A stretch of DNA of 42,529 bases from Bacilli bacterium. Its GTDB lineage: Bacteria > Bacillota_I > Bacilli_A > RF39 > UBA660. The notes under the pieces were generated by a model. That model saw only the letters and a program-made list of their open reading frames with translations. It did no database searches and had not been told where the DNA came from. The stretch is taken from positions 1 through 42,529 of the forward strand of contig CAKJXT010000021.1 in NCBI GenBank assembly GCA_918219625.1. The letters are read 5' to 3'. Shown one piece after another: positions 1 to 42,529 of the stretch. Every line of letters begins with the position of its first letter. Positions within the stretch are counted from its first letter, which is position 1. The position numbers and the translations under genes are program-made.

Positions 1-774
1 ATTAGGCTCCCAAATTTGTGCAGTACGGCATATTCCTGTTACATCAGTAGTATCAGAACATGTAATACCAGTAATAGTCCCTACATTTGTAGTTTTACCA
101 TTAACTCTACCTATTTGAGCAAACGCAACTCTTACTGAATTCTCAATACCAGTAGATTCAACTCCACCAGTTTCTGAAACAACAACTTCAGAATCATCAG
201 TTAAATAAATTGCTTCCTCATTTAAAACATTATCTTCTACATAATATTCTCTACCAGAGAAATTTCTTATAAATAAGTCAAAAGCAACATATCCACCAAT
301 TTCTTTGAATTGAGAAGTGTTATCACTTGGATTCAAACGTGTATCATAGTTATGAATACGGCTTGCCATTAATCTATATCCACCTTCAGTAGCAGTTAAG
401 CTTCCTTTTTCAAACATTTTCATTGTAGATGATGTAGTATCGATTTCACCTACAGATGAAATTGGTTTAAGTCCTTTTTTAAGAACATCAGTTCCGATTC
501 CAGCCCAGTTATTAACATTGCCAGTATAAACAGTATTAGTAGTATCATTAAAGTTTTCACTATTAATAGTTACTGTTGTATCCCATTTACTACCGTCTAA
601 TGATAATAATAAGCTATCTGTACTTGCAATTTCAATCTCAAAACTTGAAACATTAACTTGTCGCATACCTATAAACCATGCATAAGTCGCAACAATAAAT
701 ATGAATGAAGTTAGAGAACAAAATACAATTAATTTTCTAATTTTTTTAGATTTCTTACTATCTCTTTTATTCAT
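1..774 (-). CDS. Exported surface protein with SipW/TasA-like signal region, 3' end cut by window
   Basis: The frame is open from an ATG at 774 to base 1, giving 258 codons without a stop, so the C-terminus lies outside the window. The N-terminus is lysine-rich (MNKRDSKKSKKIRK) and is followed by one hydrophobic segment ending in ATYAWF, the kind of signal seen in SipW-processed TasA/camelysin-like proteins. The rest is polar and rich in Ser, Thr, Asn and Gly, with only two cysteines near the visible end, as expected of a secreted beta-rich protein. A ribosome site (AAAGGAAAG) sits about 6 nt before the start, and a consensus promoter lies upstream. The SipW-like class is inferred from the signal only; the specific function is unknown. 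Other exported or anchored proteins of similar character lie at 2719-4267. Confidence 0.75.
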   Translation of the reverse strand, partial: MNKRDSKKSKKIRKLIVFCSLTSFIFIVATYAWFIGMRQVNVSSFEIEIASTDSLLLSLDGSKWDTTVTINSENFNDTTNTVYTGNVNNWAGIGTDVLKKGLKPISSVGEIDTTSSTMKMFEKGSLTATEGGYRLMASRIHNYDTRLNPSDNTSQFKEIGGYVAFDLFIRNFSGREYYVEDNVLNEEAIYLTDDSEVVVSETGGVESTGIENSVRVAFAQIGRVNGKTTNVGTITGITCSDTTDVTGICRTAQIWEPN

Positions 775-872
775 ATAATCTTTCCTTTCTTTTTTTTAGT
801 ATTATGTCTAATCATTATGAAAAACCACACAAACCTATACCTTACTCACCGCCCTACTATAATACAATATAA

Positions 873-901
873 ATTATACACGGAGATTATCTAAAAGTCA
901 A
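873..901 (-). promoter_or_regulatory. SigA-type promoter of the left-edge surface gene
   Basis: On the minus strand there is a -35 TTGACT (896-901), a 17-nt spacer and a perfect -10 TATAAT (873-878). Transcription would start near 866, leaving a 5' leader of about 90 nt before the ATG at 774. I see no clear riboswitch fold in that leader. Confidence 0.8.
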
Positions 902-933
902 TTGAAAATGTCAAAAAATGTCGAATGAAAATT

Positions 934-966
934 AAAAAAAAAGAGAAACTATTGACTTTTCTCTTT
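934..966 (-). terminator. Rho-independent terminator after the 541-aa gene
   Basis: A 9-bp stem (AAAGAGAAA / TTTCTCTTT at 940-948 and 958-966) with a 9-nt loop is followed on the minus strand by a run of T. The loop overlaps the stop codon of the gene, leaving almost no 3' untranslated region. Confidence 0.8.
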
Positions 967-2574
967 ATCTTTCTCTTCTTTTTCAACAATCTTATCAGTT
1001 TGAACAATAAACCAAATTTTTTCGACTGACAAATTGCTATTTTCAATCTTATGAACTCTAAAAACAAAATCAATTTTATTCTTAAGAGCTTCCAAACTAT
1101 CCTCATCTAAATCAGCAAGTTCCAAATTAATATTTTCTAATCTATATTTATTAGCAATAACATTTGCAACATCTGTTTCTTCAAATGTATTAATACCATT
1201 AATAATTATATTAGATGGATTTGAAGCAAAATCGTCAAATTCGTTGCACATATCAACAATCTCATTATAAGACTCTAAATTAAATACAGTTTTAAAAGTT
1301 TCTTTCTTAAAGAAATTATAACTATAATAAAGTCTTACAACATCAGATATAAGTAATAACGATTCATTCTTAAGAGAAATAATTTTATTTTCAAATTTTA
1401 ACTTATCTTGTTGATAATATAAATCATATAACTCTTTCGCAATCTTTAAAGATTCAATTTTTAAATTCTTTAAATGTTCACCACTGGCCTTCTTAGAAAA
1501 TAGACCACCTTTATCTCCAAATATTTTAGCATTAACACTCTCTAATTTAGATTCCTTAGTATTAATTTGATTATCTATATTCTTTAAAGCAGAATTATTC
1601 GCTTCAGGTGACTCCTGCTTTTCATATTTTTCTTTAAAATAATTAAATAAAGGAACATATTTTAAATAATTACCATACTCTACAACATTAACTCTAAGTC
1701 TTCCTAGAGTATCTAATAATTTATTAACAGACTCTTCATCACTATAATCTATTTCATTTATAGTAAGTCCAGAATAAGTCGCTACCCTAAACTTGCTATC
1801 AGGGAAATAATTATTAATTTCAATTTCACTTTTTTTTGCCTTTTCAACAATATCACATAGTTGTTCATCTTGACTATTAACAAGTTCATCATATTTTTCT
1901 TTTAAAGCATTTATAAAATCATTATAATTCTTAAAATTATGCTTATTAAGCAAAGTCTTTTGTTCGCGACTAATATAATCTTCAAAAGCCTTTTGATGTT
2001 TCTTAATAAGTTTTCTAAAGTTAAGTTCAATATGTTCTATTATATTAGGATTATACCAATATATTTCTTCAAATACTTTAGAAAGTTTACTATAATCGCC
2101 ATCACAACTTAAATATTCACACATGTATTGATGAACATAATAAGTATATTTAAAATCACTACTCTTAAGTTCAACACCACAAGTTCTAAATTTTTCAATT
2201 AATTTTCGAATAATATCATTAATCTCATCAAAAGTAAAATTAGAATAATTATGAATATCATAAAGTAAATCATCAAGTCCCATCTTCTCCATAAAGGAAT
2301 TCATTGGATTAAGAATAAACTTCATGTGCTTATACTCTTCAAATTGATTCATCAACTCTTCAGTATTACGTTCCTCACGTCTGCAATTAAAAGATTCACT
2401 TTTAGCTTTCAAGTAGTTTAAAACGCTTTCCTTATAATATACATAATTTTCATATATAGAAGCAATTTTTTCATTATACTTTCTTATATTGGTTTTATTA
2501 TTAGTTGGTAAAGAAGATAATAAAGTTTTTTTAGCCTCTATATCATTATCAATAAAATCCAAAAAACTATTCAT
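949..2574 (-). CDS. Unrecognised 541-aa cytoplasmic, helix-rich protein
   Basis: I do not recognise a family. The protein is rich in Lys, Glu, Asn and Ile, has no signal peptide or membrane segment, and looks mostly helical. Residues around 330-420 look like a coiled coil, and the C-terminus is a charged tail of Glu, Asp and Lys. The ATG at 2574 is chosen because it overlaps the stop of the preceding 45-aa gene (ATGAATAG), a classic coupled arrangement; an upstream in-frame ATG at 2595 would lie inside that gene. It is the last gene of the unit 3435-949 and ends in a terminator. Its position behind a membrane-anchored TasA-like protein suggests a cytoplasmic partner of a surface system, but that is inference. 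Confidence 0.7.
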   Translation of the reverse strand: MNSFLDFIDNDIEAKKTLLSSLPTNNKTNIRKYNEKIASIYENYVYYKESVLNYLKAKSESFNCRREERNTEELMNQFEEYKHMKFILNPMNSFMEKMGLDDLLYDIHNYSNFTFDEINDIIRKLIEKFRTCGVELKSSDFKYTYYVHQYMCEYLSCDGDYSKLSKVFEEIYWYNPNIIEHIELNFRKLIKKHQKAFEDYISREQKTLLNKHNFKNYNDFINALKEKYDELVNSQDEQLCDIVEKAKKSEIEINNYFPDSKFRVATYSGLTINEIDYSDEESVNKLLDTLGRLRVNVVEYGNYLKYVPLFNYFKEKYEKQESPEANNSALKNIDNQINTKESKLESVNAKIFGDKGGLFSKKASGEHLKNLKIESLKIAKELYDLYYQQDKLKFENKIISLKNESLLLISDVVRLYYSYNFFKKETFKTVFNLESYNEIVDMCNEFDDFASNPSNIIINGINTFEETDVANVIANKYRLENINLELADLDEDSLEALKNKIDFVFRVHKIENSNLSVEKIWFIVQTDKIVEKEEKDKEKSQ

Positions 2575-2704
2575 TGCTAGCCTCACTTTCATCAAGTTTA
2601 CTTTCCTCTAAAAAAGAAAGGAAAGAATTAATATTTTCATAAACTTTTATTAATTCTTGTAAACTTAAATTTGAAATATCAAAATTAGTTTTACCTTCTT
2701 CCAT
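2567..2704 (-). CDS. Small 45-aa acidic helical protein, translationally coupled
   Basis: This short gene lies between the membrane protein ending at 2719 and the 541-aa gene. The ATG at 2704 has an ideal site (AGGAG, 7-nt spacing), whereas the in-frame ATG at 2710 lies too close to it. The product starts MEEGKTNFDISNL, continues as one amphipathic helix (LSLQELIKVYENINSFL) and ends in an acidic tail. Its TAG stop overlaps the ATG of the next gene by 8 nt, and its ribosome site directly follows the previous stop, so the three genes form one unit. It superficially resembles exonuclease VII small subunits in size and helix pattern, but conserved residues are not evident. Function unknown. Confidence 0.65.
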   Translation of the reverse strand: MEEGKTNFDISNLSLQELIKVYENINSFLSFLEESKLDESEASNE

Positions 2705-2718
2705 AACCATTCTCCTTT

Positions 2719-3435
2719 TTATTCTTTATTAAACTTATCGTCACTAACATCTTTGAATTCAGAATTGAATTCCATATGTATTTTTATTTCTCCCCCTAAA
2801 ATATTATCGGTACAATCAGGATCAGTACCTTCAACCCACATAACAACTGTATATTTATCAATATCTCCTGGTTGAAAATTTTCACGATGATCATATGTAA
2901 TTAATGTATCATCATGAAAAGGGACAGTATCACGCTCAGGTTGACCATTTAAACCAATTTTCGCATATGTAACATATTCACCATTCTTATAAAGACGAAT
3001 TCTAACAGCTGTATCTACATTCTTAATAACATCATCAATAATTACTTGTGACCAATAATCCGATGTATCTGTACCAGTATTTTCTATATAAAATGTATAA
3101 GCAACATAATTATCACCATTGTGAGAACTATTTACTTGATCCAAATTATCAGGTAGCCATCTATATGAAATATTATCAAAATAATCAACAGCTTGAGCAT
3201 ATAACTCTGTTCTAAAAACTTTATAATCAGGATCATCATAAATAACAATACCTTTTTTAAAATATAAGTTCTTATCAAGAGTAATACTAAAGTTACCATT
3301 ATTATATATAATATTCATTATTATATACGCAAGTAATAATATAAGCAAAACAATTAAAACAGTAATTTTAACAATCTTTACAATTCTTTTCTTACGCCTT
3401 AACTTACTAACTTTAACCTCAATTTCCCCATTCAT
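2719..3435 (-). CDS. Membrane-anchored TasA/camelysin-like surface protein
   Basis: The product is 238 aa. A basic N-terminus (KLRRKKRIVKIVK) is followed by a single hydrophobic anchor (about residues 20-45), then an extracellular domain. The ectodomain contains the stretch MWVEGTDPDCTDNILGG and ends in a beta strand, a pattern I associate with uncharacterised SipW-neighbourhood proteins of Firmicutes that have a TasA-like beta-sandwich. The ATG at 3435 is chosen over the longer frame (3459) because AGGGGTG stands about 8 nt before it. It is the first gene of an operon with the 45-aa and 541-aa genes and is divergent from another exported protein at 3620. Role unknown; probably surface display or a fibre component. 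Confidence 0.7.
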   Translation of the reverse strand: MNGEIEVKVSKLRRKKRIVKIVKITVLIVLLILLLAYIIMNIIYNNGNFSITLDKNLYFKKGIVIYDDPDYKVFRTELYAQAVDYFDNISYRWLPDNLDQVNSSHNGDNYVAYTFYIENTGTDTSDYWSQVIIDDVIKNVDTAVRIRLYKNGEYVTYAKIGLNGQPERDTVPFHDDTLITYDHRENFQPGDIDKYTVVMWVEGTDPDCTDNILGGEIKIHMEFNSEFKDVSDDKFNKE

Positions 3436-3464
3436 AACATACACCCCTACTATAATCATAAATA

Positions 3465-3494
3465 ATTATATACCATAATAAAGAATAAAGTCAA
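3465..3494 (-). promoter_or_regulatory. SigA-type promoter of the three-gene surface unit
   Basis: Minus strand: -35 TTGACT at 3489-3494, an 18-nt spacer, and -10 TATAAT at 3465-3470. It faces away from the plus-strand promoter at 3571-3599, so the 3.4-3.6 kb gap is a divergent control region. Confidence 0.75.
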
Positions 3495-3570
3495 TCACAA
3501 ATTATATACACACTGTTTTACACTCTTTACACCACTTGACAATTTCAAGCTCAAAAAAATGTAAAATAAG

Positions 3571-3599
3571 TTGTAATGTAAAAAAATACCACTTATAAT
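3571..3599 (+). promoter_or_regulatory. Promoter of the 215-aa exported protein gene, with a very short leader
   Basis: Plus strand: TTGTAA (3571-3576), a 17-nt spacer, then a perfect TATAAT (3594-3599). The predicted start near 3606 falls just before the ribosome site AGAGGTGAT, so the leader would be only about 14 nt. A better -35 (TTGACA, 3536-3541) has no -10 at a proper distance. Confidence 0.6.
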
Positions 3600-3619
3600 A
3601 AGATTAAGAGGTGATAACT

Positions 3620-4267
3620 GTGAGAAAAAGAATATGCTTTGCACTACTTTTAATGTCATGTTCATTATGTTTATGCTTCATGAGTAGTACTTACTCAAGA
3701 TATGTAGCAGGAACTCAAGGTAACATTGATATACTATTCGCAAAATGGCAAATACTTCTAAATAACCAAGATATAGCAGATGAAAATAACTCTGAAATCA
3801 CAATTACGCCTACGATAGAGCCAAATGAAAATGTAAAATCAGATGTAGTTGCTCCTACATCAAAAGGATACTTTGATATAGATATTGATTCATCAAATGT
3901 AGATGTATCATATAGATATAACTTAACACTAGATATAGACAACGAAGATGTGCCAGACTTAATGATTACAAAATATACAATACTTCCAGAAGACTATCAA
4001 GAAGGAGATACAATAGAATATACAACAATACAAGATAGTACAATATCAAATGTAATGTTATTTGATAATGAAACAGAAGATTTCAGTTTTGAACCATTTA
4101 CAATAAGAATCTACTTTGAATGGTATGAAGGCGAAGACGAATTAATGGACGATGAAACTGATACAGCTATAGGAACTGGTGAAGAATTAACATTTACAAT
4201 AAATGCAAATATTTCATTCGAACAAGTAATTGAAGAAGAAGTAGAAGAAACAATAGAAACTCCTTAA
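3620..4267 (+). CDS. Exported TasA/SipW-substrate-like protein
   Basis: This is one of only two full protein genes on the plus strand. The product (215 aa) starts with a short basic end (VRKRI), a hydrophobic signal segment and the sequence STYSRYVAGTQGNIDI, which resembles the processing region of SipW-dependent biofilm proteins. The mature part is acidic and Thr/Asp-rich with alternating beta strands, and it ends in a Glu-rich tail. The GTG at 3620 is chosen because AGAGGTGAT ends about 6 nt before it; the GTG at 3611 lies inside that ribosome site. It is divergent from the anchored protein at 3435. The dedicated signal peptidase is not in the window. The family call is moderate; the exact role is unknown. 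Confidence 0.7.
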   Translation: MRKRICFALLLMSCSLCLCFMSSTYSRYVAGTQGNIDILFAKWQILLNNQDIADENNSEITITPTIEPNENVKSDVVAPTSKGYFDIDIDSSNVDVSYRYNLTLDIDNEDVPDLMITKYTILPEDYQEGDTIEYTTIQDSTISNVMLFDNETEDFSFEPFTIRIYFEWYEGEDELMDDETDTAIGTGEELTFTINANISFEQVIEEEVEETIETP

Positions 4268-4283
4268 AAAAGGAGTTTTTTAT
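4257..4283 (+). terminator. Terminator between convergent genes
   Basis: The stem is AAACTCCTT / AAGGAGTTT (4257-4265, 4270-4278) with an AAAA loop and a T run. It overlaps the stop codon of the plus-strand gene. On the minus strand the same hairpin lacks a T run, so it mainly serves the plus gene. Confidence 0.85.
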
Positions 4284-4316
4284 TGTATATACACCCACAA
4301 CTTAGAACTCTAAAAA

Positions 4317-5255
4317 TTATACATCTATAATAGAGTTAACATTATCAATTATAGAACTATATACATCTTTATCACTAATTATATTAATGCAAAAAGCTCT
4401 ACTACCGGCATAATTAATACTCGCACCACAATGATATAAAGTAATATCATCAACAATAAAAAATCTATCGTGAAATAAATTACTATAAATAATAGTTAAA
4501 TTACTATAATTCTTATTATAATTATCAATATCACATTTAGTAAGTAATCCATTTTTCTTAGTAATTATAAAAACATTAACATTTAAATCTTTTATTATTT
4601 CTAAAGTCCTATAATCACAATAAGAATCAACAATAACAAGTTTTTTCTTAGAACTCATAAATATATCTTTCAATTTACAATATGCATCGAAAGCTTGTCC
4701 TTTATAAAAAACATAATTTGTTTTTTCTTTTTTATCATTAAATAATTCCTGTATTTTTTTAATATCATTGGTATTCTTTATTGTCAAAGATTTAATTTCA
4801 CTAACATCAGATGTATTTTGTAAAGTCATTTTCTTTACTTCATCAAGATCTTTTAACATATCAATATTATTAGTTATAAAATGACGCATATTAACAAAAG
4901 CACGCATAATATTAACACTGACACTAGCAGCAACCTTAGTTCTAAGAACAGAAGCAAGCATCGCAACGCCTTGTTCAGTAAAAACATAAGGTAGAAATTT
5001 TTTATGCTCACCTCTTCCCCTCTTTAAGGTCCCAATTTGGGACCTTAAAGAACTATATTCTTCATCTGTTAATTGATAATAAAAATCATCTGGAAATCTA
5101 TCCATATGCCTACCAACAGCCTGATTAATAGTCTTAGTACCATTTGAGCACTCATAAAATCTTGCCAAATCAGAATCTAACATCACCTGCTTACCCCTTA
5201 TTTCATAAATAGAATTTTCAATTCTATCATTACTACTTACAATAATGTTATTCAT
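4317..5255 (-). CDS. ORF6N (KilA-N-like) domain protein with PLD-like C-terminal domain
   Basis: The product is 312 aa. Residues about 10-125 match the ORF6N DNA-binding domain of phage antirepressor-like proteins: YEIRGKQVMLDSDLARFY, then MDRFPDDFYYQLT, then the signature FTEQGVAMLASVL. A helical linker follows, then a domain with FHDRFFIVDD and YHCGASINYAG, resembling a phospholipase D/HKD-type half site in which the usual Lys is Arg. The ATG at 5255 is preceded by GAGGTGAT; the longer frame to 5282 lacks a good site. It stands alone behind ftsW and its terminator, with no phage genes nearby, so it is probably a domesticated or mobile single gene. A perfect hairpin lies inside its coding sequence at 5022-5050. 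Confidence 0.8.
   Translation of the reverse strand: MNNIIVSSNDRIENSIYEIRGKQVMLDSDLARFYECSNGTKTINQAVGRHMDRFPDDFYYQLTDEEYSSLRSQIGTLKRGRGEHKKFLPYVFTEQGVAMLASVLRTKVAASVSVNIMRAFVNMRHFITNNIDMLKDLDEVKKMTLQNTSDVSEIKSLTIKNTNDIKKIQELFNDKKEKTNYVFYKGQAFDAYCKLKDIFMSSKKKLVIVDSYCDYRTLEIIKDLNVNVFIITKKNGLLTKCDIDNYNKNYSNLTIIYSNLFHDRFFIVDDITLYHCGASINYAGSRAFCINIISDKDVYSSIIDNVNSIIDV
5022..5050. repeat. Perfect 13-bp inverted repeat inside the ORF6N coding region
   Basis: The arms CTTTAAGGTCCCA (5022-5034) and TGGGACCTTAAAG (5038-5050) are perfect complements separated by ATT. The hairpin encodes the SLRSQIGTLK segment between the ORF6N domain core and the FTEQGVAML signature. No T run follows, so it is not a terminator. 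Confidence 0.85.
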
Positions 5256-5289
5256 AACTAAAATCACCTCTAAAATAATCATACAACGT

Positions 5290-5319
5290 AAAAAAAAGAA
5301 TTCCTTAAAAAAAAGAATT
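5290..5319 (-). terminator. Terminator after ftsW
   Basis: On the minus strand an 8-bp A/T-rich stem (AATTCTTT / AAGGAATT, one G-U pair) is followed by eight T. It overlaps the ftsW stop codon and ends the PBP-mraY-nudix-ftsW unit. Confidence 0.7.
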
Positions 5320-6409
5320 ATTTTTGACTTCTTGAAATATTAAGTAATATTCCAACACTACATAAAGTTATTAGTAAACTAGAGCCGCCATAAGAAAGAA
5401 ATGGTAATGTAACACCAGTAACAGGAATTAATCCAACAACAACCATTAAATTTAAAATAGCCTGAAAAGCAATTTGAAAAGTAATACCAAAAGCTAAATA
5501 CTTACCAAATAAATTATTACTACTTCTAGAAATCTTAAAACCAGTATAAATAATAGTTAAAAATAAAATTGATACAATTAAAATACCCATAAAACCAAAC
5601 TCCTCACTAATAATAGAAAAAATAAAATCAGTTTGAGGTTCAGGTAAATAAAAATGCTTTTGACGAGAATTTAAAAATCCATATCCAAACAACCCACCAG
5701 GACCAATCGCATATAAACTTTGAATAATTTGAAATCCTGCTCCTAAAGGATCACTCCAAGGATTAATAAAAGAAACAATTCTTTTAAGTCTATAAGGCGC
5801 AATAACAATTAAACCAACTATACCAAATAATCCAACTACACCAAGCTTTAAAAAAAATTTAAAATCAACACCACCTATAAACAACAAACCAATAATAGAC
5901 ATAACAATAATCATACCAGTTCCAAAATCAGGTTGTAACATAATTAAACCAAAAACTAAAAATAATATACCAAGTATCGGTAAAACCCCTTTAAAAAAAT
6001 TATCAATAATACGTTCATTATTAACCAAATACTTAGAAGTAAAAATAATTAAAGATAACTTAGTAAACTCACTAGGTTGAATACCAAAAGAACCAATACC
6101 AAACCAACTACGACTACCATTTCTAACACTACCTACCCCAGGTATAATAACAAGAATAAGTAAAATTAAACATATAATAAAAAATAAATTAGACTTCTCA
6201 TAATAAATCTTATAATCAATATGACTTATAATCATCATAAAAACAACACCTATAATAAAAAATACACCTTGATTAATAACAAACTTAAAAGGATTATTAA
6301 ACTTATACTCTGCCCATACATAACTAGCAGAATAAATCATAACAATACCAAAAATAGATATAAGTAAAACACTAATTAATAAAACAACATTAACACTATT
6401 TTTCTTCAT
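5318..6409 (-). CDS. ftsW: FtsW/RodA-type septal peptidoglycan glycosyltransferase
   Basis: The product is 363 aa with about ten membrane segments, the usual SEDS-family length. SEDS signatures are visible: GSRSWFGIGSFGIQPSEFTK (about residues 100-118), GPGGLFGYGFLNSRQKHFYLP with PEPQTDFIFSIISEEFGF (about 235-272), and the C-terminal VTGVTLPFLSYGGSS. The protein polymerises lipid II into glycan strands with a class B PBP, whose gene is three genes upstream in the same direction. The match to FtsW rather than RodA rests on the dcw context and on the LNSRQKHFYLPEPQTD stretch. The ATG at 6409 is preceded by AGGTGATACT. A hairpin ends the nudix gene just upstream, so ftsW may have its own weak promoter or rely on read-through. 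Confidence 0.93.
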   Translation of the reverse strand: MKKNSVNVVLLISVLLISIFGIVMIYSASYVWAEYKFNNPFKFVINQGVFFIIGVVFMMIISHIDYKIYYEKSNLFFIICLILLILVIIPGVGSVRNGSRSWFGIGSFGIQPSEFTKLSLIIFTSKYLVNNERIIDNFFKGVLPILGILFLVFGLIMLQPDFGTGMIIVMSIIGLLFIGGVDFKFFLKLGVVGLFGIVGLIVIAPYRLKRIVSFINPWSDPLGAGFQIIQSLYAIGPGGLFGYGFLNSRQKHFYLPEPQTDFIFSIISEEFGFMGILIVSILFLTIIYTGFKISRSSNNLFGKYLAFGITFQIAFQAILNLMVVVGLIPVTGVTLPFLSYGGSSLLITLCSVGILLNISRSQK

Positions 6410-6440
6410 AGTATCACCTATATAATTCTATGAAAAACAT

Positions 6441-6466
6441 AAAAAAAAAGAAGATTAACTCTTCTT
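6441..6466 (-). terminator. Hairpin with T run between nudix and ftsW
   Basis: The minus strand has AAGAAGA, a 5-nt loop, TCTTCTT and a long T run. It sits at the nudix stop codon, inside what otherwise looks like one unit, so it may attenuate ftsW rather than fully stop transcription. Confidence 0.65.
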
Positions 6467-6886
6467 AAGCTTTTCATTTAACTCCCATAAAGCAGTCTTA
6501 TTACTATCATACTCTAAACAATTAATTGCCTCATCATATGATAACCATTTATAATCCATATGTTCTGAAGATAACTTAATATCACCATCACAATAAGCAC
6601 CAAAAGAATATTCAGGAATAACATATACATCATCACCAAATTTAAATGAACCAACAATATCAACAACAGGAATAGAAGTTATACTAGATAACTCTATTAT
6701 ATCAGATATAACATTACCAGTCTCTTCTAAAACTTCCCTTTTAACAGTATCAATTAACGATTCATCATCTTCTACTCCACCAGATATACCTTGCCATTCA
6801 CCACTTTTTCTTAAGAATATACAATAAAAATAATCATTATTGACTTTCTTATAAAGAAATACTAATACCTGCTTAGGTCTTCTCAT
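6455..6886 (-). CDS. Nudix hydrolase, NudB-like
   Basis: The product is 143 aa. The full Nudix box is present: GGVEDDESLIDTVKREVLEE followed by TGNV, matching GX5EX7REUXEEXGU, so the metal-binding glutamates are intact. The start MRRPKQVLVFLYKK and the late HMDYKWLSYDEAINCL resemble dihydroneopterin triphosphate pyrophosphatases (NudB), but substrate prediction within Nudix families is unreliable. The ATG at 6886 is chosen for TTTAGGTGG about 6 nt upstream; the longer frame to 6931 would run into mraY. It lies between mraY and ftsW, where many Bacilli carry murD. This could be a housecleaning or folate-related enzyme placed there by chance. Confidence 0.8.
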   Translation of the reverse strand: MRRPKQVLVFLYKKVNNDYFYCIFLRKSGEWQGISGGVEDDESLIDTVKREVLEETGNVISDIIELSSITSIPVVDIVGSFKFGDDVYVIPEYSFGAYCDGDIKLSSEHMDYKWLSYDEAINCLEYDSNKTALWELNEKLKKS

Positions 6887-6905
6887 AATACCACCTAAAC
6901 TTAAT

Positions 6906-7895
6906 CTACCACAAAAACAAAACAAACACAATAGAAACTAATGCCCCTACTATACCAATAAGCCAAAATATATGAACAACATCCTCCTCATTATAAAATC
7001 TTTCAAAAGTATGATGAATTGGGGTAATAGGAAATAACCTCTTACGAGTAAGTTTAAAATAACCAACCTGTAATAAACAAGTAATAGTCTCAAATACAAA
7101 AACAATACCAATAATAATAAGTAATAACTCACATCGAGTTAAAATACACATACAAGCAAGTGTTCCACCTAAACATAAACTACCAGTATCCCCCATAAAA
7201 ACTTTAGCAGGATGACTATTAAAAAGTAAAAAACCAAATAAACACCCAACCAATATAAAACCAAATAAAGCAATATCACGATAACCATCTAACCATCCAG
7301 TATTCCAAGTAATAATAGAAACACAAATAAAAGAAATAATAGAAAGTCCACAAGCTAAACCATCTAACCCATCAGTAATATTAACCGCATTACTACACGC
7401 AACTAATATAAATAAAATAACAATACCATAAAAAAATCCAAGCTTATACTTAATACCTAAACTATGAATCCATAATAATGGTTCATTACCACCCTTCATA
7501 AATAAATAAAAGAAAATAACAGAAACAATAAGCTGTAAAAAAAACTTCTGATTAACGCTTAATCCCTTATTATTATGTTTAACAACAATTAAAAAATCAT
7601 CAATAAAACCAATTAATGCATAACTAATAAACGTAAATAATAAAACAATAAAATTATAGCTAACTCTAATCTTACCAAAAATAATCATAATTAAAACAAT
7701 AACTAAAGTAGGAATAATAAATATTAACCCTCCCATAGTAGGAGTACCATGCTTACTATTATGAGTTCTCTCTAAATAAATACTTAAAGACTGATTAGCC
7801 TTAATACGACGTAATATAGGAATTAAAATAACACCAAAACAAACAGATAAAATAAAACCAATAAATAAAACTAAAAATGAAAGAGATAAAACCAT
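6906..7895 (-). CDS. mraY: Phospho-N-acetylmuramoyl-pentapeptide-transferase (lipid I synthase)
   Basis: The product is 329 aa with about ten membrane helices. It transfers phospho-MurNAc-pentapeptide from UDP to undecaprenyl phosphate. Family motifs: KHGTPTMGGLIFI near residue 50, IGFIDDFLIVVK with the paired Asp, NAVNITDGLDGLACG, FNSHPAKVFMGDTGSLCLGG, and ITPIHHTFE in place of the more usual PxHHHFE. The ATG at 7895 is chosen because it lies 1 nt after the PBP stop (TAATATG) with GGTGAT just upstream; a frame from 7907 would overlap the PBP gene. It is coupled to the transpeptidase gene in a partial dcw operon. Confidence 0.95.
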   Translation of the reverse strand: MVLSLSFLVLFIGFILSVCFGVILIPILRRIKANQSLSIYLERTHNSKHGTPTMGGLIFIIPTLVIVLIMIIFGKIRVSYNFIVLLFTFISYALIGFIDDFLIVVKHNNKGLSVNQKFFLQLIVSVIFFYLFMKGGNEPLLWIHSLGIKYKLGFFYGIVILFILVACSNAVNITDGLDGLACGLSIISFICVSIITWNTGWLDGYRDIALFGFILVGCLFGFLLFNSHPAKVFMGDTGSLCLGGTLACMCILTRCELLLIIIGIVFVFETITCLLQVGYFKLTRKRLFPITPIHHTFERFYNEEDVVHIFWLIGIVGALVSIVFVLFLW

Positions 7896-7896
7896 A

Positions 7897-9807
7897 TTAA
7901 TCACCATCCAAATAAAGTCTTACAACATCATCCTCTAATATCTTTTCACCAGCACTAGGAGACTGATAACTAATAATACTACCACTTCCAGAAAACTCTA
8001 AAGAAAAATCCTTTAATAACTTCTTACCATCACTAACATTCATACCAACAACACTAGGAACCTCTTTATAATGCTTCTCCCCTACTTTATAATTCTTCTC
8101 ACCAGCACCCTCTCTTTTTTTAATTCCTAAAGCACCAATACTATCAACTAATATATTCCTAGCAATAGGAGCAGCAACAGTTCCACCATACTGACTAACA
8201 CCTTTCGCATTATCAACCGCAACATATACAATAACCTGTGGATCATCAGCAGGTAAAAACCCAATAAAACTAGTAATATAATTACCTACCATATAATGAC
8301 CATCTTTAACTTTTTGAGCAGTACCAGTTTTACCACCAACACGATATCCATCAATAAAAGCATTTCTACCAGTACCATTTTGAACAACACTCTCTAATGC
8401 ATACTTCACAATATCGCTAGATTCACGAGTAATAACCTGACGAACAACACTAGGCTTATTCTCAAGAACAACACTATTAGTCTCAGGCTCATTTAAACTC
8501 TTAACAATATAAGGCTTATATAAAACACCACCATTAATTGCCGCACTAACAGCAGTTATTTGTTGTATTGGGGTAACTGAAACTCCTTGACCAAAAGCAG
8601 TAGTCGCAAGTTCAACAGGACCAACTCTATCTAAACTAAATAATATACCACTACTCTCCCCATTTAAATCAACACCAGTCTTACTACCAAAACCAAACTT
8701 ATTAATATAATCAAATAACTTTTCTTTACCTAACTTTAAACCTAAATTTACAAACCCTGGATTACAAGAATTCTCAACAACCTGTAAATAAGTTTGATCA
8801 CCATGACCACCATGTTTCCAACAATGAAGAGTTGCTCCCTCTACAGTAACCGCACCACCATCATAAAAATGATCATTATTAAGATCAACTATCCCCTCAT
8901 TAACAGAAGCAGAAAGTGTAACAATCTTAAAAGTACTACCAGGCTCATAAGTCATCCATATAGGCAAATTACGATTAATCTCTTCAGTACTATAATTACT
9001 ATAATTACTAGGAGAAAAACTAGGACGAGACGCAATTGCCAAAATCTCACCAGTATTAGGATTCATCGCAATACCCCAAGCACCATCTGGATTATATTTA
9101 GAAACAACATTATCAAGTTCACGCTCCATAGAAGCCTGAATATCATAATTGATAGTCAAAGTCATATTAACACCATTCTGAGGTTGTTCATATATTTCAG
9201 ATAACTCTAACCTATTACCCTTCGCATCACTAAAATACTTAATCGCACCATAACTACCGGTCAAATACTTATCATAAATTAACTCTAATCCAGCTAATCC
9301 TTGATTATCAATACCAACAAACCCAATAGTATGAGCAAGCATAGTATCATTAGGATAATATCTTTTTGCCTCTTTAATCAAATATACACCAGGTAACTTT
9401 AAATCATTTATCTTATCAGCTATTTCATAACTTAATCTTCTACCCTCTGGATGAACTCTTTCAATAGAAGTTCTCTTACTAACATGTTTATACATATCAT
9501 CATACGTAACACCTAAAATAGAAGAAAGAGCTCTAGCAGTACCTTCTTTATCTTTAATTTGATTAGGAATTAAAACTAAAGAAGTTGTTGTAATATTATC
9601 AGCTAAAACAACACCATTAATGTCATATATAATCCCACGATTCGCCTCAATTGGTAAATTACGACTCCATAAACTAGAAGCATAACCATTTAATTTTTTA
9701 TAAGAAATAACCTGAATATAAAAAACTTTTCCAATTATTAATAAAAACAAAAATACAACAACAAGTAGAATAATCTTTATTCTAGTATGTATTCCTTTAA
9801 AAAACAC
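7897..9807 (-). CDS. Class B penicillin-binding protein (FtsI/SpoVD type) with one PASTA domain
   Basis: The product is 636 aa and cross-links septal peptidoglycan. It has one N-terminal membrane anchor (about residues 9-30), a dimerisation domain (RGIIYDINGVVLADN at about 57-71), then the transpeptidase with all three active-site motifs: STFK (serine near 291), SCN (about 347) and KTGTAQK (about 493). One PASTA repeat ends the protein (KEVPSVVGMNVSDGKKLL), as in SpoVD and PBP2x. GTG at 9807 is the likely start because GGGTGAT lies just before it; the upstream in-frame GTG at 9819 overlaps that site. It is the first gene of the unit with mraY, nudix and ftsW. A TATAAT lies upstream at about 9825 without a good -35. 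Confidence 0.93.
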   Translation of the reverse strand: MFFKGIHTRIKIILLVVVFLFLLIIGKVFYIQVISYKKLNGYASSLWSRNLPIEANRGIIYDINGVVLADNITTTSLVLIPNQIKDKEGTARALSSILGVTYDDMYKHVSKRTSIERVHPEGRRLSYEIADKINDLKLPGVYLIKEAKRYYPNDTMLAHTIGFVGIDNQGLAGLELIYDKYLTGSYGAIKYFSDAKGNRLELSEIYEQPQNGVNMTLTINYDIQASMERELDNVVSKYNPDGAWGIAMNPNTGEILAIASRPSFSPSNYSNYSTEEINRNLPIWMTYEPGSTFKIVTLSASVNEGIVDLNNDHFYDGGAVTVEGATLHCWKHGGHGDQTYLQVVENSCNPGFVNLGLKLGKEKLFDYINKFGFGSKTGVDLNGESSGILFSLDRVGPVELATTAFGQGVSVTPIQQITAVSAAINGGVLYKPYIVKSLNEPETNSVVLENKPSVVRQVITRESSDIVKYALESVVQNGTGRNAFIDGYRVGGKTGTAQKVKDGHYMVGNYITSFIGFLPADDPQVIVYVAVDNAKGVSQYGGTVAAPIARNILVDSIGALGIKKREGAGEKNYKVGEKHYKEVPSVVGMNVSDGKKLLKDFSLEFSGSGSIISYQSPSAGEKILEDDVVRLYLDGD

Positions 9808-9840
9808 GATATCACCCACAAAATTATATGAAAAGATAAT

Positions 9841-9865
9841 AAAAAAAAGACTAAACTAGTCTTTT
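9841..9865 (-). terminator. Terminator after proS
   Basis: On the minus strand AAAAGACTA, a 3-nt loop and TAGTCTTTT (9845-9853, 9857-9865) are followed by a T run. It contains the proS stop codon. Confidence 0.85.
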
Positions 9866-11128
9866 AAAATAATCAACAATATCAGATACACTAACACTCT
9901 CTTTAGAACCATCCAAAGTATTCTCAATATCAATATTCTCTCCATCAAACTTATTACCAATAACAATAAGTTTTGGAGTACCTACCATATATACATCATT
10001 AATTCTACTTCCTAATGATAAATCAGATCTATCATCTATAATAACTGGAATTCCACTATCAAGTAATTTATCATAAATAGAAAATGCAGTATCACGATTA
10101 GCTTCACTATAAACTATATGAACCTTATAAGGCGCAACAGCATAAGGAATAGAAAAACCTTTAACCTTATCATCCTTATAAATAATATTGTTCTCTAATA
10201 TAGTAGCAAGAATTCTGCCAAGTCCAATTCCATAACATCCCATATAATATGGTTTCATAGTACCATCTTCATCTTGGAAACATAAATTCATAGTTTCTGA
10301 ATACTTAGTACCTAATTCAAAATTATTTCCAAGTTCAACAGAATTATACTCTTTTAAATCTTTTATATTATCAACGCCAAAAGCCTTAATAAATGTATCC
10401 TTATCATCGAAATCTAATACTTCTTTATTCATACCGATATTTTTTTCTTCATCATATAATATTATATCTTCACCTAATTTGGTAATAGCTTGAAACTCTT
10501 CAGAAACTCTTCCACCCATAGTTCCACCATCACTAACAACAGGAATAATATTAATACCAAGTCTTTTAAATATGTTCATATAAACATCATGCATCTTATT
10601 AAAAGTAGCGTGCATTCCTTCATAATCTTTATCAAAAGAATAAGCATCCATCATAACAAAAGTTCTTGGTCTAAATAAATATCCACGAGCACGTCTTTCT
10701 TTCCTAAATTTCTCACCTATCTGATAATAAGTAGCAGGTAAATTCTTATAAGAAGGTAATCTATTAGAACCAAATATAGTCGCACACTCTTCAGCAGTTG
10801 GAGCAAGACCATACTCACCTAAATTATTATCCATAGTAAACATTATATCATTATCAGTAGTATATTGATTCCACCTATTAGACATATCCCAAATCTTCTT
10901 TGGTTGTAATATTGGCCATTGACATTGAATACAATCAGCCTTATCAAGTTCATCAATTATAATAGCCTCAACATTTCTATAAAATTTAGTCCAAATATTA
11001 CCATAACCAAATATACCACTTTCAAACTGATACAAATCACCTAACTTCATTAATATATCCTGCGCTACATAATCCTTATCAACAGTATCAATATTAATCT
11101 TCTTCATATTAAACTTACTCAATTTCAT
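9851..11128 (-). CDS. proS: Prolyl-tRNA synthetase, short form without editing insertion
   Basis: The product is 425 aa, a class II synthetase that charges tRNA-Pro. Class II motifs are visible: the motif 2 region EKFRKERRARGYLFRPRTFV followed by MMDAYSF, the NFELGTKYSETM segment, and motif 3 GCYGIGLGR. The C-terminal anticodon-binding domain follows (YKVHIVYSEANRD to the end). Bacterial ProRS of the usual type is about 565 aa because a YbaK-like editing insertion of roughly 180 aa lies before the ELGTKYSE segment. Here only a linker of about 40 aa stands there, as in alphaproteobacterial and mitochondrial forms. ATG 11128 has GGGTGAT upstream. A T-box with a CCU specifier precedes it, which supports the assignment. 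Confidence 0.93.
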   Translation of the reverse strand: MKLSKFNMKKINIDTVDKDYVAQDILMKLGDLYQFESGIFGYGNIWTKFYRNVEAIIIDELDKADCIQCQWPILQPKKIWDMSNRWNQYTTDNDIMFTMDNNLGEYGLAPTAEECATIFGSNRLPSYKNLPATYYQIGEKFRKERRARGYLFRPRTFVMMDAYSFDKDYEGMHATFNKMHDVYMNIFKRLGINIIPVVSDGGTMGGRVSEEFQAITKLGEDIILYDEEKNIGMNKEVLDFDDKDTFIKAFGVDNIKDLKEYNSVELGNNFELGTKYSETMNLCFQDEDGTMKPYYMGCYGIGLGRILATILENNIIYKDDKVKGFSIPYAVAPYKVHIVYSEANRDTAFSIYDKLLDSGIPVIIDDRSDLSLGSRINDVYMVGTPKLIVIGNKFDGENIDIENTLDGSKESVSVSDIVDYFKRLV

Positions 11129-11145
11129 AAAATCACCCTTTCAAA

Positions 11146-11341
11146 ACAAAAAAAGGACAACACAAGGAGTCTATAAAGACGGTGCCATCCTTTTATTAAC
11201 TTAATTGAGATAACGGTATTACCCGAAAATGTTTTCATTTTGCTCAGAAGATAGGAATTAAATAGTATCATAACTTGTTCACACTATACCAAGCTCACTT
11301 ATATGCTTAACTATAAAATATTTCTTCGTCACCGCTTTAAC
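11146..11341 (-). promoter_or_regulatory. T-box riboswitch, proline (CCU specifier)
   Basis: In the leader of proS, the minus strand carries AAGGATGGCACCG, the T-box bulge that pairs with the tRNA acceptor end, followed by GTCTTTATAGAC and TCCTT completing the antiterminator. The competing terminator pairs AAAAGGATGGCAC with GTGTTGTCCTTTT and ends in a T run near 11148-11154. On the 3' side of stem I the triplet CCT (11253-11255) is followed by A within ATTCCTATC, the position of a specifier codon and a proline codon. Uncharged tRNA-Pro should therefore turn on proS. Confidence 0.9.
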
Positions 11342-11347
11342 AATTAT

Positions 11348-11376
11348 ATAATATCATACTAAATCAAAATTATCAA
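11348..11376 (-). promoter_or_regulatory. Promoter of the proline T-box
   Basis: Minus strand: TTGATA at 11371-11376, a 17-nt spacer, TATTAT at 11348-11353. It lies only 10 bp beyond the leuS stop, and no terminator is visible after leuS, so leuS transcripts may also enter this leader. Confidence 0.65.
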
Positions 11377-11385
11377 GAAAAATAT

Positions 11386-13785
11386 TTATTTAACAACAAT
11401 ATTAACAAGCTTACCAGGAACAACTATTTCATTAACAATCTTCATACCATCAATATAAGCTTTAACATTGTCAATCTCTTTAGCAATACTAAGCATCTCT
11501 TCACGACTTGTATCAGTAGAAACCTCTATCTTACCCCTAATCTTACCATTAACTTGAACAACCATTTCATAAGTATCATTAACAATCTTAGAATCATCAT
11601 ATGATGGCCACTTACTATTAGCAAGCTCATCACCTAGAGAACAAACTTCATTAATCTCTTCAGTAAGATGCGGAGCATATGGATTAAGAATTTGAATAAG
11701 AGTTCTATAATCTTTTCTACTAATTGACTCTAACTCATCCATCTTATTAACAAGAATCATTAAAGCACTAACACCAGTATTATAATCAAGACTCATAATA
11801 TCATCAGTAACCTTCTTAATTGTTTGATTCATCAATACTTCTATATCTTTAGTATATTCCATACTATCATTTAACTTATCTTGAAGTCTCCATACACGGT
11901 CCAAGAACTTACTACATCCCTTAAGACCATTTTCATTCCAAGCAGCATCCTTAGAATAATCTCCAATAAACATTTCATAAGTACGAAGAGCATCAGCACC
12001 ATATTCATTAACCATATCATTAGGGTTAACAACATTACCTTTACTCTTACTCATCTTCTCGCCATTAGAAGCAAGAATCATACCATGCGCAATTCTTTCA
12101 AGGAATGGTTCACTATAAGGAACTATACCTTGTTCATGTAAGAATATATTCCAGAATCTAGCATAAAGTAAATGTCTTGTAGCATGTTCCATACCACCAT
12201 CATAAAGATCAACTTGACCCCAATACTTAAGAGCCTCTTCACTAGCAATCGCATTATCATTATGTGGATCCATATATCTTAACCAATACCATGAAGAACC
12301 AGCCCAGTTAGGCATTGTATCAGTTTCACGTTCTGCTTTACCACCGCAAGATGGACAAGTACAATTAACAAACTCCTCTATATTAGCAAGTGGACTCTCA
12401 CCTGTTTCAGTTGGTTCATAAGACTCAACATTAGGTAAAACTATAGGTAATTCATTCTCTGGAACTGGAACCCATCCACACTTATCACAATGAATCATTG
12501 GAATAGGTTCACCCCAGAATCTTTGACGAGAGAAAATCCAATCTTGTAGACGATAATTAACTTTACGAGTTCCAATATTTTTATTTTCAAGATAATCAAT
12601 CATTTTATTAATAGCGTCTTCTTTATTCATACCATTAAGAACTTCAGAATTAATATGAACACCATCACCAACATAAGCTTCCTTAGAAATATCCCCACCT
12701 TCTATAACAGGAATAATATCAATACCAAACTTTTTAGCAAAAGCATAATCTCTTTCATCATGTGCAGGAACAGCCATAATCGCACCTGTACCATATGTAG
12801 AAAGAACATAATCAGCAACCCATATTGGAAGAAGTTTACCATTAACAGGATTTACAGCTTTAATACCCTCAATTAAAACACCAGTTTTCTCACGAGTATT
12901 ATCAGTTCTTTCGATTTCAGACTTGCCACGAGCTTCCTCTTGATAAGAACTAATCTCATCTATATTAGAAATCTTATCTTTATATTTTTCTAACATTTCA
13001 TGCTCTGGACTGATAACCATAAATGTTGCGCCATACAAAGTATCACATCTAGTAGTAAATACCTCTAGATAATCATCAAGTCCATCTAACTTAAATTTAA
13101 CAGAAGCACCTTCACTTCTACCAATCCAATTAATTTGAGCAGTCTTAACCTTATCCAAAAATTTAGTATCAGGAAGACCAGCAATCAATTTGTCAGCATA
13201 ATCACTCATTCTAAGAACCCATTGATTCTTAAGCTTTTTAGTAGTCTTTGCGCCACATCTTTCACAAACACCACCCTCAGCATCCTCATTAGAAAGACCT
13301 GTCTTACAATTAGGACACCAATTGATTTCCTTCTCTGCTTTATAAGCTAAACCAGCTTTATAAAATTGTAAAAATTGCCATTGAGTCAATTTATAATATT
13401 CTGGATCAGTTGTAGAAAACTCACGCGACCAATCAACAGAAAGACCTAACATCTTCATCTGATCCTTAAACACTTTACTATTTCTTACAACAACTTCTGA
13501 TGGATGAATATGATTCTTAATCGCATACTGTTCAGCAGGAGAACCAAATGCATCCCATCCCATTGGGAATAACACATTATATCCTAAAGCCCTTCTAAAT
13601 CTCGCTTGAACATCACTTGCTGTATAAACACGAGCATGCCCAACATGAAGACCTGAACCTGATGGATAAGGAAACTCAACCAACATATAAAACTTTTTCT
13701 TAGAATGATCTAATTCAACTTTAAAAGTTTCTTTATCATCCCAATATTTTTGCCACTTTTTATCAATATCTTTAAAATTATACAT
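11386..13785 (-). CDS. leuS: Leucyl-tRNA synthetase
   Basis: The product is 799 aa, the normal length for a bacterial class Ia LeuRS. It charges tRNA-Leu. Visible are the HIGH-type motif HVGHARVY in FPYPSGSGLHVGHARVY (about residues 38-55), a zinc-binding pair (CPNCKTGLSN with CERCGAKT), the CP1 editing region (about 220-410, with TYGTGAIMAVPAHDERDYAF), a second Cys cluster (CDKCGW, CTCPSCGGK) and the KMSKS loop EKMSKSKGNVVN (about 575-590). The C-terminal anticodon domain ends in the usual KIRGKIEV and VPGKLVNIVV. ATG 13785 follows GAGGGAT. It overlaps the preceding small membrane-protein gene by 8 nt (ATGTATAA), so the two are coupled and both lie behind the T-box at 14144-14345. Confidence 0.97.
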   Translation of the reverse strand: MYNFKDIDKKWQKYWDDKETFKVELDHSKKKFYMLVEFPYPSGSGLHVGHARVYTASDVQARFRRALGYNVLFPMGWDAFGSPAEQYAIKNHIHPSEVVVRNSKVFKDQMKMLGLSVDWSREFSTTDPEYYKLTQWQFLQFYKAGLAYKAEKEINWCPNCKTGLSNEDAEGGVCERCGAKTTKKLKNQWVLRMSDYADKLIAGLPDTKFLDKVKTAQINWIGRSEGASVKFKLDGLDDYLEVFTTRCDTLYGATFMVISPEHEMLEKYKDKISNIDEISSYQEEARGKSEIERTDNTREKTGVLIEGIKAVNPVNGKLLPIWVADYVLSTYGTGAIMAVPAHDERDYAFAKKFGIDIIPVIEGGDISKEAYVGDGVHINSEVLNGMNKEDAINKMIDYLENKNIGTRKVNYRLQDWIFSRQRFWGEPIPMIHCDKCGWVPVPENELPIVLPNVESYEPTETGESPLANIEEFVNCTCPSCGGKAERETDTMPNWAGSSWYWLRYMDPHNDNAIASEEALKYWGQVDLYDGGMEHATRHLLYARFWNIFLHEQGIVPYSEPFLERIAHGMILASNGEKMSKSKGNVVNPNDMVNEYGADALRTYEMFIGDYSKDAAWNENGLKGCSKFLDRVWRLQDKLNDSMEYTKDIEVLMNQTIKKVTDDIMSLDYNTGVSALMILVNKMDELESISRKDYRTLIQILNPYAPHLTEEINEVCSLGDELANSKWPSYDDSKIVNDTYEMVVQVNGKIRGKIEVSTDTSREEMLSIAKEIDNVKAYIDGMKIVNEIVVPGKLVNIVVK

Positions 13786-14131
13786 TTTTATCCCTCTTTC
13801 TAAAAAATAAACCTACAACCTTATAGACAACTAAAATAAGTACTATAAGAATTAAAAAACCTAACAACAAATTAATAATTAAATTATCAAAAACAAAAGA
13901 AATAGTAAAAGCGAATGTAATAGCTAAAATAAATGAATTGCAAATACTCAAAACTTGAATAAAAGATTTCTCATTAATATCCTTAATATCAAGCTTATTC
14001 AAATTAATAAAAATTGAAGCCTGATTTGTTTCAAATATTTTTTTATTTTTCTTTTTATTTAAAATAACAAAAAACAAATAAAACAAATACATAACAACAA
14101 ATGAAATTATAAACCATAACAAAAACTTAAT
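13778..14131 (-). CDS. Small three-helix membrane protein of unknown function, probable AUU start
   Basis: The product is about 117 aa with three hydrophobic segments (near residues 3-25, 55-80 and 82-108) separated by a short lysine-rich cytoplasmic loop; it ends in a basic tail (FFRKRDKNV). I do not recognise a family. No ATG, GTG or TTG in this frame sits at a proper distance from the strong site GGAGGTG. The first standard start is a TTG at 14122, 14 nt away, whereas an ATT at 14131-14129 has ideal spacing and gives a typical beginning, MKFLLWFIISF. It lies between the leucine-type T-box and leuS and overlaps leuS by 8 nt, so it is co-regulated with leuS. Its role is unknown. Confidence 0.65.
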   Translation of the reverse strand: MKFLLWFIISFVVMYLFYLFFVILNKKKNKKIFETNQASIFINLNKLDIKDINEKSFIQVLSICNSFILAITFAFTISFVFDNLIINLLLGFLILIVLILVVYKVVGLFFRKRDKNV

Positions 14132-14143
14132 ATTAACACCTCC

Positions 14144-14345
14144 AAAAAAAAATCCATGAACTTAAGGACTCCATAAGAGCGGTACCACCTTAATTCATAG
14201 ATTTCTATGCACTCATGATTTTAACGCTATCAGCGGATAATTCAACTCCAAAGTAAATTCATAAGCCGTAATTAAAAGTTTTCACCAACCACTTTTTCTC
14301 TAAATAATCCTAAGCCTATTACTACGCTTCTTCTCCGTTTTTAAT
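14144..14345 (-). promoter_or_regulatory. T-box riboswitch ahead of the leuS unit
   Basis: The minus strand shows TTAAGGTGGTACCG, then CTCTTATGGAG and CCTTAA (antiterminator with T-box bulge). A competing terminator pairs ATCTATGAATTAAGG with CCTTAAGTTCATGGAT and ends in nine T at 14144-14152. The stem I loop motif GGTTGGTGAAAACC-like is present. The only leucine codon placed sensibly on the 3' side of stem I is TTA at about 14254-14256 (within GAATTTACTTTGG), but it is not followed by the usual purine, so the specifier is tentative. Leucine specificity rests mainly on the downstream leuS. Confidence 0.87.
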
Positions 14346-14351
14346 AAACAT

Positions 14352-14380
14352 ATTATACTACCCATATTTTAATTTGTAAA
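14352..14380 (-). promoter_or_regulatory. Promoter of the leuS T-box
   Basis: Minus strand: TTTACA at 14375-14380, a 17-nt spacer, perfect TATAAT at 14352-14357. Transcription should begin near 14345, just before the stem I sequence. Confidence 0.75.
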
Positions 14381-14387
14381 TACTTTT

Positions 14388-16817
14388 TTACTTAGTATCA
14401 CTAATTTCTACATATTCAAGAAGTTTTAAAGCTAATTGAACAAATCTTCTCTCCAATCCTTTATTCTGTAATCTTCTAACAGCAATTCTTTTCTTCTTAA
14501 TTGGCAAATCACTAAACATAATTTCATCAATTTGTTCTTTTTGCTCAGTTTTAATTTGTAAATCACTTAAGATTCTTTCAATATCTCTATTAACAAGTCT
14601 AACAGCGTCAATTTCAATGTCATTACCTTTACAATTAACAGTTAATTGATGACCAAATGTTGGTACATCCTTAACCTCCACTATAAAGTTAGGACCATCA
14701 ACATAAGACTCAAAAGGAATTTGCTCATAATCTTTATAAATTGTAACGTCCTCTGCTTTCTTAGTATTTCTAAAAACAAACTTATAATTTCTAGAGGGAG
14801 GAATAATATCACCTTTACCTTCTAAAGTTCTTATAATAACAGTATAATTATTTGGCATATAATTATAATCAATAGATGTTAAAACATAATCATTCTTAAG
14901 ATATAAATTTGTATCACCATCATCTTCATACATTACATAAGTATTAGATTGTCCTGGGAAAATTTGTATTTCCATATTTTTAGGAGTTTTTGTACCATAA
15001 ATATCATCCCCAGATGCCATTGGAATAATTGCTCCCATCTTGACAAAAACAGGATAATCTTGATCTCTAAAAAACGAAACATATCTATGATTTCCAGGAA
15101 ATTTCTTTCCGGTAATAAAATCATACCAAGTACCTGAAGGAATATAAAACTTATGAATAACTCTATCCATAATATGATCCTTACTAGTTAAAATTGGAGA
15201 AACAAAGAACTGTGAACCAAAATAATACTCATTATGATATAAAGGATCATCATACATTTCAGGATTACTATAATAAAGCGGTTGTAATAAAGGAGTTCCA
15301 TATCTTGACAAACGATATGCTTCAGAATAAATATAAGGGATTAATCTATGACGTAATTGTAAATACTCACGAGTTATGTCAAATGTCTTTATATCCCATC
15401 TCCATGGTTCCCTCTTATAATATTTTCCAGTCTCAGAACATAATTTTAAAATAGGACTAAATGTACCAAGTTGAACAAATCTAATATACAGTTCATCATC
15501 TTCTGTACCATTATGATAACCACCAATATCATGACTCCACCATGTAACACCACTATTAGAAGAATTAACATTAAATAATGGAACACTCTTCAATGTATCC
15601 CAGCTAACAGTACTTTTGCCAGAATATAAAACAGAATAACGATGAGGACATATTTCTGAATTATAACCATATAAAAGAGGTCTTCTATTAGTATATCTCA
15701 TCATATCATAATATTGATAATGTTTTAAAACAAATAAATCATGTAACCTATCTTTATCAGAATAATCTATAAAATAATAATCAACACCAAGATTATCAAG
15801 TTGATGTATATAAAATTTTAAATAAATATCTATAATCCTAGGATCAAAAACATTAAATGGAATAATTCCATCTTTATTAGGTTTAATATATTTTATAGTT
15901 TCTGAATATATCGGATCAATATTTGTAAAACCTTCAAAAGGATTTATAGTAAGACCTATCTTAATACCTTTGCTATGTAAAAAATCAATCATCGCTTTAG
16001 GATTGCTAAATATTTTATTATTAAATGTAAATCCTGTATCTGTATATTTTTTTTCGTTTTTCAAATGCCAATCAGAATTAAGTATAATTGTTGAAAAAGG
16101 AATTTTATTCTCATGAAACAATGTAACTAACTGATTTAATTTTTTATCCCCATACTTATAATTTCTATTCCACCAATTACCTAACGCATATCTTGGAATA
16201 AGTGGAGTAAAACCAGTAATCTTATAATAATCGATTAAACACTTTGAAAAATCCCTCAAATAAACAAAGAGATAAAGATCTATTCCATTATCAGTTCTTT
16301 CAATAAAAGTACCATCTTCATCAATTATCATAGAGTTAGAGTCATCAATAGTAACATATCCATCAATAGAAAATAATCCCTTTTTAAATTTTAACTTTTT
16401 CTTTTCAAAAAGTTCAAATCCAGGAGTACCATAATTCTTAACCTCAGGAGCCCCATAATACCAAAATCTATTTAGCTTAGAAGCATCCAATTGTTCTAAA
16501 AGTTCAACCTTTAAATTATTATTAGTTGATAAAGATCTACTTTTAAAAGGTGCATTTTTAACATAAAATAATTTAAAATATTCAGTTGTTATAGTTATAG
16601 TAGTCGCATCTTCAAACACTTCAAATTTAGGAACATCAAAATTTCTATTAAATACAACCTCGGTAGCTCTATCCTCAAATATTCCCTTCTCATTATATTC
16701 GAGTCTCAATAATCTCTCAGTCAAAACTGTAATACGATACTTTTCACCTTTTATAACTGATTTAGGATTAGGAGCCGAATTTTTACCAACCTTAAATTGT
16801 TCACCTAAATTATACAT
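14388..16817 (-). CDS. Glycoside hydrolase family 31 (alpha-glucosidase-like)
   Basis: The product is 809 aa and lacks a signal peptide, so it is probably cytoplasmic. The order is a beta-sandwich N domain, a TIM barrel (about residues 205-540) and C-terminal beta domains (with YMVYEDDGDTN, seen here as TYVMYEDDGDTNLYL). Barrel landmarks are FSTIILNSDWHLKNEK, GIKIGLTINPFEG, VDYYFIDYSDKD with the likely catalytic Asp, STVSWDTL with the likely acid/base Asp, and TWWSHDIGGYHNGTEDDELY followed by the FSPILKLCSE segment. GH31 enzymes release alpha-linked glucose or xylose; the exact substrate is not readable. The ATG at 16817 follows GAGGTGA, placed on the end of the pyruvate kinase gene, so the pair is an operon linking sugar release to glycolysis. 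Confidence 0.88.
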   Translation of the reverse strand: MYNLGEQFKVGKNSAPNPKSVIKGEKYRITVLTERLLRLEYNEKGIFEDRATEVVFNRNFDVPKFEVFEDATTITITTEYFKLFYVKNAPFKSRSLSTNNNLKVELLEQLDASKLNRFWYYGAPEVKNYGTPGFELFEKKKLKFKKGLFSIDGYVTIDDSNSMIIDEDGTFIERTDNGIDLYLFVYLRDFSKCLIDYYKITGFTPLIPRYALGNWWNRNYKYGDKKLNQLVTLFHENKIPFSTIILNSDWHLKNEKKYTDTGFTFNNKIFSNPKAMIDFLHSKGIKIGLTINPFEGFTNIDPIYSETIKYIKPNKDGIIPFNVFDPRIIDIYLKFYIHQLDNLGVDYYFIDYSDKDRLHDLFVLKHYQYYDMMRYTNRRPLLYGYNSEICPHRYSVLYSGKSTVSWDTLKSVPLFNVNSSNSGVTWWSHDIGGYHNGTEDDELYIRFVQLGTFSPILKLCSETGKYYKREPWRWDIKTFDITREYLQLRHRLIPYIYSEAYRLSRYGTPLLQPLYYSNPEMYDDPLYHNEYYFGSQFFVSPILTSKDHIMDRVIHKFYIPSGTWYDFITGKKFPGNHRYVSFFRDQDYPVFVKMGAIIPMASGDDIYGTKTPKNMEIQIFPGQSNTYVMYEDDGDTNLYLKNDYVLTSIDYNYMPNNYTVIIRTLEGKGDIIPPSRNYKFVFRNTKKAEDVTIYKDYEQIPFESYVDGPNFIVEVKDVPTFGHQLTVNCKGNDIEIDAVRLVNRDIERILSDLQIKTEQKEQIDEIMFSDLPIKKKRIAVRRLQNKGLERRFVQLALKLLEYVEISDTK

Positions 16818-16825
16818 AATTCACC

Positions 16826-18238
16826 TCAAATCTCTTCTATTTTTATAAAATTAGTATGCTTAGTTTTACTAAATGGATACCCACCAGTAATAACAATGTT
16901 ATCACCACTATTTAACTCTAAATACTTAAGAGCAATCTCTCTTGACTTAGAAATAGTATCATCCAAAGTTTTAAGTTCTTTAATTAAAACAGGATAAACA
17001 CCAAAATGTAATTTCAAACTCTTAACAGTATTAATATCAGGAGAAAGCGCTATTATAGAGCATCTTGGTCTGAAACGACTCATCTTACGAGCAGTATATC
17101 CAGTAATTGTTGGTGCAATAATAGCTTTGCAAGAAACTCTATTAGCCAAATCACAAACACTATAAGCAAGACTACCAGTAATATCACCACTATCACTTCT
17201 AACAGCCTTATCCATAAGATCATAATAATCTATATCATTCTCTGTAGTAACTATTATTTTTTTCATCATTTCAAAAGCCTCAATAGGATGATGACCATCC
17301 ATAGTTTCTAGTGATAAAACAATCGCATCAACACCATCCAATACAGCGTTCGCAACATCAGAAACTTCAGCTCTAGTTGGAATTAAAGAATCATGCATTG
17401 AAGCCATAACTTCAGTGGCAACAATACTTATCTTATTTGAAAAATGACACTTATTAATAACCATCTTTTGAATACCAGGAATTCTTTCAACCGGAATAGA
17501 TACACCCAAATCTCCTCGAGTAATCATAACACCATCACTAACACGAATAATATCATCTATCTCATTAACAGCAGACTCTTTTTCAATCTTACTAATAATA
17601 GACATATGATCGTTTCCAAGTTCAATAAGCATATCATTAACATCCAAAACATCCTCAGTTCCACTAACTAAAGATAAAGCTAAAAAATCAACACCTAACT
17701 CATTCGCAAAAATAATATCCTCTTTGTCTCTATCAGATAAGAAAGGCAATCTTATATCACAATCAAAATAAACACTTGAATTATCAATTACTTCGCCACC
17801 AACTAATACTTCACATAATAAATAATCTGGACCTCTATCAATAACTTCTAAAACAACACGTCCATTATTTAATTTAATAATTGTATTATTTGGAATATCA
17901 TCAACTAAATCAGCATAATCAATATATAATTTAGTTTCATCACCTAAAAGACTAGTATTATAAATTCTTATTTTAGTTTCTTCATTAAAAAATGCTTTAC
18001 CACCACTAAAAGAACCCGTCTTAATATCTGGACCAACTGTATCAAACATAATAGATGTAACAGTACCAAGTTCAGTATCAATATCACGAATTTTACTTAC
18101 AATATCCCTACAAAAATCATAATCACAATAATTTAAATTAATACGAATTACTGCAGCTCCTTCTATAATTAATTCTTTAAGAACTTCTTTAGTATTGCTA
18201 GAAGGACCAACTGTAACAATAATATTAGTCTTATTCAT
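16826..18238 (-). CDS. Pyruvate kinase, divergent form
   Basis: The product is 470 aa, the usual length. It is predicted to convert phosphoenolpyruvate and ADP to pyruvate and ATP. The catalytic centre is recognisable: SIISKIEKESAV with the Lys and Glu, DGVMITRGDLGVSIP with the metal-binding Asp, and IVATEVMASM retaining the Thr. Other signatures are altered: the usual RLNFSHG reads RINLNYC, losing the Ser-His-Gly; DTKGPEIR reads DTVGPDIK; and the LSGETA motif reads LSLETMDG. The C-terminal domain is complete and ends without the extra PEP-utiliser-like domain of Bacillus Pyk. It ends in TGA. It is the first gene of an operon with the GH31 enzyme. It may be a paralogue of a standard Pyk elsewhere, or a regulatory variant. 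Confidence 0.85.
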   Translation of the reverse strand: MNKTNIIVTVGPSSNTKEVLKELIIEGAAVIRINLNYCDYDFCRDIVSKIRDIDTELGTVTSIMFDTVGPDIKTGSFSGGKAFFNEETKIRIYNTSLLGDETKLYIDYADLVDDIPNNTIIKLNNGRVVLEVIDRGPDYLLCEVLVGGEVIDNSSVYFDCDIRLPFLSDRDKEDIIFANELGVDFLALSLVSGTEDVLDVNDMLIELGNDHMSIISKIEKESAVNEIDDIIRVSDGVMITRGDLGVSIPVERIPGIQKMVINKCHFSNKISIVATEVMASMHDSLIPTRAEVSDVANAVLDGVDAIVLSLETMDGHHPIEAFEMMKKIIVTTENDIDYYDLMDKAVRSDSGDITGSLAYSVCDLANRVSCKAIIAPTITGYTARKMSRFRPRCSIIALSPDINTVKSLKLHFGVYPVLIKELKTLDDTISKSREIALKYLELNSGDNIVITGGYPFSKTKHTNFIKIEEI

Positions 18239-18275
18239 AATACCATATCCTTTTTACTCTTATCTACTATATACA

Positions 18276-18284
18276 ATTATAACA
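18276..18284 (-). promoter_or_regulatory. Extended -10 promoter of the pyruvate kinase unit
   Basis: The minus strand reads TGTTATAAT about 40 nt before the start codon. No convincing -35 is found at 17 nt (TTTAAA), so the TG extension probably compensates. Confidence 0.6.
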
Positions 18285-18314
18285 TGAATTTACAAATATT
18301 TAAAACAAAAAATT

Positions 18315-18340
18315 AAAAAAATAGTAGAAAACTACTATTT
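18315..18340 (-). terminator. Terminator after mtaB
   Basis: A 9-bp perfect stem (AAATAGTAG / CTACTATTT, at 18319-18327 and 18332-18340) with a 4-nt loop and a T run on the minus strand; it includes the mtaB stop codon. Confidence 0.9.
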
Positions 18341-19597
18341 ACAAATACAATAAGGATATTCTATTTTGTCTATAATAACCTCATGGGCTTCATGATTAAA
18401 TTCACCTTTACTCTTAATAAGTAAATAATTACCCGTATGTCCTATTAAATAGCCATCTTTAATAACTTCAGGAATAAAAGTAATCTTCTTACCAATAAAC
18501 TTGTTCATATAACTAATCTCAAGTTCTTTAGATAAATCTAGCAAAACTCTAACACGTTTCTTCTTGATACATTCATCAATCTGATTGTCCATAGTATCAG
18601 CTACAGTTCCCCTTCTTCTTGAATAAGGAAAAACATGTAACTTAGTAAAACCTATTTTCTTAATAGTATCTACTGTTTCCAAAAATAAATCGTCTGTTTC
18701 GCCAGGAAAACCAACAATTACATCAGTAGTAATACTTATATCAGGACGAATACTTCTTAAAGAATTAATCTTATCAATAAAATAATTAACATCATACTTT
18801 CTATTCATAGCTTTTAAAATAGTATCACTACCAGACTGTAATGGAATATGCATATGATCAACTAATATATCATTATCTCGAATAATATTCATAACCCTAT
18901 CATTTATTTCAGTAATCTCAATGGAAGAAATTCTAAGTCTTTCCAATCCTTCAATTTTAACCATATCACTAAGTAAGCAAGCAAAATCATATCCATTAAA
19001 TTCTGCACCATAATTACCTGTATGAATACCAGTTAAAACAATCTCTTTATGTCCATTAGAAATTAAAGACTTAGCCTCTTCCATAATAGCGTCACGATTT
19101 TTACTTCTAACCCCACCACGAGTAAAGGGAATAATACAATAACTGCAAAAATTATTACATCCATCCTGCACTTTAATAAAAGCACGAGTATGATCATAAT
19201 TATTTAATTTCATAGTTTCAAAATCAGTCATACTAATGTCAGTTACATCAATTATTCTATTATGATCAACTAAATATTTATTAATATAATTACTAATAAT
19301 AGATTTATGTTTATTACCAATTAAAATATCTCCAGGAATTTCAGATAAATCATCCTTCTTAGCTTGAATAAAACATCCAACAACAACTAATATAACATCA
19401 TAATTATTTCTAACATGACGAATTAACTTCATAGTTTTATTATCAGCAGCATTAGTAACAGTACAACTATTTATAATAATAATATCAGCATCATCTACAT
19501 CAGAATAAACAAAACCATTATTAATAAGATTATCCTTCATAACATTACTCTCATATGAATTAACCTTACAACCTAAATTATATATATAAAACTTCAT
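18335..19597 (-). CDS. mtaB: tRNA t6A37 methylthiotransferase (MtaB)
   Basis: The product is 420 aa. It is a radical-SAM enzyme that adds a methylthio group to t6A37 of ANN-decoding tRNAs. The N-terminal domain has its three cysteines in YNLGCKVNSYES, INSCTVTNAAD and VVVGCFIQAKK, wording typical of MtaB rather than MiaB. The radical-SAM motif is CNNFCSYC at about residue 145, followed by FTRGGVRSK. A TRAM-like C-terminal segment (ITFIPEVIKDGYLIGHTGNYLLI) completes it. The ATG at 19597 follows a GGTGGTT site. It stands alone between two terminators, with an extended -10 at 19614-19622. Confidence 0.93.
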   Translation of the reverse strand: MKFYIYNLGCKVNSYESNVMKDNLINNGFVYSDVDDADIIIINSCTVTNAADNKTMKLIRHVRNNYDVILVVVGCFIQAKKDDLSEIPGDILIGNKHKSIISNYINKYLVDHNRIIDVTDISMTDFETMKLNNYDHTRAFIKVQDGCNNFCSYCIIPFTRGGVRSKNRDAIMEEAKSLISNGHKEIVLTGIHTGNYGAEFNGYDFACLLSDMVKIEGLERLRISSIEITEINDRVMNIIRDNDILVDHMHIPLQSGSDTILKAMNRKYDVNYFIDKINSLRSIRPDISITTDVIVGFPGETDDLFLETVDTIKKIGFTKLHVFPYSRRRGTVADTMDNQIDECIKKKRVRVLLDLSKELEISYMNKFIGKKITFIPEVIKDGYLIGHTGNYLLIKSKGEFNHEAHEVIIDKIEYPYCICK

Positions 19598-19613
19598 ACA
19601 ACCACCAAAATAT

Positions 19614-19622
19614 ATTTTAACA
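19614..19622 (-). promoter_or_regulatory. Extended -10 promoter of mtaB
   Basis: The minus strand reads TGTTAAAAT about 20 nt before the start codon. The -35 position would fall inside the terminator stem of the pilin gene and is weak (TATGAT). Confidence 0.5.
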
Positions 19623-19630
19623 CAAAAAGA

Positions 19631-19660
19631 AAAAAAATCATAAATTATTTAATTTATGAT
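19631..19660 (-). terminator. Terminator after the large pilin gene
   Basis: The minus strand has ATCATAAATT, a 4-nt loop, AATTTATGAT (19637-19646, 19651-19660) and a T run: a perfect 10-bp stem. Confidence 0.92.
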
Positions 19661-19669
19661 TTAATTGAA

Positions 19670-21415
19670 TTAATTCAAATCAGATAAAGGAACAGTTATA
19701 ACAGGTCGTACACCATCATTAAGACTCTTTGTTGTATGACCATAATCAAGTTTTCCTCTATATTCGACATACCAATAATTTCCACTATTTGTCGCATAAG
19801 GAGAACTTGTGGAAAATCCTACTTGAGTTGTACTCGAAGTATTTTCATATAACCATGTTCTTAAATAATCTATAGTCGATGTTAACGTTTTTTCATCGTA
19901 TGTTTTATTTTGAATATAAATTATTTCCTGAGCTGTTATTAATCTTGCTTTATAACCACTATAATTAATTGTATATTTTGAATTTGCTGTATCAACAGTA
20001 TATATCGCAAAATCACCTTGAACATTTGTTGTCCATTCAGATGTCGCTGTTTTTAAAAAATCTAATACTGTTAATGGCCCCTTTGAAGTTTTACCATATT
20101 TTCCATAGTCAGGAAAATATTCTACAGAATTTGGAAAACTCACACCAAGTGAGGAAGCCTTTGTACCAGCTGTATAACCAAGTATTGTTGTCCCATCGGT
20201 ATCATATACTGGAGATTGACCTAATTCATAATCAACTTTTGAAGCCCAAGCAACTCCACCGGATTCATTTATATTGTGATCTAAAATCATATTAACATAA
20301 TCATCTTTAATACTATACGCATACCATCTCAAGCACCCTGTTGTTGTACCAGTTGTACTCACTGCATCGCTGGATCTACAAGTACTTGCTAACGTAGGGT
20401 TATAAAATACTTCTTGCGCTGGGTCAAAATAAGTAGCTCCATCAGCTTTTAAAGTTCCAGCAATAGATATAGGTCTATTTCTAGCCGTTCCAAATGTGGA
20501 CACATAATTATCATCAACAAATTCCGAATAATTAACAGTTATTGTTCCATATGTTAATGAATAATCAACCACTTCAACAACATTATTTACTCTTTTCAAT
20601 GTTATCCAGCCATAATCCGGCTTATTTGTTGTTACACTAGACAAATCACTTACAGTGTATGAATATTCACTTGTTACTGATGTTTTTTTTGATATAAGAG
20701 CTAATTTAACATACGAATCAGCTTTATATGATACAATTAATTGTTCTGCATTTGTTTTATTAGCTATAATCGTCCCATCAGTAGCTACAGCATTATTCGA
20801 TGTTATATTACCATTATCATATTCAACATCAAAGTCAGTTACAATAAATGGTTTACCACTTTCAGTAACACTAACTGAATATGCTCTTAAAGTTCCATCT
20901 ATAAAAGCTACCCATCCTTCTGTTATATCAGAAATTTCTGTTGTACCAGTTTGAGAATTAACTATTGCAAGAGCAGTTACTTTAGCATTTTCTCTAAGCT
21001 GCATAGTTGGCGTTAACGCAAGTTCTCCACCCTTAACTGCAACTATACTATCTGCTTCTGCATTATATGTAACTGCATAATCTCCAATTATAAATGAGAA
21101 ATCAGTTACTTCTGCATCAACTACATTAACCCACCCAGAAGAGGGTTCATTACCACTCACTGTTAAACCATCATTCTTAAAAAAAGATATGTCATATTCT
21201 CCATCCGGTATAACATATTCCGAATCATTCATTATCTTAGAATAATAATATTGACTTATAGCTTTTTTATATGCATAAGCAGAATCTTTGGCGGCACCTT
21301 TTTTAGCATCATCTATTACTCCTAATATAATTGGTACAGTAATAACAGCTATAACAGCCAAAATAACAATAATAGCTAAAAGTTCTATTAATGTAAATCC
21401 GTTTCTATTCTTCAT
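19670..21415 (-). CDS. Large prepilin-like protein with repeated head modules
   Basis: The product is 581 aa, several times a normal pilin. The N-terminus is a textbook type III signal: MKNRNG, then FTLIELLAIIVILAVIAVIT, to be cut after Gly6 by a PilD-type peptidase (a gene at 31017-31778). Three related head modules follow, each with a Gly-Trp core: SSGWVNVVDAEVTDFSF (about 90), EGWVAFIDGTLRAYSV (about 163) and YGWITLKRVNNVVEVVDYSL (about 270). The C-terminal 260 residues form another domain ending NDGVRPVITVPLSDLN; GVRPVI is a recurring ending in gut-Firmicute surface proteins. It is monocistronic with its own strong promoter and terminator. It is probably a minor tip pilin or pilus-borne adhesin; its ligand is unknown. 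Confidence 0.82.
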   Translation of the reverse strand: MKNRNGFTLIELLAIIVILAVIAVITVPIILGVIDDAKKGAAKDSAYAYKKAISQYYYSKIMNDSEYVIPDGEYDISFFKNDGLTVSGNEPSSGWVNVVDAEVTDFSFIIGDYAVTYNAEADSIVAVKGGELALTPTMQLRENAKVTALAIVNSQTGTTEISDITEGWVAFIDGTLRAYSVSVTESGKPFIVTDFDVEYDNGNITSNNAVATDGTIIANKTNAEQLIVSYKADSYVKLALISKKTSVTSEYSYTVSDLSSVTTNKPDYGWITLKRVNNVVEVVDYSLTYGTITVNYSEFVDDNYVSTFGTARNRPISIAGTLKADGATYFDPAQEVFYNPTLASTCRSSDAVSTTGTTTGCLRWYAYSIKDDYVNMILDHNINESGGVAWASKVDYELGQSPVYDTDGTTILGYTAGTKASSLGVSFPNSVEYFPDYGKYGKTSKGPLTVLDFLKTATSEWTTNVQGDFAIYTVDTANSKYTINYSGYKARLITAQEIIYIQNKTYDEKTLTSTIDYLRTWLYENTSSTTQVGFSTSSPYATNSGNYWYVEYRGKLDYGHTTKSLNDGVRPVITVPLSDLN

Positions 21416-21438
21416 AACAAATCACCTATCTTAATAAG

Positions 21439-21467
21439 ATTATAACAAAAAAATAATATTATATCAA
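21439..21467 (-). promoter_or_regulatory. Strong promoter of the large pilin gene
   Basis: Minus strand: TTGATA (21462-21467), a 17-nt spacer, TATAAT (21439-21444) with an upstream TGT, giving an extended -10. The ribosome site AGGTGAT follows about 15 nt downstream. Confidence 0.78.
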
Positions 21468-21470
21468 ATA

Positions 21471-21494
21471 AAAAAAACTCATTTTAAAATGAGT
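21471..21494 (-). terminator. Terminator after the acidic membrane protein gene
   Basis: The palindrome ACTCATTTTAAAATGAGT (21477-21494) is followed on the minus strand by seven T, and contains the stop codon. Confidence 0.88.
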
Positions 21495-22209
21495 CATCTT
21501 CAAAAATAATTTCTTCTATTTCTTCAACATTTTCTTTTACAGGTTCATCCTTTATTATTCCATAAACAGGAGAAATAAATTCAGAACTCTTAAATTTATG
21601 ATTACCTACTACATGCCTTGCTTCATATACTTCTTGAACTGGTTCCTCAGCTTGAACCTCAATAACCTCTTCAGGTTCTTCAACAGAAATATTAAAATTC
21701 ATAACTGGAGCTTCTTCTGCAACAAATTCCATAGGCATTTCCTCACTACTAAAATCATTTTGAAATTGATAAATTTCTCTATCTAAATTTTCATTTTGAT
21801 ATGCATCGATAATCTCTTTATTAAAATCACTAATTTCAATTTGATTATCAAGTTCATCATCATAAATCTCAATAGCATCTACATCAATACTACTTTTAGC
21901 GCCTAATGAAGCTAATAACTCTTGATAACTAATAATTGCATTTTCTTCTTGAGCATCTTCAAAAGATAAGGATGCTTCTTCCTTCATTTCTATTGCTTCT
22001 TGCATCTTAGATAAAACATTTTCAATCTTAGCTTCAGACTTATCATCAGGAACTATATCAATACCATTATCAATTTCTTCCGATAATTCCAACAATTCTT
22101 GTCTCTCTCTTTTAGAACTTCTAACACAACATATAATGACAACTAAAACTAAAAGTAATACAATACCTAACGCAATTGCTCCACAAATAATCATAGGATT
22201 ACTTAACAT
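21484..22209 (-). CDS. Single-pass membrane protein with long acidic cytoplasmic tail, unrecognised
   Basis: The product is 241 aa. One strong hydrophobic helix (about residues 7-28, GAIALGIVLLLVLVVIICCV) is followed by a basic stop-transfer (RSSKRERQ), so the C-terminal tail should be cytoplasmic. The tail is very rich in Glu and Asp, with low-complexity stretches such as EEPEEVIEVQAEEPVQEVYE. I see no catalytic motif. The architecture recalls division or scaffold adaptors of ZipA or EzrA type, but no sequence signature supports that. ATG 22209 is chosen because GGAGTGA of the preceding rsmE end serves as its ribosome site and the two genes nearly touch; the longer frame would overlap rsmE. 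It ends the small unit with the pseudopilin and rsmE. Confidence 0.6.
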   Translation of the reverse strand: MLSNPMIICGAIALGIVLLLVLVVIICCVRSSKRERQELLELSEEIDNGIDIVPDDKSEAKIENVLSKMQEAIEMKEEASLSFEDAQEENAIISYQELLASLGAKSSIDVDAIEIYDDELDNQIEISDFNKEIIDAYQNENLDREIYQFQNDFSSEEMPMEFVAEEAPVMNFNISVEEPEEVIEVQAEEPVQEVYEARHVVGNHKFKSSEFISPVYGIIKDEPVKENVEEIEEIIFEDDSF

Positions 22210-22213
22210 AAAA

Positions 22214-22921
22214 TCACTCCAACATTTCATAATTCAATACACTTAACAAATAAATAGGAACTGTTTCAACTCTCATAATTCTACTACCAAGGCTAATAGA
22301 AACAAAACCCTTTTTATTCAAATTCTCTTCTTCACTAATAGATAGCCCTCCTTCAGGGCCAACTACTATATACATTTTAGCACATTCCAAAATATTATGC
22401 ATTACATTTTTAATATTTTTTGAATTTTCTCTCGTACTACACACAAACTTTACACCATCGGAAAAATCCAAATCATTAATACTCCTTATATTATCAATAA
22501 TTGGAATACTTACTCGTTTACACTGTTCACTTGCTTCTTTAACAATACGATTCCAACGACTAATCTTTTTATCTTCCTTAGAATCAACTTTAACAACACA
22601 CCTTTCAGTAATAATAGGAATAATTCTATCAACACCAAGTTCTGTAGACTTTTGTAAAACTAAATCCATTTTTTGTTCCTTTAAAACTGGAACTATTAAA
22701 ACAAATTCTTTAGTATTATAAACATTATTATCCATAATAGAATCAAACAAAACCGATACATTACTTTCTATATTAACTCTACACTTATATAAAATACCAT
22801 CATATACAACCTCAATAAAATCTCCATTTTTCATTCTCATAACATTACATATATGATGAATATCACTATCTTCTAAAACAAACAAATTATCATTCTTATC
22901 TTTAGCAAAATATCTCTGCAT
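22214..22921 (-). CDS. rsmE: 16S rRNA (uracil-1498-N3) methyltransferase RsmE
   Basis: The product is 235 aa, the family length. It is a SPOUT-class enzyme that methylates U1498 of 16S rRNA. The N-terminal PUA-like part (MQRYFAKDKNDNLF, HHICNVMRMKNGDFIEV) is followed by the SPOUT knot with KMDLVLQKSTELGVDRIIPI, RWNRIVKEASEQCKR, the cofactor loop VVGPEGGLS and the final LGSRIMRVETVPIYLLSVL (the family form is usually LGxRILRxETA). ATG 22921 follows AGGGGGAT. The stop is TGA, evidence for the standard code. It lies between a pseudopilin and the acidic membrane protein. Confidence 0.95.
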   Translation of the reverse strand: MQRYFAKDKNDNLFVLEDSDIHHICNVMRMKNGDFIEVVYDGILYKCRVNIESNVSVLFDSIMDNNVYNTKEFVLIVPVLKEQKMDLVLQKSTELGVDRIIPIITERCVVKVDSKEDKKISRWNRIVKEASEQCKRVSIPIIDNIRSINDLDFSDGVKFVCSTRENSKNIKNVMHNILECAKMYIVVGPEGGLSISEEENLNKKGFVSISLGSRIMRVETVPIYLLSVLNYEMLE

Positions 22922-22929
22922 AAATCCCC

Positions 22930-23319
22930 CTATAACATTACTACACTTTCACATGATGAATCAGACACACATACTTTATATTCAAAACCAGTAGATTTAT
23001 TGGTAATAACAATTATTAAATCACCCGAAAAATTTTGTCTAGTCAAAGGATTAACAATATCATTTTTAACATAACCAAGTTGTTGTAAAGTACCAAGTGT
23101 TATTCCTTTGCTAGTATCAATAGGAATTTCGATTTCAAATATATGTTCAGCGACATAACTTCTAGCTCCATCCTCAATATTTTTTATTTGAACATTATAC
23201 AAGTCATGCTTCTTTTCAGTTAAAATATTACTAACAACCGGAACTATTAAAAGTCCTAAAAGTGCAAGAATAAAAATAACACCTAACAATTCAACTAGTG
23301 TAAAACCCTTAGATCTCAT
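22930..23319 (-). CDS. Type II/IV pseudopilin, ComGC-like
   Basis: The product is 129 aa. The N-terminus MRSKG, FTLVELLGVIFILALLGLLI is a prepilin signal with Glu5 of the mature form, cut after Gly5. The head is short with two cysteines near the end (VCVSDSSCES) that could form a disulfide. Its size fits a major pseudopilin such as ComGC or a major type IV pilin. The ATG at 23319 is chosen for GGTGATTAT just upstream; the longer frame adds MYGDY without a site. It is followed within 10 nt by rsmE. Pilus partners in the window are PilD and PilC at 31-33.8 kb. Confidence 0.82.
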   Translation of the reverse strand: MRSKGFTLVELLGVIFILALLGLLIVPVVSNILTEKKHDLYNVQIKNIEDGARSYVAEHIFEIEIPIDTSKGITLGTLQQLGYVKNDIVNPLTRQNFSGDLIIVITNKSTGFEYKVCVSDSSCESVVML

Positions 23320-23368
23320 ATAATCACCATACAAAGTATAACATAAAAAAAAAGAAAAGGCAAAAACC

Positions 23369-24514
23369 TTATCTAAAAACTATATAACTTAAAAAAGCAA
23401 CATATAAAGTGAGTATAATAATACCATTAACTTTCTCAAAAGTACTAGTTTTATGTTTTAAACCAACTGCCATAGTAGAAAAAATACCACCAACTAAACC
23501 ACCAATATGAGCCGCATTATCAATACCGGGTAATGAAAAACCAATAATCAAATTAAGTAAAATCAAAGGTATTATTTGAGACTTCAAAACATTACCCAAA
23601 AATACTCTATAATTATATCCAAAATATAACATTGAACCAAGTAAACCAAATATTGCACCAGACGCACCTGCTGATACTGCATCCGTAAAAATTAAAGACA
23701 TTAAACTTCCACTAATCGCACTAATTAAATAAACAAATAAAAATTTAAATTTACCTAAAAAACTCTCCATTTGACTACCAAGCACATACAATGAATAACA
23801 ATTAACAAGTAAATGAACAACACCTATATGTAAAAATGCAGTAGTAACAACTCTAAAATATTCACCCGCCAAAACATAAAGCTTATATAAAGCACCAAAT
23901 TTTACCAATGTTTCAACATTTTCGCTTCCATTACCAAGAATATACATAAGCAAAAACATAACAACATTTAAAATAATCAAACTATAAGTTACATAAGGTT
24001 TCCTAGATTTGAATATATCAGTCGCAATATCATTATCCTTCTCATTTTTCTTATTAATATCCTGCGTCAACTTAATAAATAAATCCATTCCCTCTTCCTT
24101 AAAATTAGTTTCATTTGTTATATCAGGAAAAATTCTCATAACATTATCATATTTCTTTAAATCTTCAGTATTTTTAATATTAACAAATGACATATTATTA
24201 ATATCATTTAAACTACTAACATTTTCACCTAAATTAATATAAATACTTAGTGTGTTAACCTTAAAAGAAAATGTTTGTTTTTTAATTTTTTTTACAATCT
24301 GCTTAGTTCTAAAAACATCAAACTTTAATTGCTCATCATTATGAATATAATTACTTACTATTCTAACAATTTTATAATCACAATCCATATTTTCAAGCCA
24401 AATCTCATTTTCAGCGCCATGTAAAACAATAGGATTATAACCTTGTATAGTAATAAAATAATGAAGAAGCTTCATAACATTTTCATCAATATTAGAAACC
24501 ATTACATCAGACAT
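23369..24514 (-). CDS. Rhomboid-family intramembrane serine protease with N-terminal cytoplasmic domain
   Basis: The product is 381 aa. Residues 1-165 form a soluble domain (MSDVMVSNIDENVMKLLHYF onward) that resembles the N-terminal part of Bacillus GluP/YqgP. Residues about 180-380 carry seven membrane segments with the catalytic serine in SAGASGAIFGLLG and the histidine in NAAHIGGLVGG. The HxxxN region FLHIGVVHLLVNCYSLYVLG is present. In Bacillus the relative cleaves membrane proteins such as the Mg transporter MgtE; the substrate here is unknown. ATG 24514 follows AGGAGGAAT and lies 1 nt after the rluD stop, so it is coupled to rluD. A weak hairpin with T run lies at about 23341-23366. Confidence 0.9.
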   Translation of the reverse strand: MSDVMVSNIDENVMKLLHYFITIQGYNPIVLHGAENEIWLENMDCDYKIVRIVSNYIHNDEQLKFDVFRTKQIVKKIKKQTFSFKVNTLSIYINLGENVSSLNDINNMSFVNIKNTEDLKKYDNVMRIFPDITNETNFKEEGMDLFIKLTQDINKKNEKDNDIATDIFKSRKPYVTYSLIILNVVMFLLMYILGNGSENVETLVKFGALYKLYVLAGEYFRVVTTAFLHIGVVHLLVNCYSLYVLGSQMESFLGKFKFLFVYLISAISGSLMSLIFTDAVSAGASGAIFGLLGSMLYFGYNYRVFLGNVLKSQIIPLILLNLIIGFSLPGIDNAAHIGGLVGGIFSTMAVGLKHKTSTFEKVNGIIILTLYVAFLSYIVFR

Positions 24515-24515
24515 A

Positions 24516-25406
24516 TTATTCCTCCTCAAATACCTTTAATATATTTAAAAAACACTCTGGAAGTTCACTATCAAACATCATTTTTTCATAAGTTTTAGGA
24601 TGAACAAATCCAATCTCTTTAGCATGCAAACACTGTCCACTATCATCAATCAATTTTCTTCTTCCATAAACAGGGTCATTAACAACAGGATGTCCTATAT
24701 AATTCATATGAACACGAATCTGATGAGTTCTTCCAGTTTCCAAAACAACCTCGATTAAAGTAGCACTCTTAAATCTTTTAAGAACCTTAAAATGCGTTAC
24801 AGCATGCTTTCCTCCACTTACAACAGCCATTTTTTTTCTGTCATTAATATCTCTTCCAATAGGAGCATCAATAGTACCCGTATCATTAGGAATAACTCCC
24901 CAAACTAATGCATAATACTTACGATGTGTAGTCTTCTCCTCAAGTTGTCTAGCCAAAAACTCATGAGCTTCATCATTCTTGGCAATCATTAAAAGTCCAG
25001 TAGTAAATGCATCAATTCTATGAACAATACCAGGTCTAAAAGAACCATTAACACCGCTTAAACTCTTAGAATGATATAATAATCCATTAACTAAAGTTCC
25101 GCTTGTATTACCAACTGCAGGATGAACAACAATACCATTCTTCTTATTAACGACAATAACATCATCATCTTCATAAACAATATCTAAATCCATCTTTTCA
25201 GGTTTAGCATCCATTACTTCTTCCTCTTTAAAAACAATACTAATTAAATCACCATTCTTAACCATATAACTAGATTTTGAAGAATTACCATTAACTAAAA
25301 TATCTCCATTCTTAATCATAGATTGAATCTTACTACGACTCTTATCCACTTTATCAATAAGATAATTATCTAATCTTACGCCATCAACATCAACACTAAT
25401 TTCCAT
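24516..25406 (-). CDS. rluD: 23S rRNA pseudouridine synthase, RluD family
   Basis: The product is 296 aa. An S4 RNA-binding domain (LDNYLIDKVDKSRSKIQSMI) precedes the catalytic domain with HRIDAFTTGLLMIAKN; the Asp of HRID is the catalytic residue of the RluA/RluD class. GRTHQIRVHMNYIGHPVVND is the second family signature. The protein probably modifies U1911/1915/1917 in helix 69, though RluA-class paralogues in Firmicutes are hard to separate. It overlaps lspA by 11 nt; the ribosome site AAGGGGGT is inside lspA. The lspA-rluD pairing is conserved in Bacilli. Confidence 0.9.
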   Translation of the reverse strand: MEISVDVDGVRLDNYLIDKVDKSRSKIQSMIKNGDILVNGNSSKSSYMVKNGDLISIVFKEEEVMDAKPEKMDLDIVYEDDDVIVVNKKNGIVVHPAVGNTSGTLVNGLLYHSKSLSGVNGSFRPGIVHRIDAFTTGLLMIAKNDEAHEFLARQLEEKTTHRKYYALVWGVIPNDTGTIDAPIGRDINDRKKMAVVSGGKHAVTHFKVLKRFKSATLIEVVLETGRTHQIRVHMNYIGHPVVNDPVYGRRKLIDDSGQCLHAKEIGFVHPKTYEKMMFDSELPECFLNILKVFEEE

Positions 25407-25854
25407 TGTTATACCCCCTTAAGCAATCACATATTATAAGAAATACAGAAACAACTATGCATATATCAGCCACATTAAAAACAGGAAAATCATAGCCAAA
25501 AAATCTAAAATCAAAAAAATCAACAACGTAACCATAAACAATTCTATCAAACATGTTTCCTAAAATACCACCAACCAATAAAGAATAAATTGCAACATCT
25601 AACTTAGATAAATCTTTATTTTTAATCATAAAATAATAAACAAATACAAGCGCAAAAATAGAAACAAGAATTAAGAAAAATCTATTGCCATACAAAATAC
25701 TAAAAGCAGCACCATAATTATGCACATTACTCAAATTAAAAAATCCATTAATAACACTAAAAGATGTATTTAAATCCATACAAAAACCAACTATTATTTT
25801 TGTAAGTTGATCTATAATAAAAAGAATTAAACTAAAAATAACAACTTTTTTCAA
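25396..25854 (-). CDS. lspA: Signal peptidase II (prolipoprotein signal peptidase)
   Basis: The product is 152 aa with four membrane helices. It cleaves lipoprotein signal peptides after lipid attachment. Catalytic aspartates are visible in NMFDRIVYGYVVDFFDF and FPVFNVADICIV; the NVHNYGAAFSI segment is also typical. TTG at 25854 is the likely start, since AGGTGAT ends about 5 nt before it; the GTG at 25863 lies inside that site. It is first in the unit with rluD and the rhomboid gene. Confidence 0.93.
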   Translation of the reverse strand: MKKVVIFSLILFIIDQLTKIIVGFCMDLNTSFSVINGFFNLSNVHNYGAAFSILYGNRFFLILVSIFALVFVYYFMIKNKDLSKLDVAIYSLLVGGILGNMFDRIVYGYVVDFFDFRFFGYDFPVFNVADICIVVSVFLIICDCLRGYNNGN

Positions 25855-25870
25855 ATTAATCACCTAAATT

Positions 25871-25879
25871 ATTATAACA
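25871..25879 (-). promoter_or_regulatory. Extended -10 promoter of the lspA unit
   Basis: The minus strand reads TGTTATAAT about 17 nt before the TTG start. It lies directly behind the ftsZ terminator, and no -35 is evident. Confidence 0.55.
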
Positions 25880-25890
25880 AAATAAAAAGA

Positions 25891-25912
25891 AAAAAACTAG
25901 TCAAATGACTAG
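25891..25912 (-). terminator. Terminator after ftsZ
   Basis: On the minus strand CTAGTCA, a 2-nt centre, TGACTAG (25897-25903, 25906-25912) and six T. It contains the ftsZ stop codon. Confidence 0.88.
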
Positions 25913-26976
25913 AATCCTCTTTTTCTTAAGAAAGTTGGAATGATTGACTCATCATCACCATCTTCACCATCAGTTTCATCAACTGTATCAGGAGTTCTTC
26001 TCTTATTATCATCATATGAATGATATAAAGGCTCACTATTATCCTCAAAACCAGTAGCAATAACAGTAACGATAATTTCATCAGTTAAATTTTCATTAAT
26101 AACTGCTCCAAATATTGTATTAATATCTGTATTAGCACTTGTTCTAATAACTTCAACAGCCTCTTCAACTTCATATAAAGTTAAATTAGAACCACCAGTT
26201 ACATTTATAATTGCATCAGTAGCACCGCTTATACTTGTTTCAAGAAGTGGATTTGATACAGCTTGTTCTGCAGCTTCAACTGCCCTATTCTCTCCAACAC
26301 CTATTCCAATTCCAATTAAAGCATTACCACGTTTTTCCATAACAGACTTAACATCAGCAAAATCCAAGTTGATAAGTCCAACAACAGCAATCAAATCAGA
26401 AATTGATTGAACACCTCTTCTTAATACATTATCAACTTCTTTAAATGACTCAGTAAGTGGAGTTGATCTATCAACTAAACTCTTTAATTTTTCATTAGGA
26501 ATAACAATTAAAGTATCTACATGCTTCTTTAATTCTTCAACACCTTGTAACGCATTACGCATTCTTTTTGGCCCTTCCCATCCAAATGGTTTAGTAACAA
26601 TACCAACAGTAAGAGCGCCAATTTCTTGTGCTATAGAAGCAACAATTGGACCACCACCAGTACCAGTTCCTCCACCCATACCACAAGTAACGAATACCAT
26701 ATCAGCACCTTCCAAAGCAGCTTTAATCTCATCTTTAGAAGCTAATACTGCATCTTTACCACTTTCAGGGTCTCCACCAGCACCAGTTATTTTACCTCCA
26801 ACCTGAATCTTTACAGAAGCAGGAGAGGCATTTAAATCCTGTAAATCAGTATTTACAACTATAAATTCAACACCTTTAACGCCAGAAGAAATCATACTAT
26901 TAACAGCATTCATTCCGCCACCGCCTACACCAATAACCTTTATTTTAGCAACTTGATCCATTTCTAATCCAAACAT
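25909..26976 (-). CDS. ftsZ: Cell division GTPase FtsZ
   Basis: The product is 355 aa. It polymerises into the Z ring. The nucleotide-binding part has [14 protein letters not shown] and the tubulin signature [10 protein letters not shown] (about residues 104-113); the T7 loop [11 protein letters not shown] supplies catalysis. A short linker (about 40 aa) leads to the C-terminal peptide [10 protein letters not shown], which binds FtsA and other partners. The ATG overlaps the ftsA stop by one base (TAATG) and has the site GAGGAAT, so the two genes are tightly coupled. Confidence 0.98.
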
Positions 26977-28196
26977 TATAATTCCTCCTCATTTGTATCA
27001 CCAAAGAAGTATCCGAATACTTTTCCCAACATCGAATCCTCATTAATATTAAACTTTTCTTCAGAAAAATCATCGTCAACCATAGTACTATCACTACCTA
27101 ATAATTTTAGCTGATTTATATAATAAACAATATTACCAATAGCAGATGAATACTTATTATTTCTAATACCAATCATATTAACATTACCAATTTGAACATC
27201 TTTACCAAAAACATATTGAGAAATATCTTCAAATCCATCCATGTTACTTACTCCACCAGTAATAATAACATACTCCATTCTTCTATTAGCAAGTGCATTA
27301 ATTTCCTTCTTAGCAAGAGTTAAAATTTCCTCAATTCTAGACATAACAACATCAGTAGCCTCAAATTGATTAATCTTAGTGTCACCAATATCATAAAATT
27401 CAACCTTATTAGCCAAATTTCTATGAGCAAGAGCAAACTTCTCTTTAACAGAACATGCATCATCAAGATTTATCTTATACATATAAGACAAATCATTATC
27501 AATATTCTTGCCACCCATACCAATGATACTATTTTTTATAATAATACCTTTATTATAAACAGAAACACTAGTTGTTTCATAACCTATATTTATAACTGCG
27601 CCAAGTTTAGAATCAGTTTCTTTGCTCTTAAAAGCATTAACATCTCCTATACCACCTAAAGAAATATCAATAATTTCTAAACCAATGCTATCAACCAAAC
27701 ATACGACAGAATAAATATTTTTTTTAGGTACTAAAGAAGCAACCGCTCTAACACCCAAAACATCACCCATTAACCCTTTTGGGTCAGAGATGCCAGATTG
27801 TTCATCAACAGAAAAATCAATAGGCGTTACTGTAACAACTTCTTTAGAAAAATTAGCTTCCTTAATAGCAGTTCCTATCACTTTAGAAATGTCAGTTCCA
27901 TCAATAACAGAATCACTAATTCTAATTGAACCTTCAACCTTAACAAAATCCGCAAAATAGCTAGGAACATTAACCAAAACTTTTTTTATTGATATTCCAA
28001 GCATATCTTCAACTTCACTAACAGCTTTCTTTAAAGTTTTAGAAGCTTCTTCAACATCAGTAATTAACCCTTTCTTTATTCCGTTAGATTTTATAGATGA
28101 TGCAGCAAGTAGATTAAGTTTGCCCTTATAAAGTTCTGTAACAACAACTTTAGTAGTATCAGTTCCTATATCAATACTTGTATAAATATGCTTCAC
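26976..28196 (-). CDS. ftsA: Cell division protein FtsA
   Basis: The product is 406 aa. It is an actin-like ATPase that ties FtsZ filaments to the membrane. The phosphate loop [13 protein letters not shown] opens the protein, [17 protein letters not shown] is the phosphate 2 region, and [17 protein letters not shown] the adenosine region. The C-terminal end ([17 protein letters not shown]) contains an amphipathic helix suited for membrane binding. GTG at 28196 is the start, with AGGTG 7 nt upstream. It follows the divIB terminator after a 76-bp gap that could hold its own promoter (a TATAGTATAATTATT-like stretch at 28215-28235 is suggestive). Confidence 0.95.
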
Positions 28197-28248
28197 CTAT
28201 TATCACCTACAATCTACAAATAATTATACTATATTTTGTTATAAAAGT

Positions 28249-28278
28249 AAAAGAAAATTAGAAAAAATTTTTCTAATT
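28249..28278 (-). terminator. Terminator after divIB
   Basis: On the minus strand AATTAGAAA, an A/T loop, TTTCTAATT (28256-28264, 28270-28278) and a short T-rich tail. It includes the divIB stop codon and separates murG-murB-divIB from ftsA-ftsZ. Confidence 0.65.
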
Positions 28279-28941
28279 ATCTAAAATCTTAAAATATTCT
28301 CCAGAATCTAAATATAAAATTCCCTTATGATTATTAAACTGAGTAACCATATCAAAATATCTATTAATACTATCAAATCTATTTAGATTAACAGAAATAT
28401 AATTACCATCATTCATAGTAAATAAGAACAACTCTTTATCAACATCACGAGGAGTATAAGAAATCTCAGAAATATTATCAAAAACAGATAAATTAATAAG
28501 TGATAGTTTCTTTAAAAAATCATCAAAAATATCCTTAGAAACATCACTAGTAAGAATTGGAACATTAAAATTATCATCAACTAAAGTACCATCTGTTAAA
28601 ACAGTTTTCTTCTTTAATTCACTATAAAACAAAGGTTTATTTTCAACAACTTCAATATAAATTTGAGTAAGAAATTTTTTGTTTACTTTAGCGTTCTTAA
28701 TATAATTATTTGAAGTAAGTCTCCTTTTTATATCAAAAGAACTATTAAATAATGTCCTTGGATAATTTTGAATCTTTGATAATTCAATAATTTCTTGATC
28801 ACTCAAATAATAATTACCACTTACATAAATATTTTTTATTCGTAAATTAATAAAATAAAAACAAATTAAAGCAATAATGATTAATATAACTAAAACCAAA
28901 AACAATCTTTTATATCTTATCTTAAATTTCTTACCCTTCAT
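28273..28941 (-). CDS. divIB: Division protein DivIB (FtsQ)
   Basis: The product is 222 aa. It is bitopic: a basic N-terminus (MKGKKFKIRYKR), one membrane helix (about residues 13-33), then a POTRA domain (LRIKNIYVSGNYYLSDQEII) and a beta domain with IYIEVVENKPLFYS. This is the FtsQ/DivIB architecture, and it lies between murB and ftsA as in Bacillus. The C-terminal tail is short. ATG 28941 follows AGGTGGAAT, 7 nt after the murB stop. Confidence 0.9.
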   Translation of the reverse strand: MKGKKFKIRYKRLFLVLVILIIIALICFYFINLRIKNIYVSGNYYLSDQEIIELSKIQNYPRTLFNSSFDIKRRLTSNNYIKNAKVNKKFLTQIYIEVVENKPLFYSELKKKTVLTDGTLVDDNFNVPILTSDVSKDIFDDFLKKLSLINLSVFDNISEISYTPRDVDKELFLFTMNDGNYISVNLNRFDSINRYFDMVTQFNNHKGILYLDSGEYFKILDN

Positions 28942-28948
28942 ATTCCAC

Positions 28949-29839
28949 CTATTCTACAAATTCTTGTTCAACTCTTAAATCAATACCATATTTTTTCTTT
29001 ATTGTATCCTTAATATCATAAATTAGTTCCTTAACATCACGACCAGTAGCACCACCAATATTTACAATAAAATTAGCATGTTTCATACTAACTTGAGCCC
29101 CTCCATGAATCATTCCTTTAAACCCAGACTCTTCAATCAACCTACCGGCATAATCACCTTCAGGATTTCTAAAAACACTACCAGCACTAGGATATTCAAG
29201 AGGCTGAGATAAAATTCTTCTTTCTCGTCTATCATTAACCAGTTCCATAATTTCATCTTTATTTCCAAAGCCCAATTTAAATTTTGCATTCAAACAAATA
29301 TAACCAGGATACTTTTGAAAAAAAGACATTCTATATCCAAACTCAAAATCACTCTTATTAAAAGTAACAACATCTAAATCAGGAGTTAAAACAGATGCAC
29401 TAACAATAACACTAGAAATATCACTATTATATGCTCCAGCATTCATATAAACAGAACCACCTACAGATCCAGGAATACCTGTCGCAAATTCAAGCCCTGT
29501 AAGCCCTATCATAGAACACTTTAAAGCTAACTTCATTAAATTATATCCTGCCCCAACAGTAACAATATTTTCATTAATATCTAGTTCATCAAAACAATTC
29601 AATTTAATCAAAATACCATCATAAAAAGGATTAGAAAAAATCAAGTTAGAACCATTTCCTAAAACTTTATATTTATAATTTTTTTCTTTAATATATTTAA
29701 CTAAAACCTTTAATTTTTCAATATTGGTCGGTTCAACTAACACTGCACCTGTCGCACTTATTTTATAAGTTGTATAACATGATAAATCAACATTATAACT
29801 AACCTTACCAACATTCAAACTTTCTATATCTTTAAACAT
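28949..29839 (-). CDS. murB: UDP-N-acetylenolpyruvoylglucosamine reductase
   Basis: The product is 296 aa and is an FAD enzyme that makes UDP-MurNAc. FAD-binding features are YKVLGNGSNLIFSN and TGIPGSVGGSVYMNAGAY; GYRMSFFQ is the substrate-binding Tyr-Arg segment; YPSAGSVFRNPEGDYAG carries the catalytic serine (Ser-Val-Phe, type II MurB). It ends with the usual VNIGGATGRDV region. It starts 3 nt after the murG stop with GGAAG as site. Confidence 0.96.
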   Translation of the reverse strand: MFKDIESLNVGKVSYNVDLSCYTTYKISATGAVLVEPTNIEKLKVLVKYIKEKNYKYKVLGNGSNLIFSNPFYDGILIKLNCFDELDINENIVTVGAGYNLMKLALKCSMIGLTGLEFATGIPGSVGGSVYMNAGAYNSDISSVIVSASVLTPDLDVVTFNKSDFEFGYRMSFFQKYPGYICLNAKFKLGFGNKDEIMELVNDRRERRILSQPLEYPSAGSVFRNPEGDYAGRLIEESGFKGMIHGGAQVSMKHANFIVNIGGATGRDVKELIYDIKDTIKKKYGIDLRVEQEFVE

Positions 29840-29841
29840 AA

Positions 29842-30921
29842 CTACTTCCTATCTACAAGTTCCTTAATATTGTCATATATTAAAGAAGCACTATTATTAA
29901 CAACTAAAGATTTTAAATTATTCTTAATATCTTTAATCTTATCAGAGTCACTTAAAACCTCATCTATTTTTCTAACTAAAATATTTCCCTTTAAATCATT
30001 TTCTTCAACCATCAAAGCACTTCCAGTACTAACTAAATCCATCGCATTCTTAAATTGATGATTATTTGCTACATATGGACTAGGTATCAAAATTGAAGGA
30101 ATACCTAAAGCAACTATCTCACTAATTGTTGAAGCACCTGCTCTACTAACTATTAAATCAGCATTCTTCATAAGCCCAGTCATACCATCAACATAAGGAA
30201 CGACATGAACATTACCTGGAAATTTGTTCTTAATAACACTATCATATGAAGCCTTACCAGTAACAAATAAAACATCATAATCACAATTTTTAAAATCATT
30301 CATAGAATTAATAATATAATCGTTTATACGACTAGCACCCAACGAACCCATAACAATAATAACCAATTTCTTATCCTTAGATAAACCAAACATATCCTTA
30401 GAAATAGCTGGTTTAATTAAAGCATCCTCACTACAAGGATTACCAGTTAAAACAGTTTTTTCTTTTGGAAAACTATTAATTGTGCTTTTAAAAGAAACAC
30501 ATATTAAATCCGAATATTTACTCAAAAACAAATTACTCTTACCAGGAAAACTATTTTGTTCATGAATAACAGTTTTATATCCTAATTTTTTAGCAGCATA
30601 TATAACCGGGGAAGTAACATAACCTCCAACACCTATAACAACATCAGGATTAAAATCTTTAATTATTTTTTTACATTTTTTATAACTCTTAAAAACACAA
30701 CCAACTGTTTTAAAATTCTTAAATAAGTTTTTACTAAATCCATAAATTTCTATTGACTCATAAGGAATTCCTCTTTTAGGAACAATATCATTTTCCATTC
30801 TATTATGGGTACCAATATATAAGAACTCACTATCAGGTTCTTTTTCTTTTATTTTATTAAGAATTGCTAAAGCAGGATAAATATGTCCTCCAGTACCTCC
30901 TGCACTTATAATCACTCTCAT
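29842..30921 (-). CDS. murG: Lipid II synthase MurG
   Basis: The product is 359 aa, GT28 family. It adds GlcNAc to lipid I on the inner membrane face. The N-terminal glycine-rich loop ISAGGTGGHIYPALAI, the IGVGGYVTSPVIYAAKKLGY segment, the IHEQNSFPGKSN segment and the UDP-binding SRAGASTISEIVALGIPSILIP are all present. ATG 30921 follows GAGGAGAT. It heads the unit murG-murB-divIB. Confidence 0.97.
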   Translation of the reverse strand: MRVIISAGGTGGHIYPALAILNKIKEKEPDSEFLYIGTHNRMENDIVPKRGIPYESIEIYGFSKNLFKNFKTVGCVFKSYKKCKKIIKDFNPDVVIGVGGYVTSPVIYAAKKLGYKTVIHEQNSFPGKSNLFLSKYSDLICVSFKSTINSFPKEKTVLTGNPCSEDALIKPAISKDMFGLSKDKKLVIIVMGSLGASRINDYIINSMNDFKNCDYDVLFVTGKASYDSVIKNKFPGNVHVVPYVDGMTGLMKNADLIVSRAGASTISEIVALGIPSILIPSPYVANNHQFKNAMDLVSTGSALMVEENDLKGNILVRKIDEVLSDSDKIKDIKNNLKSLVVNNSASLIYDNIKELVDRK

Positions 30922-30949
30922 ATAATCTCCTCAAACTTTTTCTTATATC

Positions 30950-30976
30950 ATTATACCATAATTATATGATTTTCAA
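30950..30976 (-). promoter_or_regulatory. Possible promoter of murG-murB-divIB
   Basis: The minus strand has TTGAAA (30971-30976) and TATAAT (30950-30955) but only a 15-nt spacer, which is short for SigA. The -10 is good, the pairing uncertain. Confidence 0.45.
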
Positions 30977-30993
30977 CCACTTTTTAGAAACAA

Positions 30994-31018
30994 AGTAAAA
31001 AGTTCTATAAAAGAACTT
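30994..31018 (-). terminator. Terminator after the prepilin peptidase gene
   Basis: The minus strand has AAGTTCT, a 5-nt loop, AGAACTT (31000-31006, 31012-31018), then a short T run. It overlaps the stop codon. Confidence 0.8.
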
Positions 31019-31778
31019 AACTTATAAAATTAATAACCATATTAATATCAATATGACACAAAACAATAATCAAAGCAGCACACCCTAAATAAGGTCCAAA
31101 TGGTAAAACATGTTCATTATTCTTTTTAAGTAAAATCAAAGATATTGGAAGCCCTATTATAGAAGCTAAAAATATAGAAACTATAGACATTTGAAATCCA
31201 AACATAAGTCCAAATGTAAATAAAAGTTTTATATCTCCGCCACCCATAGATTCCTTCTTAAAGAGAAAATCACCAAATAATTTTAATGAATACATTATTA
31301 CAAACGAAATTATACCATACAAAATATGCATTATTGTATAATACCATCCATGTATAAAAAACATAGAACCAATAATAGCTAATCCAAAAAATATAAGTAC
31401 ACCATCTGGAATAATCATATAATAATAATCACTTAAAATAATAATCATAATCATGGAAACAAATAATAATACAATTATAAGTTCTAAAGTAAAACCATAA
31501 GATAAATAAGATAATCCAAATAATAATCCGCACAATATTTCAAAAAGTGGATAAAATATAGAAATTTTACACTTACAATTCTTACACTTCCCCAATTGAA
31601 GTAAATAAGAAAAAATCGGAATTAACTCTAATGGTCCTAACCTATGATTACAATTAGGGCAATGAGAAGGGGGACTTACTATTGACTCCCCCTTTGGAAT
31701 ACGATAAGCAACAACATAATAGAAAGATCCAAATATCGCACCTATCATAAAGAAACTCAAAAATAAATATAAAACCAT
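31017..31778 (-). CDS. pilD: Prepilin peptidase / N-methyltransferase (type IV leader peptidase)
   Basis: The product is 253 aa, an A24-family aspartic peptidase with about seven membrane helices. It has the N-terminal GSFYYVVAYRIPKGESI, a zinc-type four-cysteine loop (CPNC and CKNCKC), and the two catalytic Asp contexts LSDYYYMIIPD and GGGDIKLLF. It should cut the Gly-Phe bond of the prepilins at 19670 and 22930 and methylate the new N-terminus. ATG 31778 follows AGGAGG, which overlaps the end of pilC. It could equally be named comC. Confidence 0.93.
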   Translation of the reverse strand: MVLYLFLSFFMIGAIFGSFYYVVAYRIPKGESIVSPPSHCPNCNHRLGPLELIPIFSYLLQLGKCKNCKCKISIFYPLFEILCGLLFGLSYLSYGFTLELIIVLLFVSMIMIIILSDYYYMIIPDGVLIFFGLAIIGSMFFIHGWYYTIMHILYGIISFVIMYSLKLFGDFLFKKESMGGGDIKLLFTFGLMFGFQMSIVSIFLASIIGLPISLILLKKNNEHVLPFGPYLGCAALIIVLCHIDINMVINFIS

Positions 31779-31786
31779 AAAACCTC

Positions 31787-33769
31787 CTACACTTGTTGAA
31801 TAGAATTATACATATTAAACATAGGAAGTACTATCGATAATACAATAATACCAACCATAGCTGTTAAGAATATAATCAAAGCAGGTTCAATAAATGTCTT
31901 AATTCTAGAAACCGAATTTTGATGTAACTCTTGATAATAAGCTGAAACTTTAGCCATCATTTCAGGAAGTTGTCCTGTACGCTCACCAGTAACTATCATT
32001 TCATAAGCAGGAATTGGAAAAGCCCAATGTCCTTCAAATTCAGAAGATAATCTTTCACCTCTAGCAAGATTAGTAACAGTATTAAATATCAAAGACTTAT
32101 AAATTTCATTTTGTGTAACCTTACTAAGAATTTCCATACTATCAGTAATATAAACATTATGAGCTAACAACGAAGAAAAAGTCTTAGTAAACATAGTTAC
32201 TTCTTTGTAAATTATAATTGTGCTAATAACCGGAATATGCATAAGTATCCATTGAATAATTGTTCTAAATGTCTTATTTTTCTTATAAACAAATCTAAAC
32301 AATAATATAAATGCTAAAACACCTAATCCTATAAATAAAATGTTCTTCTTCATAAAAGTACTCATATCAATTATAAATTTAGTAATTTTAGGAATTTCAA
32401 CACCATCCATAGAAGCATAAATATCTACAAACTTAGGAATAACATAAAGCATTATAAATGTCAAAACCGCAAGCGCAAAAATGAATACTATGGAAGGATA
32501 CATCATAGCCGTAATCATTTGCTTTCTAGTCTTTTCAGTTTCAGTAAAATAATCAGCCATATCATCCAAAACTTCTGGAAGTTCACCAGTCATTTCTGAA
32601 GACTTAACCATTGTTATTAACAAATTAGGAAAAGCTACACCTCTATTTTCCATAGCTGTACTTAAGTTCTCACCCATAGAAAGATCATATATAATCATCT
32701 TAAATATTTTTTTATAAGTCCTTTTCTTATATTGTCTAGACAATATTTTTAAAGACTCAATAAGAGTAATACCAGACTTTAAATAAGTGGATAATTGAGT
32801 AACAAAGAAAATCAAATCTTTTGTTTTAATCTTTACCTTATTAGAACCAGTAGACCCATATAAAGCTTGAATCAATTTATTAGTTCTAATACTATAAACT
32901 TCATAACCTTCACTTAGCAAATATGAATGTATTTCAACCTTAGAATAACCATCAGCATGACCTTTAATAATCTTGCCATCTTTATCCTTAACAACATATT
33001 CATACATTACTTTAACATCACTACGTTCTGCTTCCTTACCCTCAAATTCGATAAGTAAAGCTTTTCTATTCATATCAAGTTTATTTCTTTTATTCTTTGC
33101 AAAACTTGTATTATTCCATTTATCACGTATTGACTTCATAATTTTATCAGGCAATTCTTTTAAATTTCTAATAAAATTATTAAATTTATCAGTAAAAGTA
33201 AGCTTATTAATAGTCACACTATCGCTCTCTTTATGACGTTTCTTAGTAGTAGCTTTTAAACTTTTCTTTAAATCTTCCTCTTCTCTTTTCTCCTTAACAA
33301 TCTTTGCCTTAGCTTTAGTTTCCAACTTCGCTAATCTAGCCTCTTGCTTTAATTTTTTTCTCTCATCAATCTTTTTTGATTTCCTCTGAGCAGCCAAACT
33401 TTTCTTTCTCTCAAGTCGATTTTTTCGTTTCATAGCGGCTCTTTCTTTTCTCTCTATCTTTTTTCGTTTTCTTTCCTCTATTTTAGCAAGTCTAGCATTT
33501 TCCCTATCAATTTTACGTTGTTTTTTCTTATTAATTCTTTCTTGTCTCAACTCTTCTTTTCTAATTCGAGCAGCCTCTTTTTGCTCAATTTCTAATTGTT
33601 TTTTCTTTTCTCTACTAACAATACTCTTAGTCTTTTTAGAAAGAATATTTATATCCTCACTACGAAAAAATGGCTTGAAAATAACCCTTACGCCTTTGTT
33701 AACATATTTAGACATTAAAAGTAACCCTTTATAGACGTACACACAAAAACGAATCACCAATTTGGTCAT
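31787..33769 (-). CDS. pilC: Type IV pilus/type II secretion platform protein (PilC/GspF/ComGB) with basic coiled-coil N-terminal extension
   Basis: The C-terminal 400 residues are a normal GspF/PilC protein: a VMYEYVVKDKDGKIIKGHAD opening, two T2SSF domains with LSTYLKSGITLIESLKILSR and GERLSSEFEGHWAFPIPAYE, three membrane helices, and a final TFIEPALIIFLTAMVG. It is the inner membrane platform for pilin assembly. Before it lie about 260 extra residues, of which about 130 are almost purely Lys, Arg, Glu, Ala and Gln, predicted as a long charged helix. The start is uncertain: ATG 33769 is the cleaner choice, GTG 33790 the longest frame. It forms a unit with pilD (stop and AGGAGG overlap). Confidence 0.85.
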   Translation of the reverse strand: MTKLVIRFCVYVYKGLLLMSKYVNKGVRVIFKPFFRSEDINILSKKTKSIVSREKKKQLEIEQKEAARIRKEELRQERINKKKQRKIDRENARLAKIEERKRKKIERKERAAMKRKNRLERKKSLAAQRKSKKIDERKKLKQEARLAKLETKAKAKIVKEKREEEDLKKSLKATTKKRHKESDSVTINKLTFTDKFNNFIRNLKELPDKIMKSIRDKWNNTSFAKNKRNKLDMNRKALLIEFEGKEAERSDVKVMYEYVVKDKDGKIIKGHADGYSKVEIHSYLLSEGYEVYSIRTNKLIQALYGSTGSNKVKIKTKDLIFFVTQLSTYLKSGITLIESLKILSRQYKKRTYKKIFKMIIYDLSMGENLSTAMENRGVAFPNLLITMVKSSEMTGELPEVLDDMADYFTETEKTRKQMITAMMYPSIVFIFALAVLTFIMLYVIPKFVDIYASMDGVEIPKITKFIIDMSTFMKKNILFIGLGVLAFILLFRFVYKKNKTFRTIIQWILMHIPVISTIIIYKEVTMFTKTFSSLLAHNVYITDSMEILSKVTQNEIYKSLIFNTVTNLARGERLSSEFEGHWAFPIPAYEMIVTGERTGQLPEMMAKVSAYYQELHQNSVSRIKTFIEPALIIFLTAMVGIIVLSIVLPMFNMYNSIQQV

Positions 33770-33806
33770 ACAAGTATCACTTCCATCCACCTTATCATAT
33801 ATCTCA

Positions 33807-33815
33807 ATTATAACA
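33807..33815 (-). promoter_or_regulatory. Extended -10 promoter of pilC-pilD
   Basis: The minus strand reads TGTTATAAT about 40 nt before the start region. The -35 position (TTTTAA) is weak. A plus-strand TATAAT at 33855-33860, ahead of yqfQ, also lacks a clear -35. Confidence 0.6.
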
Positions 33816-33880
33816 TAAAAATATTTTTATTAAAACATTTTTTTAATAAATACATATAATATACTAGAAAGGAAATCACT

Positions 33881-34189
33881 ATGAACTATTATTTACCATT
33901 TAATACAATTCCATATGAAACACAAAGTGCAGGATTATTAAGTAGAATATTTAAAAATGGAATAAATTGGAGTTCAATTCTTACAAATACACAAAAAACA
34001 TTAAATATAATTAATCAAACAATACCAGTTATAAAACAAGCGAAACCAGTAATAAACAATGCAAAAACAATGTTCAAAGTTATGAACGAATTCAAAAAAA
34101 TAGATACACCTACAAAAAAAGAAACTATGAAAGAAACAATAAAACAAACAACTACAAATAATCAAAATAATCCAACATTTTTTCTATGA
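33881..34189 (+). CDS. YqfQ/VrrA-like small protein
   Basis: The product is 102 aa. The central segment GLLSRIFKNGINWSSILTNT with QKTLNIINQTIPVIKQAKPV and NNAKTMFKVMNEF resembles the conserved part of the YqfQ/VrrA family of Bacilli. The N-terminal end is Tyr/Pro-rich (MNYYLPFNTIPY) and the C-terminal end is a Lys/Thr/Asn tail. In Bacillus yqfQ lies a few genes from sigA and trmK, and the same neighbours occur here, which supports the call. It is one of two full plus-strand genes and converges on trmK. ATG 33881 follows GAAAGGAAATC. It ends in TGA. The function of the family is not established. Confidence 0.72.
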   Translation: MNYYLPFNTIPYETQSAGLLSRIFKNGINWSSILTNTQKTLNIINQTIPVIKQAKPVINNAKTMFKVMNEFKKIDTPTKKETMKETIKQTTTNNQNNPTFFL

Positions 34190-34222
34190 AAAAAGTCAAT
34201 TCTAAACAAGATTGACTTTTTA
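34186..34222. terminator. Bidirectional terminator between yqfQ and trmK
   Basis: AAAAGTCAAT (34191-34200) and ATTGACTTTT (34211-34220) form a 10-bp stem with T runs on both strands; it serves both convergent genes. Confidence 0.9.
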
Positions 34223-34864
34223 TTTATATACTTCTAAAGTTTTAATTAATCTATCAAATTCATCAGTATTATTATTAAACTTTATAGCTTTATTATACCC
34301 TTTAATATTCTTATTATACATATTAATAACATAATTCTTAAAAATATCACTATTACTTTTTCTTAGAACAGGTCCCAATAAATAATCCTCATAATTATAA
34401 TTAGAATCACCTTTTAAAAACTCTATAGTAATATAATAGCGTCCATTATCATAAACAATATCCTCACGATTTATATAATAGCCCATACCACAAACACCAA
34501 CTCTTAAATCGTATAAATCCGTATTTGTCTGACAAATAATTTTATTGCTCTTATTAACACTTAGAATTCTTAACATAGTAGAAGTACCCATTCCCGCTAA
34601 TATAATAGTCTTATTACCAACTCTCAAATCATCAAATCCATTACCAACAAATAGATTAATTCTATCTAAAACATCATATTTCAAAAAATTAGAATAAGCT
34701 CTATTAACAATATCTTTATTAACATCACAAGCACTACATTTACAATTCTCATTAAGAGTTAAATAAACATCCAAAAGTCCATGATCACAACCTATATCAA
34801 TTATACTTTCACCCTTAGAAATAAAAGAAACAATTGACATAAGTCTCTTTGAAACTTTAATCAA
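34220..34864 (-). CDS. trmK: tRNA (adenine-22-N1)-methyltransferase
   Basis: The product is 214 aa. The SAM-binding motif [13 protein letters not shown] and the following [15 protein letters not shown], plus [15 protein letters not shown] and [12 protein letters not shown], are typical of TrmK, which methylates A22 of bacterial tRNA-Ser and others. TTG at 34864 is the start; GGAT lies about 8 nt upstream. It overlaps sigA by 8 nt, so translation is probably coupled. The sigA-trmK pairing matches Bacillus. Confidence 0.92.
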
Positions 34865-35936
34865 TTGTATAATCCTTTAATTTCTTAGAACGAGATGGAT
34901 GTCTTAACTTTCTAAGAGCCTTAGCTTCAATTTGTCTAATACGTTCACGAGTAACACCAAACATTTGACCAACTTCTTCCAAAGTTCTACTTTTTCCATC
35001 TTCAAGACCAAAACGTAAACGAATAACCTTTTCTTCTCTTTCAGTAAGAGTAAGTAATACTTCAGAAATCTCATCTTTTAACATCTCATTAGTTGCATAC
35101 TCTTCAGGACTAACATTTCTTTCATCCTTAATAAAATCGCCTAAATGAGAATCATCCTCTTCACCAATAGGAGTTTCCAAACTTACTGGTTCTTGGCTAA
35201 TCTTATAAATATCTCTAACTTTTTCAACAGACATATTCATCTTTTTGGCAAGTTCTTGTTCACTAGGCTCACGATTAAGTTCAAGAGTTAATTGTCTTTG
35301 AATACGAGCTAATTTGTTAATAGTCTCAACCATATGAACAGGAACACGAATAGTTCTAGCTTGATCAGCAATCGCACGAGTTATAGCCTGTCTAATCCAC
35401 CATGTTGCGTATGTTGAAAACTTATATCCCTTAGATACATCAAACTTTTCAACAGCTTTCATTAAACCAATATTACCTTCTTGAATTAAATCCAAAAATA
35501 ACATTCCACGACCTACATATCTTTTAGCTATACTAACAACCAAACGTAAATTAGCTTCAGCCAAAGTTGACTTAGCTACTTCATCACCCTCTAAAATTCT
35601 ATCAGCTAATTCTAATTCTTCTTCCATAGTTAAAAGCTTAATTTGACCAATTTCCTTTAAATACATTCTAACCGGGTCATTAATAGTAAGATTCTTAGTT
35701 AAATCACTATCATCTAAAAGTAACTTATCACCATCATCGCCATCACTTTCATCCTCAGATACAATAGCGATATTATTCTCATTAAATAAGTTATATAACT
35801 CATCAAGTGCATCAGCATCTAAATCAAGCCCTTTTAATGCACCAGCTAATTCCTCATAAGTTATAAAACCTTTTTCTTTACCTTTTTTAACAAGTTCTAA
35901 CTTTCTTTCTTCAAACGTTTTTATTTCATTAATCAT
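34857..35936 (-). CDS. sigA: Primary sigma factor SigA (RpoD)
   Basis: The product is 359 aa. A short region 1.1 at the N-terminus is followed by an acidic stretch, then region 1.2 ([16 protein letters not shown]), region 2 ([20 protein letters not shown] and [20 protein letters not shown]), region 3 ([20 protein letters not shown]) and region 4.2 ([20 protein letters not shown]). These are the core-binding, -10 and -35 reading parts of a housekeeping sigma-70. The many TTGACA/TATAAT promoters here fit it. ATG 35936 follows AGGAGAG and overlaps dnaG by 8 nt. Confidence 0.98.
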
Positions 35937-37662
35937 ACAATCTCTCCTGTTCCTTCATCTTTAACTCAACTATTTTTTTGCCTATTTCAAGTTTCTTAAA
36001 CTTATCTGTTTCATTTCTTTGTTCTTTTTGTAATCTAGAAATTTCGTTCTTAATATTATAATCTCTTATTGTAAAAATGCAATCCTTAATATCCTTTTTA
36101 GTACATTTATCAGGTAAATCCAAACTAAGAATTTCACTAACAACCTCTTTCATGCCCTCAAACTCATATAAATAAGTAATTAAATCGGCTACTTTTACAA
36201 ATCCATGTTCCTTGTAAAAACAACTTATATAAGTAGATAACTTTCTAAATTTATCATTAGGCATATATGTAACTTCTTTATCATACATCTCTACAGCAAA
36301 ATCATAATTAAACATGTAATATATTAACCACATTTGAGCTTTATCATACATATCAATTTCTTTTTTTTCTTTAACAACTGGTTTTACTTCCTTTACCTCT
36401 TCTACAGAAGTTAACCTGTCCCTTAAAAACTCTATATCCAATTTAGACTCTTCACTAAGTTTTTTTAAAGAAATCTCAACTAATGTTTCATCATCAATCT
36501 TTCTTAATGCCTCAATAACAGAATTAACATAATTAGCAGCATCTACACTACTATTTAAATCCTTATTATTTTTTAGATATGATAACTTAAAATCCATAAC
36601 ATTAATAGGATTATCTAATAAATCATTAAATCTATCCTTGCCATACTTTAAAATATATTCATCTGGATCTAGATTCTCAGGAAGTCTAACTATCTTAGGT
36701 GATATGTTATACTGAAGCAATAAATCAGAACAACTCAAAGTCGCATGAGCCCCTGCTTCATCACCATCAAATAGAAGTATAACATCACGAGCAAGCTTTC
36801 TAATTAACTTAACATGATCCTTTGTAAACGCTGTACCCATTGCCGCAACAACATTAGTAATACCAACAGAATGAAGCCTTATTACATCCATAAAACCTTC
36901 TGTAATAATAACAACATTCTTTTTACGACAAGACTCTTTAGCTCTATGATAATTATAAAGCATTTCACCTTTTTTAAAGATTGCAGTTTCTCGAGTATTT
37001 ATATACTTAGAAGTATCCTCACCATTATAAATACGTCCACTATAACCAACAATCTTACCAGCAACATCATACAAAGGAAACATTATACGATTTATATATA
37101 TGTCACTAAGGCCATAATCATTCCGAACAATAAGTCCACTATCTAACATATCCTTCTCTGAAAAATTCTTCTTAACAAGTAATCGTGTTAATAAATCTCG
37201 TTCCTTTAAAGAAAGACCAATATCAAACTCACGAATAAGTTCATCGGTAATCCCACGCTTGTGCAAATACTCTTTAGCGCCAACTCCATAACTAGTATTT
37301 AAATTATTAATATATAATTTGCTAGAAACATCATAAATATCATATAAATTCTTATTAACCTCTTTATGACTACTCTTAATATTAATACCATTAATACTAA
37401 TACCAGTAATATCAGATAAAATCTTTAAAGCTTCCGGAAAACTAACATTTTCATAATCCATAACAAAATTAAAAACATTTCCAGTAGCGCCACAAGAAAA
37501 ACATTTATAAATTTGTTTATCCTTAGAAACACTCATACTAGGAGAATGATCATCATGAAATGGACAAACTCCAAAATAATTTTTTCCACGAGCAACAAGT
37601 GGAACATATTTAGATATAACATCAACAATATCAATACTATTTCTTATCTCATTAATATCCAC
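35929..37662 (-). CDS. dnaG: DNA primase
   Basis: The product is 577 aa. It makes RNA primers at the fork. The N-terminal CHC2 zinc domain has [20 protein letters not shown] then [14 protein letters not shown] (about residues 33-65). The TOPRIM core has [14 protein letters not shown] with the catalytic Glu and [11 protein letters not shown] with the Asp pair. The C-terminal 150 residues should bind DnaB-type helicase. GTG at 37662 is the start, with GGTGGTGAT just upstream. It is the first gene of the macromolecular synthesis operon dnaG-sigA-trmK. I could not find a clean promoter between 37663 and 37740. Confidence 0.96.
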
Positions 37663-37814
37663 TATATCACCACCAAAAAAAGCCTACATAATTAATATAC
37701 GACAAAACTTTTAAAATTCCTTAATATTTTACAAAAAAATTGATAAAAAATCAAAATTTTTATTAAAAATAAGAATAAAAATCAATTTTCAACATAAAAT
37801 AGCCACTTCAAAAG

Positions 37815-37843
37815 TTGATTTATAATTAATTTTGTGCTATTAT
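37815..37843 (+). promoter_or_regulatory. Plus-strand promoter of the candidate antisense RNA
   Basis: TTGATT (37815-37820), a 17-nt spacer and TATTAT (37838-37843). It is directed at the terminator at 37926-37966. There is no protein gene on this strand, so it should make a short RNA. Confidence 0.65.
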
Positions 37844-37865
37844 GTATGTAGTGAAGCAATACTTC

Positions 37866-37913
37866 ATAAAATAAAAAAAGGATATGTCTGAAGTGGTTTT
37901 CAGATGTATTCCT
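37866..37913 (-). terminator. Terminator of the minus-strand peptide transcript
   Basis: The hairpin AGGAATACATCTGAA / TTCAGACATATCCT (37879-37913) has a 5-nt loop and is followed on the minus strand by TTTTTTTATTTT. On the plus strand the same hairpin has no T run. Confidence 0.75.
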
Positions 37914-37925
37914 CAGTTTAGTGTA

Positions 37926-37966
37926 ACATCTGAAATCAACATTAGTTGAAATCAGATGTGTTTTTT
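37926..37966 (+). terminator. Terminator of the plus-strand small RNA
   Basis: ACATCTGA / TCAGATGT (8 bp) and TCAAC / GTTGA (5 bp) stack around a symmetric AA/AA loop, capped by ATTA and followed by G and six T. The T run overlaps the stop codon of the peptide gene on the other strand. Confidence 0.85.
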
Positions 37967-38042
37967 ATATAAATAATAATTTGATAATTATTATAAATAA
38001 AAGTAGTATTATTATAAAATATGAATTTTCTCTATTAGTCAT
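37965..38042 (-). CDS. 25-aa hydrophobic peptide, candidate type I toxin
   Basis: The ATG at 38042 is preceded by AAAGGCGGTGG at about 5 nt. The product starts MTNRENSYF and continues as a near-continuous stretch of Ile, Leu and Phe with one Lys (about residues 10-25), i.e. a single short membrane helix. Upstream is a near-consensus promoter; its transcript would begin with a hairpin, and a second stem (CCTTTC at 38072-38067 with GAAAGG at 38058-38053) would hide part of the ribosome site. Downstream the message overlaps a convergent small RNA. Length, composition and layout match type I toxins such as those of the Fst, TxpA and Ibs groups, but I see no sequence match to any of them. Confidence 0.6.
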   Translation of the reverse strand: MTNRENSYFIIILLLFIIIIKLLFI

Positions 38043-38103
38043 AATACCACCGCCTTTCTCTTTCAAGAAAGGAACCATCTGATTTTCAAACATATCCATA
38101 TCA

Positions 38104-38133
38104 ATTTTAACATTTAATTAAATTAACTGTCAA
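38104..38133 (-). promoter_or_regulatory. Strong promoter of the hydrophobic peptide gene
   Basis: Minus strand: perfect TTGACA (38128-38133), an 18-nt spacer, TAAAAT (38104-38109) with upstream TGT. The predicted start (about 38097) begins the RNA with GGAUAUG, at the outer end of an inverted repeat shared with the facing RNA. Confidence 0.75.
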
Positions 38134-38146
38134 TTATTTTTGTTAA

Positions 38147-38178
38147 CAAAAAGTAAAAAGAGGCTAATACCTCTTTTT
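38147..38178 (-). terminator. Terminator after thrS
   Basis: The minus strand has AAAAAGAGG, a 6-nt loop, CCTCTTTTT (38170-38178 and 38155-38163), then T-rich sequence. It overlaps the thrS stop. Confidence 0.88.
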
Positions 38179-39918
38179 ATTTTTAATATCATTAACAATC
38201 ATTGAAACAAACTCATTTTTATCCATGCTAGTAGTTTCATTAGAACCATGTAATCTATAACTTACTAAATTACCATCTCTTTCCTTATCACCAATAATGA
38301 TAGTATAAGGAATTTTTTTAGTTTGACTTTCTCTCATCTTATAAGATAATTTTTCATCTCTAGAATCAAGACTTACACGAATATCATTATCCTCAAATAA
38401 TTTCTTAAGTTCCATGCAATAATCTAAATGATATTCATTATTAACTGGAATAATATTAAGTTGAACAGGACTTAACCATAATGGTAAAACACCTTTAGTT
38501 TCTTCTAGATAATAAGCAATAAATCTGTCAATTGAACCAAATACAGCTCTGTGAATTACAACAGGAGTCTTCTTAGAACCATCAGCGTCTACATACTTCA
38601 AATCAAACTTAGCTGGTAAACAGAAATCCAATTGACAAGTTGATAATGTAATCTCATTACCAACAGCTGGTTTAACTTGAACATCTAACTTAGGTCCATA
38701 GAATGCAGCTTCACCTGTTTTTTCAACATAATCAATACCCAAATCATTTAAAACTTGTCTTAACATGTTTTCAGCTTTATTCCACATAAGATCATCTTGA
38801 TGATACTTAACCTTATCCTCTGGATCACGAAGAGATAGTTCAAATCTATAATTACTAATACCTAATTCTTTATAGCACTCCAAAATTAAATCAACAACGC
38901 CCTTAAACTCAGATTCAACTTGATCAAGAGTACAGAAAATATGACAGTCATTTTGACAGAAAGTTCTAACTCTTTCAATTCCCTTTAAAGAACCACTTGA
39001 TTCATATCTACAATCACGAGCAATTTCAGCAATTCTAATAGGTAAATCTCTATAAGAATGTATTTCATTTCCATAAATAACCATGTGATGAGGACAATTC
39101 ATTGGTCTTAAAACAAACTCTTCACCCTCAACCTCCATTTTAGGAAACATATCATCACGATAATGATCCCAGTGACCACTTGTCTTATAAAGTTCAACAT
39201 TACCTAGAGGTGGAGTTTGAACATGTAAATAACCACGTTTTAACTCTTTATTTCTTATATAATTTTCTAATTGATTCCACAATAAGAAACCATTAGGTAA
39301 ATACATAGGAAGACCTCTACCTACTAAATCACTCATCATATAAATTCCTAAATCTTTACCAATCTTACGATGATCTCTTTCCTTAGCCTCTTCTAAAGCC
39401 TTTAAATAATTATCCAAATCCTCTTGATTGTTAAAACAAACACCATAAATTCTTTGAAGAACTTTATTATTAGAATCTCCCTTATAATAAGCTCCGCTTA
39501 CTTTAATAAGCTTAAAATACTTCATAGACTTAGTAGTTGGCATATGTGGTCCTCTACACAAATCAACAAAATCATCTTGACGATATGCTGATATAATAGA
39601 ACCATCCTCTAACTCATTTATAATATCAACTTTATATGGATCATCCTTAAACATATCTAAAGCTTCATCACGAGATAACTCTAATCTAACAATTCTCTTA
39701 TCACTCTTAGAAATTTTCTTCATTTCTCTTTCAATAGGTTCTAAATCATCAACAGTTAAAGACTTATCTCCTAAATCAATATCATAATAAAAACCATCAT
39801 CAATAACTGGTCCAACCCAGAACTTAGCATCTGGATATAAATGCTTAACAGCATGAGCAAGTAAATGCGCACAACTATGATTAAGTACATTCAACTCTTC
39901 ATTTTCTTTAATATTCAT
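38164..39918 (-). CDS. thrS: Threonyl-tRNA synthetase lacking the TGS domain
   Basis: The product is 584 aa. It charges tRNA-Thr. It begins directly in the N2 editing domain (NVLNHSCAHLLAHAVKHLYP, carrying the HxxxH metal site), followed by the linker with DLCRGPHMP, the class II catalytic core (FVLRPMNCPHHMVIYG, RIAEIARDCRYESSGSL) with zinc-binding Cys and His residues, and the C-terminal anticodon domain. The usual N-terminal TGS (about 60 aa) is absent; even the longest frame (to 39948) adds only 10 residues. ATG 39918 is chosen for AAAGGAGAG at 6 nt. A threonine T-box lies upstream, which supports the call. Confidence 0.95.
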   Translation of the reverse strand: MNIKENEELNVLNHSCAHLLAHAVKHLYPDAKFWVGPVIDDGFYYDIDLGDKSLTVDDLEPIEREMKKISKSDKRIVRLELSRDEALDMFKDDPYKVDIINELEDGSIISAYRQDDFVDLCRGPHMPTTKSMKYFKLIKVSGAYYKGDSNNKVLQRIYGVCFNNQEDLDNYLKALEEAKERDHRKIGKDLGIYMMSDLVGRGLPMYLPNGFLLWNQLENYIRNKELKRGYLHVQTPPLGNVELYKTSGHWDHYRDDMFPKMEVEGEEFVLRPMNCPHHMVIYGNEIHSYRDLPIRIAEIARDCRYESSGSLKGIERVRTFCQNDCHIFCTLDQVESEFKGVVDLILECYKELGISNYRFELSLRDPEDKVKYHQDDLMWNKAENMLRQVLNDLGIDYVEKTGEAAFYGPKLDVQVKPAVGNEITLSTCQLDFCLPAKFDLKYVDADGSKKTPVVIHRAVFGSIDRFIAYYLEETKGVLPLWLSPVQLNIIPVNNEYHLDYCMELKKLFEDNDIRVSLDSRDEKLSYKMRESQTKKIPYTIIIGDKERDGNLVSYRLHGSNETTSMDKNEFVSMIVNDIKNKKRY

Positions 39919-39946
39919 AAAAACTCTCCTTTCAATCTCAAAAGAC

Positions 39947-40143
39947 AAAAAAAGCTAAATCAAGGAGTCTACAAAGACGGTACCATCCTTTATTTAGCTT
40001 AATTTAGATAACGGCATTTAACCGGAAACATCTTTCGAGTTCTGTTCATAGATAGTAACTATTAAGAATTCTATTATCTTCCACCAACCGATAACTCTCT
40101 AAAAAAATCACCTTAATAGTCGTGTTCTAATCACAACATTTAT
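39947..40143 (-). promoter_or_regulatory. T-box riboswitch, threonine (ACU specifier)
   Basis: The minus strand shows AAAGGATGGTACCG, GTCTTTGTAGAC and TCCTT (antiterminator with T-box bulge). The terminator alternative is AAGCTAAATAAAGGA with TCCTTGATTTAGCTT and a T run at 39947-39953. In stem I the GGTTGGTGGAAG loop is clear and the triplet ACT at 40054-40056, followed by A (GTTACTATC), is a threonine codon in the specifier position. Confidence 0.92.
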
Positions 40144-40149
40144 ACATAA

Positions 40150-40177
40150 ATTATAGCACTTTTTATTATCTTGTCAA
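40150..40177 (-). promoter_or_regulatory. Promoter of the threonine T-box
   Basis: Minus strand: perfect TTGACA (40172-40177), a 16-nt spacer, perfect TATAAT (40150-40155). It starts 3 bp beyond the dnaI stop codon. Confidence 0.85.
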
Positions 40178-40179
40178 TA

Positions 40180-41094
40180 TTAACCCCTTAAATTCTTACT
40201 AATCATCTCAATTTGATCAGTTAATTGAACAATTCTTTCAATAATTCTTCTAGCTTTAATATAATCTACCTTATTCTTAGATAAAGCAAAATGTTCTTCC
40301 AAAGCCTTTAAATCCAAATTAGAAGTAAAAAATGTAGGTAAATGTTCTTGCATTCTATATTGAACAAGTGGACAAAATATTTCATCTCTTCCCCATGTAG
40401 TAGTAGCCTCAGCACCTATATCATCAATAAGTAATAAAGGTACATTCTTAACTAAATCATACTTTTCTTTAAAATCACTATCAAAAGAAGCTTTCAAATC
40501 CCTTAAAAATTCGGGCCAAAAAACAATCGCACTTTTAACGCCTTCATGAGCAAGTTCATTAAATAAAGCAGAAACTAAATAAGTTTTACCACTTCCAAAA
40601 CTACCACTTAAATAAAGTCCCTTAGAAACATCGCCTTTTTTATAATTACCTAAAAAAGTATTAATCCATAAAATTGCTTCATGCCTTTTAGAATCTTTAA
40701 TATTAATCTTATCAATAGAAGCATCTAAATTTTCAGGAGAAACTCCAAAAGTATAAACATTCTTCTTATAAGAATCATTCTTAATCTTTTTCTTCATAAA
40801 CTTACAAGGTCTGTAATCAAACTCTAATCTAGAATCAACAACATGAGGTAAATAAGAATAGCCTGTTAAAGCAAAAGGACAATTAATTAGTCCCTTACAA
40901 TTAGAGCAAGTATAATAATTATTTGAACATTCCTCTAAAGTTGTTGTGTACTTCATAAGTTTTTCAGGAGGTAACTTTAACTTAGAAACTAAAGAAGCAA
41001 AACACTCATTCTTCATAGCTTCATCAAAATTTTTCTTAACTTCATCTCTATAAGATAAACCATTATCTTTTAATTCATTAGCTATACTCTTCAT
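40180..41094 (-). CDS. dnaI: Primosomal protein DnaI, helicase loader
   Basis: The product is 304 aa. It is an AAA+ ATPase that loads the replicative helicase. The N-terminal domain has a cysteine set (CSNCKGLINCPFAL with an earlier Cys) that fits the zinc-binding helicase-interaction domain of DnaI. The ATPase part has Walker A LSGSFGSGKTYLVSAL (about residue 165) and Walker B PLLLIDDIGAE, then the sensor FFTSNLDL. The ATG overlaps the dnaB stop (ATGA). No terminator separates it from the thrS leader promoter. Confidence 0.93.
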   Translation of the reverse strand: MKSIANELKDNGLSYRDEVKKNFDEAMKNECFASLVSKLKLPPEKLMKYTTTLEECSNNYYTCSNCKGLINCPFALTGYSYLPHVVDSRLEFDYRPCKFMKKKIKNDSYKKNVYTFGVSPENLDASIDKINIKDSKRHEAILWINTFLGNYKKGDVSKGLYLSGSFGSGKTYLVSALFNELAHEGVKSAIVFWPEFLRDLKASFDSDFKEKYDLVKNVPLLLIDDIGAEATTTWGRDEIFCPLVQYRMQEHLPTFFTSNLDLKALEEHFALSKNKVDYIKARRIIERIVQLTDQIEMISKNLRG

Positions 41095-42377
41095 TCGCCT
41101 CTCGCCTCCTTTATTTTCTTCAAGAACTCTTCCTCTTCATCTAAAGAAGCATTCTTTTCCTCAATATTCTTATTAAACCATTCAGGAACAGTTACTTGCT
41201 TAACACTCTTAGTAACGGTCTTTTTACTCTTATATTCCTTTTCAGCCAATTTCATAGCTTGCTCAACAGTTTCAACCTTACTTCTAATCCACTGAGAAGC
41301 AACACTATCAACAAATGATTTAACTAATTTATTATCATTAATTCTTAAAACATAATCAATTAAAACATTTACAACTCCAGGATTTAAATTAAAATCAACC
41401 ATTAAACTTTCAATAATCTTAAGTTCCCTACTACTAGGTTCAGTATTATTGTTTTTAGCGTACATAAACTCATAAGGAGAAGTTGTCTCAAAATAATAAA
41501 TAGCTTTAGCCTTCTTAGAAACATCGCCAACAGGTTTTCTAAGATACTCAGGTTGATTACGATAAACCAAACTAGGTAATTTACCAGCATTCTCAAAACT
41601 ATAATACTTACGAGAATTTTCTCTTAATAATTCTTTATCAATATTATGTTTCTCATTAATAGAATTACTAATTATATATCTAATTCCATCCTCATTCAAA
41701 TCATAAATAAATGACAACTTATAAATAAGTTCGCGAGTTTCCTTAGTGATACCTTTATAATTTAACATATCACTTGGAATCATACTTAATATATCATCAA
41801 GATTAAACTTAGGATCAATACTAAACCCTAATTTTAAACTATTTCTTACATCAGAATAATCATATCCCATACTAGCGCCTACACCAGTATCATATATTTC
41901 ACTAAACTTACAAGTAATATCCTCATAATCAGATAAAACTACTCTAGGTACTTTAAAAAAAGTCAAAGTTTTCTCATACTCTTGTTTTCCTAAATTATTA
42001 TAAAGCGCAACACTCAAAATTGGATTATTAAAAAACTCAGCTCCACTAATAGGAGAATATAATTCATAAACAAACTTATTAATATTATCCTTTTTAAAAT
42101 AAGTCTTAACTAAACCAATTCCTTCCAACTTCTCACGAGCTTCAATAATAACATCCAAAGAAAGACCCATATTAATCATTAAATGATGATGAGTCCACTC
42201 TAAAGACTTAACTTCATTCTTATCTAAAAAAGACCATAAAGTAAAATATAAATTAACAGCTACACTTCCAATAATAGGTTGGTATAACATAGTTAAAATT
42301 CTTCTATCATTATCATTAAAAATAGTCCTATTAACAACAACATAAGTATCAGCAGGTAAAACACTAACTTTTAACAT
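41091..42377 (-). CDS. dnaB: Replication initiation and membrane attachment protein DnaB (DnaD/DnaB domain)
   Basis: The product is 428 aa. It is the Bacillus-type DnaB, a helicase co-loader, not the hexameric helicase. The N-terminal winged-helix region (DTYVVVNRTIFNDNDRRILT and YQPIIGSVAVNLYFTLWSF) and the C-terminal DnaD-like domain (ESLMVDFNLNPGVVNVLIDY and WIRSKVETVEQAMKLA) are recognisable. It forms a coupled pair with dnaI (ATGA). ATG 42377 follows GAGGTGG. Together the pair loads helicase during initiation and restart. Confidence 0.9.
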   Translation of the reverse strand: MLKVSVLPADTYVVVNRTIFNDNDRRILTMLYQPIIGSVAVNLYFTLWSFLDKNEVKSLEWTHHHLMINMGLSLDVIIEAREKLEGIGLVKTYFKKDNINKFVYELYSPISGAEFFNNPILSVALYNNLGKQEYEKTLTFFKVPRVVLSDYEDITCKFSEIYDTGVGASMGYDYSDVRNSLKLGFSIDPKFNLDDILSMIPSDMLNYKGITKETRELIYKLSFIYDLNEDGIRYIISNSINEKHNIDKELLRENSRKYYSFENAGKLPSLVYRNQPEYLRKPVGDVSKKAKAIYYFETTSPYEFMYAKNNNTEPSSRELKIIESLMVDFNLNPGVVNVLIDYVLRINDNKLVKSFVDSVASQWIRSKVETVEQAMKLAEKEYKSKKTVTKSVKQVTVPEWFNKNIEEKNASLDEEEEFLKKIKEARGE

Positions 42378-42399
42378 GATACCACCTCAATCTAAAATC

Positions 42400-42428
42400 A
42401 TTTTAACACAGTAAAAACTTAATAACAA
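42400..42428 (-). promoter_or_regulatory. Promoter of dnaB-dnaI
   Basis: Minus strand: TTGTTA (42423-42428), a 17-nt spacer, TAAAAT (42400-42405) with an upstream TGT extension. Confidence 0.65.
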
Positions 42429-42429
42429 T

Positions 42430-42460
42430 AAAAAATGAAAAGATTAATTATCTTTTTCAT
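42430..42460 (-). terminator. Terminator after the XRE-type gene
   Basis: The minus strand has ATGAAAAAGAT, a short A/T loop, ATCTTTTCAT and then TTTTTT. It contains the stop codon at 42444-42446. Confidence 0.75.
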
Positions 42461-42529
42461 TCATTGAATTCCTTGTATCATCATAAAACAAATAATCAGG
42501 CTTAACATTAAAAACTTTAGCGATTTTAA
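42444..42529 (-). CDS. C-terminal end of a probable XRE-family (HTH_3) regulator, 5' part outside window
   Basis: Only the last 27 residues are visible, beginning KIAKVFNVKPDYLFYDD and ending in a polar tail (NEKDN). The I-A-x-x-F-x-V-x-P-D-Y-L-F pattern is the last helix of Cro/CI-type HTH domains. The frame is open to the window edge. It is too short to say more. Confidence 0.6.
   Translation of the reverse strand, partial: KIAKVFNVKPDYLFYDDTRNSMNEKDN

Follow-up and report, generated by a model that had tools for sequence, protein, structure and literature searches.

Two predicted, facing transcription units between thrS and dnaG

In the window, which is the whole 42,529-nt stretch of DNA analysed here, thrS ends at 38164 and dnaG starts at 37662. 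A terminator-like hairpin stands at the thrS end (38179-38154), so a short peptide gene found between the two should have its own transcript. The interval carries the following features.

38128..38133, minus strand: -35 element TTGACA of the peptide mRNA promoter (sequence reading; family A promoter scoring)
38104..38109, minus strand: -10 element TAAAAT, TG-extended, of the same promoter (sequence reading; family A scoring)
37868..38097, minus strand: predicted peptide mRNA of ~230 nt, its ends placed from the promoter and a T-run
38076..38097, minus strand: 5′ leader arms GGATATGTTTGAA and ATCAGATG, whose complement lies in the 3′ part of the same mRNA (fold; family covariation)
38053..38072, minus strand: local hairpin CCTTTCTT-GAAA-GAGAAAGG, which occludes the ribosome site in the predicted fold
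38050..38057, minus strand: ribosome site AAAGGCGG (sequence reading)
37965..38042, minus strand: 25-codon ORF MTNRENSYFIIILLLFIIIIKLLFI and stop (ATG at 38042-38040; the stop ends at 37965)
37926..37959, no strand assigned: hairpin H1, which together with the T-run 37960-37967 on the plus strand would terminate the antisense RNA (a 39-row alignment has 81.4% of cells paired)
37880..37912, no strand assigned: hairpin H2, with the minus-strand T-run 37879-37867 the presumed mRNA terminator, and the partner of the leader (88.6% of cells paired)
37815..37820, plus strand: -35 element TTGATT of the antisense promoter (sequence reading; family A scoring)
37838..37843, plus strand: -10 element TATTAT, TG-extended, of the antisense promoter (sequence reading; family A scoring)
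37852..37866, plus strand: 5′ stem-loop TGAAG-CAATA-CTTCA of the antisense RNA (sequence reading; fold)
37850..37967, plus strand: predicted antisense (antitoxin) RNA of ~118 nt with likewise estimated ends, overlapping the mRNA at 37868-37967

The minus-strand promoter has a spacer of 18 nt that includes the TG. With the RNA ends so placed, the mRNA and the antisense RNA would overlap tail to tail by about 100 nt. The initial annotation had described a TTGACA/TAAAAT promoter with a 25-aa peptide gene and a ribosome site on the minus strand and a facing TTGATT/TATTAT promoter for a short RNA on the plus strand, and all of these are present in the sequence. The hairpin terminators that it put on each strand inside the other unit are there too with their T-runs, and the 97-nt overlap that it gave is close to ours. 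Its pairing of CCTTTC with the ribosome site recurs in the predicted fold of the window, as 38072-38065 with 38060-38053.

Taken alone, the promoter hexamers are at chance level, with 8 promoter-like sites in 37500-38400 versus 8.3 in shuffled sequence, and a simple terminator scan finds the thrS terminator 38179-38154 only, missing both hairpins of the locus. An upstream start of the peptide ORF at 38094 (44 codons in the window) was rejected, as the extension is lost in the relatives examined by eye.

Elsewhere in the window, a T-box leader at 14161-14344 on the minus strand (Rfam RF00230, 112 bits) lies upstream of two ORFs, a 114-aa membrane-like one at 13778-14122 and a second one at 11386-13785 that we take to be leucyl-tRNA synthetase-like. 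A 667-aa ORF at 31787-33790 on the minus strand has a very long Lys/Arg/Glu-rich N-terminal stretch and then a membrane part, presumably PilC/GspF-like.

A family often present in several copies per genome

Relatives of the window were reached via DnaG, giving 17 loci of 31-56% identity, 12 of them in MAGs labelled Bacilli or Tenericutes. The vicinity of dnaG is without the element in these 17 loci, except for one 30-nt match in L006. Conservation is the strongest sign that the locus is more than a chance arrangement. By blastn, 7 of 14 related genomes have matches to it with E below 1e-20, at 70-75% identity and spanning at least some two thirds of the query. Several copies can reside in a genome: G007 has four, G008 has three, and G009 carries a tandem array. 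Further tandem arrays occur at L039, L090, L093 and L071.

In an order-wide search with another copy of this kind, here called type A, 181 of 288 genomes have a match at E<=1e-6, some of them to the shared antitoxin end only. The order sampled is, as we assume, the RF39 group of gut Bacilli. In a class-wide search with the type A copy, 27 of 395 genomes match and 26 of them were already in the order sample, which suggests that the family is confined to one order, as far as the type A query reaches. As only 2 to 5 candidates per genome were scored in either search, their numbers are not copy counts. The reading of the locus in the initial annotation as a type I toxin-antitoxin locus thus holds in kind, with the frame and the promoters kept, while the single copy seen there turns out to be one of a multi-copy family.

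From 83 non-identical type A elements, 67 were kept and 16 that were partial, at an edge or decayed were dropped, including L038 and L040. Alignment A2 drew on the 40 of the 67 that are under 90% identical, of which 39 were used and L088 was left out. For type B, described below, 24 elements were kept and 16 dropped (9 partial, 6 identical, 1 edge), and for type C 25 were kept and 5 dropped (3 partial, 1 identical, 1 edge).

Further predicted toxin types under one antitoxin frame

Of 14 places examined that have a short match to the tail and antisense promoter, a script finds a short hydrophobic ORF upstream in 11, two of which (L111 and L114) look irregular. The other three (L106, L107 and L117) retain the antitoxin promoter and tail, the script finding no toxin ORF, and are candidate relics or orphan antisense RNAs. 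Two types emerge beside type A. A type B copy with the 30-aa peptide MKTKTFILKVLKLITIILFLLIIMIVVIKK matches 99 of 146 genomes of the order and a type C copy with the 27-aa peptide MNKKDFLILSLVIIIFLLLFLLFIVLI matches 93 of 146, both counts including cross-matches through the shared end. The ORF is present in 21 of 24 type B and in all 25 type C elements.

Ten genomes, chosen for having several matches, hold 99 antitoxin ends (modules) at 3 to 18 per genome, a range that is not an average of the order. A short hydrophobic ORF lies upstream in 70 of the 99 modules, compared with 0.8% of shuffles (16 of 1980) and 3 of 99 modules when the opposite strand is read; 67 of the 70 ORFs start 147-174 nt ahead of the module start. 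Three of the 29 ORF-less modules have too little upstream DNA, leaving 26 antitoxin ends without an ORF among the 96 with enough. Such ends, together with decayed copies, are expected if the toxin is lost while the antitoxin stays.

By a simple rule, the 70 modules sort into 25 of type C, 20 of type B, 13 of type A, 8 of type D with peptides like MRKSEKYLCTIIILLIIVILIILIKIVPTV, and 4 of type E with peptides like MKKKDLLISFLILIIILLIVSVMILCIKK. The leader of type E resembles that of type B, from which type E may have branched off. Four to five divergent types of predicted toxin thus share one antitoxin-promoter frame.

In its antitoxin-promoter segment, a module resembles those of other types in the same genome (likeness 0.648) more than those of its own type in other genomes (0.577), a difference reached by none of 1000 label permutations over the 70 modules and 10 genomes. 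The pattern suggests homogenisation, or toxins being exchanged under a common antitoxin promoter; alternatively, the promoter may be tuned to each host's polymerase. Toxin exchange has a precedent: according to an excerpt of PMC6562991, the toxin of bsrG-like loci can be another one in other species of Bacillus. We give about even chances to a model in which one module of antitoxin promoter and 5′ stem-loop serves exchangeable toxins, each bringing its own matched leader and tail.

Conservation of the promoters and the peptide

At a threshold of at least 9 of 12 positions, the type A sense promoter is found in 54 of 67 elements (0.25 when shuffled) and the antisense promoter in 61 of 66 (0.32 when shuffled). 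Their places are fixed as well: the best sense -10 ends 5-6 nt ahead of the aligned mRNA start in 60 of 67, and in 58 of 66 the best antisense -10 lies 23-24 nt away from the end of the mRNA. The expectation in the initial annotation that homologues would keep both promoters is thereby borne out for family A. At the same 9/12, type B has the sense promoter in only 12 of 20 and the antisense one in 21 of 21, and type C has them in 22 of 23 and 20 of 23, respectively. The antisense 5′ ends of many relatives show, by eye, a stem-loop CAAG-GAAA-CTTG or GAAG-...-CTTC in the same place.

A block like ATACAAGTGTGTTTTCTAAATTGACAA also appears by eye to be conserved 50-70 nt before the sense -10 in types A, B and C. 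Examples are L036, L051, L114 and L116, and a small hairpin often precedes it. In L022, such a block comes directly after the antisense -35 of the preceding copy. It is a candidate regulator site or insulating terminator.

The commonest residues of the type A peptide are MTKREFSQFIIILLLFLVVIILLLK, a short basic head followed by ~16 hydrophobic residues and a terminal Lys. From this hydrophobicity, the 25-aa peptide is predicted to be a single-span membrane peptide. A script finds the ORF in 64 of the 67 chosen type A elements, counting the frameshifted L032 (24 aa) and missing L063, which is scored intact elsewhere, and the ORF is exactly 25 aa in 54 of 67. In the remaining two misses, the frame of L029 is shifted and L031 has lost its ATG. 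Decayed copies of type A comprise frameshifts (L029, L032), a lost ATG (L031) and deletions (L038, L040).

The ORF of type A is under purifying, coding selection. Over 50 distinct 25-aa ORFs, to which this sample was limited, dN/dS pooled over non-independent pairs is 0.206, and pooled pN/pS is 0.295 in frame versus 0.572 and 1.738 in the two shifted frames. Diversity by codon position, with the start excluded, is 0.211, 0.109 and 0.324, an excess at the third position. The frame, whose breakage in homologues would have spoken against the initial annotation, is hence kept in 64 of 67 family A elements at a pooled dN/dS of 0.21. The peptide was also said there to match no known toxin, and it does lack any Pfam or NCBIfam match above the cut-off, as do the other peptides tried.

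A selected membrane peptide need not be a toxin. It could be a regulated small membrane protein, such as a stress or envelope factor, whose amount is limited by the antisense RNA, and purifying selection on the ORFs suits this as well, while toxicity has been judged here from the sequence alone. Type I toxins, though, typically show divergent paralogues, tandem arrays, layered repression and decayed copies. The present loci resemble them in all of these, with divergent paralogues in one small genome; the repression features of such toxins are described in an excerpt of PMC6562991. A harmless membrane protein is accordingly unlikely, if the strongest of the competing explanations.

The mRNA leader pairs with its own tail

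The predicted minus-strand RNA folds at -70.6 kcal/mol (z -9.7), a value reached by none of 200 shuffles, and the plus-strand RNA at -36.6 kcal/mol (z -5.7). In the consensus structure from RNAalifold over 39 divergent type A elements, the 5′ leader pairs with the 3′ tail, and 18 of 29 pairs have changes on both sides. Over the 22 leader-tail pairs counted on 39 rows, 96.7% of 856 cells are paired and 16 of the 22 pairs have changes on both sides; none of 500 shuffles reaches any of the five measures. Sliding lowers the paired cells to 25-45%. One pair splits evenly into C-G in 15 and U-A in 15. These counts come from rows that are related rather than independent and from the same alignment that gave the consensus structure.

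The local helices have 81.9% of cells paired and changes on both sides in 19 of 35 pairs. On four of five measures these local hairpins exceed every one of the 500 shuffles; on the remaining one, the count of further pair types, 163 of 500 shuffles do as well. Weakest among the local helices is the ribosome-site hairpin, at 70.7% of cells paired in fixed columns. No RNA feature of the locus is better supported than the complementarity of leader and tail.

Folding models assign the occlusion of the ribosome site to the local hairpin. The unpaired probability of the site is below 0.3 in 32 of 38 full-length elements, and it is still below 0.3 in 37 of 38 when the tail is removed. The site stays closed without the tail, so an aapA-like activation by tail trimming is unsupported, and hiding the ribosome site is probably not the role of the leader-tail pair. 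That pair may instead mask the 5′ end, make the RNA more stable or offer the tail to the antisense RNA.

The leader-tail pairing is kept in types B and C, whose leaders and tails are unlike those of type A, as seen in alignments that carry no shuffle control; 3 type B and 2 type C elements were further left out of folding for ill-set or shifted 5′ ends. The leader-tail duplexes are stronger than shuffles, with fewer than 5 of 100 reaching them, in 62 of the 67 modules tested. In this test, the leader was placed by the best -10, the shuffles were mononucleotide ones, and two type E modules and one type C module with an unusable leader or tail were left out.

The same complementarity could arise at the DNA level. 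Leader and tail would then be the terminal inverted repeats of a small mobile repeat of the MITE kind, and the ORF and the promoters would be passengers. Such an origin would suit the inverted-repeat ends, the several dispersed copies per genome, the tandem arrays and the lack of the element near dnaG in the 17 dnaG loci, the 30-nt match apart. The pairing exceptions point the other way. The type A leader-tail cells are 755 Watson-Crick, 73 G.U, 16 A.C and 12 other, and this excess of G.U over A.C on the sense strand indicates selection on the sense RNA, since a DNA inverted repeat would give the two equally. The long-range pairs of types B and C lean likewise, with G.U:A.C of 46:5 and 19:2. 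Moreover, the ORF is under purifying selection and the conserved promoters stand outside the repeats.

Among 20 neighbouring proteins scanned, 17 have a Pfam match and none is of a transposase or phage family. The type A copy has no match at E<=1e-3 in phage and plasmid collections, the window locus has short matches only (E 0.08 or worse) in such collections, and the exact antitoxin motif is not found in viral contigs. On balance, a mobile repeat with passenger genes is quite improbable.

Palindromes of the form ACTCGAA...TTCGAGT downstream of some copies were tried as element borders and rejected. They adjoin tRNA-like sequence facing the element (L058, L068, L109), so they are read as tRNA terminators. 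These three copies lie just past the 3′ end of the facing tRNA-like gene, the tRNA being confirmed at L109.

The very strong RNA structure might speak for a pair of structured non-coding RNAs in which the ORF arose by chance. This is hardly credible given the dN/dS of 0.21, the third-position excess, the fixed 25 aa in 54 of 67, the presence of the ORF in 21 of 24 elements of type B and all 25 of type C, and the ORF rule, which holds in 70 of 99 modules but in 16 of 1980 shuffles and, with the opposite strand read, in 3 of 99.

Relation to known type I systems

Two features of a type I system are found here. One is a gene for a short hydrophobic peptide that has a promoter and a ribosome site of its own, seen in the sequence and its conservation; the other is an antisense RNA gene, also with its own promoter and complementary to the predicted toxin mRNA, indicated by the sequence and the conserved promoter. 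In this respect, the locus is like Fst/par and hok/sok, which combine a short membrane toxin with an antisense RNA. The Fst and Hok models give nothing above the cut-off, the nearest being HokA with one type C peptide (E 0.12, 12.4 bits versus 89). The type A consensus peptide has no PDB match.

The nearest layout is that of txpA/RatA, bsrG/SR4 and bsrE/SR5 of Bacillus subtilis, with a small membrane peptide, a convergent overlap at the 3′ ends and an occluded ribosome site. Peptides of this txpA/bsrG type in B. subtilis have roughly 30-60 aa. Those here have 25-30 aa and are without sequence match to them, and the leader and the tail here are complementary over about 30 nt, unlike in txpA, bsrG and bsrE. 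An excerpt of PMC6562991 describes for the txpA/bsrG type a small membrane peptide, an antisense overlap of 100-140 bp at the mRNA 3′ end and an occluded ribosome site, and an excerpt of PMC3531473 gives about 120 nt of overlap and RNase III for this kind of locus. The convergent 3′-3′ overlap here is about 100 nt from the estimated ends, and types B and C have a similar layout.

The B. subtilis txpA, bsrG and bsrE loci are on prophages or prophage-like elements according to the same excerpt of PMC6562991, whereas the elements here lie beside housekeeping or uncharacterised genes, as seen from 20 neighbours scanned. No homology to the TxpA/BsrG family is found in peptide or RNA. Rfam has no family above the threshold over the window element or the loci tried. 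Its sole near-match is that of the BsrG model to the type C locus L118, at 21.1 bits versus a gathering score of 55, the same locus appearing in two scans as 1 of 5 and 1 of 14 loci.

The fold-back of the mRNA recalls aapA/IsoA of Helicobacter pylori, set beside the present family by description for its several chromosomal copies and its 5′-3′ pairing. Both the chromosomal copies and a full-length mRNA with a 5′-3′ long-distance interaction are reported in an excerpt of PMC6733600. Such an interaction is present here by covariation, controlled by shuffling in type A. The long-distance pair of aapA hides the ribosome site and trimming of the tail opens it; in our folding models the pair does not itself occlude the site, and a separate local hairpin hides it instead. 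Fold-back inhibition in the hok mRNA is a comparable idea.

By description, the locus is also like the Clostridioides difficile pairs (CD2517.1-RCd8 and others), being a convergent overlapping toxin and antitoxin in Firmicutes, although the lineage differs. An excerpt of PMC6563280 presents those pairs as convergent and overlapping, with toxins lacking homology to known ones. The present loci are txpA/bsrG-like in layout with a somewhat aapA-like 5′-3′ pairing added, and by sequence they belong, as far as tested, to none of these families. Among publications on type I systems in Mollicutes, RF39, Tenericutes, gut metagenomes or MAGs, none describes the family in its title or at the start of its abstract, with most subscription journals and all preprints outside the scope of the search.

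Proposed identity and mechanism

We consider it highly probable that the locus belongs to a new, multi-copy superfamily of chromosomal type I toxin-antitoxin systems. Its transcription, toxicity, antisense control and fold-back role are what we infer from the sequence. The basic-hydrophobic 25-aa peptide probably inserts in the cytoplasmic membrane and would be harmful if overproduced. The primary mRNA would be nearly silent, with its ribosome site in the local hairpin and its 5′ leader paired to its own tail; of this, the leader-tail pairing itself is demonstrated by covariation.

The convergent antisense RNA, made from its own promoter, would match the final ~100 nt of the mRNA by complementarity. 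The two would form a long duplex there, most likely cut by RNase III as judged by likeness to RatA/txpA and SR4/bsrG. A drop in antisense supply or processing of the mRNA would then let the peptide be made.

Type I systems appear narrowly spread, which an excerpt of PMC12390103 ascribes to searching by likeness to known ones; before a cyanobacterial case, according to the same excerpt, they were known only from Proteobacteria, Firmicutes and Tenericutes. The present family appears common across the small-genome Bacilli of its order, yet it is unnamed in the protein and RNA libraries searched. Genes of 25-30 aa can thus be missed by annotation yet be common in a lineage.

If the model of exchangeable toxins is true, an antitoxin promoter tuned to its host would see one toxin cassette replaced by another, and this exchange would help explain up to 18 modules per genome of 1.1-1.4 Mb. 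The family lets one ask how many cognate antisense pairs coexist per cell, and it also suits asking whether toxins swap under a shared antitoxin promoter. Its dozens of covarying natural variants offer a test of how a 5′-3′ fold-back controls a toxin mRNA.
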